In this document: in pieces, positions 1-64,000 of the stretch
Layout: every line of letters begins with the position of its first letter
Numbering within the stretch: position 1 is the first letter of the stretch
NCBI GenBank assembly: GCA_004332195.1
Contig: SJBG01000001.1
Coordinates: 124,001 to 188,000, forward strand
Origin: Desulfobulbaceae bacterium
GTDB lineage: Bacteria > Desulfobacterota > Desulfobulbia > Desulfobulbales > Desulfurivibrionaceae
Length of the DNA: 64,000 nucleotides
Direction of reading: 5' to 3'
Translations under genes and position numbers: made by a program
The notes under the pieces: generated by a model
Databases searched by the model: none
What the model saw: the letters and a program-made list of their open reading frames with translations, nothing else
Told to the model about the DNA's origin: nothing

Positions 1-2
1 TG

Positions 3-872
3 ACCTCAATCATGCCTGGCTTGGCCTTAAAAATGAAACGTTATTTCGCTGCAGCCGAAAATCTGCACAAGCTGACTGAAGCCTCCAGATTTGTTTCCGA
101 ACTAGGCAATGTAACGCACAATAAGTACCAGCCGTATGTCGGTCAAGCAGCCTTTGCCCATAAAGGAGGAATCCACGTCAGTGCGGTTAAACGCAATCCC
201 CTGACTTACGAGCACATCGTGCCCGAACGGGTGGGCAATGTTCGCCGAATCCTGATTTCCGATCAGGCCGGACGCAGCAGCATCCTGCACAAGGCCAAGA
301 AATTCGGGATTGACCTGGCCAGTCATGATCCTTTGGTCAGTTCCATCTTGAAAAAACTCAAAGAGCTGGAAACTCAGGGCTTTCAGTACGAAGGGGCCGA
401 TGCCTCTTTTGAGCTGCTGATGCGCAAAGCCCTGGGCACCCGTAAGGAATATTTTCGGTTGCTGAGTTTTCGGGTAATCAGCCAGAAGGAGACTGCCGGT
501 AACGGGTCCGAGGGAAAAATCATGGAAGAGGCCACCATCCGTCTGGAGGTGGGTGGGGAAGTAGTGCATGTCGCCGCTCTGGGCAACGGCCCGGTCAACG
601 CCTTGGACAACGCCCTGCGTAAGGCCCTGAACGATTTCTACCCGCAACTGACGACTATGGAACTCCAGGATTACAAGGTGCGGGTTCTGGCCAGCGAGCA
701 CGGAACCGGGGCCATGGTTCGGGTTCTGATCGAATCCCGCGACGAAACTTCCACCTGGGGGACGGTCGGAGTTTCCCACGACATTATCGATGCCAGTTGG
801 CAGGCTCTGGTGGACAGTATTACCTACAAGCTGATACAAGATGAGCGGTCTCACCAGAGCGACAGGCAATAA
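3..872 (+). CDS. cimA: Citramalate synthase-like enzyme, C-terminal part (cut by window start)
   Basis: The open frame enters from the left edge, so the N-terminal catalytic TIM barrel start is missing. The visible part holds the end of the HMGL-like barrel (motif FAHKGGIHVSAV), the linker, and a C-terminal LeuA-type allosteric domain with GNGPVNALDNALRKAL. In this family the enzyme condenses acetyl-CoA with pyruvate (citramalate, a route to isoleucine) or with 2-oxoisovalerate (leucine). The GNGPVNALD-type regulatory domain and ~290-residue tail fit the CimA/LeuA2 branch best. Its last 32 bases overlap the longer possible start of the next gene. Confidence 0.85.
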   Translation, partial: TSIMPGLALKMKRYFAAAENLHKLTEASRFVSELGNVTHNKYQPYVGQAAFAHKGGIHVSAVKRNPLTYEHIVPERVGNVRRILISDQAGRSSILHKAKKFGIDLASHDPLVSSILKKLKELETQGFQYEGADASFELLMRKALGTRKEYFRLLSFRVISQKETAGNGSEGKIMEEATIRLEVGGEVVHVAALGNGPVNALDNALRKALNDFYPQLTTMELQDYKVRVLASEHGTGAMVRVLIESRDETSTWGTVGVSHDIIDASWQALVDSITYKLIQDERSHQSDRQ

Positions 873-972
873 AACGGGGAGCAACGAGTTTTTGCCGGAG
901 GTCCAGTTGGATGTTCAACCGGAAGGTTCAGAGGTTCAGCTAAAAGTTCAGCAGGCGAAAGAGGAAACCACG

Positions 973-1425
973 ATGGCGCCCGAGCTTGCAACCGTGCTGC
1001 TGGTTATGGCCCTTGGCTTTGGCTTGTGGTTGTACGCGGTGCTGCCGGGGAATTTCAGCGCGACCTCAACATCGCCTGGTACTCCGCTTGCTCAGTATCG
1101 CTGGCTGGCCGAGCCCGGCCAACCAGCCGGGATTTATCGTATTTCATCGCCCACCAAGCAGATTCTCGGCGATAATTGGATCGATGATTGGACCAGGGAA
1201 GGCCCCCCACATCTGGCTGTTTTCAGCCTCGACCCCCTCCCGCTAAATCGGGTTGACGCCCAAACCCTGACCCTACTGCCCGGCATCGGTCCGGCGTTAG
1301 CCCGCCGCATTATCCAATATCGCGAAAATCACGGCCCTTTTAGCAGCAGTGAAGAACTGATTCGGGTTCACGGCATCGGCCCCAAAACCATGGAGCGTAT
1401 CCGGTCGCTGGTGACAATCGATTAG
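973..1425 (+). CDS. ComEA-like helix-hairpin-helix DNA-binding membrane protein
   Basis: About 150 residues: an N-terminal membrane segment (VLLVMALGFGLWLYAVL) and a C-terminal tandem HhH domain containing LPGIGPALARRI and VHGIGPKTMERI. This is the ComEA-type fold that binds DNA without sequence preference, usually on the outer face of the inner membrane during DNA uptake. An in-frame ATG at 841 exists, but the ATG at 973 has a good ribosome site (AAAGAGGA) eight bases upstream, so I chose it. No other competence gene is adjacent; the type IV pilus genes start ~11 kb away, and a link to uptake is inference. Confidence 0.75.
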   Translation: MAPELATVLLVMALGFGLWLYAVLPGNFSATSTSPGTPLAQYRWLAEPGQPAGIYRISSPTKQILGDNWIDDWTREGPPHLAVFSLDPLPLNRVDAQTLTLLPGIGPALARRIIQYRENHGPFSSSEELIRVHGIGPKTMERIRSLVTID

Positions 1426-1437
1426 GCCTTGGTTCCG

Positions 1438-2085
1438 TTATCCTCGTTGTTGGACCAGTTCCGCCATATTGCGACGAACCTCCGCGTATTCCTCGGCGGA
1501 AAGTCCGGCGCCCAAGCCGACAATTTTCGCCATTGAGCTGGTGAGGAAATCACCGGGACCGTGAGCGTCGGCATTGATCACCAGGCGCGCTCCCGTCTGT
1601 CGGGCCAGGGAGGCGACATGGCCGTTGGTCAGGGAGTGTCCTTTGCGGCCGGAAAGCTCGAGAAAAACCCCCGACGCCGCAGCCAGTTCCGCATCTTCAC
1701 GACTGAGCAATCCAGGGTGGGCGAGAATATCGACTCCGGCAGCGATGGCGGCCCGGTTGGTGCCCGGCTCCACCGGCTCCACTACGGTTTCTCCGTGACC
1801 AACCACGATTTGTGCCCCCAGTTCCCGGGCTTGGGCGGTAAGTTCGGCAAAAAGAGCGACCGGCACATGAGTCAGTTCAATACCGGCGAGCAGCCGGGTA
1901 GGGGAGTGGGGGTTTAGTTGGGCGGCCACCCGTACTATCCTGGGGATAATGAAATCCAGATTAGAGCCATCGGCATGGTCGGTAATGGCCACGGCGGTAT
2001 AACCAAGCGCCGCCACGCGTCGCAAATGCTCTGCCGGCACTAATGCCCCATCGCTGAACAAACAATGGGTATGCAAATCAATCAT
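1438..2085 (-). CDS. PHP-domain phosphoesterase (histidinol phosphatase type)
   Basis: 215 residues with the metal-binding motifs of the PHP family: MIDLHTHCLFSDG at the N-terminus, ITDHADGSN, VVGHGET, DILAHPG and NADAHGPGD. These histidines and aspartates would hold a di- or trinuclear metal site for phosphoester hydrolysis. The ATG at 2085 overlaps the miaB stop as TGATG and has GGAG upstream, so longer frames reaching into miaB are unlikely. Substrate cannot be told from sequence; histidinol phosphate, a nucleotide or a trinucleotide are possible. Confidence 0.8.
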   Translation of the reverse strand: MIDLHTHCLFSDGALVPAEHLRRVAALGYTAVAITDHADGSNLDFIIPRIVRVAAQLNPHSPTRLLAGIELTHVPVALFAELTAQARELGAQIVVGHGETVVEPVEPGTNRAAIAAGVDILAHPGLLSREDAELAAASGVFLELSGRKGHSLTNGHVASLARQTGARLVINADAHGPGDFLTSSMAKIVGLGAGLSAEEYAEVRRNMAELVQQRG

Positions 2086-3461
2086 CAGGTTTTCTCCGTC
2101 ATACTTTGATGAATCAATTGACCGCGGAAGCTGTGGCGGCAAACTTCTTCCAGGCGAACTAGCAGTTGTTGGCCGGGGGTGAGGGGATGGTCGCAAACGA
2201 AGTTGACGATCTGGTTGGTGGTGGTGCGACCGCTCCATTGCTCTTCGGCGTTTTTGTTTCGACTCTCTACCATTACCTCCTGCGTGGTCCCAACCAGGGA
2301 GACCCTGATCTCCCGGCTGATTTCTTCCAGACGGGACTGCAGACGGGCCAGTCGTTCGCTCTTGATCCGTTCGGGCACCTGGTCGGCAAAACTGGTGGCG
2401 ACGGCATTAGGGCGATCAGAGTATTTAAACGAAAAAGCAGAATCATAGCGGACAAAGTTAACAAGATTCATAGTCTCTTCGAAGTCTTCGTTGGACTCGC
2501 CGGGAAAGCCAACGATAATATCGGTGGTGATGGCGATACCTGGTCGCACTCGGCGCAGCTCAGCTACTTTGGTCAGATAATCGGCCTTGGTGTACTTGCG
2601 GTTCATCTTAGCCAGAATCCGGTCGGATCCGGATTGCACCGGGAGATGAAAGTGGGGGCAAAGATGGTCGATTTCGCCAAAACAGCGCACCAGTTCCGGT
2701 GAAAGATCCTTGGGATGGGAAGTGGTAAAGCGCAGTCGACTGATACCTTGCAACGTTGCTATCGTTCGCAGCAAGGTCGGAAAATCGCTGACCGGAAAAT
2801 TTTCGTCTTTTCCCCCGACTTGGTTCAGGCCTCTATAGGAGTTAACGTTTTGGCCCAGCAGGATGATCTCCCGAACCCCGTGGGCGGCCAGATGGCGGAT
2901 TTCATCAATGATATCCTGGGGTTTACGGCTGATTTCCCGTCCTCTGGTGTGAGGGACCACACAGTAAGCGCAAAAATTATTACACCCCTGCATGATGGTG
3001 ACAAAGCGTCGGTGAGACCCCTTGCCAGCCGTTTTAGGTAAAAATGGGGGGATGACAAAATCCCCCCGCAGCTCGACGGCCGGGGCCTGGATCGCTCGCC
3101 TTTGGGCGGCCCGCACCAATTCGGGCAGCCGGTAAATGTTTTGCGGGCCAACCACCAGATCAAGGTGCGGCATTCTTTTAAGCAAGTTTTCGCCATCGAG
3201 TTGGGCCACGCAGCCCGTTACCGCGATTATCATCTCGGGCCGCAGATCTTTGATGGCTCGATAACCGCCCAGCAAGCTGTAGGCCTTCTGGGCTGCCTTG
3301 CCCCGGATACCACAGGTATTGACCACAATACAATCGGCCTCTTCAGGCCGGGAAGTCTCTCGATAAGATGCCTCCCCCATGAGTTGAACCATAATTTCAG
3401 AGTCCCGCTCATTCATCTGGCAGCCAAAGGTTTTAATGTAGATAGCTTTAGTTTTAGTCAT
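2085..3461 (-). CDS. miaB: tRNA-2-methylthio-N6-dimethylallyladenosine synthase
   Basis: 458 residues, the normal MiaB length. Order of domains: UPF0004 methylthiotransferase domain (starting KAIYIKTFGCQMNERDSE, with three further conserved cysteines), radical-SAM domain with the CxxxCxxC cluster in GCNNFCAYCVVPHTRGRE, and a C-terminal TRAM domain. The enzyme adds the methylthio group to i6A37 of tRNAs reading UNN codons. MiaA, which makes its i6A substrate, is encoded 4.7 kb upstream on the same strand (8139-9116). The stop overlaps the start of the PHP gene by one base, so the two are probably translated together. Confidence 0.96.
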   Translation of the reverse strand: MTKTKAIYIKTFGCQMNERDSEIMVQLMGEASYRETSRPEEADCIVVNTCGIRGKAAQKAYSLLGGYRAIKDLRPEMIIAVTGCVAQLDGENLLKRMPHLDLVVGPQNIYRLPELVRAAQRRAIQAPAVELRGDFVIPPFLPKTAGKGSHRRFVTIMQGCNNFCAYCVVPHTRGREISRKPQDIIDEIRHLAAHGVREIILLGQNVNSYRGLNQVGGKDENFPVSDFPTLLRTIATLQGISRLRFTTSHPKDLSPELVRCFGEIDHLCPHFHLPVQSGSDRILAKMNRKYTKADYLTKVAELRRVRPGIAITTDIIVGFPGESNEDFEETMNLVNFVRYDSAFSFKYSDRPNAVATSFADQVPERIKSERLARLQSRLEEISREIRVSLVGTTQEVMVESRNKNAEEQWSGRTTTNQIVNFVCDHPLTPGQQLLVRLEEVCRHSFRGQLIHQSMTEKT

Positions 3462-3503
3462 CTTTTAACTAAATTGTCAGGTATTATCCGTATTTTACTG
3501 TAT

Positions 3504-3752
3504 TTATGTGTTTTCTGGTTCAGCATGAGGAGCCGGGCGAACTACCAGTTGCCAGGGTAGGGCGGCCAGCAGTTCATCAACTTCGCTTGTAAGCTCCCGG
3601 GGGTAAAGCAGTTTCACCAACCCCTGTTTGTTGTCCAAAGTGGTGAGGATAGCCAAATTGTCGTAGGCTTCCAGAATAAAACGAAAAAAACCGATCTGTT
3701 CCGGGATAATGATCAAGGTTCGCGCGGCCAATTTCAGCATTTTAACATTCAA
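3504..3752 (-). CDS. Small DUF4911-like protein
   Basis: 82 residues, no membrane segment. The sequence (FRFILEAYDNLAILTTLD, then GLVKLLYP and a run of hydrophobic/acidic residues ELLAALPW) resembles the DUF4911 family of short proteins common in former Deltaproteobacteria. GGAG lies five bases before the ATG. It lies 18 bp after purB and 42 bp before miaB on the same strand, so it is probably in their operon. No function is known; the family name is from memory and not searched. Confidence 0.6.
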   Translation of the reverse strand: MNVKMLKLAARTLIIIPEQIGFFRFILEAYDNLAILTTLDNKQGLVKLLYPRELTSEVDELLAALPWQLVVRPAPHAEPENT

Positions 3753-3770
3753 TCTCCAGCTTAGCTTAAC

Positions 3771-5222
3771 CTAGACCTGAAGGTTGCTCTCCACTTCCTC
3801 TTCCTTGAGCAGCTCACGATAACCAGCCAGGCGTGGCTCCACTTCTTCGATCAGAAATTCTTCGGTCTGGGCCTCGGCTCGACCGGCAAACTCGGCGGGG
3901 TCGGCCACCATGGCTTTTAGTTCGGCCAGGGAAAAACCCATGGCCGGGTCCGCGGCCAATCGGATCAGCAGGTCGTTGTCGGCCGCTTCCTCCTTGACCT
4001 TTTTACCCGCCGCAACTGAATGAATCTTGATAATCTCGTGCATTTTCTGGCGGCTGGCCCCTTGGCGCACCGCAACCATCAGAATTTTTTCAGTGGCCAT
4101 GAAGGGTAGTTCCTGGTGCAAATGTTTTGCTATTTGTTGCGGATAAACAACCATATCAGAGGTAATGTTCATATACAACCTGAGAATAGCATCGGTCAGC
4201 AGAAAGGCTTGAGGAATATCCATGCGACGAATGGCGGAATCGTCCAGACTTCGCTCAAGCCACTGATTGGCGTAAGTGGCATAGAAATTCGGCACCAGAC
4301 CCATCAATTTGCGGGCCAGACCGGTCATTCTCTCCGAGCGCATAGGGTTGCGCTTATAAGCCATGGCCGAACTTCCCACCTGGTTTGACGCGAAAGGTTC
4401 CTCTTGGACCTTGAGGTTGGACAGCAGGCGGAGATCAACGGCAAATTTATGGGCTGAGGCTCCAATTCCGGCCAACACCTCGGAGATTTTCACATCCAAT
4501 TTGCGCGTATAGGTTTGGCTGGTAATCGGAAAAACTTTGGAAAAACCAAGCTTTAGTGCGACAAGTTCATCCAATTGTCGAACTTTTTGCTGATCTCCCT
4601 GAAAAAGTTCAAGAAAGGTGGCCTGGGTGCCCACCGTGCCTTTGACCCCTCGGGCCTTAATCTGCCCCTCCAGCCATTCGATAGCCTCGAGATCCATCAT
4701 TAGATCTTGAAGATAGAGGGTGTGCCGTTTGCCCACCGTGGTCGGCTGGGCCGGTTGATAATGAGTATAGCCCAGGGTGACCAACGCCTTGTGTTTACGA
4801 CAAAAATTCGCGAGATTGGCCATAACGTTGAGCAGGGCCTTTTTGACCAGGGTCAGGGCCTGTTTTTGCAGGAGCAGATCGGTATTGCAGCCAACAAACT
4901 GGGAGGTGGCGCCCAAATGAATAATAGGTTCGGCGGTGGGGCATTGCTGGCCGTAAGCATAAACATGGGCCATGACATCGTGGCGTATTTCCTTTTCTTT
5001 TTGGGCGGCCAGCTCAAAGTTGATATCAGTGGCATGAGCTTTAAGCTCAGCGATCATCTCCTTGGTAACCAGATTGTTCAAGCCCAGTTCATGTTGAGCC
5101 TCAGCCAGGGCGATCCAGCAGCGCCGCCAGGTGGTGAACTTGCCGTGTTCGGAAAAAACAGCCTGCATTTCCGGGCTGGTATATCGGCTTACCAGCGGTT
5201 CCTGATAAATTTCACGATTCAT
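3771..5222 (-). CDS. purB: Adenylosuccinate lyase
   Basis: 483 residues with the fumarase/aspartase superfamily signature SSAMAYKRNPMRSER (residues ~290-305, the flexible catalytic loop) and GYTHYQPAQPTTVGKR with the catalytic histidine region. It cleaves adenylosuccinate to AMP and SAICAR to AICAR in purine synthesis. Length is nearer the ~480-residue type than the ~430-residue Bacillus type. GGAG stands upstream of the start ATG. First gene of a minus-strand run purB, DUF4911-like, miaB, PHP. Confidence 0.95.
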   Translation of the reverse strand: MNREIYQEPLVSRYTSPEMQAVFSEHGKFTTWRRCWIALAEAQHELGLNNLVTKEMIAELKAHATDINFELAAQKEKEIRHDVMAHVYAYGQQCPTAEPIIHLGATSQFVGCNTDLLLQKQALTLVKKALLNVMANLANFCRKHKALVTLGYTHYQPAQPTTVGKRHTLYLQDLMMDLEAIEWLEGQIKARGVKGTVGTQATFLELFQGDQQKVRQLDELVALKLGFSKVFPITSQTYTRKLDVKISEVLAGIGASAHKFAVDLRLLSNLKVQEEPFASNQVGSSAMAYKRNPMRSERMTGLARKLMGLVPNFYATYANQWLERSLDDSAIRRMDIPQAFLLTDAILRLYMNITSDMVVYPQQIAKHLHQELPFMATEKILMVAVRQGASRQKMHEIIKIHSVAAGKKVKEEAADNDLLIRLAADPAMGFSLAELKAMVADPAEFAGRAEAQTEEFLIEEVEPRLAGYRELLKEEEVESNLQV

Positions 5223-5329
5223 TCAGTGTCTCCACTTTAGTGGTTAGCAGGTTGAGCGATTATCATTATATTTACCGGAATTTCAGCAAAATTGCTTGCC
5301 CAAGATGCCGGCTGAGTTGTTTCTTCGCC

Positions 5330-5361
5330 GTTTATCAATGTCGCAGTTTATCAATGTCGCA
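5330..5361. repeat. Perfect 16-bp tandem repeat upstream of purB
   Basis: The unit GTTTATCAATGTCGCA occurs twice head to tail in the 255-bp gap between recJ and purB. The gap is otherwise AT-rich and holds the purB promoter region; no clear -10/-35 pair was picked out. It could be a two-site operator or simply another of the tandem duplications seen throughout this window. Confidence 0.6.
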
Positions 5362-5477
5362 TAAGGTATATTATGTTTAGTAATAAAAATAACGCAAAAA
5401 CAATCTGTTATTATTGTGGGGCGACCGAGAGTGAAAACACCTCTTCCGTCAACCTGGGTGAAAACTTAGCTAAAAAT

Positions 5478-7466
5478 TTAAGGGATTTTTTGAATTGATT
5501 GCGCTTGCAGTTGCCAGGAAACCTGACCTTGATAGATGTTGCGCCGGAGCACAAAAACCATCTCCACCGCTTCTTGGGTAAAATCAATTTCTTGGATGAA
5601 GTTAATTGTTTTGGTGAAAGCGCTTTGCTGATTGGCTTGGCGCTTAACCTGGCATTCAGCTTGGTGTTCAGCTTGGTGTTCAGCTTGGTGTTCAGCTTGG
5701 TGTTCAGCTTGGTGTTCAGCTTGGCACTTGTCATCTAGGCGCTCAACCTGGCGTCCAGTTTGACGTTCAGTCTGACGTTCACCAAAACCGAAGGCAATCC
5801 CGGGAATCGCGATTTCCGGTTGCTGCCAGCGAAAACGCAGATGGTTGCGACCAACCGTGGCGGCTTGATGCAGCATTCCCCGTACTTTAAAAAGCGGCTC
5901 CGGATTGTCCGGCCCGAATGGCTCCAGCAAGTGATAGCTGGCCGTAATGCCGGGATCTATGCGTCCAGCGGGGAAAATCCAATCAATTGTAGTGGCCGCC
6001 GGCTTCAAGGTAGCCAGGCGTCGTCCCGTTTCCAGCTCAAGCAGTTGGCTGAAAGCCGGCAGGTTGACCTCTTCCAGGCTTAACCCCAGGGCTGCCCCAT
6101 GGCCGCCATAGCCGGTCAGGGGGGCCCGGCAGGCCTCAACCGCGGCCAGCAGATCCAGGCCCTCGATGCTTCGACCCGAACCTTTGAGGATTTTTTCCAC
6201 GCGACTCAGCAGAATTACCGGTCGCTTAAAGTCCCGCGTCAGCCTGGTGGCGGCAATCCCCAGAACCCCCGAATGCCAGTGATCATCGGCAAAGATCAGA
6301 ATACTGGGCATTTGCGGGTATTCAGTGGCCCGTTGCCTGGCCTCCTGGTAGACCATATCGCTCAACTTGCGCCGCCAACGATTAAGCTGTTCCAATTCCG
6401 CGGCCAGGGCCAGGGCCTCAGGCGGATCATCACTGATCAACAAGCGAAAGGCGATTTCCGGGGTCCCTACCCGCCCGGCCGCATTGAGCCTTGGCGCCAA
6501 CGCAAAGGAGATATCCGCGGCGTAAAGGGGGCGATTATTCTCGCTTTTGGTATTGTTGTCAGCCGCCCCGGTATTGTTGGTCATAATTCCGCCGATTTTG
6601 GCCAAAGCCTTCAATCCCGGTCGCTTCCCCGCCGATAAAACCTCTAGTCCGGCTCGCACCAAAATTCGATTGGCGCCCCGCAACGAAACCATGTCCGCCA
6701 CCGTCCCCAGGGCCACCAGATCAAGATATTCCTTGAGGTTGGGGGGTGGGGTGTCGGGGGACCAGAAGCCCTGCTTCAGCAGATACCGCCGTAAACCCAT
6801 CAGCAGGTAAAAGGCCACCCCGACTCCGGCCAAGTTTTTACAGGGAAATAGGCAACCGGCCTGCCGGGGATTGATGATCACGGCCGCCGGCGGCAGGCGT
6901 AGCGCGGGCTGGTGGTGATCGGTGACGATCACCGTAAAGCCCAGTTGGTTGGCGTCGACAATGGCCGCATGGTCGCTGATTCCGCAATCCACGGTAATCA
7001 GCAGGGGGCGGGCTGTCGCGGCCAGTTGTGATCGCAAATCAGCCAACAGGTGGGTATGCACCCCGTAACCGTCTTTGAGACGATGGGGCAACAGGTAACG
7101 CAGTTGTCGGTGGCCCAGGCTTTTGAGAAAAAGATAAAGCATGGCCCCGGCGCTAAGTCCGTCCACATCGTAGTCGGCATAAATCACGATTGGTTGATGA
7201 CTGCTGAGGGCTTCCCCTACCAGCTCAACGGCTCTCGTCATCCCCAGCAACAAATCAGGGTCCGGCAGATCAGTCAAAGAAGGTCGCAAAAAGGCTTTAA
7301 TCCGGTCGGCATCGCCGAGATTGCGACGCAGCAAAACTGCCACCAGAGCCTCGGGTAGACCAAAACGAGTAGCCAGTCGGCGGCCGTTATCCCGGCCATG
7401 GCCGCTCGCCCTCTGGCCGCTCACCCTCCCCTCTTGCTCTTGGTTTTTTATTGGGGCTACGTGCAT
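5478..7466 (-). CDS. recJ: Single-stranded-DNA-specific exonuclease RecJ
   Basis: 662 residues. DHH-family motifs: YADYDVDGLSAGAM (~res 95), TVDCGISDH, VTDHHQP (motif III) and C-terminal DHHA1 motif GYGGHGAALGLSL. RecJ degrades single-stranded DNA 5' to 3' in recombination and mismatch repair. The odd part is near the C-terminus (~res 580-625), where the OB-fold region carries an AEHQ repeat encoded by 12-bp DNA repeats, preceded by a QTERQTGRQ-like stretch; this is not a normal RecJ element. No good ribosome site is visible at 7466. It follows pgsA after 26 bp. Confidence 0.93.
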   Translation of the reverse strand: MHVAPIKNQEQEGRVSGQRASGHGRDNGRRLATRFGLPEALVAVLLRRNLGDADRIKAFLRPSLTDLPDPDLLLGMTRAVELVGEALSSHQPIVIYADYDVDGLSAGAMLYLFLKSLGHRQLRYLLPHRLKDGYGVHTHLLADLRSQLAATARPLLITVDCGISDHAAIVDANQLGFTVIVTDHHQPALRLPPAAVIINPRQAGCLFPCKNLAGVGVAFYLLMGLRRYLLKQGFWSPDTPPPNLKEYLDLVALGTVADMVSLRGANRILVRAGLEVLSAGKRPGLKALAKIGGIMTNNTGAADNNTKSENNRPLYAADISFALAPRLNAAGRVGTPEIAFRLLISDDPPEALALAAELEQLNRWRRKLSDMVYQEARQRATEYPQMPSILIFADDHWHSGVLGIAATRLTRDFKRPVILLSRVEKILKGSGRSIEGLDLLAAVEACRAPLTGYGGHGAALGLSLEEVNLPAFSQLLELETGRRLATLKPAATTIDWIFPAGRIDPGITASYHLLEPFGPDNPEPLFKVRGMLHQAATVGRNHLRFRWQQPEIAIPGIAFGFGERQTERQTGRQVERLDDKCQAEHQAEHQAEHQAEHQAEHQAECQVKRQANQQSAFTKTINFIQEIDFTQEAVEMVFVLRRNIYQGQVSWQLQAQSIQKIP
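5655..5726. repeat. 12-bp tandem repeat inside recJ (six units)
   Basis: The plus-strand unit TTCAGCTTGGTG is repeated five times perfectly followed by one variant unit. Read on the minus strand it encodes AEHQ repeats, so unit loss or gain keeps the recJ frame. The repeat lies in a part of RecJ expected to be the OB fold or the linker after it. Confidence 0.95.
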
Positions 7467-7492
7467 TAAGTATGTCTCATAATAGATTGTTT

Positions 7493-8077
7493 TTACGATA
7501 CTTTATCGCAATGTTCACCGCAACTCTCACCACCACGCTTATCGCGATGTTCACCGCCCATAACCCGCAAGCCGACAACCAGGTAGTGGGCAAGGGAAAG
7601 CATGGTCAGCAAGACGGTGGCCATGATCAGATAATTCTGCAGCAAGAACAGAGCCGGCAGATAGTTAACGCTGAGAAAACCGGCCACCGTGAGCAACTGC
7701 GATACGGTGGTCAACTTGCCGGTGTAAGTCGGTTTAATCTGTACCGGGCGGCCGCTGAGCAGCAGGATGGCAACCCCGGTGACAATAATCAGGTCGCGGC
7801 TGATCACCAGGACGGTGAGCCACAGGGGAATAATCCCGATCGCGGTCAAGATACTAAAGGCGGTGATCAGTAGAGACTTGTCGGCGACAGGATCAAGAAT
7901 GGCCCCCAGGCGGGTTTGCTGGTTAAGCAGGCGAGCGAAAAACCCATCCAGGGCATCGCTAAGCCCCGCGATAATCAAAACCACCAGGGCGTAGCCAAGT
8001 TGACGGTCCAGCAGTAAAACCGCCAGCAATGGCACCAGCAGAATGCGGAAAATGGAGATCAAGTTGGGAATGTTCAT
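7493..8077 (-). CDS. pgsA: CDP-diacylglycerol-glycerol-3-phosphate 3-phosphatidyltransferase
   Basis: 194 residues, a multi-pass membrane protein with the CDP-alcohol phosphatidyltransferase motif spread as DALDGFFAR...G..LDPVADK (res ~40-66). It makes phosphatidylglycerophosphate, the committed step to phosphatidylglycerol and cardiolipin. The C-terminal ~20 residues (rich in GGE, RDKR, GEHCD) are encoded by an imperfect 20-bp direct repeat and look like a late extension. The ATG overlaps the stop of a 22-codon upstream ORF as ATGA, see the next entry. Confidence 0.92.
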   Translation of the reverse strand: MNIPNLISIFRILLVPLLAVLLLDRQLGYALVVLIIAGLSDALDGFFARLLNQQTRLGAILDPVADKSLLITAFSILTAIGIIPLWLTVLVISRDLIIVTGVAILLLSGRPVQIKPTYTGKLTTVSQLLTVAGFLSVNYLPALFLLQNYLIMATVLLTMLSLAHYLVVGLRVMGGEHRDKRGGESCGEHCDKVS

Positions 8078-8142
8078 AGCTTTTGGTTAAGCAAACTGGG
8101 AATACTTATGGTTTTTGGCCAAGCAGTCTGGGGAGTATTCAT
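8074..8142 (-). CDS. 22-codon leader ORF between miaA and pgsA
   Basis: The ATG overlaps the miaA stop (ATGA) and the TGA overlaps the pgsA start (ATGA), so three reading frames are stitched by the same four-base junction. The peptide starts MNTPQTAWPK and ends SLLNQKL, matching the MiaA end (LLLEQKL) and echoing the PgsA start (MNIP). This indicates it arose by duplication of the miaA/pgsA junction. A ~32-bp unit can be seen about three times between 8070 and 8163. It may only pass ribosomes on to pgsA; no peptide function is suggested. Confidence 0.55.
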   Translation of the reverse strand: MNTPQTAWPKTISIPSLLNQKL

Positions 8143-9116
8143 AGTTTTTGCTCAAGTAATAATTTAATTTTATTCGTTTCTTCGGGGAGATACCAGTGAA
8201 TGTGCTTCATCCGCCTAAACCAGGTGAGTTGGCGTTTAGCGTAGCGTCTGGTGTCACGAGCCATCAGATCCTTGGCCTCCTTCAGGGAGTAGCGGCCGCT
8301 TAAATACGCCACCATGTGGCGGTAACCGATGGACTGCATCGACGATAATTCGGGGTCGTAGCCTTGCTCCAGCAAACCGCGGACCTCATCGACCAAACCT
8401 TGAGCCAGCATGTTCTCCACCCGATGGTTGATCCGTTCATACAGGATGTCCCGCTCAACGACAAGCCCGATTATCGGCGTTTCCGTCGTCAGCAAGGCCG
8501 TTTGGCGACTCCGCCGCAAGTGTTCCGACCAACTGGTTCCACTAAGGTAAAAAATCTCCAGCGCCCGAAGCAGGCGCTGGAGATCATGGGGGTGAATGCG
8601 GCGGGCCGATTCGGGATCAATACGCGTCAGCTCAGCATGCAAAGCGTCGTGCCCTTCATTTTGCAGGCGCTGTTGCAGCCGCCGCCGTAGTTGCCCCCGC
8701 AACTGGGGATCAGCGTCGGTAAGTTCAAAAATTCCCGCCGACAGTCCCCGCAGATAAAGACCGGAGCCCCCGGTGAAAAGGGCCGTCCGGCCCCGCTGCT
8801 GGATGTCCTTCAGCGCGATGGCGGCGGCGGTTATAAAACGAGCCAGACTGTAATTATCGTCGGGCTCGACAATATCAATAAGATGGTGCGGGATCCGCCG
8901 ACGCTCCTCCGGGCTAGCCTTGGCGGTGCCGATATCAAGATGGCGATAAACCTGCACCGAGTCGACGCTGATGATTTCAGCCCCGTAGTGGTTGGCCAAA
9001 TCCAGGGCCAGGGCGGTCTTTCCCACCGCCGTGGGGCCAACCAGGCAGAAAACTGGACAAAAAACGGTTGTCTGCTTTCGGTTTTCTCGGTAGATTCTAC
9101 GGCTTAGGTTATTCAC
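8139..9116 (-). CDS. miaA: tRNA dimethylallyltransferase
   Basis: 325 residues with the P-loop LVGPTAVGKTALALDLA, the SVDSVQVYRHLDIGTAK substrate motif and the C-terminal RYAKRQLTWFRR motif of MiaA. It transfers the dimethylallyl group to A37 of tRNAs, giving the substrate of MiaB encoded at 2085-3461. The first ~20 residues (NNLSRRIYRENRKQ) lie before the conserved core, so a start slightly inside is possible. It is the first gene of the miaA-pgsA-recJ run. Confidence 0.95.
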   Translation of the reverse strand: MNNLSRRIYRENRKQTTVFCPVFCLVGPTAVGKTALALDLANHYGAEIISVDSVQVYRHLDIGTAKASPEERRRIPHHLIDIVEPDDNYSLARFITAAAIALKDIQQRGRTALFTGGSGLYLRGLSAGIFELTDADPQLRGQLRRRLQQRLQNEGHDALHAELTRIDPESARRIHPHDLQRLLRALEIFYLSGTSWSEHLRRSRQTALLTTETPIIGLVVERDILYERINHRVENMLAQGLVDEVRGLLEQGYDPELSSMQSIGYRHMVAYLSGRYSLKEAKDLMARDTRRYAKRQLTWFRRMKHIHWYLPEETNKIKLLLEQKL

Positions 9117-9130
9117 CGGTCACCAATTTT

Positions 9131-9276
9131 GATGGTCTCGTAAAAAGTCATACCTTTCCCCCGGCCGTCATTTCGGCGAACGCCGGAATCCCGTGATTGC
9201 AACACGTTCCGGATTCCGGGTCAAGTCCGTAATGACAACCTTAATGACAATCTTGGAGCTTTTTACGAGTTCATCA
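9131..9276. repeat. Palindromic repeat element with terminal inverted repeats
   Basis: A ~146-bp non-coding block bounded by matching ends: GATGGTCTCGTAAAAAG on the left and its near-complement (reverse reads GATGAACTCGTAAAAAG) on the right. Inside, GGCGAACGCCGGAATCC and GGATTCCGGGTC form further inverted pairs, a pattern typical of dispersed REP/MITE-like elements. Only one copy is in this window. It fills most of the space between miaA and serC. Confidence 0.6.
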
Positions 9277-9292
9277 GTTTTATTGTTTTCTC

Positions 9293-9330
9293 TCAGTTAT
9301 CAGGCATCAGTCGTCAGTTGTCAGGCATTA
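9293..9330. repeat. 17-bp near-identical direct repeat before serC
   Basis: TCAGTTATCAGGCATCA (9293-9309) is followed four bases later by TCAGTTGTCAGGCATTA (9314-9330). It lies 29 bp before the serC start codon. Operator or duplication debris cannot be told apart. Confidence 0.5.
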
Positions 9331-9358
9331 AGTATGTAGGTGTAAGGAGAACAGTTCC

Positions 9359-10438
9359 ATGCCGAAGCGTATCTTTAATTTCAGTGCGGGGCCATCTACC
9401 CTGCCCCCTGAAGTCTTGGCTCAGGCCGCTCGGGGGCTCGTCAATCACCAGGATCTCGGGATGAGCGTCATCGAGATTAGCCACCGCGCCAAGCCCTTTA
9501 TGGCCGTTATCGAAGAGGCCGAGCAACTGCTGCGGGAACTGCTGGATATTCCTGATAACTATAAGGTGCTTTTCCTCCAGGGTGGAGCTTCCATGCAGTT
9601 TGCCATGATCCCCATGAATCTGCTGAGGCCGGATCAGATGGCCTGCTATCTCAACACCGGGGTTTGGGCCAAAAAGGCGATCAAGGAGGCCAAATTATTC
9701 GGCAAAATCGAGGTGGCTTACTCCAGCGAGGGCCTTACTTACAACCATGTTCCGGCCCCCGCTGATTACCAGGTCAGTCCCGGTGCGGAGTATCTCTACT
9801 TTGTCTCCAACAATACCATTTACGGCACTCAATTTCATAGTTTTCCCACCCCCCATGTCCCCATGGTTTGCGATATGTCCTCGGACATCCTCTCGCGACC
9901 TTTCGATATTCGGCCTTTTGGCCTGGTTTTTGCCGGGGCCCAGAAGAACATGGGGCCCGCCGGGGTGACGGTGGTAATTATTCGCGAAGATTTACTGACC
10001 AAAACCCCTGGCCATCTGCCCACGATCTTCAAGTACCGGACCCATGTCGAGAGTGCCTCGATGTTCAATACCCCACCCTGCTTTGCCATTTACGTGGTAG
10101 GGCTGGTTCTTAAGTGGCTCAAGGGTTTGGGGGGGGTGGCGGCTATCGAGCAGATCAACCGGGAAAAGGCGGCCTTACTCTACGACACCATTGATCGCCT
10201 GGACTTTTATCGCGGACATGCCCGCCGAGATTCCCGCTCTCTGATGAATGTTACCTTTAATCTCCCTTCGCCGGAACTGGAGACCAAGTTCGTTAAAGAG
10301 GCCACCGCCCTGGGGCTGGATGGTCTCAAGGGTCATCGTTCGGTGGGGGGTTGTCGGGCCTCGATTTATAACGCTTTCCCTCGCGAGGGGGTGGAAAGAC
10401 TGGTGAGTCTCATGGAAGATTTCGCCGCAAGAAATTAA
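9359..10438 (+). CDS. serC: Phosphoserine aminotransferase
   Basis: 359 residues, the usual SerC length. Starts KRIFNFSAGPSTLPPEVL and has the PLP-lysine region FAGAQKNMGPAGVTVVI (lysine in AQKN) and the C-terminal GHRSVGGCRASIYNA motif. It makes 3-phosphoserine from 3-phosphohydroxypyruvate (serine synthesis) and can act in PLP synthesis. TAAGGAGA lies eight bases before the ATG. The rlmN start follows its stop by one base, so the two genes are one transcript. Confidence 0.96.
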   Translation: MPKRIFNFSAGPSTLPPEVLAQAARGLVNHQDLGMSVIEISHRAKPFMAVIEEAEQLLRELLDIPDNYKVLFLQGGASMQFAMIPMNLLRPDQMACYLNTGVWAKKAIKEAKLFGKIEVAYSSEGLTYNHVPAPADYQVSPGAEYLYFVSNNTIYGTQFHSFPTPHVPMVCDMSSDILSRPFDIRPFGLVFAGAQKNMGPAGVTVVIIREDLLTKTPGHLPTIFKYRTHVESASMFNTPPCFAIYVVGLVLKWLKGLGGVAAIEQINREKAALLYDTIDRLDFYRGHARRDSRSLMNVTFNLPSPELETKFVKEATALGLDGLKGHRSVGGCRASIYNAFPREGVERLVSLMEDFAARN

Positions 10439-10439
10439 G

Positions 10440-11471
10440 ATGGAAAAAATTGATCTTAAAAACTTGAGCCTACCGGAGCTGACCACCTGGGTGATAGCAT
10501 TGGGCCTCAAGCCCTTCCGGGCCGAGCAGATATTTTCCTGGATTCAGCGGCCGGATTTTACCGATTTTGCTTCGATGACCAATATCGCTAAACACGTCCG
10601 ATCCTTACTGGCGGAAAAGGCCGTTTTTAGCCGGATGGTTCCGGCCAAAGTGGAATGTTCCGAGGATGGCGCGGTTAAATTCGCTCTGCGTCTGGAAGAT
10701 GGCAAGATGATTGAAAGCGTCTTAATTCCAGAAGATGGGCGTAACACATTATGTGTTTCCTCACAGGTTGGCTGCGCGATGGATTGTAAGTTTTGTCTTA
10801 CCGGCACCATGGGACTAGCCCGCAACCTGACGGCGGCGGAAATCGTCGGCCAAGTGGACGTTGTCCGTAACTGGCTGTTTGATCAGGCTGCTGAAGGCCC
10901 ACGCATTAATAATCTGGTCTTTATGGGAATGGGCGAGCCCCTGTTGAATTTCACCAACCTGATCCGGGCTGTCGAGATTCTAATGGAGCAACGGGGATAT
11001 GACTTTTCCGGGCGGCGAATTACGGTGTCAACCTGCGGAATTGTTCCGAAAATTAAGGAGTTGGGCGAAAAAGTTCCAGTAAACCTGGCGATTTCTTTAC
11101 ATGCCCCTGATGATGAAACCAGAAATAAATTGATGCCGATCAATCGAACTTATCCCCTGGCGGAGCTGCTGCGGGCTTGTCGGGAATACCCCCTGCCCCC
11201 CCGCCGTCGAATCATGATCGAGTATGTCATGATCAAAGATGTCAACGACTCGGTGCTTCAAGCCCACCTGCTGGTCCGGAGGCTGCACGGAATTCGCTGT
11301 AAAATCAATATATTACCTTATAACGAAAACTCCCGTGTCAACTTCCGCCGCCCCGATGACCAAACCATCGAGGCTTTTCGTCAAGTTCTGCGGCGCGCTG
11401 GGTACACCACCCTGCTCCGCAGCAGTCGAGGCACGGATATATCCGCCGCTTGCGGCCAACTCGCCGCGTAA
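10440..11471 (+). CDS. rlmN: 23S rRNA (adenine2503-C2)-methyltransferase
   Basis: 343 residues with the RlmN radical-SAM cluster motif CxxxCxxC in GCAMDCKFCLTGTMG, the GMGEPLLN motif and the C-terminal active-site cysteine in ISAACGQL. It methylates C2 of A2503 in 23S rRNA and A37 of some tRNAs. The last codons form part of a large hairpin that runs on into the spacer (11466-11577). Confidence 0.96.
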   Translation: MEKIDLKNLSLPELTTWVIALGLKPFRAEQIFSWIQRPDFTDFASMTNIAKHVRSLLAEKAVFSRMVPAKVECSEDGAVKFALRLEDGKMIESVLIPEDGRNTLCVSSQVGCAMDCKFCLTGTMGLARNLTAAEIVGQVDVVRNWLFDQAAEGPRINNLVFMGMGEPLLNFTNLIRAVEILMEQRGYDFSGRRITVSTCGIVPKIKELGEKVPVNLAISLHAPDDETRNKLMPINRTYPLAELLRACREYPLPPRRRIMIEYVMIKDVNDSVLQAHLLVRRLHGIRCKINILPYNENSRVNFRRPDDQTIEAFRQVLRRAGYTTLLRSSRGTDISAACGQLAA

Positions 11472-11577
11472 GCGAGGAGCAGCGCCGCATCTTTCCGCGA
11501 TCAGCCCCGGCGATATAGCGTTGCTATAATCTTCGGGGCTGCTTGCGAAAATCTACGGCGCTGCTCCTCGCTTACGC
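11466..11577. terminator. 112-bp nested palindrome between convergent rlmN and ung
   Basis: The outer arms (11466-11487 and 11556-11577) are 22 bases and perfectly complementary. They enclose a second imperfect pair sharing CAGCCCCG/CGGGGCTG and a core ATATAGC-GTT-GCTATA. The whole can fold to one long stem. The left arm contains the rlmN stop codon. The symmetric form suits bidirectional termination between rlmN (+) and ung (-), though no long U tract follows. It may also be a mobile palindrome. Confidence 0.7.
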
Positions 11578-11647
11578 TTTGTTTCTTGGTTGTAGCTGTA
11601 GTATTAGCTGAAATTGCGGCCCCTGTTTTTCGATAAATTAAAGGGCG

Positions 11648-12382
11648 CTAAATGGGTCCTGCGACCTCTGGATTTTGGGGTAGTTGCCAGGTGATCTGAC
11701 TCTTGCCTTTGGTGGCGAGGTAATGGTTGGCGCGGGAGAAGTGGCGACAGCCGAAAAAGCCTCGGTGGGCGGAAAGGGGCGACGGATGCGGAGACTGCAA
11801 AACTAAGTGTTTTTGCCGGTTGATTATCGCCCCCTTTTTTTGGGCGTAACCGCCCCAGAGGAGAAAAACCAAGTTAGCTCTTCGCTCATTGAGCAGCGCG
11901 ATAATCCGGTCGGTGAAGCGCTCCCAACCCTGCCCCTGGTGGGAACCAGCCCGACCCCGCTCAACGCTGAGGATGGCGTTGAGCAGCAAGACTCCCTGCT
12001 CGGCCCAACTACGCAGGAACCCGTGCGCCGGCGGCACAAACCCGACATCATCACGAAGTTCCCGGTAAATATTGCGCAAAGAAGGTGGCACCGGATTTCC
12101 CGGCCGCACGGAAAAACACAAGCCGTGGGCCTGATTAGGGTTATGGTAGGGATCCTGGCCTAAAATCACCACCTTAACCTCAAAGAAAGGCGTCAGGTTG
12201 AGGGCCTTGAACATCTCTGCCCCCCGGGGATAAATGGTCTTGCCGTCGGCCGACTGCCCCTTTATAAATTTTTTCAACCGCCCCATATAGGGTTGGGCAA
12301 ACTCCTCCAGGAGCAACTCTTTCCACGATTCTTCCAGTTGGATTTTTGTCTCTTCACTTAAGTTTTTTGCTTCAGCGCACAT
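11648..12382 (-). CDS. ung: Uracil-DNA glycosylase (family 1)
   Basis: 244 residues with the family 1 motifs: GQDPYHNPNQAHGLCFSV (catalytic aspartate), LLLNAILSVERG, LLWGGYAQ and the DNA-binding loop HPSPLSAHRGFFGCRHFS with the catalytic histidine. It removes uracil from DNA to start base-excision repair. It runs toward rlmN. Confidence 0.95.
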   Translation of the reverse strand: MCAEAKNLSEETKIQLEESWKELLLEEFAQPYMGRLKKFIKGQSADGKTIYPRGAEMFKALNLTPFFEVKVVILGQDPYHNPNQAHGLCFSVRPGNPVPPSLRNIYRELRDDVGFVPPAHGFLRSWAEQGVLLLNAILSVERGRAGSHQGQGWERFTDRIIALLNERRANLVFLLWGGYAQKKGAIINRQKHLVLQSPHPSPLSAHRGFFGCRHFSRANHYLATKGKSQITWQLPQNPEVAGPI

Positions 12383-12425
12383 GAGCGAGTTGGGCCTTAT
12401 TTAATTTGGTGTTCAGTTCGCGCGG

Positions 12426-12647
12426 TCACGAGCCCAACAAACCGCTGAGCAAAGCCAGCATCAACCCTAACAGCAGCAGGACAATCCCCCAGAACCCTCG
12501 TGAAAATGCGTCTGCCGTGGGGGTGTCGGGGGGAATAATCAAGGCCGCGTACCCGGCGGCAATCGACAAGAAGGCCATGGTCAAAATTATCCAGCGCAGA
12601 GCGCGCCGATATTTGCTGGGCCTTAGCAAACCCAAGCCAAACAACAT
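12426..12647 (-). CDS. Small two-helix membrane protein, unknown function
   Basis: 73 residues from the ATG at 12647, which has AAAGGA six bases upstream; an earlier start at 12692 is open but lacks a site. Two hydrophobic segments: ALRWIILTMAFLSIAAGYAALI and GFWGIVLLLLGLMLALLSGL. The basic N-terminus (LRPSKYRR) suggests a cytoplasmic N-terminus. I do not recognise the family. It lies between the leftmost pilin gene and ung on the same strand, without proof of co-transcription. Confidence 0.55.
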   Translation of the reverse strand: MLFGLGLLRPSKYRRALRWIILTMAFLSIAAGYAALIIPPDTPTADAFSRGFWGIVLLLLGLMLALLSGLLGS

Positions 12648-12734
12648 GCTCGATCCTTTTGGGCTTTTTATCTTTTGTTGTAGCGTAACCATTTAGGTTG
12701 ATCCGCCAAATTGTCATAACCATGAACAGTTACG

Positions 12735-13484
12735 TTATGGCAATTGATTGGCCTTGATCATCTTGTGGTAGAGGATAAAGGGTGAAAGCCAGATAATCAT
12801 GTCGTCGAAATAGGCCTCGCTGTAGGTGGTTGAGACGAAGTCTTCGTCGGCGGCGATGCGGTAGCTGATGCCCGACGGCCCACCATTGATTGTGTCCTCA
12901 CCAGCGTTCTCCTCCTCGTTGTCTGAGGTAAAACTTGCCCAATTTTTGCCCATGGCCAGTACTACTGCCGGCGCTGGGACAGTGCCGCCGGCCGGTGGTA
13001 GAGTGATTCGCAGATCGCCGGTGCCAGGAGGAGTTTTTCTAAATTCACCCTTGACCCCTGAATAGACCCCTGTACCATCGTCAACTGAAGCCTCGGTAAA
13101 GCCAACATCAACCGAATAGCGCAGCGGATTCTTCCAGGCATCAAGCAACAGGCCATCGGCATTGACCGGCCCGCTGAGGCCCAAGGTGGCGGCGGGAACA
13201 AAACCATGCAACACCGTGCAAACCCCGTCTTCGTCTCGGGCCTCAGCGCCCTCACTTTCCGGGGTGGCCGGACAAGGCAATCGTCCACGGGCCTGAGCGA
13301 AGCCATACAAGGCCTTTTCCACTTCGGCAAGCTGGGCCCTGGTGTCGCTGCGCCTGATGGTCTCCTGTTTCTGGCCGAAGGGTATGAGCAGGCCGCCCAA
13401 AAGCAGCCCGATAATTACCAGAACGATGGCTATTTCCACCAGGGTGAATCCACCTTGGCGCTGGATTGTTTTTTTCAACTTCAT
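12735..13484 (-). CDS. Type IV prepilin-like protein (minor pilin of the MSHA-type locus)
   Basis: 249 residues from ATG 13484 (GGAGGGG upstream). Class III leader: MKLKKTIQRQGG then FTLVEIAIVLVIIGLLLGG, with the cleavage point after the second glycine and glutamate at +5 of the mature protein. The body has GRLPCPATPESEGAE and two conserved-looking cysteines. It would be cut and methylated by PilD and inserted in the inner membrane as a pilus or pseudopilus subunit. It sits downstream of the fused pilin-like gene at 13552; the extra start upstream at 13580 would overlap that gene. Confidence 0.8.
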   Translation of the reverse strand: MKLKKTIQRQGGFTLVEIAIVLVIIGLLLGGLLIPFGQKQETIRRSDTRAQLAEVEKALYGFAQARGRLPCPATPESEGAEARDEDGVCTVLHGFVPAATLGLSGPVNADGLLLDAWKNPLRYSVDVGFTEASVDDGTGVYSGVKGEFRKTPPGTGDLRITLPPAGGTVPAPAVVLAMGKNWASFTSDNEEENAGEDTINGGPSGISYRIAADEDFVSTTYSEAYFDDMIIWLSPFILYHKMIKANQLP

Positions 13485-13551
13485 CTCGACCCCTCCACTG
13501 TCTTTTTCATGAGTGGCAGAAGCGGCAGGATCCCGTTTCTGCTCTAAAAAT

Positions 13552-14754
13552 TTATTTGCATGACTTGGGAGCATGCTCAATCTTTTGGCCAGGGGTCAGG
13601 GTGAAAAGTATCTGGCAATCTGCAAACCTTAATGTGGCGACATTAAGGTTGGTTCGCTCATACGTCGTGATTGCGACCCAGTCATTGGCGGCCAACCAAG
13701 CTCTATTCCCCTGGTTACCAGCAATATAGTTGTTGATGGCAACTTTAAAGCCTGTACGATTGGCAGGATATTGGGGCGGGGTCTGGTTAACGTGATAAGC
13801 ATCCAGTGCTTTTTTCATCTCACCGGCGACCCTTATCGCTACGGCGGTCATCAATTCGTCAATCGTGATGTAGATCAAACGATCGTTGAACTCGTCATCG
13901 GAACGCCGCATAACAAAGCCGGAATCGGGATCTTCGATGACATGATGGGTATAGGTAGTGTTGGCTATGGTGATCCCCTCAAGAAAGTGAGTGGAGGCTG
14001 GAGCCGACCCTATACGGTTCTGACCGGCAAGCGGCGGGCCGGGGGCCATGATTACCACTGCCGCTCGGTTAGTCAGCTTGTCGCCCTGCTCATTGAACAC
14101 GGAGAACCAGACATTGTTTGGGGTGGCGGCAATGGTCTCTGTATTAATTATCGAGTACTGGCTATCTCTGCCTGGCTCTGATGATTTTACCAAGTGCCGC
14201 GCCACCGCATACCACAAGACCGCACCACTGCCGTCACGCAGTGGCGTCCCGAAAGCCGGCGGCCACCGCGGCGGATGGGGCGGATGGGGAATAGTGCCAC
14301 ATCCTCGCTCACTAAGGTGGGGCCACTTACCCAACAGGTGCCTGGTAGGATCAAAGGTGAGGTAATCGGAAATGCAATCGCCATGACCGTCGAATCTGCC
14401 ACGGTCGGGAAAAGGAAGTCCCCCCGGGGTTGACCTATTTTTGAGGGTTGGCGGACTACCGGCTAAGAGAAAAGCATGGGTATTAGTAACCGCGAAAGCA
14501 ATGACCAGTTCTTTCGCCTGAGCAAGGGCGCGCGTAGTGGCGGCTTGTTCAGTGCGTTGGGTTTGTCCCATGCCGCCCGCCATGAAGAGCATGCTCATTC
14601 CCCCAATAAAAAGTATCAAAATCAGCAACAAAGCCACGATACCTCGTTGGCTGGTAAGCCTGCTGCTCGGGTTTTTGCTGAGTTTTCCGGCCAGATCGGG
14701 TGAATAAGCTGAGAAACCGGTTTTTGTTTCCTCAGCCACCACTAAATATTTCAT
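13552..14754 (-). CDS. Pilin-like/PilX-like protein with an N-terminus taken from a HicB antitoxin
   Basis: 400 residues. Residues 1-23 (MKYLVVAEETKTGFSAYSPD...) match the start of HicB antitoxins and lie directly after hicA with an ATGA overlap. From ~residue 35 (SQRGIVALLLILILFIGG) it becomes a PilX/MshP-type protein with one N-terminal membrane helix, GLPFPDRGRFDGHGDC, and a pilin-like C-terminal part. I see no better internal start with a ribosome site, so the HicB start may now drive the pilin gene. The rest of HicB (zinc/RHH DNA-binding part) is missing. Near the 3' end lies a perfect hairpin (13625-13650). Confidence 0.75.
   Translation of the reverse strand: MKYLVVAEETKTGFSAYSPDLAGKLSKNPSSRLTSQRGIVALLLILILFIGGMSMLFMAGGMGQTQRTEQAATTRALAQAKELVIAFAVTNTHAFLLAGSPPTLKNRSTPGGLPFPDRGRFDGHGDCISDYLTFDPTRHLLGKWPHLSERGCGTIPHPPHPPRWPPAFGTPLRDGSGAVLWYAVARHLVKSSEPGRDSQYSIINTETIAATPNNVWFSVFNEQGDKLTNRAAVVIMAPGPPLAGQNRIGSAPASTHFLEGITIANTTYTHHVIEDPDSGFVMRRSDDEFNDRLIYITIDELMTAVAIRVAGEMKKALDAYHVNQTPPQYPANRTGFKVAINNYIAGNQGNRAWLAANDWVAITTYERTNLNVATLRFADCQILFTLTPGQKIEHAPKSCK
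13625..13650. repeat. Perfect 11-bp inverted repeat inside the pilin-like gene
   Basis: Arms AACCTTAATGT and ACATTAAGGTT are separated by four bases (GGCG). It encodes NLNVATLR on the minus strand, ~75-100 bp before the stop codon. Confidence 0.85.
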
Positions 14755-14939
14755 TTCTTTAACCCTGCTTGTCTGAAAACACTATTCTGAGCTCCCCACG
14801 CCATGTCATCGTTTGATTTATCTGCTACGGTGACCAAGCCATATTTACTCGAATGCTTAAATTGGCGATGACTTCCTCTGGTGCGAACCCAATACCATCC
14901 GGCATCTTTAAGGATTTTGATCACTTCTTTGACTTTCAT
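14751..14939 (-). CDS. hicA: HicA-type mRNA interferase toxin
   Basis: 62 residues, normal HicA length. MKVKEVIKILKDAGWYWVRT followed by RGSHRQFKH, which holds the catalytic histidine of the dsRBD-like HicA fold, and the C-terminal FRQAGLKK helix. HicA cuts mRNAs unless bound by HicB. Its start overlaps the stop of the upstream gene (ATGA) and its stop overlaps the start of the HicB-pilin fusion (ATGA). Since no full HicB is encoded here, either the toxin is inactive, or an antitoxin elsewhere neutralises it, or the short HicB head does something. Confidence 0.8.
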   Translation of the reverse strand: MKVKEVIKILKDAGWYWVRTRGSHRQFKHSSKYGLVTVADKSNDDMAWGAQNSVFRQAGLKK

Positions 14940-15538
14940 TCGTTTGTAAAAGTTTCATGGTGTTCGTTTGGCATAACCTCCGTTATCGTCTCAAAGGCAT
15001 CATAAATCCTCCCCCCCGCCATATCATAACTTTGGCCCGCTCGCAAAACGACAATCCCGGCTGATTGGGGTAGGTAAATTGGCACCCCGGTTGGTCCCGC
15101 CCGGTGCACCCTAACCTCCGCGCCGGTCACCGTTGTTACCCCATCCAGGTTGTTTACCTGGTTAAGCCAAAAAACATGTTGACCATCAGCCCGCCGAACC
15201 AGGCCTTGCAAGGTGAACACCCTGGTTGCCGGCGCCGGTTCAGGCTCCGGTCGGTCGGCATGTTCAGCGGGCGGTTCGACCACCTCGACAGGTCGCTCCG
15301 GCGCCGGCTGATGACGCAGCGCTTCAAGTTGCTCTCGCATGGCGGGGGTGGTCAATAAAAATCCCAGCTCAGGGTCCGGCCCGGCCAGACTGAGCGCCGG
15401 CAAAAGCAATCCACCAAGTCCACCAAGCATAACAGCCATGAGTCCCAGTCCCAGTCCCTTGCCCGGTCTGAATCTAAGCTGCTTTTTAATAACTTGGGTT
15501 TTTTTAATAACTTGGGTTAGTGTGAAGAATTGTTTCAT
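14936..15538 (-). CDS. Periplasmic protein of the MSHA-type pilus locus (MshK/PilP-like)
   Basis: 200 residues. A basic N-terminus with a TQVIKK duplication, a hydrophobic segment (GLGLMAVMLGGLGGLLLPALS, res ~28-50), a proline-rich linker and a compact C-terminal domain beginning FTLQGLVRRADGQHVFWLN. That pattern (a small beta domain after a Pro-rich spacer) resembles MshK/PilP proteins that link inner-membrane pilus parts to the secretin. The family call is inference from layout and context. The 18-bp DNA repeat at 15483-15518 produces the duplicated hexapeptide. Confidence 0.55.
   Translation of the reverse strand: MKQFFTLTQVIKKTQVIKKQLRFRPGKGLGLGLMAVMLGGLGGLLLPALSLAGPDPELGFLLTTPAMREQLEALRHQPAPERPVEVVEPPAEHADRPEPEPAPATRVFTLQGLVRRADGQHVFWLNQVNNLDGVTTVTGAEVRVHRAGPTGVPIYLPQSAGIVVLRAGQSYDMAGGRIYDAFETITEVMPNEHHETFTNE
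15483..15518. repeat. Perfect 18-bp tandem repeat in the mshK-like gene
   Basis: TTTTTAATAACTTGGGTT occurs twice in direct succession and encodes TQVIKK twice. The reading frame is kept because the unit is a multiple of three. Confidence 0.95.
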
Positions 15539-15917
15539 GGCTTTATCACCTCTTCCAACTCGGCGGCCCTATTTTATATTTGACCTCTTTTATATTTTTT
15601 TATATTTTCTCCACTCAAATCCGGGCATTGTATAATAGGTCTTTTCATGTCTGCAGAACAAGCTACCTACCTTCCCGGCCTTCCCGGCGGATTTTTAAGG
15701 GTTAGGTGGTCCTGGTCTCCAGGCGCTGGCCGGCACTTTTGGAGTATACATTGAGTCCAGAGATATTTTAAGACATCTTTTATAAAGATAGCTTCTAAGA
15801 GCTAGCTTCGGAAACAACTGAACTTTTTTTTACTGCGGTTGCTTCACGGACTTAAGGTACCAACAAGATCAGCGAGGCGCCTACACCGCGGTTTTCATCA
15901 ATAACAGAGGAGTTTAT
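15539..15917. other. 379-bp divergent spacer (mshK-like gene / wzz)
   Basis: No gene seen. The left third is T/A-rich with several TTTATATT runs next to the minus-strand gene. A TATAAT at 15631-15636 (plus direction) is a possible -10 box with only a poor -35. The right part holds small inverted runs around 15789-15810 and then the wzz ribosome site AGAGGAG at 15906-15912. Confidence 0.4.
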
Positions 15918-17480
15918 TTGGCCATGGATAAGGATTCCGGTTTTTCCTCCCGTCGCGCCGGCGACCCACCAACTGAATATCATCACCCATCCGATGAGAT
16001 CGATCTGTACGACCTCTGGTTCGTCATGCTGCGTCGCGTCTGGTGGATTGTTGGCGTAACCGCGCTCTGCCTCTTCTCTGGCTTGATCTATTGGCAAACC
16101 CAGGAGATAAGCACGCGTTATGTAACCTCCATTGAGATTGGAAAGGCCCCGTCGGTTGTTGGCGAACATACCGCGCACCCAGCTTTGGTGGAACCGGCAT
16201 CGGAGCTGTTGACGCGATTACAGGAAGCGGCATTACCGGTGCTGCGGCTGGAACTCGCCACCAAACACGACATGACGGTGGGGGAAATGCCGGAGGCGGA
16301 GTTCCGCCACGCAGATGGCGCCTTCCTGTTTATTGAAAGCGCCGTTGCCGATAATCAGCGGGAGCTGGCGGCAACCATGCATCGCCAATTGGCGGATTTT
16401 ACCCTCAACACTCATCAGGCCCTGGCGGCCCCCGCCCGGCTCAGGCTCCAGAGCCAAATGGCCAGTCTGGAACTAGAGCTGAAGGCACTTGAAGACGAAT
16501 CCACATTCCACTTGCGCAAATTAGCGGCAAAAGCAAAATTAGCTGAAGCGCAGGCAAAACAGGACCAAATATCGCAGGTGTTCCCCCGGGAGCAACGGAA
16601 CCGGGGTCGGGAAATAGCCCGGCTCAAGGAACAGTTGGGGGAGACTCAAGAAGCATACCGCATTAAACGGCAAGCACTGACGCATGAAATTCGCCAAAAC
16701 ACCGCGGCGGCGGACGCGACCAACGAGCTACGGGGACGCTTGCGCGACAGCATCAAGTTGGTCGCAGCAGAGCAAGAACTGCTCACTTCCCAGCTTGATG
16801 ACTTGCGGGTCTGGGTTGGTTCCGCCCGTGACCTGCAAAACCGGGCGTTGGCTCAACCTGACAACATCGGCGGGTTGGGCGCCCTGATGATGGGGAATAT
16901 CGCCCACACCGCTCATTTAGAGTACAGGCAGATGCAGTTGCGTTTAGAGATCAACTTGCCGGAGCGCCGCGCGGAACTGACAGGACGGCTTGAAGATGCG
17001 GGGCGCGAACTCACCGCCACTAAGGAACGCGGGGCGGAGTTGTCGACAGTCCTGAGCAAGCTCTCGTCCGACCATGGGCGCGATGAGCACGAGCGGGCAA
17101 GGGAAATCGAGCGGCTTAAAGATGCTATGGCCCTTGCTGCCGAGGATCACCAACGAACGGTTGCCGCGACGGCGCGCGCCATTAACCGCTTAGCAGTCGA
17201 GCTGGAACGCTTAGATGACGATTACGACCGGGAGTTGGCCGCAAAAAGGCAAAGCATCGCGCAGTTTCAGGCCTTTGTCAACCTCATGACCGACACCCGG
17301 GTCGCGGGGGTGTTCATAGCCGAGGAGCTTGTGGGTCGCGGCGGCGCGCTGATTCTTGCTCTGTCCCTGGTGTTGGGCGGCATGCTGGGCATTTTTACGG
17401 GATTTGTGGTGGAATTTCACCACAATGCCGGGCAACGCCTGCGCCGACAGCGGGAAAAAGAGACGCCGTACGACGTTTGA
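15918..17480 (+). CDS. Wzz/PCP-family polysaccharide chain-length regulator
   Basis: 520 residues. N-terminal DEIDLYDLWFVMLRRVWWIV leads into the first membrane helix (res ~39-57), a long charged, coiled-coil-rich periplasmic stretch (res ~150-460) and a C-terminal helix pair (GGALILALSLVLGGMLGIF). This is the two-helix frame of polysaccharide co-polymerases that set O-antigen or exopolysaccharide length; no kinase domain is attached. The start is either TTG at 15918 (five bases after AGAGGAG) or ATG at 15924. It is transcribed toward wbpM and lies between the two halves of the pilus locus. Confidence 0.8.
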   Translation: MAMDKDSGFSSRRAGDPPTEYHHPSDEIDLYDLWFVMLRRVWWIVGVTALCLFSGLIYWQTQEISTRYVTSIEIGKAPSVVGEHTAHPALVEPASELLTRLQEAALPVLRLELATKHDMTVGEMPEAEFRHADGAFLFIESAVADNQRELAATMHRQLADFTLNTHQALAAPARLRLQSQMASLELELKALEDESTFHLRKLAAKAKLAEAQAKQDQISQVFPREQRNRGREIARLKEQLGETQEAYRIKRQALTHEIRQNTAAADATNELRGRLRDSIKLVAAEQELLTSQLDDLRVWVGSARDLQNRALAQPDNIGGLGALMMGNIAHTAHLEYRQMQLRLEINLPERRAELTGRLEDAGRELTATKERGAELSTVLSKLSSDHGRDEHERAREIERLKDAMALAAEDHQRTVAATARAINRLAVELERLDDDYDRELAAKRQSIAQFQAFVNLMTDTRVAGVFIAEELVGRGGALILALSLVLGGMLGIFTGFVVEFHHNAGQRLRRQREKETPYDV

Positions 17481-17610
17481 AAAAGCGGTGGGTTTTTTTA
17501 CGTCCGCTTGATTGACTTGTTATGAGTTTTAGGCCATAACCAGCGCCTAAAGTGAAGTTTAGAAAAAGCGACCGGCTCCCGGCCTTTAACTGTTGTCCGT
17601 AATAAATCAA

Positions 17611-19506
17611 ATGAGAACATGGAGTTTCTGGATCATTCTGGGCGCGGACATCTTGCTGGTGATCGCCGCCCATTTGTTGGCCTACGGCATTCGCTTCGAT
17701 TTTGTGCTGGGCGAGCGGTGGTGGGGCCAGATCTGGGCGGTGCTGCCCTGGCTGCTGCCAATGAAGATCGCCGTTTTCTACTTTTTCGGCCTTTACCGGG
17801 GGATGTGGCGTTACGCCAGCCTTACCGACCTGCTCAACATCAGCAAGGCCGTGGTGGTTTCCTCCTTGCTGGCCATGGGGGTGCTGCTGCTGCTTTATCG
17901 TTTCGAGGGCTTTTCCCGCAGTGTTTTTGTGTTGGACGCGGTTTTCACCTTTTTGCTAGTGGGTGGCCTGCGAGTTGGCGTGCGGCTGGTTTATCAGCAT
18001 TTTTCCTCCGGTTATTCTTTGGCGAGAGGGCAAGGGCCGGCCTTAACTCGGCGTAAATCGCTGTTGATTATCGGGGCTGGAGACGCGGCGGAAAAACTCG
18101 CCCGGGAGATTTTCGACAACCGCGCCTTGCCTTATCTGATCAAGGGTTTTCTCGACGATCATCCAACCAAAATTGGCCGGATGATTCACGGCATTCCAAT
18201 TCTGGGGCCGATTGCCGATCTTAACCGGTGGCTGGCGCAAACCGCCGCTAGAGAAGTGTTGATTGCCATCCCTTCGGCGGGGCGCGACCAGATGAGCCGG
18301 ATAGTTGAAATTTGCCGGGAAAGCGGCGCAGTTTTCAAGATCTTGCCGGGCCTGGGGGAGATTATCAGCGACAAGGTGAGCATCAAAGCCATCCGCGATG
18401 TGGCGTACAATGATTTACTGGGTCGGCCGCCGGTCCGCCTGGATCTGCATAAAATTGAGGATATCCTGAGCGGGCAAACAGTACTGGTCACCGGGGGAGG
18501 TGGCTCGATCGGCTCCGAGCTTTGTCGCCAGATTCTGCGCTTTAAGCCCGGTAAGCTGATTCTTTTTGACGCCGGCGAGGAAAACCTTTATCGGATCGAA
18601 ATGGAGGTGCTGCACGAGATCGGCTTTCGGGATTACGTTACGGTGCTGGGCAAAGTGCAAGACCGGGAGCTATTAAACCATGTTTTTCAACAACACCAGC
18701 CGACCGTGGTTTTTCACGCCGCGGCCTACAAGCACGTGCCCTTGGTCGAGGAAAACCCCTGGGAGGGGGTGTACAACAATATTTTCGCCACCAAACGCTT
18801 AATGGAGGTCGCGCTGGCGCACAAGGTGGCGCGTTTTATCCTGGTTTCCACCGACAAGGCGGTGCGGCCCACCAACGTCATGGGGGCCAGCAAGCGCATG
18901 ACCGAAATTATCATGCAGGCTTATTGCCATCAGGCCGCTTCGGCCGCTTCGGCCGCTTCGGCCCCCCCTCGCTTTATGGCGGTGCGCTTCGGCAATGTGC
19001 TGGGCTCTTCCGGTTCGGTTATCCCCCTGTTCAAGCGTCAGATCGAAATGGGCGGCCCGGTGACCGTCACCCACCCGGATATGACCCGCTATTTCATGAA
19101 TATCTCGGAGGCGGCTCAGTTGATTTTGCAGGCGGCCACCATGGGAGCAAACGGCGAAATCTTTATTCTGGAAATGGGGACCCCGGTGCGTATCGGTCAA
19201 ATGGCCCGGGATTTAATCAGGCTTAGCGGCAAAGAGCCGGACACCGAGATTGAAATCAAGCACATCGGCTTGCGTCCCGGCGAGAAGATGCATGAAGAGT
19301 TGATTACCGAAGGCGAAGGCATAGTCTCCACCGAACACGAAAAAATCATGGTGCTGCGCGGGGGCGGCAGCTCCCTGGCTAAACTGCGCGAGCCCCTGGA
19401 TCGCCTGAAGCGCTATGCCGGGAGGCATGATGCCGCGGGAATCAAAGCCGAACTGAAAAAGATCATTCCCGAGTACACTCCCCGGCCCGACAACGAACAT
19501 AGTTGA
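17611..19506 (+). CDS. wbpM: WbpM/FlaA1-like UDP-sugar 4,6-dehydratase, membrane-anchored
   Basis: About 630 residues. Four N-terminal membrane helices, a CoA-binding/Rossmann-like domain (LLIIGAGDAAEKLAREI), then the SDR domain with VTGGGGSIGSELCRQI. The active-site region STDKAVRPTNVMGASKR has MxxxK in place of YxxxK, as in WbpM. Such enzymes convert UDP-GlcNAc to a 4-keto-6-deoxy sugar for surface glycans or pilin glycosylation. An AAS triplet (18934-18960, 9-bp DNA repeats) is an odd insert. ATG 17611 is preferred to a TTG at 17593, without a strong ribosome site for either. Confidence 0.85.
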   Translation: MRTWSFWIILGADILLVIAAHLLAYGIRFDFVLGERWWGQIWAVLPWLLPMKIAVFYFFGLYRGMWRYASLTDLLNISKAVVVSSLLAMGVLLLLYRFEGFSRSVFVLDAVFTFLLVGGLRVGVRLVYQHFSSGYSLARGQGPALTRRKSLLIIGAGDAAEKLAREIFDNRALPYLIKGFLDDHPTKIGRMIHGIPILGPIADLNRWLAQTAAREVLIAIPSAGRDQMSRIVEICRESGAVFKILPGLGEIISDKVSIKAIRDVAYNDLLGRPPVRLDLHKIEDILSGQTVLVTGGGGSIGSELCRQILRFKPGKLILFDAGEENLYRIEMEVLHEIGFRDYVTVLGKVQDRELLNHVFQQHQPTVVFHAAAYKHVPLVEENPWEGVYNNIFATKRLMEVALAHKVARFILVSTDKAVRPTNVMGASKRMTEIIMQAYCHQAASAASAASAPPRFMAVRFGNVLGSSGSVIPLFKRQIEMGGPVTVTHPDMTRYFMNISEAAQLILQAATMGANGEIFILEMGTPVRIGQMARDLIRLSGKEPDTEIEIKHIGLRPGEKMHEELITEGEGIVSTEHEKIMVLRGGGSSLAKLREPLDRLKRYAGRHDAAGIKAELKKIIPEYTPRPDNEHS

Positions 19507-19519
19507 GGCGCCGGTTTTG

Positions 19520-19539
19520 GTTGACCGATGCCGGTCAAC
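19520..19539. terminator. Hairpin between convergent wbpM and the mshJ-like gene
   Basis: A perfect 8-bp stem GTTGACCG/CGGTCAAC with a four-base loop lies 14 bases after the wbpM stop. No T-run follows on either strand, so it is at best a weak terminator. Confidence 0.35.
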
Positions 19540-19578
19540 AAGGAGACTTAATCCTTTGGCAAAATATTCTTGGCTCTT

Positions 19579-20184
19579 CTATGATTCGGGATCTACGACC
19601 AGCCACCACAATTCGCAGTCGGCTGTGACCGGAGCTTTAATAATGATCCCATCTTCCGGCAAGGGGTCACGTTTCAGCGCGCAGGATTGCACCCAGAACA
19701 ACCCGATATCAGCCTGGCGCAACCCGGCAAGCAGGGCAAATAAATCGCCCTCATGAAACAGTCGCATCTCAAGCCGCATCCGGCTGACGGTTAACGGAGC
19801 GGTTATCTTAGCAACCTCCGGCAAAGAAAAAGGGGCGTAAGCTTCCAGTGAGAAGGTGATTTTCGGTAAATTCAGTTTTTGCGTTTGTTTTTGCAGTTGC
19901 TCCATCCACTCCAAACGCCGCTCTTTGCCGATTACCCCACCGGCTTGTAGCGCCAAAAAGTGATCTTGAAACGCGATTATGGTGTTTTGGGCCGCAATCG
20001 CGGCGAAATAATTATTTCTGGCCTCTTGCAACCGCCGCTCAAGTCTCGCGTATTCTTTTTGGCTGTTCTGCGCGTAAAAGTATATGCCGGTGGCGCAAAG
20101 TAAAACAACCAAAGAAACCAGGGACCAGCCGATCAAGGTCGGGCGCAGATAAAGCCAGTCAATTTCCAGTTCGGCTATTTTCAT
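19579..20184 (-). CDS. PilO/MshJ-like inner-membrane pilus assembly protein
   Basis: 201 residues: short cytoplasmic N-terminus, one helix (LIGWSLVSLVVLLCATGIYFYA), a coiled coil (res ~45-75) and a periplasmic alpha/beta domain. This is the PilO/GspM layout. The start overlaps the stop of the PilM/PilN-like gene by four bases, so it is the next gene in the same operon. It would sit in the inner-membrane alignment complex of the pilus. Sequence identity to a named family is weak; the call rests on topology and position. Confidence 0.6.
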   Translation of the reverse strand: MKIAELEIDWLYLRPTLIGWSLVSLVVLLCATGIYFYAQNSQKEYARLERRLQEARNNYFAAIAAQNTIIAFQDHFLALQAGGVIGKERRLEWMEQLQKQTQKLNLPKITFSLEAYAPFSLPEVAKITAPLTVSRMRLEMRLFHEGDLFALLAGLRQADIGLFWVQSCALKRDPLPEDGIIIKAPVTADCELWWLVVDPES

Positions 20185-21842
20185 TCTTCTACCTTGTTGA
20201 GAGTCGGGGCATCGAGGGCGGGCAACTCCCGGGGAATAACGCGAAGCACTAACTGAAGATCAAAAGGCGCGCTGTGATGCACCGCAAAAGACGTCCCGTA
20301 GAGTGCGATCTCCGACCTGAAATCAAGAGGTTGCTGGTGAGCAATCTTTACCCGGATCACCCCCGGCATTTGCCGGCGCAAGGCTTGCTCAAATTGCCGC
20401 GCCCTAAGCAGCCCTCGGCGCAAATTAGCATCGGGTAAGTTTTGTTGACCCTTGATTTGCACAATTTGCCGAAACCCCGTATCCCCTGGTAAGTCGGGCT
20501 TGGTGGGTAAGTCAGGATCGGCTGGTAAATCAGGCTCGGCCTGGTAAATCAGGAAATCAGGATCGGCCGGCGTTGCCGGCCCGGCTGTTTTCAGCCGCCA
20601 GGAGATTTGCTCGGGCTGAAAATCGGGAAACTGGATCAAGATGGGACCTAAACTGCGCAAAAAGGGCTCGGGGGTGGCCGGCACTTGACTCAACCATTGC
20701 GCGCTGATCACCGCTGCGCGCATTTTAGCAGCCTGCTCAATTAAAACTTCCTCGTGAGCATGCTCGGCCGCCAAAAGGGCGAAGTGGTCTAGTTGGTCAG
20801 TTAGCATCAGCAGCCGATCTTTGGCGCTTAGCACTTGCGTAAACGGCCCCAAAGCCCAAAGAAAGACCGCCCCCAAGCTCGCCATCGCCACAAAACCGAC
20901 CGCCCGCTTGATTGTCCGATGCAGGGCGTAACGCCGTTCCTGCGTCCGGGCGTAGCCGCCGCCTCGCAGGGAAGCGGCAAGCTGCGCGAGCACCAGATTG
21001 GCCTGGTAGCCCCGGGCGGCGCTGGCATCAACCAAACCCAATTGCCGAGCTATCTCGCTTAGTTGGCGGCTATGCAGGCGAATATTGGGGGCTATATCCC
21101 CGGGGTTGTCGGCCGGAGCCTGCAGCCGTTCTTCACTGCTGATCAACCAAACATCAAGATCGCTGCGGTCAAATGGCAACAGTTGCAGCCCTTGCAGGTA
21201 ACGCTTGCTTTTGCCGATTTCACTCACCAGATAATCGGCATGACGCTCCGTGGTGTCGTCAAGATGGCTGGTTAAGGCCAGACGGCTGATCGCCAGTTGT
21301 CCGTCGCGAAAGAAGGTCTGCCGCAGCCCCGACCCTTTTACATCAATCATAATCAGGACCGTCTTGGCAGCAAGCCCCAAAGGCTTGCCTAGCTTGCCGA
21401 TCAGGTATGGCACGGAGTGAATGGCGATCAAGGGCGCCTGGTGGCGACTTAAAACATCAATCCAGGGTTTTAAAATCTCGTTGTTGGTGATCGCGGAAAA
21501 AAGAACGCGATCATCCCGCCGACCGGTCTTTTCCCGACCAAGAACCTGATAGCGGCGCCAGGTGGCGGCGCGAAACAGCCGCGCGGCGTTACGCGCCAAA
21601 AGCTGATGACGATTGATCAGGACATGGGGGATATTCTCGACGCGAAACTCTTCCTCGACCAGATCAAGTAAAATAGTATTGGGGATTTGCGGCCGTGCGG
21701 CCAATAACGCGGCAAACGCCGCAACCCCTTCCTCGCCGGGCGGGAGAAGGCTTGCCTGCTTTAAGGTGGGGCCTTGCCAAAAATAAACCGTGACCTCATC
21801 AGCGGTAATAAAAAGCAGGCGCTTGTCGCTTTTGTCGTTCAT
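20181..21842 (-). CDS. MshI-like PilM/PilN (GspL-like) pilus assembly protein
   Basis: 553 residues. Residues 1-~290 look like the actin-fold cytoplasmic domain of PilM/GspL (RLLFITADEVTVYF start; VLIMIDVKGSGLRQTFFRDG in the middle). A membrane helix follows (AVGFVAMASLGAVFLWAL, res ~308-325), then a coiled coil and a PilN-type periplasmic part. It combines what PilM and PilN do in separate-gene systems, as GspL and MshI do. A PADPD/TKPDLP repeat (res ~445-460) is a low-complexity insert. Confidence 0.65.
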   Translation of the reverse strand: MNDKSDKRLLFITADEVTVYFWQGPTLKQASLLPPGEEGVAAFAALLAARPQIPNTILLDLVEEEFRVENIPHVLINRHQLLARNAARLFRAATWRRYQVLGREKTGRRDDRVLFSAITNNEILKPWIDVLSRHQAPLIAIHSVPYLIGKLGKPLGLAAKTVLIMIDVKGSGLRQTFFRDGQLAISRLALTSHLDDTTERHADYLVSEIGKSKRYLQGLQLLPFDRSDLDVWLISSEERLQAPADNPGDIAPNIRLHSRQLSEIARQLGLVDASAARGYQANLVLAQLAASLRGGGYARTQERRYALHRTIKRAVGFVAMASLGAVFLWALGPFTQVLSAKDRLLMLTDQLDHFALLAAEHAHEEVLIEQAAKMRAAVISAQWLSQVPATPEPFLRSLGPILIQFPDFQPEQISWRLKTAGPATPADPDFLIYQAEPDLPADPDLPTKPDLPGDTGFRQIVQIKGQQNLPDANLRRGLLRARQFEQALRRQMPGVIRVKIAHQQPLDFRSEIALYGTSFAVHHSAPFDLQLVLRVIPRELPALDAPTLNKVEE

Positions 21843-21855
21843 CGCTCAAGCCATC

Positions 21856-23061
21856 TCAGAACTGGATCTCACCGATAAGGTTGTAAATAGGGCCAAGCAC
21901 CGAGAGCATGATCCAGCCGAGAATTACCCCCAGGATTATGGTAAGGGTTGGTTCAAGAGCCGCCTCAAGCTTGTCGATTTTTTCCTTGACGTCCCGGTCG
22001 TAAAAATAGCTGACATTGAGCATGGAACTCTCTAAATCGCCGGTATCCTCCCCGACACTGATCATCCGCACGACAAAACGGGGAAAGATCTCGTTGCCGC
22101 TGAAAGCGGCGCTCAGACTGGAGCCTTCGGAAACCTGGCGAGCCGCGTTGGTGATGGTATGGGCGACCGCCGTATTTTTAGAAGTCCTGGTTAAAATATC
22201 AAGGGTCTGTAACACCGGGACCCCGGCCCGGTACATCAAGGCAAAAACCTTGGCAAAGCGGGCGATAATGATCTTTTTCAAAATTTCACCCAGCAGCGGG
22301 ATGCGCAGCTTAAGAAAGTCGGCTCGCAGACGAAAGCTAGGATGCCATTTGGCCGCGGCATTATAGCCCAGCCCGATCGCCAGAAAAGCGGCAAGAAAGA
22401 CGGGCCAGTAACTACTGATTATATCTGAGGTAAAAATCAAAGCCTTGGTGTGGGCGGGCAGTTCGCCTTCCATCCCGAGGATAAATTCCACCATCTTCGG
22501 CACCAAATAGATCATCAGGAAGGCGACCACCGCAAAAACGACGGTGGCGACAAAGGTGGGATAGGTGACGGCCTTTTTGGCCCGGGCGATGATTTCATCC
22601 TCCCATTTCAGGTTTTCGCCGAGGTTTTTCATGATTGCCGGCAATTCACCGCTATGCTCGCCAACTCGAACCAGATTAACAAAGACCTCATCAAAGGTAT
22701 CGGGAAATTCGGCTAAGGCATCCGAGAAGGTTTGGCCGTCGCGGATGCGATTGGCGGTTATCATCAGAACTTCTCGAAAAGCGGGGTTTTCAGCGTTGTC
22801 TCGTAAGTCATCAAGGCTGACTAACAGGCCGACCCCGGCGTAGAGCAGATGTTCGAGTTGAAAACAAAAATCGACCAGCTCGCGGCGAGTAACCTTTTCG
22901 CGCCGTAAACGGAAACCTGTTCTGCTCATCTCTTTAGCGGAAAGCAGGTCCAACCTCATGCCGTTTAAGCTCGATTCCAGGGTGTTAAGATCAGTCGCGA
23001 CAAGCTGGCCACGACGGGTGTTGCCGGTGGCATCCATGGCCTTGTATTGAAAAAGTTTCAT
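21856..23061 (-). CDS. mshG: PilC/GspF-type inner-membrane platform protein (MshG)
   Basis: 401 residues with two T2SSF domains. N-terminal half with LLYAGVGLLVSLDDLRDN and VRVGEHSGELPAIM, helices near res 170-190 and 215-235, second repeat with MYRAGVPVLQTLDIL and SVGEDTGDLESSM, and a C-terminal helix. The duplicated gly-rich motif before each long helix is the GspF signature. It forms the membrane platform turned by the assembly ATPase. The start overlaps the stop of mshE by four bases. Confidence 0.9.
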   Translation of the reverse strand: MKLFQYKAMDATGNTRRGQLVATDLNTLESSLNGMRLDLLSAKEMSRTGFRLRREKVTRRELVDFCFQLEHLLYAGVGLLVSLDDLRDNAENPAFREVLMITANRIRDGQTFSDALAEFPDTFDEVFVNLVRVGEHSGELPAIMKNLGENLKWEDEIIARAKKAVTYPTFVATVVFAVVAFLMIYLVPKMVEFILGMEGELPAHTKALIFTSDIISSYWPVFLAAFLAIGLGYNAAAKWHPSFRLRADFLKLRIPLLGEILKKIIIARFAKVFALMYRAGVPVLQTLDILTRTSKNTAVAHTITNAARQVSEGSSLSAAFSGNEIFPRFVVRMISVGEDTGDLESSMLNVSYFYDRDVKEKIDKLEAALEPTLTIILGVILGWIMLSVLGPIYNLIGEIQF

Positions 23062-24761
23062 ACCATCTTTCTGTCGGTCAAGTTGATTACCCTGGTAACT
23101 TCATCAATACTGGTGACCCCGGTCCGCAACCTGCGCACCGCGTCATTGACCATGGGGCAAAATCCATGGCTCATGGCAATCGCGCGCAGCTCTTTCATTG
23201 GCGCCTGAGTGGCTACGGCGTCGTCCAAATCTTCAGTCATCGGCAAAATTTCCACCAGGGCCAGGCGGCCCTTGTAGCCTTGGTAATCGCAGGCCGCGCA
23301 GCCGACTTGCCGCCAGAGGCGCAAGCCTTCTTCCTTAACGGCATGCAGCAGCCGCAGTTCAATCTCGGTGGCGTCATACGATTCCCGGCATTTGAGACAT
23401 AAACGTCGGATAAGTCGTTGCGCGACAATGCCGATAATTGAACCGGCAAGAATACCGGGATGCAGACCAAGATCGAGCAGCCGGGGAATGGCGCCCAAAG
23501 CCGAATTGGTGTGCAGGGTCGCGTATACCTGGTGACCGGTCATTGCCGCCCGCAGGGCCATGAGCGCCGTGTCTTCATCACGGATTTCACCCACTAAAAT
23601 CACATCGGGGTCTTGGCGCATCATCGCGCGAATACCGGTAGCAAAGGTAAGGCGGGCCGCTTCGTTGACCGTGGACTGACGAATGCCCAACATCAGGTAC
23701 TCCACCGGGTCTTCTAAAGTCATGATATTGACCCCCTCCTGATTGATGGCGTTCAGCAGCGAGTAAAGAGTGGTGGTTTTGCCGCTGCCGGTGGGGCCGC
23801 AGGCCAGGATGATGCCCTCTGGTTTGGCCATCATGGTTTGCAGGGTAAACAACTCCTGTTCAGCTAAGCCAAGTTCTTCGATGGGCAGAATGCCTTTCAT
23901 TCGGTCGAGAACCCGCAAAACTATATTTTCACCGTAGAGCGTGGGCAATAAAGAGACCCGGAAATCAACAATCCTGCCGTAAAAGGTCATCTGGACGCGA
24001 CCATCTTGCGGCGCCCTGGTTTCAGCAATATTGAGACTAGAGATGACCTTGATGCGAATAACTATGGCCGACCAGTACTTGCTATGCAGACTGCGAATCT
24101 GGCGCAAAACCCCGTCGATTCGATAGCGAATCCGGAGAAAACCGGCCTCGGGCTCAAGGTGGATATCGGAAGCGTTTCTTTTTACCGCGTCAAGCAAGAT
24201 GGCGTCCACCAGGCGCACCACGGGATGACCGAAGGTGGATTGATCCTGCCACAGACTAGTCTGATCGATCTCGCCGGTTTCGATTTCATGGAGAATTCCA
24301 TCAATGGAGAGTTCAAAACCATAGAATAAATCAATGGCCTGAATGATCTCGGACTCGCCGGCCAACACCGTTTCGATGGCAAAGCGACCGCCAAGCAGGG
24401 CTGAAAGTTGATCTACGGCCACGACATTGAAGGTGTCGGCCATGGCCAGGACCAGAATTTTCTCCTCTTGCTTACAGGCAATCGGCAACAGGGTATAACG
24501 TTTGGCCCAGGCCAGCGGCACTAAAGCGAGCGCGTCGGGGTCGGGGACGGCCTTAGTTAGATCGATACTTTTTTGCCGCAACGACCGGCCCAGCGCGTCT
24601 CGCAAGGTTCCGGCCGAGACAAAACCCAGCCTGATCAGGCACTTGCCCAACTGCTCGCCCTGTTTCTTTTGCTCAATGATCGCGATCCGCAGTTGGTCTT
24701 CGGTGATAATTCCCTGGGCCAGCAGGGTTTCGCCAAGGCGTTGTGGTTTCTTCTCGCTCAT
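23058..24761 (-). CDS. mshE: PilB/GspE-type pilus assembly ATPase (MshE)
   Basis: 567 residues from ATG 24761. N-terminal GspE_N domain (RLGETLLAQGIITEDQL...), Walker A GPTGSGKTTTLYS, Asp-box/Walker B DVILVGEIRDEDTA, His-box HTNSALGAIPRLLDLG and a zinc tetracysteine (CLKC...CAAC). This is the hexameric ATPase powering pilus extension. GGAGG lies ten bases upstream. The 5' end overlaps the C-terminal codons of the TPR gene by 89 bases. MshE proteins can bind c-di-GMP through an N-terminal RLGxxL motif, and RLGETL here is suggestive. Confidence 0.9.
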   Translation of the reverse strand: MSEKKPQRLGETLLAQGIITEDQLRIAIIEQKKQGEQLGKCLIRLGFVSAGTLRDALGRSLRQKSIDLTKAVPDPDALALVPLAWAKRYTLLPIACKQEEKILVLAMADTFNVVAVDQLSALLGGRFAIETVLAGESEIIQAIDLFYGFELSIDGILHEIETGEIDQTSLWQDQSTFGHPVVRLVDAILLDAVKRNASDIHLEPEAGFLRIRYRIDGVLRQIRSLHSKYWSAIVIRIKVISSLNIAETRAPQDGRVQMTFYGRIVDFRVSLLPTLYGENIVLRVLDRMKGILPIEELGLAEQELFTLQTMMAKPEGIILACGPTGSGKTTTLYSLLNAINQEGVNIMTLEDPVEYLMLGIRQSTVNEAARLTFATGIRAMMRQDPDVILVGEIRDEDTALMALRAAMTGHQVYATLHTNSALGAIPRLLDLGLHPGILAGSIIGIVAQRLIRRLCLKCRESYDATEIELRLLHAVKEEGLRLWRQVGCAACDYQGYKGRLALVEILPMTEDLDDAVATQAPMKELRAIAMSHGFCPMVNDAVRRLRTGVTSIDEVTRVINLTDRKMV

Positions 24762-26310
24762 CGTCCGGGAGCCTCCCGTGATTGTCGTTCTCCAGTATGG
24801 CAATTCGCGCGTTAACTAGGTTGCGATCAAAAGAGACCGCCAGCTCCAGGCCGGCCAGAGTCAGGGCCTTTCGGTAGTGCCGCGCGGCTTCGTAGTTTAA
24901 GCCGAGATGTTCGAGGCTGACCGCCAGATTAAAGGCGTAGTCGGCCGCGGAAGCGTCGGTCTCGGCGGGGGGCCGGAGTGCGCCCGCCAGGGCTAAGGCC
25001 AGGGCCTTGGTGTAGGCTAATCTCGCGGCCGGCCAGTCGTGCTGAGCCGCCAGGAGATTGCCTAGTCCAAAATGCAGCGCGGCGTTGTCCGGATGCCTGA
25101 GCAGCAGCAACCGTAATTCACTTAATGATCGGGAAATATCACCGACCGGGGCGGTAAGCAGCATCCCGGCCAGAGCCATGGGGTCGCCGGGGTCACGATC
25201 CAGCAGCCGCCGGTAGTAGGTGGCGGCCAGGCCAATCTCGCCGCGCCGGTAGTAGGTGGCGGCAATGCCGAGCAGGGCCTGGCGCTGCCCGGGATTTAGC
25301 TGCAAAATTTGCCGGTAAATCCGGGCGGCCCGCTCGATATCGCCCAGTTTATACGCGTCATAAGCCTCCTCAAGCGTTTGATCAATGGCCGGCGGGGCGG
25401 TCCGCCGGGTAATGACAATGGGGCGGGGGCGGTCGGGTAAAACAATTGCCTCCTCGGGCGGAGTTGGCGCCGGCTGGACATCCGGCGCGGCAACGACGGG
25501 CGCGACAACGACGGGGTCTGGTTGCGGCGGCGGCGCAACCGGGATCGCGACTATCGCCGCGGGCGGCGGATCTACCGGCGGCGGCGGTTGATCCGCCGCC
25601 CGCGGGGCCGCCGGAAGTGGGACCGGGAGGGGTAGCCGGGCTTCAAGGTCGGCCTGATTAACCGCCGGGGGCTTAAGAAAATGCCGGTAACTCAAGGAAG
25701 AGAGGCCAATCACGCTCATCAACCCGACAATCCCCAGGGCCAGCAATAAGGGTCGTTCTTGTAAAGACCGCCAGCCGGCGGTCGATTTTTTTGCCAGAAA
25801 AATCGTGCGGGCCTTCGTCGGGGAAGGTCCGTCATCAATGGTCGTAAGCCCCCGGGTGGCGGCGGCTTTAGCTACCGCCGCCACCCGGGGGCTTACCGAG
25901 GGCGGCGCGAAATCCGGATCGGCCGAATTTACTTCAAGCCCGATAGCCGGCCGGGGTTGCGGGGTGCGCGCCAAGTCCAACCCCGATCCCGGCTTTAGTT
26001 CCAGCTTCAGTTCCGGCCCCGACTTCGGCCCCGGTTCCGGCTTCAGTTCAAACTCCAGCTCCGGCGCCGGCTTCAGCTCAAACTCCGGCTCCGGCTCCGG
26101 CTCCGGCTTCAGCTCAAACTCAGGCCCCGGCGCCGGTTCCCGTTCCAGTTCAGGGGTCGACGTTGACGCCAGTTCAGGGGTTGACGTTGACGCCGGCGCT
26201 GACGCTGGCGCTGACGCTGACCTTGATTCAAATTTCGCCGACTCGCCCTGCCCTTCGGCTCTTTTTTTCGCCTTCTCCGCCCTGGTCAAGGCGTCTATCA
26301 ACAAACTCAT
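24673..26310 (-). CDS. TPR protein with low-complexity linker (MshN-like)
   Basis: 545 residues. Starts MSLLIDALTRAEKAKKRAEG, a pattern shared by MshN/GspB-like proteins, then ~110 residues of repetitive Glu/Pro/Lys/Phe/Leu (EPEFELKP type), a helix near res 190-210 (LLLALGIVGLMSVIGL), a Pro-rich periplasmic linker and at least four TPR units (res ~320-520). It would help hold the secretin or cell wall during pilus assembly. A perfect 22-bp-arm hairpin lies in its coding sequence (25844-25896). Confidence 0.7.
   Translation of the reverse strand: MSLLIDALTRAEKAKKRAEGQGESAKFESRSASAPASAPASTSTPELASTSTPELEREPAPGPEFELKPEPEPEPEFELKPAPELEFELKPEPGPKSGPELKLELKPGSGLDLARTPQPRPAIGLEVNSADPDFAPPSVSPRVAAVAKAAATRGLTTIDDGPSPTKARTIFLAKKSTAGWRSLQERPLLLALGIVGLMSVIGLSSLSYRHFLKPPAVNQADLEARLPLPVPLPAAPRAADQPPPPVDPPPAAIVAIPVAPPPQPDPVVVAPVVAAPDVQPAPTPPEEAIVLPDRPRPIVITRRTAPPAIDQTLEEAYDAYKLGDIERAARIYRQILQLNPGQRQALLGIAATYYRRGEIGLAATYYRRLLDRDPGDPMALAGMLLTAPVGDISRSLSELRLLLLRHPDNAALHFGLGNLLAAQHDWPAARLAYTKALALALAGALRPPAETDASAADYAFNLAVSLEHLGLNYEAARHYRKALTLAGLELAVSFDRNLVNARIAILENDNHGRLPDDEREETTTPWRNPAGPGNYHRRPTADRDH
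25844..25896. repeat. Perfect 22-bp inverted repeat inside the mshN-like gene
   Basis: Arms at 25844-25865 and 25875-25896 are exactly complementary around a nine-base loop, all inside the reading frame. On the minus strand it encodes SPRVAAVAKAAATRGLT, just before the membrane-helix region. The GC-rich stem would be very stable in mRNA and DNA. Confidence 0.95.
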
Positions 26311-26321
26311 GACTTACCCAT

Positions 26322-27917
26322 TTAGAACCCCGGGCCTAGGGGATGTCGAGGGATGGGCGGGGCCTTAAGAAAGTCGCGATACTCGCGCAGGTCGGCGTCC
26401 AGGCTGGCCTGGCGCACGACCACCGGGCGAATAAAGATCACCAGTTCGGTTTTGCTCGCCGTTTCTTCCCGGTAACCAAATACATTTCTTAAAACCGGCA
26501 TCCGGGAAAGAACGGGCGGACCGGCTTTTTCTTTTCTCATCGAATCCTGCATCAGGCCGCCAAGCACCGCAATCTGGCCGCTGGCTACGCGAAGTATTGA
26601 TTCCACCTCACGCACCTGCAATTCGGGGATTCTACTTTGAATATTCTCACGGGCCAGGTCCGGGTTGGGGTCGTTGACGTGGCCGACAATTCGGGTAATG
26701 GTCGGCCGCACATTCAGGGTGACCTGCCCGGACTCGCTGATCTGGGGGGTTACCGCCATCACAAAGCCGATCGGCACGGTGTGCACCGTGGTCTCAAAGG
26801 TGACGGTCCGCAGAGTATCGGCCGTGGCCGGGGTCACTTCAACCTCCATGGTAAAATGAACCCGATTATCCACCACCCGCAACATCGCGGTCTGATTATT
26901 GAGCACCATCAGCTTGGGGCTGGAGAGCACCCTAAGATCGCCAAACCGGGCCAGTGCCTGGATGGTCACCCGTAACCGGTGAGGATCGTCGCCTCGACCT
27001 TCATCGATGATCAGCCGAGTAAAGGGCGCAGTCGGGAAATTACCCCCCAGATAACTCTGGACAAAATTGAATTTCCCGCCATCGCGGCCCAGCATCTCCC
27101 AGTCAATCCCGGCCTGATAGCGATCGTTGAGGTCGACCTCAACCACGGTGGCCTCGATCAGCACCTGGCGCAAGGCCCGGCCCAGCAACAGATCGATAAA
27201 ATGTTGCACCTCCCGGTGCTGGCGCGCGGTGGCCCGCACCGCGATCAAGCCGGTTTCGGGGTTGCCGATAACTGCGGGAACCTCGTCGGCACCGCCGCCG
27301 GCCGCCGGCCCCACCCCGACCAGCGCCGCAATATTGCTCAGCAAAGCCTGCCAGAAATTATTGACTGACTCCTGGGTCAAGGTGGTGACCGAACCCCCGC
27401 CGATTTCCGCGATCACCCCGACCTGCCCGGTGGAACCACGGATGATATTGACATAATCAATGATGTAATTGCGCCAAAACGGCCGGTCGGGAACAATAAT
27501 CAGCCCGGCGCCGTAAATATCCCAGCGAATGTTTACCTGGCGGGCGACGCGGGCCAGAATCTGGGGCAGGGTCTGGTCGATGACATTGAGGGTGACCTTT
27601 CCCTGGATCTCGGGATGAATATCAACATTGATCGCCGCGTCACGCGCCAGGGCAAAGAGCAGCTCGCGGACCGGGACATCATGCACCTCCACCGAAAACA
27701 GCTCGAGCTGCTGCTCAATCGGGCCGGGGGCCGGCAGCGGCGGCTGGCTAATCACCGCGGGCGGGGGCGGCATCGGCGTCGGCGGTCGAGGCGGCAGCTC
27801 AAGGTGGCGACCGGCAGTCGGCCGCTCCGGCAACGAAGCGCCGCAGCCCACGACCGTTAGCCCCAGGACGAGCAGGGCCAAAAGAAGACCCGCGTGCTTA
27901 AAGAATCGCATCGGCAT
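26322..27917 (-). CDS. mshL: Outer-membrane secretin, lipoprotein type (MshL/PilQ)
   Basis: About 530 residues. Lipoprotein leader ending LTVVGC (cysteine ~res 25), Pro-rich spacer, N-domains including a Secretin_N block (TGLIAVRATARQHREVQHFI), and the C-terminal secretin domain with VLGGLMQDSM and PVLSRMPVLRNVFGYRE. It forms the outer-membrane gate for the pilus. Start ATG 27917 (or 27911, six bases later) follows AAGGA/GAGGA; a longer frame to 27977 would run into the mshM end. Next to mshM upstream (13 bp) and the TPR gene downstream (11 bp). Confidence 0.9.
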   Translation of the reverse strand: MPMRFFKHAGLLLALLVLGLTVVGCGASLPERPTAGRHLELPPRPPTPMPPPPAVISQPPLPAPGPIEQQLELFSVEVHDVPVRELLFALARDAAINVDIHPEIQGKVTLNVIDQTLPQILARVARQVNIRWDIYGAGLIIVPDRPFWRNYIIDYVNIIRGSTGQVGVIAEIGGGSVTTLTQESVNNFWQALLSNIAALVGVGPAAGGGADEVPAVIGNPETGLIAVRATARQHREVQHFIDLLLGRALRQVLIEATVVEVDLNDRYQAGIDWEMLGRDGGKFNFVQSYLGGNFPTAPFTRLIIDEGRGDDPHRLRVTIQALARFGDLRVLSSPKLMVLNNQTAMLRVVDNRVHFTMEVEVTPATADTLRTVTFETTVHTVPIGFVMAVTPQISESGQVTLNVRPTITRIVGHVNDPNPDLARENIQSRIPELQVREVESILRVASGQIAVLGGLMQDSMRKEKAGPPVLSRMPVLRNVFGYREETASKTELVIFIRPVVVRQASLDADLREYRDFLKAPPIPRHPLGPGF

Positions 27918-27930
27918 TTCCTCATTTCCT

Positions 27931-28917
27931 TTAGGGAGTACCCTGTTTCGCGGCTGAGAAAAAACCCCCAAACTCACCGGAAAAATAAAAAACCAAGCCT
28001 GACAGCCCCAGGACGACCACGATCAGCCCCAGGATCAGCCCCAGGGCCAAACCCCGGCGCAGTGCCCGGCGCAGTGCCGGGCGCCAAGACGGGGGCACCG
28101 CGCCGAACTCGCTGTCTTTAATCGCCGCGCGAACGTGTTTGGCCCGCACCGTAAAAGCCGAATCGGCATAGGCGGCCAGCAGGGCCTTATCGGCCAGAAT
28201 ATTAATCCGCCGACTAAGGCCCCTCGCGGCCCCGGCAATAAGTTTCGTGGCCCGGGCATCAAACAAGGTCGCCCCATTATAGCCCGAGGCCTGGAGGCGA
28301 AAGCGGAGATAGTCCGCAGTTTCCGCGGCGCTGAGGGGCTGCAAGGCGAAGCTGTGGGTAATTCTTTCCCGAAACTGCCGAATATTCAGGCCCCGCAGCT
28401 TGTTGTCCAGCTCCGGCTGACCAAACAGCACAATTTGCAGCAACTTATGCCGATGGGTTTCCAGATTACTGATCAAACGAATTTCTTCAAGGGCTTTCAG
28501 GGCCATACCCTGGGCCTCCTCGATAAAAACCACCACGTTACGGCCGGCCTCGTGCTGCCTGAGGAGATAATCCTGCAAAAGCTGCATCACCACCAGCCGT
28601 TCGGTGGTTCTGGTCACCGGCAGTTTCAGCTCAAACGCGATGGCGTAAAGAATATCTTGCGAAGAAAGGCTGGGGTTGGCAATATAGACAAGATCCACAA
28701 CCCCTGCCAGGTGCCGGAGCAGCATCCGACAGAGCATGGTCTTGCCGCTGCCCACCTCCCCAACCACCTTGATAATGCCCTCCCCTGATTTGATCGCGTA
28801 AATCAAGGCCTCAAGGATCAGCCCGCGCCCGCCGCCGGCAAAAAAGAAGGCCGGATCGGGAGTAATCCGAAAAGGGGCCTGAGTCAGGTTGAAATGGTCA
28901 AGGTACATAATTTGCAC
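27931..28917 (-). CDS. mshM: ExeA/MshM-type AAA ATPase
   Basis: 328 residues. Starts MYLDHFNLTQAPFRITPDP (typical of ExeA-like secretion ATPases), Walker A GEVGSGKTMLCRML (~res 44), Walker B VVFIEEAQGM, and a single C-terminal helix (GLALGLILGLIVVVLGLSGLVFYF). ExeA helps localise secretin multimers through the cell wall; MshM is its counterpart in MSHA loci. It is the first gene of the leftward pilus operon. Confidence 0.88.
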   Translation of the reverse strand: MQIMYLDHFNLTQAPFRITPDPAFFFAGGGRGLILEALIYAIKSGEGIIKVVGEVGSGKTMLCRMLLRHLAGVVDLVYIANPSLSSQDILYAIAFELKLPVTRTTERLVVMQLLQDYLLRQHEAGRNVVVFIEEAQGMALKALEEIRLISNLETHRHKLLQIVLFGQPELDNKLRGLNIRQFRERITHSFALQPLSAAETADYLRFRLQASGYNGATLFDARATKLIAGAARGLSRRINILADKALLAAYADSAFTVRAKHVRAAIKDSEFGAVPPSWRPALRRALRRGLALGLILGLIVVVLGLSGLVFYFSGEFGGFFSAAKQGTP

Positions 28918-29212
28918 GTTATCATATTACCATATCAGTTCATGATATCCTATCACAATTTACGTCCATTTTTATTTACACCTAATTTTTCTTGACATCC
29001 GAGACGGTTGTTGGTTAGGCTGCCGTTTGTCGGCCGCTGACAGATTGCTCTTCAGATCGGCCGGTCGGCCGGTCGGCCGGGCCTCACAAAAACATCTTGA
29101 CTTTGTGGTTGAGCGGATGATACGATAGCACGCGCCGGATGATTATTGACGCTGAATGATTATTGACTGGGACTTCTCAGGTGGCACAAGAAGACTCTCT
29201 AAGGAGGCGGTG
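28918..29212. promoter_or_regulatory. Divergent control region between mshM and the major prepilin gene
   Basis: 295 bp without a gene. Seen: an inverted repeat ATATCA-GTTCA-TGATAT (28932-28948) close to the mshM start; a TTGACA at 28992-28997 (plus direction) with no convincing -10 17 bases on; three direct copies of TCGGCCGG (29057-29080); and a duplicated ATGATTATTGAC near 29137-29167. No sigma-54 -24/-12 pair was found although such promoters are common for pilins. Confidence 0.45.
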
Positions 29213-29872
29213 ATGAAACAGCTTAAAGGACAGCAAGGTTTTACCTTGGTGGAGATTGCGATTGTGTTGGTAATTGTCGGCCTGCTGCTGGGCGGGGTTT
29301 TGAAGGGGCAGTCGATGATTGAGAATGCCAGGGTCGCTCAAGCGGCCAACTCCGTCAACGGGATAATCGCGGCGGTTAATACTTATCTTGATCGCTATGG
29401 TCGACTGCCGGGGGATGATGGGAATCTGGCTGCCTTGCGAGCCAGAGGTGGTGCGTGGGATTTTGCTATTGGTTTTGGTAACCAGAATGGGATTATCGAG
29501 AATGTTCAGGGGACTACCTTTACTGCTGCTGCTGGTGAAGGTATAGCCTTTTGGCAACACCTGAGAGCGGCGGGCCTTATTCGTGGTGAGGTTGGCGCCA
29601 CAGGGCCGGCGGCATTACCGCATAACCCCTTTGGTGGTTCGATTGGCTTTACTAATGGCGGAGTTTATGGGATGCCAGCCGGCAATAAAATCTGTCTCGG
29701 GTCGGTGCCCGGCGCGACGGCTCAAGCCCTTGATAGCCGACTGGATGACGGTAGGCCCGATCAAGGGATAATGCGCGCTCATCGTGGGAATGATAATGCT
29801 GCACCTGGCGCGACGCCGGTGGCTACTGCTTTTAATGAAAACTTCCAACACACGATGTGTATCAGATTCTAA
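29213..29872 (+). CDS. Type IV major-type prepilin (MshA-like)
   Basis: 219 residues. AAGGAGG lies five bases before ATG 29213; the longer frame from 29156 has no site. Leader MKQLKGQQG then FTLVEIAIVLVIVGLLLGG, cut after Gly9 with Glu at +5. C-terminal pair of cysteines (KICLG and MCIRF) can form the usual disulfide loop. It diverges from the assembly operon and ends at a strong terminator, as expected for a highly expressed pilin. The body GRLPGDDGN matches MSHA-type subunits. Confidence 0.88.
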   Translation: MKQLKGQQGFTLVEIAIVLVIVGLLLGGVLKGQSMIENARVAQAANSVNGIIAAVNTYLDRYGRLPGDDGNLAALRARGGAWDFAIGFGNQNGIIENVQGTTFTAAAGEGIAFWQHLRAAGLIRGEVGATGPAALPHNPFGGSIGFTNGGVYGMPAGNKICLGSVPGATAQALDSRLDDGRPDQGIMRAHRGNDNAAPGATPVATAFNENFQHTMCIRF

Positions 29873-29966
29873 ATAGGGCCGAAACGGTGATCATCAACCG
29901 TTAACCGGCAATTTGCAGAAGCAGCAAACCGGTCGGATTTGTTGCTAGGCGACTCCGGCCCTTCAA

Positions 29967-30005
29967 CCCGCCCGCCTCCACCCCGGAGGTGGGTGGGTTT
30001 TTTTT
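29967..30005 (+). terminator. Rho-independent terminator of the prepilin gene
   Basis: A 13-bp GC-rich stem (two G-U pairs) with a five-base loop is followed by eight T (29998-30005). It lies 95 bp after the prepilin stop. The rest of the 286-bp gap to yedF has no gene I can support. Confidence 0.85.
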
Positions 30006-30158
30006 GAAATCACTTTCGCAAACTTAAACTAATCACCTGTGCCCGCCCGCGCCACCGCGGCGAAATCCATCGCTGCTGCTCGTAACCTGCGGATGGCGGA
30101 TGGGGTTTTATTCGAAAATTCAGCATTCTCCAAAAAGATCTCCTAAGAGTGCGCCGCA

Positions 30159-30773
30159 ATGACCGACGAAGTAATTCTTGATTGTCAAGCCCTGGTCTGC
30201 CCCCAGCCGGTGATCCGGACCAAAGACGCCTTGGCCAATATGGCCGTGGGCGCCCGCCTGCTGGTTATTGTTGATAACGAGGCGGCCTTAAGCAATGTCT
30301 GCCGTTTTGTTGAAAGCCGGGGCCATGCCGTAAGGGCTGAAGACCAGGGGGGCGGCGTCCATCACCTTGCCATCCGCAAAGATGTAAAGGCGTCTGCTGC
30401 GGAAACTTCCGCCGTTGTTTGTGAGCCCTCCGGGCCACAACCGCTGGTTATTTATATCGCTTCCGAGGTAATGGGCCGGGGCGATGACGACTTGGGCCGG
30501 GTCTTGATGGGCATGTATTTTGAAACCCTTTCCCACTTTGCCCGGGATATATCGCACATAATTTTCGTCAATTCCGGAGTCAAGCTGGCGGTTGCGGGCT
30601 CCCCGGCGCTCGAAGAACTTCAGAGTCTGGAGAAAATGGGGGTGAAAGTTCTTTCCTGCGGCACCTGTTTAAATCATTTTGGCGTCAAAGAAGAGCTTAA
30701 AGTCGGGGTGCTTTCCAATATGTTCACCATCCTGGAAGTGCTCGCTAAAGCCGGCAAAACTTTAAGCCCATAG
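30159..30773 (+). CDS. yedF: YedF-type sulfurtransferase-like protein (TusA + DsrE domains)
   Basis: 204 residues: an N-terminal TusA-like domain with the cysteine motif LVCPQPVIRTKDAL (res ~11-24), and a C-terminal DsrE-like domain (DLGRVLMGMYFETLS...LSCGTCLNHFGVKEELKVG). This two-domain form is the one named for selenium metabolism and often sits beside selD; no selD is in this window. The substrate is not known. A link with selenium or persulfide carriage is inference from the family. Confidence 0.85.
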   Translation: MTDEVILDCQALVCPQPVIRTKDALANMAVGARLLVIVDNEAALSNVCRFVESRGHAVRAEDQGGGVHHLAIRKDVKASAAETSAVVCEPSGPQPLVIYIASEVMGRGDDDLGRVLMGMYFETLSHFARDISHIIFVNSGVKLAVAGSPALEELQSLEKMGVKVLSCGTCLNHFGVKEELKVGVLSNMFTILEVLAKAGKTLSP

Positions 30774-30864
30774 ACAAGCATCAGGGCTTTTTCGGGGTTT
30801 GGTTTAACATCCTCTTAAAGTAAGCAGGTCCGGGAGTATTGACCGATAACCAATGGAGATGGCG

Positions 30865-31077
30865 ATGATTGGTCTGGGTAAAATTTGGTTTGTGGCGAAA
30901 GCTGTTTCAAGCCTGCGTCTTATTAGTAAGCGCACCTGGTTGATATTGGGGGCGGTTGCGCTTGGGCTGCTGGTTTTATTGGCCTGGGCCGGCATTGTGC
31001 TGCTGTCTTGGTTGTGGGACCAGGTCCCCCTGGTGCTTGATATCGGCAAGCGCTTGATGGGCGAGGCCACGACTTAA
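30865..31077 (+). CDS. Small single-helix membrane protein, unknown function
   Basis: 70 residues from ATG 30865, six bases after GGAG; an ATG at 30853 overlaps that site and is less likely. One strong helix (WLILGAVALGLLVLLAWAGIVLLSWLW) and a charged C-terminus. It lies 48 bp before the DUF533 gene and probably shares its mRNA. Family not recognised. Confidence 0.55.
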   Translation: MIGLGKIWFVAKAVSSLRLISKRTWLILGAVALGLLVLLAWAGIVLLSWLWDQVPLVLDIGKRLMGEATT

Positions 31078-31125
31078 GATCGAACGGATCGCCCCTAACT
31101 TCTTACCCGACTGGAGACTACGACA

Positions 31126-31824
31126 ATGGTTGATATGAACCAACTGCTGGGCCAACTGCTGGGCGGCGGCGCGAAAAGAGGACTGATTGGGGGGTTGGCC
31201 GGCGGACTTGCCGGAGGCATGCTGACCGGCAAAAAAGGACGAAAAATTGGGATGAAAGCACTTAAGATGGGTGGCGTTGCCGCAGTGGGCGCACTTGCTT
31301 ACACGGCATACCAACGCTATCGCAATTCGCAGGGCGCCACGTCGGCCGCGCCATCGGCCATGCCATTGGCCATGCCGTTGGCATGGCCGCTCGGTGCGGC
31401 CGAGCTCATTCCGGCTCCGCCAGGCACCGCGTTCATGCCGCAAGCAAGCGATTACGCGGCCCATGATGCATTGGGGCTTACGCTGATCCGCGCCATGATG
31501 GCTGCCGCCCGGGCCGATGGGCGCCTTGACGCCCAGGAAGGTCAGGCTATTTTCCAAAGGATCGAAGCATTAGGATTGGATGACGAAAGCCAAGCCCTGT
31601 TGGTGGCCGAGATGGGCCGCCCCGTTGATATGGACGCGATCGTAAACAGCGCCGGGAGCCCCGAGGTGGCCGCGGAAATCTATGTCGCGTCGCTGCTGGC
31701 CGTCGAAGTTGACACCGCCGCCGAAAAAGCTTATCTCGCCATGCTGGCCGCGCGTCTGCGCTTGCCTGCCGGGCTCGTCACCGAGCTTGAGCGCCAAGTG
31801 GCAGCGCAAAAAGCGGGCGTTTAA
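31126..31824 (+). CDS. DUF533 (YebE-like) membrane-associated protein
   Basis: 232 residues. N-terminal MNQLLGQLLGG and gly-rich GLIGGLAGGLAGGML...GRKIGMKALKMGGVAAVGALAYTAY, then an AMPLAMPLAWPL repeat and a C-terminal TerB-like helical domain (LIRAMMAAARADGRLDAQE). This is the DUF533 layout as in E. coli YebE, whose role is unknown. Next to it on the other strand lie telA and xpaC, and TerB-like and TelA proteins can co-occur; a shared stress role is speculative. Confidence 0.85.
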   Translation: MVDMNQLLGQLLGGGAKRGLIGGLAGGLAGGMLTGKKGRKIGMKALKMGGVAAVGALAYTAYQRYRNSQGATSAAPSAMPLAMPLAWPLGAAELIPAPPGTAFMPQASDYAAHDALGLTLIRAMMAAARADGRLDAQEGQAIFQRIEALGLDDESQALLVAEMGRPVDMDAIVNSAGSPEVAAEIYVASLLAVEVDTAAEKAYLAMLAARLRLPAGLVTELERQVAAQKAGV

Positions 31825-31958
31825 GTAGACGGAAAGGCAAGAAAATAGTGAGTGGTCAACTTTATCGCTTTCATCAGCAATGCGTGGCATAGAAAACGAA
31901 CAATCACATTACTCACTGAACGATCTCAAGGAATCTTTCTCATGATTGCTGGCGGCGG

Positions 31959-33110
31959 TCAGGTCTTCAACGTGGTGGGTTTGAATGAGCGGGGCCCGGC
32001 ATTCACCCGGCCCCCGGCGTCGGCCAGGGTTCGCCGCAGTTCAGACTCGAGGGTCTTAAGCTGAATCTCCGCGTCAGCGCGTTTTCGGCGTCCTTCATCG
32101 GCGATACTTAAGCTCTCTTCGATGGTCTCGATCAGTGCGGCATTGGCCTGCTTGACCGCGTCAATATCAAATACCCCACGTTCAATCTCACGCCGCGCCT
32201 CAACGTTGCCCTGCCTGAGGTTCTCGGCATTGGCTTTGAGTAATTCGTTGGTAAGGTCGCTAGCCGCGCGGATGCTTTTGGTGGCTGCCCGGGAACGATG
32301 GATGGTCACTGCCTGAGCCAGTTGCTGGCGCCACAGGGGCAAGGTGTTGGCGGTGGTGGAGACGATCTTGTTGATCAACCCCTTGTCGTTTTCTTGGACC
32401 AGGCGGATGCTGGGCAAGCTTTGCATGGCCACCTGACGCGTCAGTTTGAGGTCATGGATCCGCCGTTCCAGGGCATCACGGTTGGCCCGCAAGTCCCGCA
32501 ACTGCTGGGCCATAATCAATGCCTCACTCTCATCGGCCGCATGCTCCATGGTTGGGATGACCTGCTCATCGAGCTGCTTCAGCTTTTCCTCTCCGGCCAC
32601 GATGTAGCGCTCCAGGTGATGAAAATACTCCAGATTAGCGTGGTAGAGACGATCAAGGGAGGCAATATCGGTGAGCAGTTGGGTCTTGTGACGTTCGAGG
32701 TCGTCACTGATGGCGTCGATCTGGTCGCACACTGCTTGATAGCGCTCGAAGAATTTGGTCACCGGCCGGGCTTTAGCGAGCAACCGGCTGAGAAAGCCAG
32801 GCCGACGGTTAGGATCCATGTTGCCCAGATCGAAAGTTCGCACCGTGCTCATTATGCGATTGAGCGCGTCTCCCGCCGGCCCGGTGTCCTTGTTGCGCAC
32901 CCCCTCCAGCATCTCGTTGGAGATGCTGGCCAACTGCTGTTGGGCGGGTGCGCCGAAGTAAAGCAGGGAATGACCGTCGTTGATGTCGATCTCCCGGATC
33001 AGGGCGTCTATCGCCGCCCGTTCCGGCGGGTCGATCTCCCGGTAACGCACCGGCGGCTTGTCCGGCAAGCGGTCGGTTTCAAGCGTTTTGAGGGCGGTTT
33101 CGCTAATCAT
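31959..33110 (-). CDS. telA: TelA/YaaN-family toxic-anion-resistance protein
   Basis: 383 residues, mainly alpha-helical and coiled coil, no membrane segment. Family motifs: FGAPAQQQLASISNEML near the N-terminus and WRQQLAQAVTIHRSRAA with LLKANAENLRQGN toward the C-terminus. Members are linked to tellurite resistance and cell-envelope stress, mechanism unclear. xpaC lies 47 bp upstream on the same strand, the usual partnership. Confidence 0.88.
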   Translation of the reverse strand: MISETALKTLETDRLPDKPPVRYREIDPPERAAIDALIREIDINDGHSLLYFGAPAQQQLASISNEMLEGVRNKDTGPAGDALNRIMSTVRTFDLGNMDPNRRPGFLSRLLAKARPVTKFFERYQAVCDQIDAISDDLERHKTQLLTDIASLDRLYHANLEYFHHLERYIVAGEEKLKQLDEQVIPTMEHAADESEALIMAQQLRDLRANRDALERRIHDLKLTRQVAMQSLPSIRLVQENDKGLINKIVSTTANTLPLWRQQLAQAVTIHRSRAATKSIRAASDLTNELLKANAENLRQGNVEARREIERGVFDIDAVKQANAALIETIEESLSIADEGRRKRADAEIQLKTLESELRRTLADAGGRVNAGPRSFKPTTLKT

Positions 33111-33157
33111 TGTCGTCTGTATTCCTCAAACAATAAATAAACGTCTATAAGCACAGG

Positions 33158-33961
33158 TTAATTCAGACCTTCGTGCTTAAGCTGAGTTGCAAGCACCTCC
33201 ATGCTCACGTCAAGGTCGCGTCGATCGTTCTCCAGCAAGTGTTGATGCTGTTGCCCAAAAACCTCTTCAATGGTGATCAGCACCCGACGAAAATTAGTCT
33301 CGAGTGTCTGGCTCCGAAGATCGGCATGGGCCTTGGCATAACCGGCGACCACTCGCTGGGTGCCATCAAGGTAGGTGTTGAGGAATTTGCGCGCCCGCTG
33401 CAGATCCCGAGGATCATTGGCAATCTCCATCAAGATATTACGGGCCATGGCGACGATACGGGTCAAACGTTGGTTTAGTTCCGGCTGGTTGATCCGACTA
33501 CCGGCCTGCTCGATGCTCCGGATTTTCTGCTCTGCCTGGTGCAGCGCCGTGGTGATCCGCTGCATGTCGCCATCCCGGTTCGCCACCACGATTATCGACC
33601 GACGTGCATCTAAACCGTAGAACAAGACAAAACCAGCCAGGGCCCCGCCCCCAAAGGCCAGGGCGATGACCTCGCTATGGCCGGCGCCGGCCCAGGCGGT
33701 CAAAGCTGTGGCCAATGCAACAGTCAACCCGCCTAGGAGTTTAAACGGCCGGCGACCGGTGGTCTGAAACTGTGGCTGCTGCTGTTTCGCCTCTTGCAGA
33801 AAGCCGCGGTGTGTCAAGATGGCGCCGGCCAGAAATAGACCGTAGGCCCCGGCGTTAGCCGCAAAGGCCGTGAAATGGCCACCGACCAAGGCGATCACCG
33901 TGGCGGGAACCAATGGCAGGGGTAAGAACCATAACAGTCGGGCTTTGCGTAGTTTTTTCAT
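33158..33961 (-). CDS. xpaC: XpaC-like protein, TelA partner
   Basis: 267 residues: two or three N-terminal helices (LLWFLPLPLVPATVIALVGG, GAYGLFLAGAIL, ALTAWAGAGHSEVIALAFGG) and a soluble helical part with RRSIIVVANRDGDMQRI. This matches the family named for 5-bromo-4-chloroindolyl phosphate hydrolysis (XpaC), whose true role is unknown. It is encoded with telA downstream and a 29-residue ORF two bases upstream. Confidence 0.8.
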   Translation of the reverse strand: MKKLRKARLLWFLPLPLVPATVIALVGGHFTAFAANAGAYGLFLAGAILTHRGFLQEAKQQQPQFQTTGRRPFKLLGGLTVALATALTAWAGAGHSEVIALAFGGGALAGFVLFYGLDARRSIIVVANRDGDMQRITTALHQAEQKIRSIEQAGSRINQPELNQRLTRIVAMARNILMEIANDPRDLQRARKFLNTYLDGTQRVVAGYAKAHADLRSQTLETNFRRVLITIEEVFGQQHQHLLENDRRDLDVSMEVLATQLKHEGLN

Positions 33962-33963
33962 GA

Positions 33964-34053
33964 CTATCCAGTCAACAAGGCCTGCCAGGTCGCCACTCCG
34001 ATGGTGGCGAACAGCAAGGTCAATCCGAGCAATTTACGTAAAATCTTTGGCAT
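33964..34053 (-). CDS. 29-residue membrane microprotein ORF upstream of xpaC
   Basis: ATG 34053 to TAG 33964. The peptide starts MPKILRKLLG, followed by a hydrophobic run (LTLLFATIGVATWQALL), so it could be one basic-anchored transmembrane helix. The stop is two bases before the xpaC ATG and a GGGA lies seven bases before its own start. No evidence other than layout; it might only couple translation into xpaC. Confidence 0.4.
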   Translation of the reverse strand: MPKILRKLLGLTLLFATIGVATWQALLTG

Positions 34054-34302
34054 TTGAGTTTCCCGGCAAGCGCCAATTTTTGGCTGGGCTTGCCGTGAAA
34101 GGGCAAGCATCGTTGCAAAATTCATTATCAATTTTTATTTTTTTATTGAAAGACGCCACGAAATTCTAACACTATTCGAGTAAGGTTGTCAAACAGAATA
34201 CACTAAACCGTGGCGGCGCCGAACAGAATGCCCCGAACCGTCAGAGAGCAAGCAACCGGACAAATCTGTTTGTTGCCAACAGCAATAACGGAGAATCGAT
34301 CC

Positions 34303-35364
34303 TTATTCGACGTCAAGGTCTCCAGACATCACTTGATGAATGCGGCCCTGCCGATCGCGGATGTGCAAGATCCCGTGGGCGTCAGGGCCGAGGGCGATCC
34401 CGCAAATCACTTTCTTGGCCGGAGTCAGCCACTTGAGTTCTCGGCCCGACAGGGCATCTCGTTTTTGCCAGGCCGCCAGGATGGCGGGAAATTCTCCTTG
34501 CTCCAGTTTGGTCACCATCCGGTCCATTTCGTCGACCAGGGCAAACAACAAGCGACCCCGATCCCAGGAGCGACCGGTGACTAGGCGCAGGGATGTAGCC
34601 CGGTCCTGCAATTGAGGAGGGATTTGTTCCGCGGTGGCGTTGACGTTGAGGCCGATTCCCACCACCACCGCCGGGAAGTTTTCCCCTACCGTGCCCTTAT
34701 CGGCCAACTTCAGTTCCGGAGGTCGATCAGGCGCCGCCTTCGATGTTGGGGAGGGCGGCCCCACCGAGGCCAAATCCATAGCCGACCCTGATAAGACACC
34801 GTTCGTTTGGACAATGTCGGCATTAAGACAACATTCGCAAAGAATGCCGCCACATTTTTTCCCTCTAATTTTTCCACTCATGTTCCCACTTATGTTCCCA
34901 CTTATGCTCCCACTCACTCCCCCGCCGGTTTCCTCATCCACTTCCCCGCCCACTCCTCCACCCACTTCTCCATTGTTTTCTCCCTCAGTTCCTCCACCCA
35001 ACAAGAGATCGTTGGGCCACTTGAGGCCCGGGGTCGTGCCGGTGGTTTTTTCGAGAGTCAGAGACAAGGCCAGACCGGCGCTCAAGGTCAGTTTGGCCAG
35101 GTCTTCCAAGGCCAGACGGGGCCGATACAGGAGGGAAAGATAAATCCCCACCCCCGGCGGCGAATGCCACCCGCGAGCTAGCCGCCCCCGCCCCCGCCCC
35201 TGGCTTTCGGCCACCACCAGGGCGCCCCCCTGGCCCTGCCGCGCCAAGGCCAAGGCCACCTGATTAGTGGAATCGGTTTTGATCAAAAAATACAGGGGAC
35301 GCCCCGCCAACTCCTTAGCGCGCCGCAGTCCCCGCCAAAGGGGTTCTTGGGGTTTTTCGCTCAT
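34303..35364 (-). CDS. birA: Biotin-[acetyl-CoA-carboxylase] ligase with long insertion
   Basis: About 353 residues. Biotin ligase motifs: STNQVALALARQGQGGALVVAESQ (start of the active site), the biotinyl-AMP loop GRGRGRLARGWHSPPG, KWPNDLLLGG, GGILCE and VVVGIGLNVN. There is no N-terminal DNA-binding domain, so it is the monofunctional type. Between KWPNDLLLGG and VVVGIGLNVN, where ~20 residues are usual, lie ~115 residues: a Gly/Ser/Asn repeat (GGVSGSISGNISGN), GGILCECC and a second odd segment. The insert is encoded by ~12-bp repeats near 34870-34930. Confidence 0.88.
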   Translation of the reverse strand: MSEKPQEPLWRGLRRAKELAGRPLYFLIKTDSTNQVALALARQGQGGALVVAESQGRGRGRLARGWHSPPGVGIYLSLLYRPRLALEDLAKLTLSAGLALSLTLEKTTGTTPGLKWPNDLLLGGGTEGENNGEVGGGVGGEVDEETGGGVSGSISGNISGNMSGKIRGKKCGGILCECCLNADIVQTNGVLSGSAMDLASVGPPSPTSKAAPDRPPELKLADKGTVGENFPAVVVGIGLNVNATAEQIPPQLQDRATSLRLVTGRSWDRGRLLFALVDEMDRMVTKLEQGEFPAILAAWQKRDALSGRELKWLTPAKKVICGIALGPDAHGILHIRDRQGRIHQVMSGDLDVE

Positions 35365-35432
35365 CACGGTGGGAGTTCTCCGGCATGGGACAGATTTACC
35401 TGACCCCTGGCAAAGTTATTCGGCGTTTGTGG

Positions 35433-36176
35433 TTATTTCGCAAGCAAGCCCTGCAGCACCTGATGGTTGGTCATGTCCAGGTGCAGCGGGGTAACGGAAA
35501 CATAGCCTGCCTGAACCGCCTGGACATCGGTTTCCGGCTCCTTGCTCCAGCGGGGGGTGCCACCGCCGATCCAGTAATGACGCTGGCCCCAAGGGTCGAA
35601 GGTTTCCTGGATGGCGTTGTCGTAAAGGCGGCGGCCCTGACGGGTGTAGCGGCGGCCCAAAATTTCCACGGCCGGCCGGTTGGGAACATTAACGTTGAAC
35701 AGCGTGTTGGGGGGCATTCCCCGTTCCAGGAGTTCGGCGGCCAGGATCAGGGCCTGGCGGGCCGCCACCGGATAAAGACATGGCTCGCCGTTGGCCGTGG
35801 CCAGCGAAACGGCCAGGGAGGGAATCTCCAGCAAAGTACCCTCGCGGGCGGCGGAAACCGTGCCCGAATAGTTGATGTCATCGCCGAGGTTGGCCCCGGG
35901 ATTGATCCCGGAAGCCACCAGGTCGGGACGAGCGGGCAGCACCTTCTTGATTCCGACCATCACACAATCGGCGGGGGTGCCATCGATGGCGTAGACATCG
36001 GCGCTAATTTCCCGGACGCGCAGGGGGCGGCGCATGGTCAGAGAATGACTGGCGGCGGAATTGTCCCTTTCCGGGGCGATGATTATCGCCCGCCCCAAAG
36101 TGCCGAGAGCCTCCGCCAAAATCCGGAGGCCGGGGGCGTCGACCCCATCGTCATTGGTTATCATGATCAACGGCAT
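35433..36176 (-). CDS. surE: 5'/3'-nucleotidase SurE
   Basis: 247 residues from ATG 36176 with GGGAGGAGG upstream. N-terminal MPLIMITNDDGVDAPGLRIL holds the DD metal ligands; SHSLTMRRPLRV and GTPADCV are conserved SurE motifs. A metal-dependent phosphatase of nucleoside monophosphates, linked to survival in stationary phase. A longer frame into the upstream gap (to 36392) has no support. It diverges from the tautomerase-ligA pair. Confidence 0.93.
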   Translation of the reverse strand: MPLIMITNDDGVDAPGLRILAEALGTLGRAIIIAPERDNSAASHSLTMRRPLRVREISADVYAIDGTPADCVMVGIKKVLPARPDLVASGINPGANLGDDINYSGTVSAAREGTLLEIPSLAVSLATANGEPCLYPVAARQALILAAELLERGMPPNTLFNVNVPNRPAVEILGRRYTRQGRRLYDNAIQETFDPWGQRHYWIGGGTPRWSKEPETDVQAVQAGYVSVTPLHLDMTNHQVLQGLLAK

Positions 36177-36344
36177 CGTATCCTCCTCCCGGCAAAGATT
36201 AAAATTGAAATTAACAGATTGATTCAATTTTACGTTCATTTTTTTTCTTTTGCTCGACTTCTTTTTTTCCCCATCCTGGGCTATACTGAAACAACGAGCC
36301 AACCCTGCCAAGGCCAATTTACCGAACCAAAAGGAGAAAAAATC
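36177..36344 (+). promoter_or_regulatory. Divergent promoter region surE / tautomerase-ligA
   Basis: T-rich gap. TATACT at 36282-36287 is a plausible -10 for the rightward genes but no -35 at the right distance is clear. AAGGAG at 36331-36336 is the ribosome site for the tautomerase. Confidence 0.35.
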
Positions 36345-38756
<2,412 letters not shown>

Positions 38757-38898
38757 AAATCCGCCGGCGGACCGCGTGCGCCGCCAAGCGCCTTGCAGGC
38801 GTTCGGCCCTTATTTCACCTGCCGTCAGGGCTGACGATGATTCCTTGAAAACCCAAGGCCCGGCGTAAAATACCGGTCATGATTATAGGCGCAGCGGA

Positions 38899-39660
38899 TC
38901 ATCTTGCCCAAGATCCTTCCGGCTGCGGTTGGTAGGGAGCCGGGTCGATCCGCCCCACCACCGCAAAACCCCGCCGTCGTAGAACACAGGCGTCGCAGCG
39001 ACCACAAGCTCGATGCTGCGAATCCGGATGGTAGCAGGAATGAGTGAGGGCGTAATCCACCCCTAACTCCATGCCTTTGGCAATAATCTCGGCCTTGCTC
39101 AGGTTCAGCAAAGGGGCTTGCAGTCGGAAAGGCCGTCGTTGTCGGCCAGACCTGGAGCCAAGATTGAGCGCGATGTTCAAAGCTTCCAGATAATCGGGGC
39201 GGCAGTCGGGATAACCACTGAAATCAACGGTGTTGACCCCGATAAAGATATCGGTAATTCCCAGCGTCTCGGCCCAGGAAGCGGCATAGGCCAGAAAAAT
39301 GGTGTTGCGCCCCGGCACGTAAGTTATGGGAATCTTCACTTCCAGCTCTTCCCCGCCAACTGCGGCGGACGAGACGACTTTTGGCCCGGTAAATTCGGCG
39401 CTGGTCAAAGACGAGCCGCCAATGGCGTCAAGTTCGATGCGCAACACCAGGTGACGAACCGCCCTGAAGCGCGCGGCGTTGGCCCGTGCTAATTCCAGTT
39501 CCCGGAGATGACGCTGACCGTAGGCAAAAGAAAGACAGTAACAACTACAGTCGGCTTTCGAGGCCAGAGCCAGAACCGTGGTGGAATCCAGCCCTCCGGA
39601 AAGCAGCACCACCGCCGCCTTGTTTTCACCCGGACCGGCATCCCATTTGTGATCCAACAT
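38899..39660 (-). CDS. queC: 7-cyano-7-deazaguanine synthase
   Basis: 253 residues. PP-loop VVLLSGGLDSTTVLALAS near the N-terminus and the C-terminal zinc site in THSCYHPDSQHRACGRCDAC. It converts 7-carboxy-7-deazaguanine to preQ0 with ATP and ammonia in queuosine synthesis. No other que genes are in the window. Confidence 0.95.
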   Translation of the reverse strand: MLDHKWDAGPGENKAAVVLLSGGLDSTTVLALASKADCSCYCLSFAYGQRHLRELELARANAARFRAVRHLVLRIELDAIGGSSLTSAEFTGPKVVSSAAVGGEELEVKIPITYVPGRNTIFLAYAASWAETLGITDIFIGVNTVDFSGYPDCRPDYLEALNIALNLGSRSGRQRRPFRLQAPLLNLSKAEIIAKGMELGVDYALTHSCYHPDSQHRACGRCDACVLRRRGFAVVGRIDPAPYQPQPEGSWAR

Positions 39661-39680
39661 TATCTGAACTCAGTTTACGT

Positions 39681-39696
39681 GTACGTTCACGAGCAC
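39681..39696. repeat. 16-bp motif shared with 56507-56522
   Basis: GTACGTTCACGAGCAC occurs here, 21 bp upstream of the queC start codon, and again at 56507-56522 upstream of plsY. Both are in intergenic DNA; it may be the end of a dispersed element. Confidence 0.5.
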
Positions 39697-39777
39697 AATC
39701 CTTGAAAGTATCGTTAATGGTCAACGATTAACTTTTCATCCTTCGCTTGGGTTGGGTGTGACGGAATGTTTGTTTAA

Positions 39778-39919
39778 GGCCACCTTGAAAAATTGCTCTT
39801 TCGCCCGATTTCTGCGTTATGCTCAAAAAATTATCCTCGGAATATCAACTATATGCCTGCGGTAATTTTTTTTCGCATGCCTTGAACTCGAACAAAATAG
39901 CTGATTTTTCAAGATAGCC
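39778..39919. repeat. ~142-bp MITE-like repeat, copy 1 (overlaps lpxI 3' end)
   Basis: Terminal inverted repeats GGCCACCTTGAAAAAT (left) and its near-complement on the right (reverse reads GGCTATCTTGAAAAATC). The interior (TTGCTCTTTCGCCCGATTTC..., ending ...ACTCGAACAAAA) matches 55106-55245 along nearly its whole length. The right inverted repeat supplies the last codons and TGA of lpxI. No ORF; too short for a transposase, so a non-autonomous element is likely. Confidence 0.85.
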
Positions 39920-40781
39920 TTAAATATTGCAAATCTCCGGTTACGGTTTCGGCGACTCCCAAAATCACGATCCCGGCTCGATCAGCCGCCTTGAGGGTTT
40001 CTTCAGGATCAAAGAGCAGGGCCTGGCCGGCTTCCACTGCCAATACCGCCGCCTTGACCGCAATCATCCCGGCAATGGTTTGTGGGCCAATGGCCGGCAA
40101 ATCAAAGCGGAAATCCTGATTTGGCTTCTTGACCTTGACCACCACCGCCTTTTCCCCGGCCAATTCGCCACCGCGGGCAATGGCCTGGTCGGTACCCTCG
40201 ATGGCCTCCACCGCCAGCACCGCCCGATCTCGAACCACCACGCACTGACCGATATCAAGAGAGCCGATCGCTTGAGCGATCCGCCAACCGAAGCGGACAT
40301 CTTCGATCTGCCCGTCCGTAGGCCGACAATGGCTGAGGATGCCCTGGGGAAAAAGAAGTTTGTCCAGATAAAGAGTGGAGGCCACCACCTTGATGCCCTC
40401 TTCGGTCAGCAAATCGGCTAAAGCCCGAAGAATGGCGTCGTCTTGCCGGATATCAATGCGCCGCCAAAGCTCCAGGGCCCGTAAGTCGGGCCAGACGTCC
40501 CGAAACATCCGGGTTTTGGTGATGGTGCCGGCAAAAACGCATTCCCGAACCTCGTGGCGTCTGAAAAAATCAAGCATCTTCTGCAACTGGCCCAGCCTGA
40601 TCCAGAGACATTGATCTGCCGATCTCGTCAACTCCGGTCGGGATTCACCCTTATGGGCCACCACTACCGTTTCTCGGCCCTGCTCCCCGGCAGCCTGAGC
40701 CACCAGCAGGGGAAACTGGCCACCACCGGCAATAATTCCCAACTTAGCCGGACCGGCGCTCCCGGAACTCGGGTTATTCAT
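39909..40781 (-). CDS. lpxI: UDP-2,3-diacylglucosamine pyrophosphatase LpxI
   Basis: 290 residues from ATG 40781. N-terminal KLGIIAGGGQFPLLVAQAA and C-terminal RFDLPAIGPQTIAGMI fit the DUF1009/LpxI family, which makes lipid X in bacteria lacking LpxH. The start overlaps the lpxA stop by eight bases. The C-terminal ...YLRLS is encoded by the inverted repeat of the dispersed element at 39778, so the native end may have been replaced. Confidence 0.9.
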   Translation of the reverse strand: MNNPSSGSAGPAKLGIIAGGGQFPLLVAQAAGEQGRETVVVAHKGESRPELTRSADQCLWIRLGQLQKMLDFFRRHEVRECVFAGTITKTRMFRDVWPDLRALELWRRIDIRQDDAILRALADLLTEEGIKVVASTLYLDKLLFPQGILSHCRPTDGQIEDVRFGWRIAQAIGSLDIGQCVVVRDRAVLAVEAIEGTDQAIARGGELAGEKAVVVKVKKPNQDFRFDLPAIGPQTIAGMIAVKAAVLAVEAGQALLFDPEETLKAADRAGIVILGVAETVTGDLQYLRLS

Positions 40782-41613
40782 CCTCGGGTCCGACCTGTCG
40801 CAGCACCCCTTGCCGGGAAGTTTGAAAAAACTCGACCAGGCGTTTTGCCTCCGGGCAATCACCGCATTGGGCGCTAGCCTGATCCAAGGCCTCATTAAGC
40901 AATAATTCGGGGTTGCGAAAAATTATTTTGAAGATGGTTTGCAACTTGCGAATGTTTACCGGGGGGCAACCGGCCCGGCGCAGACCAACCTGATTGATTC
41001 CACTGATTCGCATTTGTTTGCGAACCCCAGCCATGACAATATATGGTGGGACATCTTTACTTAGACCGGACATCCCGCCGATATAGGTAAAGGTTCCGAC
41101 CCGGACGAATTGCTGAATGGCCGTGAGTCCACCAATAACGGCTCGATCCTCAATCAGGACATGTCCGGCCAAGGTGACGGCGTTAGCCATCACCACCCCG
41201 TTGCCCACCGTGCAGTCATGGGCGATATGGCCATAAGCCATGATCAAGTTGTTATCACCGATTATGGTCCGGCCCAAGCCTGAGGCAATTTTACCGGAGG
41301 TTCCGTTGACGGTTCTTTTTATGGTTCCGCGATGGATAGAAACATATTCGCGAATCACATTGTTATTGCCAATGATCAGCTCAGTGGGCTCCCCCTGGTG
41401 TTTCAAGTCCTGAGGGGGCGCCCCCACGGTGGCAAAGGGGCCAATCCGGTTATCTTCCCCAATCACGGCAGGGCCGCTCAGGTTGCAGTGAGCGCCGATC
41501 CGGCATCCGGCCTTAACTCTTACTCCAGGTCCGATAACGGCATAAGGGCCAACTTCAACGGTTTCATGCAGTTCAGTGTTAGGATCAATTATCGCAGTGG
41601 GATGTATATTCAT
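40774..41613 (-). CDS. lpxA: UDP-N-acetylglucosamine O-acyltransferase
   Basis: 279 residues of left-handed beta-helix hexapeptides (TAIIDPNTELHETVEVGPYAV...) with the catalytic histidine region AYGHIAHDCTVGN and a C-terminal helical part. First step of lipid A synthesis. It follows fabZ by 29 bp in the lpxD-fabZ-lpxA-lpxI run. lpxB is not found next to it. Confidence 0.95.
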   Translation of the reverse strand: MNIHPTAIIDPNTELHETVEVGPYAVIGPGVRVKAGCRIGAHCNLSGPAVIGEDNRIGPFATVGAPPQDLKHQGEPTELIIGNNNVIREYVSIHRGTIKRTVNGTSGKIASGLGRTIIGDNNLIMAYGHIAHDCTVGNGVVMANAVTLAGHVLIEDRAVIGGLTAIQQFVRVGTFTYIGGMSGLSKDVPPYIVMAGVRKQMRISGINQVGLRRAGCPPVNIRKLQTIFKIIFRNPELLLNEALDQASAQCGDCPEAKRLVEFFQTSRQGVLRQVGPEDE

Positions 41614-41642
41614 AACGCGGCCTCCAGCCGCACTTTTGGTTT

Positions 41643-42125
41643 TTATGACAAATCGGCAAAAGTCGCCATCAATTGCGCTTCGGCAGCCAAAGCGCCGTCC
41701 ACGTGCGCTTTGCCCGCCGTGATCCAGAAACGACCTCTTCTCTTGATGAGCGTTAACTCATAAACCAACTGATCGCCAGGTACCACCTTGCGGCGGAACT
41801 TGACCCCGTCGATCCCGACAAAATAAACCAGCTTGCCGGCAATTTCCTTCCCGGTGGCAAGAAAGGCCAGCAAGGCCCCGGTCTGGGCCATGCCTTCGAG
41901 GATTAGGACTCCAGGCATTATTGGTTCTCCGGGGAAATGACCTTGAAAGAAGTGCTCGTTGATGCTGACATTCTTGTAAGTCTTGATCCGCGCGCCCGGT
42001 CCCGATTCCGGGCCTGGCCCCAAATCGAAACTCACAATCCGATCCACCATCAGAAAAGGATAACGATGGGGCAGCAATGCCAGAATCTGCTTAATATCCA
42101 ACGAGTGCAACTCCTGCTCATTCAT
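41643..42125 (-). CDS. fabZ: 3-hydroxyacyl-[acyl-carrier-protein] dehydratase
   Basis: 160 residues, hot-dog fold, with [12 protein letters not shown] and the active-site [19 protein letters not shown] (His and Glu). It dehydrates 3-hydroxyacyl-ACP in fatty acid synthesis and competes with LpxA for 3-hydroxyacyl-ACP. The start overlaps the lpxD stop by eight bases. Confidence 0.95.
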
Positions 42126-43200
42126 CTTTTTCGAGCTCCTTGCTGGTCGGCGGATCTTGCCGATTATTTGCGGCTAATGCGGCTACCTGGCGGCGCAATT
42201 CCCGCAACTGGCGGCTCATTTCCGGCAGGTTGACCTGGACTGCACAAACTCGCAGCCACTTTTTATGCTCGATGGCCGGATATCCGGCCACCACCGCCCC
42301 GGCCTTCTGGTTGCTCCTAACCCCGGACTTGCCGGCGATCCGCGCCCCATCGCCGATCTCAAGGTGTCCGGCCAGGGCCGCTTGACCGCCGATCAGCACC
42401 CGACGACCCAAACTGGTGCTGCCGGCAATACCGGCCTGGGCTACCAGCAGTGAGCTTTCCCCCACCACTACGTTATGGCCAACCTGGACCAGGTTGTCGA
42501 TTTTAGATCCGCGGCCAATTCGGGTTTCGCCAAAGGTAGCTCGGTCGATGCAGACATTGGCCCCGATTTCCACATCGTCCTCAACTCTGACAATCCCTTG
42601 GTGCGGCCTTTTATGGGGTCGCCCGGTTTCATCGATGACGTAGCCAAAGCCGTCGGCCCCGATAACGCTGCCGCTGTGAATGATCACCCGATCGCCGATG
42701 ATGCTTTTCGGGTAGATGGTAACGTTGGGATGAATAACTACTTCATTGCCGATCACCACGTCATCGCCGACCACCACCCCGGGGGCCAGGCTGACTTGCG
42801 CCCCTAATCTGACCCGCGCCCCCAAGACCGCTTGAGCGCCGATCTTGACCTCCGCAGGAATCAGACACTCCGCCCCCAGTATCGCAGTGGGATGAATTCC
42901 GGCAGCCATGAAAGGCTCGGGCAGAAAAAACCGCTGAATTTTGATCGCGGCCAGACCGGGATTGAGTACCCTGATCAATGCCGCCGTCACCGGCAGTTCG
43001 GTGGTGTCGGGCGGCAAACGGGGAACGAGCAGGGCGGAGGCCTGACAGGCCGCAAGTTTTTTGGTCAAGCGAAGGTCGGCCAGCCAGGAAATTTCCCCGG
43101 CTTTGGCCAAATCAAGGGCATTGAGACCGGAAATTTCCAGATCTCCATCCCCTTCAAGTTCCCCGTTGACCAGGGCTGCCAACTCCCGTACCGTCGCCAT
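42118..43200 (-). CDS. lpxD: UDP-3-O-acylglucosamine N-acyltransferase
   Basis: 360 residues: N-terminal uridine-binding domain, then hexapeptide repeats with the catalytic histidine region [18 protein letters not shown] and GVRSNQKAG, and a C-terminal helix. Third step of lipid A synthesis. The first gene of the lipid A run, 94 bp downstream of ihfA. Confidence 0.95.
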
Positions 43201-43294
43201 TGCTTTTACAACTCTTAAGTTCCGCTGAATTTAATAGCCATGATGCACTATTGTTTTCCGCCCCAAACTGCTCACTGCCGGCAGCAAACCGCCT

Positions 43295-43582
43295 TTAATG
43301 ATCGCAGTTAATCCGATCGCGTAAGGATCTCGCAGGCTTGAAGGTGATGACTTTGCGAGGAGGGAGGATCAACTCGTCGCCGGTTTGGGGATTACGCCCC
43401 CGTCGAGCTTGTTTTTGCTTCACCTTGAACTTACCAAAACCGCTGAGCAACAGATCCTCTCCTTCCTGCAAGGAGCGCTTGATGATGGCGAGAAAGGACT
43501 CCACCACCTTGATGGCTTGATATCTGCTCAGGGCATGTTGTTGATACACTCTTTGGATTAAGTCCGCTTTAGTCAAGGCCAT
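43295..43582 (-). CDS. ihfA: Integration host factor alpha-like DNA-binding protein
   Basis: 95 residues of the HU/IHF fold: MALTKADLIQRVYQ at the N-terminus and GFGKFKVKQKQARRGRNPQTG at the flexible arm. The RRGRNPQTG arm and length favour IhfA over HU. It bends DNA for recombination and sigma-54 promoters. Encoded downstream of eno after a 249-bp AT-rich spacer. Confidence 0.88.
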   Translation of the reverse strand: MALTKADLIQRVYQQHALSRYQAIKVVESFLAIIKRSLQEGEDLLLSGFGKFKVKQKQARRGRNPQTGDELILPPRKVITFKPARSLRDRINCDH

Positions 43583-43615
43583 GACAATCTCCCATTATCA
43601 GAAGTTATTATCCGC

Positions 43616-43670
43616 AAATTACGCAAATTTATACGGATTTATTTGAATACAAAAAAAATCTGCGTAATTT
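43616..43670. promoter_or_regulatory. Inverted repeat in the ihfA upstream region
   Basis: AAATTACGCAAATTT (43616-43630) and AAATCTGCGTAATTT (43656-43670) are complementary at 14 of 15 positions around a 25-base loop, 33 bp before the ihfA start. The spacer is strongly AT-rich. IHF genes often regulate themselves, so an operator is possible; a cruciform or mRNA hairpin is the other reading. The remaining spacer to eno holds nothing else I can name. Confidence 0.5.
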
Positions 43671-43814
43671 TGTGATTATTTGTTTTAATCCAGCGGTTTT
43701 CGGCCAAAAACAGCTTAAGCTGTTGTAATAATTGATATTTTTATATTATTTTTTTTAGGGGTGCGCTGGGGGATTAACTCGTAAAATCAATATGTTAAAG
43801 CACTTCGGGAACTG

Positions 43815-43831
43815 CTGATTTTAAGGTGGCC
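43815..43831. repeat. Fragment of the 140-bp repeat end, next to eno stop
   Basis: CTGATTTTAAGGTGGCC resembles the right end (CTGATTTTTCAAGGTGGCC) of the elements at 39778 and 55106. Only one end is present. Confidence 0.5.
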
Positions 43832-45172
<1,341 letters not shown>

Positions 45173-45322
45173 TTATAGTCCATGAAGCCGAGAAAGACAA
45201 GAAGAGAAATCTCGAATTGTAAGAACAGACCGCATTTTTGGCTGACCGGCAACTGTTTTGGTTCAGCGTGAATTGGAGAATTCAACCGTTTGAGTTAGTC
45301 TACAACAACGGAGGAATTCACC

Positions 45323-45631
45323 ATGCGCAAACAACGAAGAAATTACACCGGTCAGGAGAAGGTTTTCATCATCAAACGGCACTTGGTTGATCATGTTGCC
45401 GTCTCTGACCTTTGTGATGAATACAACCTGCAACCGACGGTTTTCTACCGCTGGCAAAAGGAGTTTTTCGAGAATGGCGCAGCGGCTTTTGAAAAGGCCA
45501 ACGGCACCAAGAAAAACGCCGAGCAAAAACGGATCGAGCAGCTCGAAGCCAAGCTGCAGACCAAGAACGATGTTCTTTCTGAATTGCTGGAGGAGCATGT
45601 TCAGTTAAAAAAAGATCTTGGGGTTCGCTAA
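45323..45631 (+). CDS. IS3-family transposase OrfA
   Basis: 102 residues: an N-terminal helix-turn-helix (VAVSDLCDEYNLQPTVFYRWQ) and a C-terminal leucine-zipper-like coil (RIEQLEAKLQTKNDVLSELLEE). This is the DNA-binding OrfA of IS3 elements. The run of seven A at 45607-45613 near its end would allow -1 slippage into orfB. Confidence 0.88.
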   Translation: MRKQRRNYTGQEKVFIIKRHLVDHVAVSDLCDEYNLQPTVFYRWQKEFFENGAAAFEKANGTKKNAEQKRIEQLEAKLQTKNDVLSELLEEHVQLKKDLGVR

Positions 45632-46553
45632 AAGCGTCCTGGGTTCCCCATGATACTCGTGATGCCGTCGTCGATTTCGTCAAGTACTGGGCGAAAAAGA
45701 CCGATATCGCCGTGACGCATCTGATTCGCTGGCTTTAGTATCGCCCCCAGCAAATATTACGATTGGCAGAATCGTTACGGTAAAGCCAATGAACATAACG
45801 CCCTGATTCCCCGTGATTTCTGGCTGGCAGCCTGGGAGAAGCAGGCCATTATTGAATTTTTCAAGAAGCATCCGCTGGAAGGCTATCGCCGCCTGACCTT
45901 CATGATGCTCGATCAAGATGTTGTTGCCGTCAGCCCCAGCAGCGTCTATCGTGTTCTGAGTGCCGCCGATCTACTGCGACGCTGGAACGGTAAAACCAGC
46001 AAAAAGGGGACCGGTTTTGTGCAACCGTTGAAACCCCATGAGCACTGGCATATCGATGTGTCTTACATCAACCTGTGCGGCACCTTTTACTACCTCTGCA
46101 GCCTACTGGATGGCTGTAGTCGCTATCTCGTCCACTGGGAACTGCGAGAATTAATGACCGAACAAGACATTGAAATTATCCTGCAGCGTGCCCGAGAAAA
46201 GTTTCCGGAGGCCACGCCACGGATTATTTCCGACAACGGTCCCCCAGTTTATCGCCAAGGACTTCAAGGAGTTTATCCGCCTGGCCGGTATGACCCATGT
46301 GCGGACATCACCCTTTTATCCGCAGAGCAACGGCAAACTGGAACGTTACCACCAGACCATCAAGGGTGAATGCGTTCGACCCAACGTCTTCTTGTCCCTC
46401 GAAGAAGCCCGTGAGCAGATTTCCAAGTTCATCTGCTATTGCAACGAAGAGCGGTTGCATAGTGCCATTGGTTGCGTTGCTCCCAAGGTCAAACTGGAAG
46501 GCCGTGAGAAACAAATTCCAACTGAGGCAAAACACAACAAACATAGACCATGA
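45632..46553 (+). pseudogene. IS3-family transposase OrfB, frameshifted
   Basis: In the -1 frame after orfA the sequence reads into ...TDIAVTHLIRWL and then hits TAG at ~45737; the continuation (PSKYYDWQNRYG...) is in another frame. A second shift lies at a CCCCC run near 46245. Catalytic parts are still present: HWHIDVSYI (D), RIISDNGP (D) and GKLERYHQTIKGE (E). So the DDE core was intact before two one-base lesions. Real decay or homopolymer error. Confidence 0.8.
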
Positions 46554-46859
46554 TTGAGCTTTTCGTTTGACATCAAGGGTCCAATCATTTATACCCGGTG
46601 GCTTGATCACTTACCCATGGGTCCAATAGTTGAATTTAACAGTTACTCAGTATCTGCATGGAGACTCGAAAATTACGAATTTACAATAGGTTACTTTGAT
46701 TTTTCAAATTTTTCAAAATGAAGCTTTTTGCCGCTAACCGCTACACTAAATTGTTAGCTGTTAACTATTAACTAAACAAATCAATAAGATATTCCAAAAG
46801 CCAAAAGCTAATGGCTGACAGCTTTTTTTATCATTCTCATTTGTCCGGAGGTTACTCTT
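46554..46859. other. IS right end and AT-rich gap before the PxxKW gene
   Basis: Contains the proposed IS right end (to 46641), then ~160 bp of AT-rich DNA with direct repeats of TTTTTCAAA and GTTAGCTGTTAACT-like words. A terminator-like hairpin follows at 46803. The ribosome site GGAGG of the next gene is at 46847-46851. Confidence 0.5.
46803..46829 (+). terminator. Terminator-like hairpin
   Basis: AAAAGCT and AGCTTTT form a seven-bp stem with a ten-base loop, ending in a run of T (46823-46829). It lies 30 bp before the PxxKW start, so it would end leftover IS transcription or act as an attenuator. Confidence 0.4.
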
Positions 46860-47129
46860 ATGGCTAAAGCAACGACCGCAGCAAGCGACACCAGTAAATA
46901 CACCAGCGAGATGTTTCAGGCAATCATCGACAAATGCGAGGGCTGCGACCGAATCGTCGAGGCCGACACCACCAGGTTCTGTCGGACATATACGGCACCC
47001 GCCGCCAAGTGGCGCTTGGGTTTTTGTAATTTCGCCACTCACGCCAAACCGGAAATACTGGCCGTCGCCGCCAGGGTCAACCCCCTGAAGGCTTCCAAAC
47101 GAGCGGCAAACAAGGCCAAGAAAAAATAA
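46860..47129 (+). CDS. PxxKW-type cysteine-rich small protein
   Basis: 89 residues. Four cysteines in CEGCDRI, FCRTY and GFCNF, the sequence YTAPAAKWRLGFCNF containing PxxKW, and a Lys/Ala-rich C-terminus (KASKRAANKAKKK). GGAGG lies eight bases upstream of the ATG. Short proteins of this kind are known in sulfate/sulfur-reducing Desulfobacterota; function unknown. Four cysteines suggest a metal or cluster site. Confidence 0.65.
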   Translation: MAKATTAASDTSKYTSEMFQAIIDKCEGCDRIVEADTTRFCRTYTAPAAKWRLGFCNFATHAKPEILAVAARVNPLKASKRAANKAKKK

Positions 47130-47233
47130 TTACCCCCGCTTATTTGTTGGCGCCAGACGCCACGCTGGACAGTGTCAGGTAACGCAGGTTTTACTATTCG
47201 GCTTTTTCTGTCAAGTGCGACGAGGAGGAAAAA

Positions 47234-49054
47234 ATGGCGATTTTCAATAGGTTGACCGTGCAAAAAAAACTGATTCTGATCTTGATCCTCCCGTTGCTTT
47301 TTCTCTTTTTTATGCTGCTGAATGATTTGCGTACCAGTTACCTCGCGCTGAGCTCGGCCAAAATCGCCTCAGATGCGGCCAAGATTGCCGTTTTATCGGC
47401 CGGCATCGCTCACAACCTCCAGAATGAAAGGACCATCACCGCCATCTTTCTTGATCAGGTGAATCGCCGGGCGGATCGTCAAATGGTCGATGATCTGGCC
47501 GCCAAACGTGGCGAGACCGCTAAGAATATCGCGATATTGCGGGATTTTATCGATCATCGCGAGATCGATCAGCAAATCCCCGAATTAAACGCCCAGCTCC
47601 GCCAAACCATGACCGCCCTGGCTCGACTCAACGACCTCCGCCGCCAGGTTGACGACTTCAACATTGATGGCGGGGCTTCCTTCGGCGCCTACGCCGAGAT
47701 CCTGGCGGAAGTCAGAACTACCATCAGGATTGTCTCACAGGTTATCCCCAATCAGGAACTCATGCGACTGATCGCCAGTCACTCCAATTTTCTCGAATTT
47801 ATCATGCGCTTGCATGGTGAGCAACTGCTGCTGCTAAACACCTTCGCCGCCAACGAATTCGCCCCTTTTGCGTTTATGCGTTTTTCCGAAGGCCTGGCTG
47901 AACAAAGGGTATATCTTGAAAATTTCGCAACCTTGGCCGAGCCGGTCGTTTACAACTTTTATCAGGAAAAAAACCAAGACCCCAGTATCAGCCGGGTCAT
48001 CAGCCTGCGCCAGTTGGCCATTGATCATCGTTTCGGTGGCGGGTTCAACGTTGACCCTAAGCACTGGTATGAGGCGATCAGCGCTAAAATCGAAGTGATG
48101 AACGAAGTTGAAAAGCGATTGATCAGTAATTACCGGGAGGTCGGGGAAGCTCACCAGAGTCACCTGCTGCGGATGCTACTGCTACACTTCGGGGTTGGAT
48201 TCGTAATTTGGTGGTCTTCGGCCATTCTCGCTCTTTTGGTCTCCCTTAGCCTGGTCAGGTCGTTGACTTTAATTTCCACCGATATTAACGATGGCACCGA
48301 CCAGGTAAGCTCGGCGGCCCGCCAGTTGACCGCCACCAGCCAGACTCTGGCTGACAGTTCATCGAACCAGGCAGCGGCCACTGAGGAAACCTCGGCGGCA
48401 ATGGAAGAAATGAGTTCCATGATCAAAATGGATGCCGATAACGCAAGGCAGGCCGACGTTCTGATGCGGGAAGCCAGCAAAGTGTTGAGTCGAGCCGATA
48501 GCTCGATGAAGGATCTTACCAAGTCTATCAGTGATATCAATAGCGCTTCACTGGAAACCAAAAAAATCGTCAAAACCATCGACGAGATCGCCTTTCAGAC
48601 TAATCTGCTGGCTTTGAACGCGGCAGTAGAGGCGGCCCGGGCCGGTGAAGTCGGAGCCGGATTCGCGGTGGTGGCCAACGAGGTCCGCAACCTGGCCATG
48701 CGATCGGCCGAGGCAGCCCAAACTACGTCCATACTTATTGATAGTACGGTAGAAAAAGTTCAGAGTGGATCCACGATGGTGGCTGAAACTGCTGAGTCAT
48801 TCACCTCGGCTCTAAATGCCATTCAGAAAATTACCACCTTACTAGCGGAAATCGCCACCACTTCTTCCGAAAAGGCCGATTCCACCAGGCAGATGAACCA
48901 GTCTATCGGGCGCATCGACCAAGCCACTCAAGATAACGCCGCCGCCGCCGAGGAAACCGCCGCCGCCGCCAATGAACTTTTCAGTCAGGCCGAATCAATC
49001 CAACAACGGGTTTTCGACCTATTGGCCATGGTAGGGAGAGGTTCAAAGCAGTGA
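47234..49054 (+). CDS. Methyl-accepting chemotaxis protein with NIT-type sensor
   Basis: 606 residues. First helix ([17 protein letters not shown], res ~13-30), periplasmic NIT-like helical domain ([16 protein letters not shown], res ~55-290), second helix ([22 protein letters not shown]), little or no HAMP, and a cytoplasmic signalling domain with the hairpin tip [23 protein letters not shown] domains sense nitrate/nitrite in some proteins; ligand here is unknown. The C-terminus has no CheR/CheB tether pentapeptide. Confidence 0.88.
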
Positions 49055-49074
49055 GCGATTACCGGTTGTAAGAT

Positions 49075-49099
49075 CAGTTCGCCAGGGCCCATTAAATTT
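49075..49099. repeat. ~22-bp motif shared with 56573-56595
   Basis: CAGTTCGCCAGGGC plus CATTAAATT here; CAGTTCGCCAGGGC plus TATTAAATT at 56573. Both in intergenic DNA after or before unrelated genes. Confidence 0.45.
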
Positions 49100-49108
49100 A
49101 GGCCACCT

Positions 49109-50770
49109 TTAGCGAAATTCGGGGCTGCAAAAGTTTCTGATTAGCTCCACCAGGGTTCTGACCCCAAAGCCCGAAGGTCCTTTGGGAACATAGGGTTTTT
49201 CGGTGAAATCCCAGGCTGTTCCGGCAATATCCAGGTGGACCCAGGGGGTATCGCCCACGAATTCCTGGAGAAATGACGCCCCCAGGATGGCCCCGGCGTC
49301 GCGCTTGTCGATATTTTTGAGATCAGCAACCTTGGATTTAAGCTGTTTGCGGTATTCCGGCCCCAGGGGGAGGCGCCAAAAAGGTTCCCCGGCCCGTTCA
49401 CCAGCCGCCAACACCTTGGCACACAACTCATCGTTATTGCCCAGCAGGCCGGCGTAATGATGTCCCAGAGCGACAGTCACCGCTCCGGTCAAGGTGGCCA
49501 GATCAACCACGGCCGTTGGCCTGAATTTTTTAATCCCGTAAGCCAGGGCGTCGGCCAGCAGCAGCCGCCCCTCGGCATCGGTATTGATTACCTCCACACT
49601 CTTAGCCCCGCCGTAAGGTCGAATTATATCGCCCGGCTTGAGAGCGGCCGGCCCGGGCAAATTTTCGGCGGCGGGCACCATGGCCACCACATTAATTCCC
49701 TGGGGTTGTTCCCGGCCCACGATCTCCATGGTGGCTAGTACCGCCGCCCCGCCGCACATGTCGTACTTCATTTTCTCCATACCGTTACTGGGTTTAAGGG
49801 AAATCCCGCCAGAGTCAAAGGTTATTCCCTTGCCCACCAGCAGTAAAGTTGGGATCTGACTGACTTTGCCCAACGCCAGACTTCGACTCATGGCTGAGGC
49901 TTTGGTTTTGGTCTTTGAGGTTACACTGTAATACTCAAGGATTAGCAACCTGGGCGGTCTGATCGAGCCCCGGCTTACCGCCAGAATTCCCTCCATCCCC
50001 AGTTTGCTCATGTTCTCCCGGCTCAGAACTGTGACCTTCAGATCGTGGCGTCTGGCCAGTTGGCGACCGTAATCAGCAAAGTCATCGGGGGTCCAGCCAT
50101 TGCCCGGCTCGTTGGCCATATCCCGAGCCACCCGGACCGCCGCCGCCAGAGCCACTGCTCGGGATACGGCTGGGCCAATTCCCTTGGGACCGTTGATGAT
50201 AATCCGGCGCAAAGATAGTTTTAGCTCATCTTCCTCTCCAGTTTTATTCGCCCGGTATTTATTGAAACTGTATGTCCCCAGCAACAGACCCTCGCTGAGG
50301 GCTGCGGCAACTTCCGCGGCAGGCTTGCCGGAGTTCTCGGGTAAAATCAAGGTTACTACCGAAGCCCTGGTTTTAAGCAATTTTGCCGCCGCCGTCCCTC
50401 CGGCCCAGCGCCAGCCTTCCAGGTCAGGATCATCGGCCCCCAGGCCAACCAAAATGATTCTTTGCAGAAAACTATGGGAGCGCCTAACTAAGTCAGGACT
50501 TTGACCTTGAGGATAAGTTTGGTCAACCGGGGGATAAAACAGTAGCGTTTGCCCTTTTTTTCCTTGGAAATCGCCACTCCGGCTCGCTTGCTCAAGGCAA
50601 TCACGTAAGCCCCTGCCATAATGATCGAGCATCAACAATTCCAGATCCTGGTTGTTCCGGACGAAAGCAAGCAAGGTGTCGCCCCGCATGGTGGTGGTAG
50701 CGCTGACCTTGATTTTGATTTCATCAATTTTATTGATTTGTGGTTTTCTTTTCTTGGTTTCAGTAGCCAT
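49109..50770 (-). CDS. pepA: Leucyl aminopeptidase (M17)
   Basis: 553 residues, ~50 longer than E. coli PepA. Active site NTDAEGRLLLADAL with metal ligands, and VGKGITFDSGGISLKP. A two-metal cytosolic aminopeptidase forming hexamers. Its N-terminal ~25 residues (ETKKRKPQINKIDEIK) are basic and not conserved, so a start inside is possible. Directly after its stop is a GGCCACCTTT motif resembling the dispersed-repeat end. Confidence 0.93.
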   Translation of the reverse strand: MATETKKRKPQINKIDEIKIKVSATTTMRGDTLLAFVRNNQDLELLMLDHYGRGLRDCLEQASRSGDFQGKKGQTLLFYPPVDQTYPQGQSPDLVRRSHSFLQRIILVGLGADDPDLEGWRWAGGTAAAKLLKTRASVVTLILPENSGKPAAEVAAALSEGLLLGTYSFNKYRANKTGEEDELKLSLRRIIINGPKGIGPAVSRAVALAAAVRVARDMANEPGNGWTPDDFADYGRQLARRHDLKVTVLSRENMSKLGMEGILAVSRGSIRPPRLLILEYYSVTSKTKTKASAMSRSLALGKVSQIPTLLLVGKGITFDSGGISLKPSNGMEKMKYDMCGGAAVLATMEIVGREQPQGINVVAMVPAAENLPGPAALKPGDIIRPYGGAKSVEVINTDAEGRLLLADALAYGIKKFRPTAVVDLATLTGAVTVALGHHYAGLLGNNDELCAKVLAAGERAGEPFWRLPLGPEYRKQLKSKVADLKNIDKRDAGAILGASFLQEFVGDTPWVHLDIAGTAWDFTEKPYVPKGPSGFGVRTLVELIRNFCSPEFR

Positions 50771-50900
50771 GGCGTTTTTCCCAAATGGTCAGAGTTGGTG
50801 ATGATAAACTTTTTTTAACATCTATCTTATCGAACATATTTGTCTTGGATCTTAAGCAGTCCGCTTGGCAACCCGATAAAATTCTGCTGGAGTATTAAAT

Positions 50901-52010
50901 ATGCTCCCGGTAATATCGAACAAAACGGCTCATCCCGAAGATGGGATCGTCGAACCCTTGATCACTTGCCTTGGAGGATTTACCTTGCTCACCCAGCTTA
51001 TTCTCGCCGTTGGTCTTGCCATGGCGGTTTCCGCGATGTGCAGTCTTTTGGAATCCGTTCTTTATTCGGTGCCGTTAAGCCGAATTGAACTTCTGAGCCA
51101 ACAAAGACCTTATCTCGGCAAAACCCTTAAAAAGCTGAAACAGAACATCCATCGGCCGATCACCGCCATCCTTACTTTAAATACTATCGCCAACACTGCC
51201 GGGGCGGCGGTGGCCGGGGCTGCCGCCGCCGTGGTCTTCGGCGAACAACACCTGGTCTGGTTTTTTGCCGCATTCACTCTTAGTATCCTGCTTTTTTCAG
51301 AAATCCTGCCGAAAGTTTTGGGCGTCACCTACTGTAAGACTCTGGCCCCGTGGATCACCCTGCCCTTGCACTGGTTGGTTAAATTGCTGGCCCCGGTGGT
51401 CTGGTTGATCCAGGGGGCCACCCATTTTTTGGGCGGCGGTCCCGGCAAAAAGACCCTGATTTCGGCTCAAGAAGTCGCAGCTTTTGCCGCCATCGGTCAA
51501 GAAAGTGGAGCTATCGATGCGCAGGAGGTCAAAGTAATTACCAATATCCTGGAGCTGCGCCACCAAAGGGTGCGGGAGGTTATGACCCCCCGCACCGTAA
51601 CTTTTACCCTGGATGCAGGACTCAACGTAGGCCAGGCCCAAAAATTTGCGCAAAAGTGGAATTACCACAGCCGAGTGCCGGTTTATGAGGGAGAGACGGA
51701 CAACATTACCGGAATTGTTCTACTTAAAGATATCCTGCTCAGAGCCGCTACCGATCAGAACCAAGTCCGACTAAGGGACCTGATGCAGCCGGCCCATTTC
51801 GTTCCAGAATCGGCCCCTCTCACCCGAATCTTACTCGATTTTTTCGAACTGCGCAGTCATCTCTTTGTGGTGGTTGATGAATACGGGGGATTTACCGGGG
51901 TAATCAGTCTTGAGGACGTACTTGAGGAAATAGTCGGTCGGGAGATCATCGACGAATCCGACCAAGCCAAAGACATGCGGGAGTTGGCCAAAAAAAATGT
52001 TAAAACTTAA
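50901..52010 (+). CDS. CNNM (DUF21) + CBS-pair membrane protein, CorB/MpfA-like
   Basis: 369 residues. A DUF21/CNNM transmembrane domain (LLTQLILAVGLAMAVSAMCSLLE..., helices to ~res 180) followed by two CBS domains (VREVMTPRTVTF, HSRVPVYEGETDNITGIVLLKDIL and VVVDEYGGFTGVISLEDVLEEIVG). There is no C-terminal CorC_HlyC domain. Family members move magnesium or cobalt ions. The magnesium channel gene mgtE lies just beyond (53655-55040, opposite strand). GGAG lies seven bases before the ATG. Confidence 0.88.
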   Translation: MLPVISNKTAHPEDGIVEPLITCLGGFTLLTQLILAVGLAMAVSAMCSLLESVLYSVPLSRIELLSQQRPYLGKTLKKLKQNIHRPITAILTLNTIANTAGAAVAGAAAAVVFGEQHLVWFFAAFTLSILLFSEILPKVLGVTYCKTLAPWITLPLHWLVKLLAPVVWLIQGATHFLGGGPGKKTLISAQEVAAFAAIGQESGAIDAQEVKVITNILELRHQRVREVMTPRTVTFTLDAGLNVGQAQKFAQKWNYHSRVPVYEGETDNITGIVLLKDILLRAATDQNQVRLRDLMQPAHFVPESAPLTRILLDFFELRSHLFVVVDEYGGFTGVISLEDVLEEIVGREIIDESDQAKDMRELAKKNVKT

Positions 52011-52523
52011 AAAATCACCTGTAAATATGCTGCCAGCATCATGATGATTAACAGATTAGTCCAGACAAAGTTATGGAACTTTACTATCCCGGCAAATTCT
52101 TTGAGACAAAACTGCCAGAAGACACAACCGCCAGCGATGGCCCCATTGAGCATAATAACTCCGGCCAGAACCTGTACCGGGAAATCAGGCGCCGCAATTC
52201 GACCGACAAAAAACCAGCTTAAGACGATAGCCGGCCAAATCACTCCCCAGCTGCAATTCGACCGACAAAAAACCAGCTTAAGACGATAGCCGGCCAAATC
52301 ACTCCCCAGCTTAAAAAAAACTGCGATATTGCTTGTCGGGTCGCGGGGGCCGAAAAGTCCCAGCCAGCAGCACAAAGAGCAGATCACTGCCGATCCGCAT
52401 ATAGGCATAGTGATGCCTGGCCGCCAGAAAACGTCGAATACTCGGGAACATCCGAAACAGGTCAATCCGATCGCGCTCGTCAGCGGAAATCAGACTTTTT
52501 AGTGCCCTGGTCCACCAGTTCAA
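52007..52523 (-). pseudogene. Small membrane protein gene broken by a 59-bp duplication and a T-run slip
   Basis: A frame starting NWWTRALKSLISADERDRID (TTG at 52523, directly after the htrA stop) runs to RSFF and stops at a run of eight T. With one more T the frame would go on into FLSWGVIWPAIVLSWFFVGRIA and membrane helices to 52007. A 59-bp tandem duplication (52194-52252 and 52253-52311) breaks it again. The intact form would be a ~150-residue multi-helix membrane protein of unknown family. Confidence 0.7.
52194..52311. repeat. Perfect 59-bp tandem duplication
   Basis: Two adjacent identical 59-bp units beginning GCAATTCGACCGAC. Identity suggests a recent event or an assembly artefact. 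59 is not a multiple of three, so it shifts the reading frame of the gene it lies in. Confidence 0.95.
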
Positions 52524-52525
52524 CG

Positions 52526-53653
52526 TTAACCAACCTCTTCCAAAACCACATTTACCGTAATTTTTGCGCCGTCACGCATAATTGTCAGCTCCACGGTATC
52601 CCCCACTCGTAATTTGTCTAAGATATTGCGCAACTCATCAAAATCACGGACTCCCCGACCAGCAACAGCAACAATGATATCCCCGAGAATCAACTGATTG
52701 CCAATTTGCCTACTGCCGCGCAGCCCGCCCTGCTCAGCCGCGCTGCCGGGACGGACATTGACGATCAGGACGCCGTCAACTCTCAGTTGTCGAGCCAGTT
52801 GCTCGTGGGCCACGGTAATGCCGAGACCGGGTTGAATTATCCGCCCATAGCGAATAATTTCCGGGACCACCCGGTTAACCACGTTTACCGGCATCGCAAA
52901 ACCAATACCGGCGCTGCCGCCGCCCGGGCTGTAAATGGCGGTGTTGACTCCGATCAGGCGCCCGGCGCTGTCGAGTAGAGGGCCGCCGGAATTGCCGGGA
53001 TTAATCGCGGCATCAGTTTGAATCACCCCATGGATGGTGCGACCGGTCACCGCGCGGATTTCTCGGCCCAGGGCCGAAACAATGCCCGAAGTCATGGTCT
53101 GATCCAGGCCAAAGGGGTTGCCAATGGCAAAGACCTGCTGGCCAACCACGAGATTGGTCGAATCTCCAAGGGATAATAAGGCCAGATTGGCTACCGGGGC
53201 ATCAATTTTCAGCACCGCCAGATCCTTGTCGGGCGCCACTCCCACTACCCGACCCGTCCAGGAACTCTGATCGGCCAAAGTGATTTGCACCCGGCTGGCA
53301 TTCTCGATAACGTGATAATTGGTGACCACATGACCTTGATGGTCCCAGATGAAGCCGGAACCGGTGCCCCGGGGCAGCTCATAGATATTTAGACTAAAAA
53401 GGTCGCGGCGCAGCTCAAGGGTGGTGACGAAAAGGACTGAAGGGGAGGCCGAGCGAAAAACCTCGATGGCGGTTTTCTCGGCCGCGGTGAAATCACCGCG
53501 GGCCGTCACGGCCCGCGGTTCCTCCGACGGTTCCGCCAGAGGGGGTGGCATCAGGCGATCCTGAAAAAACCACCAGAAACCGCCCAAGATTATCGTCAGC
53601 AACAACAAAATCGGGACCCGGCGCGCGGATCTGGCCAGCGGAGCGACTCTCAC
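52526..53653 (-). CDS. HtrA/DegP-type trypsin-like serine protease with PDZ domain
   Basis: ~375 residues from GTG 53653 (one base after the mgtE stop); an ATG at 53752 would overlap mgtE by ~98 bp. N-terminal membrane anchor (VPILLLLTIILGGFWWFF), protease domain with catalytic His in TNYHVIEN, Asp in DKDLAVLK and Ser in NPGNSGGPLL, then one PDZ domain. This is the DegS/HtrA layout, a membrane-anchored periplasmic protease. An internal perfect hairpin (53495-53519) encodes PRAVTARG. Confidence 0.88.
   Translation of the reverse strand: MRVAPLARSARRVPILLLLTIILGGFWWFFQDRLMPPPLAEPSEEPRAVTARGDFTAAEKTAIEVFRSASPSVLFVTTLELRRDLFSLNIYELPRGTGSGFIWDHQGHVVTNYHVIENASRVQITLADQSSWTGRVVGVAPDKDLAVLKIDAPVANLALLSLGDSTNLVVGQQVFAIGNPFGLDQTMTSGIVSALGREIRAVTGRTIHGVIQTDAAINPGNSGGPLLDSAGRLIGVNTAIYSPGGGSAGIGFAMPVNVVNRVVPEIIRYGRIIQPGLGITVAHEQLARQLRVDGVLIVNVRPGSAAEQGGLRGSRQIGNQLILGDIIVAVAGRGVRDFDELRNILDKLRVGDTVELTIMRDGAKITVNVVLEEVG
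53495..53519. repeat. Perfect 11-bp inverted repeat inside the htrA-like gene
   Basis: Arms ACCGCGGGCCG and CGGCCCGCGGT with a three-base loop. Coding for PRAVTARG in the linker between the membrane anchor and the protease domain, a region free to vary. Confidence 0.95.
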
Positions 53654-53654
53654 T

Positions 53655-55040
53655 TTAAAGTCCCAGCAGAATTTTGGCGATAATAAAGTAACCGGTAATC
53701 CCCATAACATCCATGATGGTGGTAATGAGGGGACCAGTGGCCACGGCGGCATCCACGTTCAGTCGCCGCAAAACCAGGGGAATCGCCGCCCCAAAACTGG
53801 CAGCCATGATCATAACCATCAGGATGGAAAGTCCAACCACCACTCCCAACATGGCAGGTTCACCATAACCGAACCAGGCCAACAGACCAAGAAGAATCCC
53901 GTAAGCCGTGCCCAAAGTCAGGCCAACCCGCATTTCTTTGAAAATTACCCGGAAGAGTTTGTCCATGTTGACCCGGCCAGTAGCGATCCCCCGAACCACA
54001 ATGGTGCTGGACTGAGTGCCGATATTGCCGCCCATTCCGGCCACCACCGGCATAAAAGCCGCCAAGGCCAGCACCTGGGTCAACGCATCCTCAAAAGAGG
54101 TTATAATTAAAGCGGCGGCCACTCCGCCCAGCATGGTGGCCAACAGCCAAGGCGCCCGGATTTTGGCGTTGGCCAAAACCGGTTTCAAAAGAATTTCCTT
54201 ATCCTTACCGGCTCCGGCCATCCGCAGGAAATCTTCGGTGGCTTCCTCACGAATAACGTCGATAACGTCATCGACGGTGACAATTCCCATTAGTTTGTAT
54301 GATGAATCCACCACCGGTACGGCCAGAAAATTATATTGAGAGACGATATGGGCCACTTCGTTTTGGGGGGTGGTGATGGCAACCGCGATAACGTTGGGGT
54401 TCATCACGTTTTTCAGTTGACGATAAGGGGGGTGCAGGAGTAGTTCACGCAAAGATAGCACCCCGGAGAGTTGTTGTTCCTCCCCATGGATGATGTAGAG
54501 ATAAAATGATGTTTCCAATTTTGCGCTGCACTCCTGGATGTTCTTGATTGCCGCATCCACCGTCAACTCTTCATCGAAGGCCATGAAATCCGGCGACATC
54601 AAGCCCCCGGCGGTCTCCGGATCATGCTTGAGCAAAGCATCAACCTCCTCCCGATCGGTTTTATCCATGAGCTTGCGGGTATCATTGGCCATATCCTCGG
54701 GCAGGGCTTCAAGTAGATCGACGGCATCGTCTTTATCCATCTCCTTGACGATGGTCGCCATGTACTGGGGGGTTAGTTCATCAACCAGCTCAAGCATAAT
54801 CGATTGATCCAGTTCACTGATAAATTCGCCAACGATTTTGGTTTGAGCTATGACACTGAAGATGCTGCGCCGTTCGATGGGATCAAGATGGCGAAAGGTC
54901 CAGGCAATATCGGCGGGATGGGTTTTATTCAGCACTTTGAGGAGATGCTCAATCGCGTGGCGCCGATGTAGACGGCGAATGGTATCTAAAAGCAGCTTTC
55001 CTTCGTTGCCGATCAATTCTCGTTTATATCTTTTGTGCAT
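53655..55040 (-). CDS. mgtE: Magnesium transporter MgtE
   Basis: 461 residues: N-terminal helical MgtE_N domain (HPADIAWTFRHLDPIERR..., ELVDELTPQYMATIVKEMDKDDAVDLLEALPED), two CBS domains (res ~135-260) and a five-helix pore (MLGGVAAALIITSF, GIGTQ-like GNIGTQSSTIVVRGIA). Mg2+ binding to the cytosolic domains shuts the pore. It is followed one base later by the htrA-like gene. Confidence 0.95.
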   Translation of the reverse strand: MHKRYKRELIGNEGKLLLDTIRRLHRRHAIEHLLKVLNKTHPADIAWTFRHLDPIERRSIFSVIAQTKIVGEFISELDQSIMLELVDELTPQYMATIVKEMDKDDAVDLLEALPEDMANDTRKLMDKTDREEVDALLKHDPETAGGLMSPDFMAFDEELTVDAAIKNIQECSAKLETSFYLYIIHGEEQQLSGVLSLRELLLHPPYRQLKNVMNPNVIAVAITTPQNEVAHIVSQYNFLAVPVVDSSYKLMGIVTVDDVIDVIREEATEDFLRMAGAGKDKEILLKPVLANAKIRAPWLLATMLGGVAAALIITSFEDALTQVLALAAFMPVVAGMGGNIGTQSSTIVVRGIATGRVNMDKLFRVIFKEMRVGLTLGTAYGILLGLLAWFGYGEPAMLGVVVGLSILMVMIMAASFGAAIPLVLRRLNVDAAVATGPLITTIMDVMGITGYFIIAKILLGL

Positions 55041-55105
55041 GGACTGACACCTTTATATAATGCTCGATTCCAAATCGATGTTATTCAAAGCCGATTTTAT
55101 CTTAT

Positions 55106-55245
55106 GGCCACCCTGAAAAATTGCTCTTTCGCCCGATTTCTGCGTTATGCTCAAAAAATTATCCTCGGAATGTCAACCAATGCCTGCGGTAATTTTTTTT
55201 ACGTGCCGTAAACTCGAACAAAACATCTGATTTTTCAAGGTGGCC
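55106..55245. repeat. ~140-bp MITE-like repeat, copy 2
   Basis: Bounded by GGCCACCCTGAAAAATT and ATTTTTCAAGGTGGCC (almost perfect inverted repeats). The interior matches 39778-39919 nearly base for base, with a few substitutions and a 2-bp length difference. Intergenic, between mgtE and a small gene. No ORF. Confidence 0.9.
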
Positions 55246-55336
55246 CGCAATTTATCCTATTGCAAAAATCAAATTTTAGTTTTTACTATACATCAAAAAA
55301 ATCGCCGTACTCGGGGCGGATCAGAGCAATAGTTTC

Positions 55337-55477
55337 ATGTTAAGGTACAAAGTTGACGGCAAAGAGCAAGAGAAAAAAGTGGCCTGGGAGTCAGATGGCT
55401 ACCCGACGTAACATACCGAAGAATTGCGAGTAACCGAATCAATCTACCATTTTCACATCAAGCCGGGCAATGCTTAG
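55337..55477 (+). pseudogene. Possible small gene with an in-frame TAA
   Basis: ATG 55337 opens MLRYKVDGKEQEKKVAWES, then TAA at 55409, and the same frame goes on HTEELRVTESIYHFHIKPGN to TAG 55475. Composition on both sides of the stop is similar and looks like protein, but no family is recognised. Could be a broken short gene; no ribosome site seen. Confidence 0.3.
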
Positions 55478-55501
55478 TTACGTAAAATCGCGAGGAGTCT
55501 G

Positions 55502-55771
55502 ATGAATTTGTTGTCGATGTACCAAAAAGCAGGGATTTTCGTGATGCAGGTTTTTCGCTGGGACCTGCAACTCCATTTTTTCTGGGGATTTGTGCCAACT
55601 TTACTGGGTGTATACTGGTGGCCGCTGTATGGCGCCGGAATAGCGATAACCGTGACCAAGGAAGGCTTGGACCTTTGGAGCAAAGGTTGTTGGAGCTGGG
55701 ATGATGTATGGTGGGGAATCAGCGGTTCAGGCTTGGCCTTGGTTTTTCTCTATTCCCTTAACTTGTTGTAA
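55502..55771 (+). CDS. Small membrane protein (YfiM/VanZ-like pattern), unknown function
   Basis: 89 residues. GAGG lies six bases before the ATG. Two or three helices (LHFFWGFVPTLLGVYWWPLYGAGIAIT; WWGISGSGLALVFLYSL) around a KEGLDLW...WSWDDVWWG motif, recalling the KE..D / D...G pattern of YfiM- or VanZ-like membrane proteins. Resemblance only; no function can be stated. Its end faces plsY. Confidence 0.6.
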   Translation: MNLLSMYQKAGIFVMQVFRWDLQLHFFWGFVPTLLGVYWWPLYGAGIAITVTKEGLDLWSKGCWSWDDVWWGISGSGLALVFLYSLNLL

Positions 55772-55789
55772 AAAGGAATGGTATTAGGG

Positions 55790-56434
55790 CTAGGAGCCGG
55801 ATCGCCGCCATTTCTTTTCATCTCCGCTCAGCAAACGGGCAATGTTATCGTGGTGTTTGAACCAAATCAGCCCGGCAACAACCAGGGCCAACAGGCATTC
55901 CAGCCCGGGAAAGGGCCAGGTAACCCCTGAAATCTTGAAAAAGTCGGAGTTGTAAATGAGCCAGATCAGACCCGGCATAAACAAGGCGGCGCTCAGCGAG
56001 GCCAGCGAGACATAACCCCAGTTGAGCAGGACCAAGACAAAAACCAACATCGCCCCCAAGGCGGCCCAGGGGGTTAAAAACAAAAAAATCCCCAGCGCGG
56101 TGGCCACGCCCTTGCCCCCCCTAAAACCCAGGTAAATCGGGAAAAGATGTCCGACAAAGGCCGCAGCCCCGCAAAGTGGGATCAGATAGAACCGGGATTC
56201 ATCCCCCGCAAGCACCCAGGAGGTCAGCAGCATCGGCGCTACCCCCTTGAGCATGTCGGCGGCCAAAGTTGCCAGGCCCAGTTTGTTCCCCAGCAATCGC
56301 CCAACATTGGTGGCCCCAATATTGCCGCTGCCCGCTTGCCGAACATCTATTCCTGCCATCCTGCCGAAAAGCAGGCCAAAGGGGATGGCTCCCAGCAGGT
56401 ATGCCCCCAGTAGCAGCAAAACATAAGTTGTCAT
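55790..56434 (-). CDS. plsY: Glycerol-3-phosphate acyltransferase PlsY
   Basis: 214 residues from ATG 56434, six bases after GGAG; the ATG at 56446 overlaps that site. Five or more helices and PlsY motifs GSGNIGATNVGRLLG, FPIYLGFRGGKGVAT, and a C-terminal NIARLLSGDEKK. It acylates glycerol-3-phosphate with acyl-phosphate, the first step of phospholipid synthesis. Confidence 0.95.
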   Translation of the reverse strand: MTTYVLLLLGAYLLGAIPFGLLFGRMAGIDVRQAGSGNIGATNVGRLLGNKLGLATLAADMLKGVAPMLLTSWVLAGDESRFYLIPLCGAAAFVGHLFPIYLGFRGGKGVATALGIFLFLTPWAALGAMLVFVLVLLNWGYVSLASLSAALFMPGLIWLIYNSDFFKISGVTWPFPGLECLLALVVAGLIWFKHHDNIARLLSGDEKKWRRSGS

Positions 56435-56506
56435 TGCCAACTCCATTAGCCCTTACCTGCCATTGCCCTAATATGCTATATTCACCGGTTTCAGACCGGT
56501 TTTCAC

Positions 56507-56522
56507 GTACGTTCACGAGCAC
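56507..56522. repeat. Second copy of the 16-bp GTACGTTCACGAGCAC motif
   Basis: Identical to 39681-39696. Lies 73 bp upstream of the plsY start codon, in the plsY/guaD divergent gap. Confidence 0.5.
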
Positions 56523-56629
56523 GATGCAAACGTTTCGTGGGCCGGTATCGGGATGATAGCATAGTAATACACCAGTTCGCCAGGGCTATTAAATTGTGAT
56601 TTTTTTGCAATCTTTGGAGTTGTGGCCTT

Positions 56630-57100
56630 ATGAGTCACCAAAAATTCATCCGTGAAGCCATTGCCTTGGCGGAAACCATGTTCAACGAGGGAGAAGGTGG
56701 CCCTTTTGCCGCCTTGGTGGTGCGGGACCAAATCGTGCTCGGTCGGGGCTGGAACCGGGTCACCTCAGCCCTGGATCCCACCGCCCACGCCGAAATCGAA
56801 GCCATCCGGCAAGCCTGTCAACAGGTGCGGAGTTTCAATCTGGCCGGATGCATTCTCTATGTCAACTGCGAGCCCTGCCCAATGTGCCTGGCCGCCATTT
56901 ACTGGGCCGGGATCAAAAGTGTTTATTACGCTGCCGATCGTCACGACGCTGCCGCCATTGGCTTTGCCGACCACCATATTTATGAAGAACTGGCCGGCGA
57001 GAGGACAAAACGCAAAATTCCCATGCGCCAAATGATGCGGGAAGAGGCCCTGACGCTATTTAATAAATGGCGGGAAAAACCCGATAAAACAAGCTATTAA
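56630..57100 (+). CDS. CMP/dCMP-type nucleobase deaminase, guanine deaminase-like
   Basis: 156 residues. Zinc site: AHAEIEAIRQA and CEPCPMCLAAIYW (HAE and PCxxC). The following SVYYAADRHDAAAIGFADHHIYEEL matches the GuaD (Bacillus) branch rather than TadA or CMP deaminase. It would deaminate guanine to xanthine. A start at 56630 is the first ATG; upstream is the CAGTTCGCCAGGGC motif. Confidence 0.85.
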   Translation: MSHQKFIREAIALAETMFNEGEGGPFAALVVRDQIVLGRGWNRVTSALDPTAHAEIEAIRQACQQVRSFNLAGCILYVNCEPCPMCLAAIYWAGIKSVYYAADRHDAAAIGFADHHIYEELAGERTKRKIPMRQMMREEALTLFNKWREKPDKTSY

Positions 57101-57203
57101 AAGTTGGGTTAGTTCTCACAAAATAACCGCAGTGACGATAAATTTGATCTGGAGCAAAGGGTTCCCGGTCATCGTCGATACTTAATCACCCGGAGGATAC
57201 ATC

Positions 57204-58898
57204 ATGTTTTGTTATCAATGTGAACAGACGGTAAAAGGTGAAGCTTGCAAGGTCGTAGGGGTTTGCGGTAAAATCCACGAGGTCTCGGCCCTTCAGGACC
57301 TGTTGATTTACGCGTTGCAGGGCCTGGCCCTGGTGGCGGTGGCAGGCCGCGAAGTGGGGGTGGTGGACGACGAGATCAATGTTTTCACCATGGAGGGGGT
57401 TTTTGCCACTCTGACCAACGTCGACTTCGATCCGCAACGCTTTGTCACCCTGATCAAACGAGCTGTGGCCTTGCGGAATGCCCTCAAACCGCAAGTCCAA
57501 GCTGCCGGCGGCAACACCGGTCTTGCCCAAGAGGCATGCAACTTCACCCCCGCTGTCGAGTTGACTGAACTGGTCAAACAGGGCGAAGCGGTAGCCCTGG
57601 ATTCTGACCCTCACGAGAATGCCGACATCAGGTCGCTCAAGCACATCCTGCTTTTCGGCATCAAAGGGGTGGCAGCTTATGCCGATCATGCCAAAATCCT
57701 GGGCCAGGAAGATGACCAAGTTTACGCCTTCATCCAGGAAAGCCTGACCAACACGCTCCGCCAGGATCTGGACTTAAATGATTGGGTTGGTCTGGTCCTC
57801 AAATGCGGAGAAATTAATCTCCGGGCCATGGAGTTGCTCGATGCCGGCAACACTGGCGTTTATGGTCATCCGGCGCCTACCGAGGTGCCGCTGGGGGCCA
57901 GGCAAGGCAAGGCTATTCTGGTTTCCGGCCACGACCTGAAAGACTTGGAAATCCTGCTCAAGCAAACCGAAGGCCAGGGGATCAACATCTATACCCACGG
58001 CGAAATGTTGCCCGCTCACGGTTATCCCGAATTAAAAAAATACCCGCATTTGTACGGTCATTACGGCACCGCTTGGCAGAACCAGGGTAAAGAGTTTGCC
58101 GAGTTCCCTGGGAGCATCCTGATGACCACCAACTGCATCCAGAAACCGGCGTCATCTTACCAGGACAACATCTTCACCACCGGCCTGGTCGGCTGGCCTC
58201 AGGTGACCCATGTTGACGACAAGGGTTGCAGTTCGATCCTCGACAGGGTCAAAAGTGTTGTGGGTTTGGGCTTTGCCGACCAAGGCAAGGATTTCAGCCC
58301 GGTAATTAAGAAAGCTCAGGCCATGTCCGGCTTTGCCAGTGACTCCGACCAAGGCAAGGTCATGGTGGGTTTTGCCCGCAATACCGTATTGGGAGTAGCC
58401 GATAAGATTATCGAGGCCGTCAAAAATAAAGACCTTCGTCACTTCTTCCTGGTGGGCGGTTGTGACGGGGCCAAGCCGGGTCGCAATTATTACACCGAAT
58501 TCGTGGAAAAAGTACCCAAAGATTGCGTGGTCCTGACCATGGCCTGTGGCAAGTTTCGTTTTTTTGACAAGAATCTCGGCGATATCGGCGGCATTCCTCG
58601 CCTGCTTGATGTTGGTCAATGTAACGACGCCTACTCAGCGATTCAAATTGCCGTAGCCCTGGCCAATGCCTTTGATTGTGGGGTCAACGACCTGCCGCTC
58701 TCGATGATTATTTCCTGGTACGAACAAAAAGCGGTGGCAATTTTACTGAGCTTGTTTCATCTCGGAATCAAAAATATCCGCCTGGGGCCAACCCTGCCGG
58801 CCTTTATCACCCCAAATGTGCTCAAGGTCTTAGTGGATAATTTCGCCATCAAGCCGATTACTACCCCAGATGATGATTTGCGGGCAATTCTGGGCTAA
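57204..58898 (+). CDS. hcp: Hydroxylamine reductase, hybrid cluster protein (class I)
   Basis: 564 residues. N-terminal CYQCEQTVKGEACKVVGVCG has cysteines spaced C-x2-C-x8-C-x5-C, the class I (anaerobe) pattern for the first Fe-S cluster. The hybrid-cluster ligands lie further on (HGEMLPAHGYPELKK, TTNCIQ, GCSSI, GGCDGAKPG, TMACGKFRF). Reduces hydroxylamine or nitric oxide; the GAGG before the ATG is clear. Hcp and the NIT receptor may share a link to nitrogen oxides, but they lie ~8 kb apart. Confidence 0.95.
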   Translation: MFCYQCEQTVKGEACKVVGVCGKIHEVSALQDLLIYALQGLALVAVAGREVGVVDDEINVFTMEGVFATLTNVDFDPQRFVTLIKRAVALRNALKPQVQAAGGNTGLAQEACNFTPAVELTELVKQGEAVALDSDPHENADIRSLKHILLFGIKGVAAYADHAKILGQEDDQVYAFIQESLTNTLRQDLDLNDWVGLVLKCGEINLRAMELLDAGNTGVYGHPAPTEVPLGARQGKAILVSGHDLKDLEILLKQTEGQGINIYTHGEMLPAHGYPELKKYPHLYGHYGTAWQNQGKEFAEFPGSILMTTNCIQKPASSYQDNIFTTGLVGWPQVTHVDDKGCSSILDRVKSVVGLGFADQGKDFSPVIKKAQAMSGFASDSDQGKVMVGFARNTVLGVADKIIEAVKNKDLRHFFLVGGCDGAKPGRNYYTEFVEKVPKDCVVLTMACGKFRFFDKNLGDIGGIPRLLDVGQCNDAYSAIQIAVALANAFDCGVNDLPLSMIISWYEQKAVAILLSLFHLGIKNIRLGPTLPAFITPNVLKVLVDNFAIKPITTPDDDLRAILG

Positions 58899-59234
58899 AA
58901 AAACGGTGGAGAACAAGCTCTATGCAATGTCCCGGACAAGACAGCCGTTATTGGAATGGTAGTGCCGTATTTGAAACCTCTCAAAGGTGTTGAAATTAAC
59001 TGACCAAAGGCTGAGAAAAATTTTTCTGCAAGCCAAATTGGCCATTGAATTTTTTATTTTTCACCCCTGCTGGCGATTATTTTTGACTTGCAAATATATT
59101 TTTGCTTTTTAATCCCTTTTTGGGGCAGCACTTTAAGTAAGGCAACAAGTCGTTTTCGCTAACATAGACAGAAAAATCAGTTGGTTATCTTGCGTGCTAA
59201 GCAACGTTGCAGTTTTTGGCACGCGTTGAGCGTA
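58899..59234. other. 336-bp gap holding the left end of an IS
   Basis: After hcp the DNA turns AT-rich. The proposed IS left end is GTGTTGAAATTAAC at 58987. No gene and no clear terminator seen. Confidence 0.4.
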
Positions 59235-60844
59235 TCAGGCCGCAGCAAATATATACTGTTGCTGCGCTGGCATATTGATAGGTTTCTTTTTCCTTGTACC
59301 GGCCATTTTTATTAGTAGTACAGCGATTGAACTCAACGTGCATCTGGCCATTGTTGCATGCTGGCTTCTTACTCGTAACGTTTCAAGACCGGTTTGATTT
59401 TTTAATAGGTTAAAAGGCCTTTCACAGTTTTTACGAATATCATGGGCCTTTGGTATCATTCCTGTTGCGTGGGGGATTCGTTGAAAAAGCCCGCGATCCA
59501 TTGGCAAAAAACGACATTGTGGGCATGAGTGCAGGTGTAGGCGCTCACCCGGCAAGGCACCACACTTAAATTCGTGGTTCTGGTCTTCCGAGCCGACATG
59601 CCGCATGGAGATAGAGCATTCATCATGACAAAAAACAGCGCCGGTATTTCCGTCGACATATTCAGGCAATGCCACTTTTGCAGAGGGAGGCGCTGTGACA
59701 ATTGCACCGGTATCCCTGTATAGAGAACCATCTTTATCGTGGTAAGCTTCGTCGGCAGTAATAAGCTTTACTTCAATCCCCATTGCCTGGGCAAGACGAA
59801 CCAGGAATGGTAAAAAGTGGCTATCATGATGATTAGCAGGAGCCAGAAGAGAGACGAGGGGGAAACTTTGGCCCGATTGAGCATCAATAGCCGTGAGAGT
59901 ATGTAAACGATAGCCAATGACGAATTGAGATTTATCCCGTTTATTGCGGCGTTTGCCGCAATCACAGTCAATGTCATTGTATATCCGTATTTTTTTGCCC
60001 TTGATCTCGACACTGGCTAAGGGAACTCTGCAATCGTTAGCAAGTTCTGTTGAATCAACTCCATGAAGGGCACAATCACCTAAAAGTCCTGATTGGTTGA
60101 AGTAATGAAGGATATACGCCAGTAAATTGACCTGCTGCGTAAAAGAGAGGCTGGATCTGAACTTACTGAGCTGGCTATGATCAATAGTGGTATTTTTGTG
60201 TAACGGCAAACCAATGAATACACGGTTTTGTTTTCGATCCAGGCCAAGATACTCATCGGTGCAAAATTTACGGTAGCTTATCTCTGGATATTTTATTGCT
60301 TTGAGCAATTCGGCACGGAATAAGGTGGCCGGGAAAAGATCCCGTGTTGCTGGTCTAAAGCCTTCATATGATAGGATGCGATTGATTATCGTGTCATCGA
60401 TTAATCTATCAACAAAAGCAAGTTTTTCATCTTTGATATAGATAGGGGAACGTTTATAACTACTGAATTTTATGATTCTATTTTCGTTAATCATATCGAT
60501 AAATCGAGCCATTTCATCAAGCTTGATGATCCCCTTCGGAATTTGGCTTTCAATGCCAAGCAGTTCTTCCACTGGAGCCTCGACAACTTGTTTGAAATCG
60601 TGTTCAGCAACAGCTTCAGCCAGTACCGTGCGGGCAATGTCCTTCTTTTGCTTTTTTCGTAGACGATTCCAGTTGGGGAATTGTTTTTTTAGTTGTTTCC
60701 GTATGGTTCGTTTGATATCTTTGTGGTGCATGAAGAGCCTCCGTTTTGATGTTACTTCTCGGCGAAAATAATCAACACCATTATAGAGGCTTTTCTGCCT
60801 TAACTAAATGTTTTTATTCACAAAAACATAACTTATTTCAACAC
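58987..60844 (-). mobile_element. Insertion sequence with a 498-residue DDE transposase
   Basis: About 1.86 kb. Ends proposed from GTGTTGAAATTAA (58987) and its near complement TTATTTCAACAC (60833-60844). Flanking DNA is AT-rich, lower GC than neighbouring genes, fitting a recent arrival. The transposase is intact. Family (IS4-like or an unclassified group) not fixed; target-site duplication not identified. Confidence 0.65.
59235..60731 (-). CDS. DDE transposase
   Basis: 498 residues. N-terminal basic region (MHHKDIKRTIRKQLKKQF), then a DDE domain: CALHGVDSTELAND (first D), VKLITADEAYHDKDG (second D) and a C-terminal Y-(2)-R-like block (KNCERPFNLLKNQTGLETLRVRSQHATMA, shortened: NCERPFNLLK with E). 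A four-cysteine patch (HSCPQCRFLP and CGALPGE) may bind zinc. Full length, no frameshift. Confidence 0.85.
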   Translation of the reverse strand: MHHKDIKRTIRKQLKKQFPNWNRLRKKQKKDIARTVLAEAVAEHDFKQVVEAPVEELLGIESQIPKGIIKLDEMARFIDMINENRIIKFSSYKRSPIYIKDEKLAFVDRLIDDTIINRILSYEGFRPATRDLFPATLFRAELLKAIKYPEISYRKFCTDEYLGLDRKQNRVFIGLPLHKNTTIDHSQLSKFRSSLSFTQQVNLLAYILHYFNQSGLLGDCALHGVDSTELANDCRVPLASVEIKGKKIRIYNDIDCDCGKRRNKRDKSQFVIGYRLHTLTAIDAQSGQSFPLVSLLAPANHHDSHFLPFLVRLAQAMGIEVKLITADEAYHDKDGSLYRDTGAIVTAPPSAKVALPEYVDGNTGAVFCHDECSISMRHVGSEDQNHEFKCGALPGERLHLHSCPQCRFLPMDRGLFQRIPHATGMIPKAHDIRKNCERPFNLLKNQTGLETLRVRSQHATMARCTLSSIAVLLIKMAGTRKKKPINMPAQQQYIFAAA

Positions 60845-61025
60845 TTTTTGTATAATCATATTCTTGAACCCTTTGTGAATATTCTATATGTATGCGGTAC
60901 ATATTCATTTGGGGCCATATGTCAAGTTGTTTTTTGGAGGGCTGTTGGGCCATGCCCTAACGGCCCGATCAGATATTTAAGAAGGTCAAGTATCCGGTTT
61001 GGCCGGCTAATCCTAATCGCTTCAC
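60732..61025. other. 294-bp gap with IS right end
   Basis: IS right end to ~60844, then AT-rich DNA grading into GC-rich sequence. The GC-rich 60950-61010 stretch has no ORF of note. No gene seen. Confidence 0.4.
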
Positions 61026-61682
61026 CTAAATCCCCAGCAAGATCATAATCAGGCGGTGCAGGGCGTGGATGGGTGGACCGATTATGGCGCCCAGGGTGCC
61101 GGTGGCCAGCAGAACCAACAAAATGATAAAGCCCACGCTCTCCAAACGGTTGTATTGGTCGGCCAAGCCCGGTGGCAGCAGGCCGGAAACGATACGACTG
61201 CCGTCTAAGGGCGGGATCGGCAACAGATTCAGGACCATCAGGACCAGGTTAATCAAGATTCCGGCCCCACCCATATAGACTAAGGGCAGGCCCAGCATCG
61301 GGATCGCACCGGCCAAGATCACCCCGACCTTCGCTACCAGGCCCCAGAGCAGGGCCATCAGCAGGTTGGACAGGGGGCCGGCGGCGGAGACCAACATCAT
61401 GTCCCGGTTGGGATTGCGGAGATTACGCTGATTAACCGGCACCGGCTTGGCCCAGCCGAAAACAAAGCCGGTGCCCAACACCAGCAGGATTCCCGGAACC
61501 AGCAAAGTACCCACCGGGTCGATATGTTTGATTGGGTTTAAGGTTAGACGGCCCAGCATCATGGCGGTGGGATCGCCCAGGCGGCGGGCCATCCAACCGT
61601 GAGCGACCTCGTGGACGGTGATGGCAAATAGCAGGGGAAAGGCCCAGATAGCTATGGTTTGGATTAGGGTTAACTCAAACAT
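61026..61682 (-). CDS. M50-family membrane metalloprotease (site-2 protease type)
   Basis: 218 residues, about five helices. Zinc motif HEVAH in ITVHEVAHGWMARRLGD and a C-terminal NLLPIPPLDGSRI supplying the aspartate. There is no PDZ domain, so it is the short type, not RseP. Cuts membrane-embedded substrates; target unknown. It diverges from the RibD-C gene. Confidence 0.88.
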   Translation of the reverse strand: MFELTLIQTIAIWAFPLLFAITVHEVAHGWMARRLGDPTAMMLGRLTLNPIKHIDPVGTLLVPGILLVLGTGFVFGWAKPVPVNQRNLRNPNRDMMLVSAAGPLSNLLMALLWGLVAKVGVILAGAIPMLGLPLVYMGGAGILINLVLMVLNLLPIPPLDGSRIVSGLLPPGLADQYNRLESVGFIILLVLLATGTLGAIIGPPIHALHRLIMILLGI

Positions 61683-61726
61683 GGGGGGTGTTTTTTCCTC
61701 AGAATGTTTTTAAGAATGTTCCTATC

Positions 61727-61900
61727 CTGTCAGGCGAATCATCGACAGAGGCCGGTTTATTTGTCCTTGCGAAAGCATAAGGGTTATTGCTATGCTCACC
61801 AACGGATTGCCTGGGGCCACCGGTTAGCATATCCCCGTTTACCGCAAAAGATACCGGGCGACTCGGGGAAAAGCAACATCCAAGCAGCGTAATCTTGTAA
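61727..61900. ncRNA. Possible structured RNA in the M50/RibD-C gap
   Basis: GC-rich, no supportable ORF. AGCATA-type words pair in two exclusive ways: with TATGCT on one side (GCATA...TATGC, 61781-61804) or with TTAGCAT on the other (ATGCTCACC with GGTTAGCAT, ~61800-61840). Competing hairpins are what riboswitches and regulatory RNAs show. I do not recognise a class; the minus strand carries a GTTGGTGAGCAT word like one in 6S RNA, too weak to call. Confidence 0.3.
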
Positions 61901-61928
61901 TCCTTATTTCCCTGCGGAGCTTTAATCG

Positions 61929-62579
61929 GTGAAAGTGAATATGCAGGTGAGCTTAATCGCGGTGATGACCCTCTGCGGTAAAATCAGCCCTGGCAACTTG
62001 GGAAGCAGCGAGGATCGGCGTTTGCTTGAAGATATCCGAGCCATCACCGACGCCAGTTTGTTGGGGGCGGGGTCTTTGCGGGCGGAGAATGCCGAGATGC
62101 GGGGACCAGGTGGGTCTCTGCCGGTCGCCAGGATTCGAGCGTTGATTACGGCATCTGGACAACTGCCTTGGCGCGAGCGCAAAATTTTCCGACTCGGCCC
62201 TCGTCCTCTGGTTTTTACCGCGGCTCATCGGGTTGCCGCCCTGGTCGAAGAGCTGGAGGAGCGGGCTGAAATTATCGGGTTGCCAGCCGACGGTCAGGCG
62301 CTGGATCTCACTGCCGCCTGCCGATACCTGTCCCAACAACGGGGAGTAAAAAAACTGTTGCTTGAGGGTGGCGGGGGGTTAAATTATCAGGCCCTGCGCC
62401 AGGGCATCGTCGATGAACTGCTGATTACCATCGCCCCCAAATTATCAGGAGATCGTCAAGCCGCCACGTTGTTGACTGGGGATGGCCCACTAGGGTCACC
62501 TTTTCTTGGTCTGGAGCTCATGTCCTGCCGCCCAGCCGAGAACGGTGAGCTTTTCTGCCGCTACCGGGTCAGGAAATGA
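61929..62579 (+). CDS. RibD C-terminal-domain reductase
   Basis: 216 residues, dihydrofolate-reductase-like fold of RibD_C: MQVSLIAVMTLCGKISP, LLGAGSLRAEN, KLLLEGGGGLNYQAL and ELLITIAPKLSGDRQA. In riboflavin synthesis the domain reduces the ribosyl side chain, usually fused to a deaminase that is absent here. Stand-alone forms have varied roles. An internal ATG at 61941 may be the true start. Confidence 0.8.
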   Translation: MKVNMQVSLIAVMTLCGKISPGNLGSSEDRRLLEDIRAITDASLLGAGSLRAENAEMRGPGGSLPVARIRALITASGQLPWRERKIFRLGPRPLVFTAAHRVAALVEELEERAEIIGLPADGQALDLTAACRYLSQQRGVKKLLLEGGGGLNYQALRQGIVDELLITIAPKLSGDRQAATLLTGDGPLGSPFLGLELMSCRPAENGELFCRYRVRK

Positions 62580-62648
62580 TGATGTTCTTGTTAGGAAGCC
62601 CTAAGTAACCAGGCTTTGACCTGAGTGAGTCCTAAGGAGAAACCTAAT

Positions 62649-63392
62649 ATGCATCGACAGGAACTTGCCGTTATGTTCTCCGGTGGCACCGATTCCCTGG
62701 CCGTCTACGCCCTGGCCGCCGTTGGTCGTCACCCGGATTTGCCCCGACCAACCATGATTCACCTGTTGCACATGCTTAACGGGATGAGCCGCTTGCACGA
62801 ATTTCCCCGACAACGTTTTAACGTTGCCCAGGAAATTCTTGCCACCAAGAGCAGTTCGTCGGAACAACTGCCCGCAACCGTGATGGTGGAACTGGATATG
62901 GGTCGTCTCTTCCAGGGCCTCTGGCTTGATCGTTTCGAAGAGCTGATGCCGCGCTATCACGGCAAAAACCTGGTGTGTGTGGCCTGCAAGCTGGCCATGC
63001 ACACCAAGGCGATCATCTACTGTGTCGAGCATTTGGTGCCGGTGCTAGCCACCGGTTACGCCCGTAGGCAGGAGTATTATCCCGAACAAAACCCCACCTT
63101 TATGGATCGGATTGCCGCCTTTTCCGAACACTTCGGGATTCGCACCATCTTTCCGGTTTTTGATCAGTTCGATGACGCGCAGATTACCCGTCACGTTTTA
63201 GAAGACTTCGGCTTGCCCTCCACCGGCGGCGGCGAACGCAAGTGCCTTTTTTGTCAGACCCTGACCACCGCCGGCGCCGCCGAAATCGGTCAATATCTTG
63301 ACGACATGATTCCCCGGGCCGGGGAATACATCGAACATAAACTTCACGGTCGAGTGCGGGAAGCGGCCCAGATCTTTCCTCCGGGCCGTTGA
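62649..63392 (+). CDS. PP-loop ATPase/adenylating protein of unknown substrate
   Basis: 247 residues from ATG 62649 (AAGGAGA eight bases upstream). ATP-binding PP-loop [15 protein letters not shown] at the N-terminus, then two cysteine pairs: [15 protein letters not shown] (mid-protein) and [10 protein letters not shown] (near the C-terminus), a pattern seen in sulfur-transferring or cluster-binding adenylyltransferases. PP-loop enzymes activate a carbonyl by AMP transfer. I do not recognise the subfamily; not QueC, ThiI, TtcA or MnmA. Confidence 0.7.
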
Positions 63393-63406
63393 GGATCTCA
63401 AAAAAA

Positions 63407-64000
63407 ATGAAACGACCAAAAATTACCATTATCGGCGCGGGCAACGTTGGGGCCACCGCCGCTCATTGGGCCTTGAGCCGTAACCTTGGCGACGTGGTAC
63501 TGCTGGATGTGATGGCAGGCATTCCCCAGGGCAAGGCTTTGGATCTGCTGCAGGCCGGGCCGGTGGACGGCTTTTGTTGGCGGGTGGTTGGCAGCAATGA
63601 TTATCGTGATTCGGTGGACTCCGATGTGGTGATTATCACCGCTGGTCTGGCCCGCAAGCCCGGGATGAGTCGAGATGATTTGTTGGCCAAAAACGTCGAA
63701 ATCGTCAAAAGTTGCGCTGAACAGACAGCCCGTTTTTCCCCCAACGCGGTTCTTATCGTAGTGACCAACCCCATTGATGCCATGGTGTATACTGCTTACC
63801 GAATTTCCGGTTTTCCCCGCCAACGGGTACTCGGCATGGCCGGGGTCCTGGATTCGGCCCGTTACCGGACCTTTCTGGCCGCGGCCTTGGGGGTAGCCCC
63901 CCGGGATGTCAACGCCATGGTGATGGGGATTCATGGTGATAATATGCTGCCTCTGGTTCGCCTGGCCAACGTGGCCGGGGTACCGGTCAGCGACCTGCTC
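63407..64000 (+). CDS. mdh: Malate dehydrogenase (cut by window end)
   Basis: 198 residues visible. NAD site [17 protein letters not shown], substrate loop [27 protein letters not shown] and [17 protein letters not shown] with the substrate-binding arginine, and the catalytic-histidine region [15 protein letters not shown]. The RKPGMSR loop favours malate over lactate. ATG at 63407 follows GAGG at 63391-63394, 12 bases upstream. 14 bp after the PP-loop gene, probably co-transcribed. Confidence 0.92.

Follow-up and report, generated by a model that had tools for sequence, protein, structure and literature searches.

Class 1 hicAB modules are compact, and their HicB has no DNA-binding domain (PMC10865869). 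The fold of HicB is a beta-beta-beta-alpha-beta partial RNase H (PMC10865869); in solved complexes this partial RNase H domain blocks the histidine of HicA, and Glu47 is among the residues named as essential for contact with HicA in the HicB of S. pneumoniae (PMC11594946). Prepilin peptidase, acting on the cytoplasmic side, cleaves from type IV prepilins a leader that varies in length and has Gly or Ala as its last residue; long leaders also occur in other pilins, and Glu at position +5 is frequent but not obligatory, there being tip-capping subunits without it (PMC10191384).

The locus described here, on the minus strand of a 64,000-nucleotide stretch (the window) of a Desulfobulbaceae genome (G000), joins sequences of both kinds, and is very probably a decayed hicAB module that an MSHA-like type IV pilus operon has captured, the start of hicB now serving as the start and most of the leader of a pilin. 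It resembles Class 1 modules in that a 62-codon hicA with the catalytic His24, within the range of 60-85 residues, lies upstream of hicB sequence and overlaps it by ATGA, as in L056, L057, L058, L095 and others (11 of the closest modules by an automatic count), but it is unlike them in that hicB breaks off after codon 23 and continues as a pilin, with no antitoxin fold left, the 23 matching residues standing against 60-90 residues with a partial RNase H fold in a Class 1 HicB. HicB sequence in frame with another domain is also found in the fused HicA/HicB proteins of Classes 11-13 (PMC10865869) and in locus L102, which keep the HicB fold, whereas only its first two strands are found here and the partner is a pilus subunit. 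In L102 (Poribacteria), the gene downstream of hicA (2501-2683) encodes a full HicB domain with a long C-terminal extension, 300 amino acids in all. The pilin part resembles minor pilins of MSHA-like systems in operon position, identity to the closest three (48-57%), a Gly at the cleavage site and a helix without Glu5, but differs in its leader, where 23 codons of hicB stand in place of the first native codons and bring the length to 38 residues versus 16-21. Literature searches for a HicB-pilin fusion found nothing on point. The parts are thus of known kinds in a new arrangement, which is of modest general interest.

Layout of the locus

The order along the minus strand is a 200-codon gene, hicA, a 400-codon open reading frame (14754-13552, the fusion) and a pseudopilin gene (Table 1). 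ATGA overlaps, which the original prediction had claimed for the first three of these genes, are present at 14936-14939 (200-codon gene and hicA) and at 14751-14754 (hicA and fusion). The 200-codon gene has no Pfam match, and its position suggests the label MshK-like. Upstream of the fusion are the genes of a full MSHA-like machine (AAA, secretin, TPR, T2SSE with MshEN, and T2SSF), and a prepilin peptidase (A24) gene is located on contig 15 (E=1.6e-23), so that a prepilin encoded here would have both assembly genes nearby and a peptidase in the genome. The pilus operon is split by two polysaccharide genes on the opposite strand (window 15918-19506, plus strand), encoding a Wzz-like protein and a nucleoside-diphosphate-sugar epimerase/dehydratase of the Polysacc_synt_2 family, whereas the homologues of 19579-20184 and the 200-codon gene lie side by side in relatives.

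Table 1. Features of the hicA-pilin region, in window positions.
Feature	Positions	Strand	Basis or remark
MshK-like gene, 200 aa	14936..15538	-	open reading frame directly upstream of hicA; its TGA overlaps the hicA ATG (ATGA)
AT-rich 3' tail of MshK-like gene	14940..14985	-	GC 0.36-0.46 versus at least 0.53 slightly further upstream; possibly part of the inserted DNA
hicA, 62 aa, complete HicA toxin domain	14751..14939	-	PF07927, GSHRQFKH motif
HicB head (fusion codons 1-23), antitoxin start codon and remnant	14686..14754	-	match to L056 HicB
Native rest of pilin leader, K24 to G38, up to predicted prepilin peptidase site	14641..14685	-	aligns with orthologue leaders (KLSNKFFKRLQSQEG etc.)
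Mature minor pilin, residues 39-400	13552..14640	-	hydrophobic N-terminal helix, no Glu at +5; orthologues
Pseudopilin gene, N_methyl motif, overlapping the end of the fusion	12735..13580	-	PF07963, E=2.2e-6; follows the pilin in all relatives

A HicB head joined to a minor pilin

The fusion starts with MKYLVVAEETKTGFSAYSPDLAG (at greater length, MKYLVVAEETKTGFSAYSPDLAGKLSKNPSSRLTSQRGIVALLLILILF), and its similarity to HicB covers residues 1-23, through G23, and then stops. The original prediction gave the length of this head correctly as about 23 residues, although the string that it quoted has 20. The nearest intact HicB, from the Nitrospina metagenome-assembled genome L056, is identical to the head at 19 of 23 residues and 51 of 69 bases, and its gene likewise overlaps hicA by ATGA; the overlap and the GCAGGGTTAAAGAAATGAAA start region of the fusion match the intact modules L056 and L123. 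When the intact L056 HicB was searched against the whole of G000, the head of the fusion was the sole match (query residues 1-28, E=2.6e-7), with no further remainder of hicB elsewhere. The head alone matched no Pfam family, and searches of Pfam, NCBIfam and PHROGs with the head or with the fusion pointed to no useful family. A position-specific scoring matrix (PSSM) built from 72 intact HicB heads scored the head at +50 bits, versus -18 for the next best of the 63,837 stop-free 23-mers in six frames of the window and -11 for the best of 100,000 shuffles. Within HicB the head lies low in the range of conservation (50.0 bits, versus a leave-one-out minimum of 48.9 and a median of 81.1). About 47 residues of HicB have been lost beyond the head; all 72 intact HicBs have at least 44 residues past that point.

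Plasmid and viral HicA loci were collected along with the 80 closest from one genome for each of 84,980 species. These 80 are all followed by HicB sequence (80/80), and a HicB head alone joined to another protein was seen in none of them. Loci missed by the automatic pattern were recovered by tblastn, among them L053, a copy at a contig edge, L067 and L076, in which the frame is disturbed, and L120, which changes sequence after about 52 residues.

The remainder of the fusion (residues 24-400) is conserved in at least ten relatives (orthologues in G047, G214, G221, G019, G024, G016, G194, G197 and G182 among them); residues 24-331 are 55% identical to an open reading frame of G047, and identity to orthologues in the same order is 48-57% in the closest three and lower in the others. 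The sequence has the pattern of a minor prepilin, in which a hydrophilic leader that closes with Gly or Ala precedes 20-25 hydrophobic residues: the mean Kyte-Doolittle value is -0.59 for residues 1-38 and +2.5 for residues 39-61, the most hydrophobic 19-mer begins at residue 39, and G38 is invariant in all eight aligned sequences (the fusion and seven orthologues). The +5 residue is Leu, and none of the seven orthologues has Glu there. These features support identification of the downstream part as a minor pilin of an MSHA-like system without Glu5. No significant match to the fusion was found in Pfam or NCBIfam, including any PilX or MshP model, so of the description PilX/MshP-like in the original prediction the pilus protein stands and the family assignment is not confirmed. 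With the HicA_toxin match of hicA (PF07927, E=1.2e-17), the 19/23 match and the pilin orthologues, the central claim of that prediction, a complete hicA followed by a gene that keeps only the start of HicB and then reads in frame into a pilin, is borne out.

Origin of the fusion and start of translation

The MshK-like gene directly precedes the pilin gene with no hicA between them, in the row MshK-like gene, pilin, pseudopilin, in eight relatives: G019, G024 and G016 belong to the same family, and G197, G194, G182, G100 and G053 to the same order. Neither hicA nor hicB was seen at this spot in any relative examined (at least ten with the pilin), nor was there a complete hicB between a hicA and the pilin, and the fusion occurs in one genome; hence hicA and the HicB stretch were added in this lineage. 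Native pilin leaders of relatives are short ((TTG)KHSTIKFNNKISKRLHSQEG, (TTG)EYSTIKLSNKFFKRLQSQEG, MNRIGWHLPILRSERG and MTAPTQPERLPNRERG), and the fusion aligns with the first kind from K24 onward. In a MAFFT alignment the three closest orthologues share a gap of 17 columns that coincides with fusion residues 7-23. Only the first few native leader codons are thus missing from the fused pilin, and the predicted leader of residues 1-38 (versus 16-21 residues in relatives) comprises 23 residues from HicB and 15 native ones.

Ahead of the predicted cleavage site, the fusion has ATG, GTG or TTG only at codons 1, 5 and 6, each of which belongs to the HicB part; no further start-type codon occurs until codon 40, past the cleavage site and inside the membrane helix. 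The pilin, if made, therefore starts in the old hicB, at the ATG or at one of the GTG codons 5 and 6, of which the ATG seems the likelier. The fusion start is immediately preceded by the last bases of hicA (GCAGGGTTAAAGAAATG), which resemble the corresponding stretch of an intact module (L123: GCAGGGCTAAAGAAATG); thus the start region was also inherited. The proposal that a toxin-antitoxin module was captured in a pilus operon, with the antitoxin giving the pilin its start, agrees with the relatives without hicA, their short leaders and the lack of another usable start.

The likeliest course of events is that a compact Class 1 hicAB pair was inserted between the MshK-like gene and the minor pilin gene, that hicB lost everything after codon 23 (its last approximately 47 codons) and the pilin its start and first few codons, and that this loss joined the two in frame. 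A single insertion that replaced the start of the pilin gene and a later deletion that joined hicB to it are both compatible with the data. The stretch 14685-14939 has a GC content of 0.43, versus 0.545 for the window, and is in the lowest 5-6% of the window; hicA itself is at 0.42, and low GC runs on into the last 45 or so bases of the 200-codon gene, so a short piece of upstream DNA may have arrived together with the module. Translation would proceed from the hicB start, with a ribosome-binding stretch in the 3' end of hicA, and prepilin peptidase should cut after G38, leaving the mature pilin unchanged and the HicB head a passenger. Such a fusion would be tolerable because the leader of a type IV prepilin is thrown away, and its replacement would cost the mature protein nothing.

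The locus shows clearly, and in a datable form, a toxin-antitoxin module that was broken and in part put to new use, with its start codon and its start region kept to drive a host gene; being known from one genome, it has little bearing on toxin-antitoxin biology at large. Four same-genus genomes that were searched, one of them a single contig, lack the whole operon, judging from the pilin and pseudopilin genes, and the fusion has one carrier genome; both facts count against this reading, in that they give no sign of retention over time.

State of hicA and other readings of the locus

Capture of the module leaves hicA with an intact catalytic motif but no antitoxin of the matching type, and so offers a test case for how orphan toxins are tolerated. 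The HicA product matches Pfam HicA_toxin over positions 2-58 of the 58-position profile; His24 is present in all 110 HicAs compared. The chances are about even that hicA is already inactive, its frame being kept open by the needs of the pilin, whose start region lies in the 3' end of hicA and whose translational coupling requires an open frame upstream. Selection should act against an active toxin that has no antitoxin, and the protein has two departures (D13A and G40D) among 21 columns of at least 85% conservation, two more at T50A and P48W, and the lowest score of 84 against close relatives. The score is ordinary, however, once comparisons are limited to 64% identity (20 of 44 score lower), and GSHRQFKH is intact, so that the sequence does not prove decay. 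An inactive HicA is compatible with capture of the module as set out above and would add to it only the state of the toxin.

Restraint of HicA by a HicB acting in trans is without support: the genome contains no match to HicB of the PF15919 type, and its only other HicA-like gene has a partner of its own. This second gene (L002 1471-1997; contig 18, about 24480-25006) overlaps an upstream UPF0150/HicB-like gene, in an apparently intact pair.

Alternatively, the head itself might be functional, either as a leader or after its release by prepilin peptidase, binding HicA and so linking toxin control to pilin production. Such a role, the second idea of the original prediction, would accord with the open hicA and its kept motif directly upstream in a coupled pair, with the retention of 19 of 23 residues, and with the lack of another PF15919-type HicB in the genome. 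It is nonetheless quite improbable, because the head supplies only about two strands, at most, of the five-element fold that HicB needs: about 47 residues are gone, the region of Glu47 falls in the missing part, and the PSSM score of the head is near the leave-one-out minimum. That the HicB-derived leader restrains HicA, with the making or processing of the pilin controlling the toxin and the antitoxin reduced to the signal peptide of another protein, is correspondingly very doubtful.

There is likewise very little prospect that the join is an artefact of assembly, by which the remainder of hicB and the start of the pilin gene were lost or two sequences were wrongly joined. The genome is a draft of 21 contigs and the join is seen in one genome only, but the junction falls within a contig of 311 kb, is flanked on either side by genes in the same operon order as in the relatives, and keeps the reading frame, and a search for the rest of hicB at other places in the genome found none. 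The junction region of 401 bases is single-copy in this genome, offering no other match to misdirect an assembler, and repeat-driven misassembly was rejected on this ground. The fusion is thus taken as real, and as probably an accidental event in a single genome.

That the head is a long native leader resembling HicB by chance is a negligible prospect: native leaders of the closest orthologues do likewise start M-K/E-Y/H, but this was rejected on the margin between the head and any other 23-mer of the window, the L056 match and the own-genome search, and the segment sits directly after hicA with the canonical overlap and is missing from all orthologues.

The MSHA-like operon (window 12735-28917), missing in the four same-genus genomes, is present in other genera of the family. 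G000 is 1.66 Mb in size and rated 100% complete, and same-genus genomes of 99-100% completeness are 2.8-3.1 Mb; its small size may reflect genome reduction.
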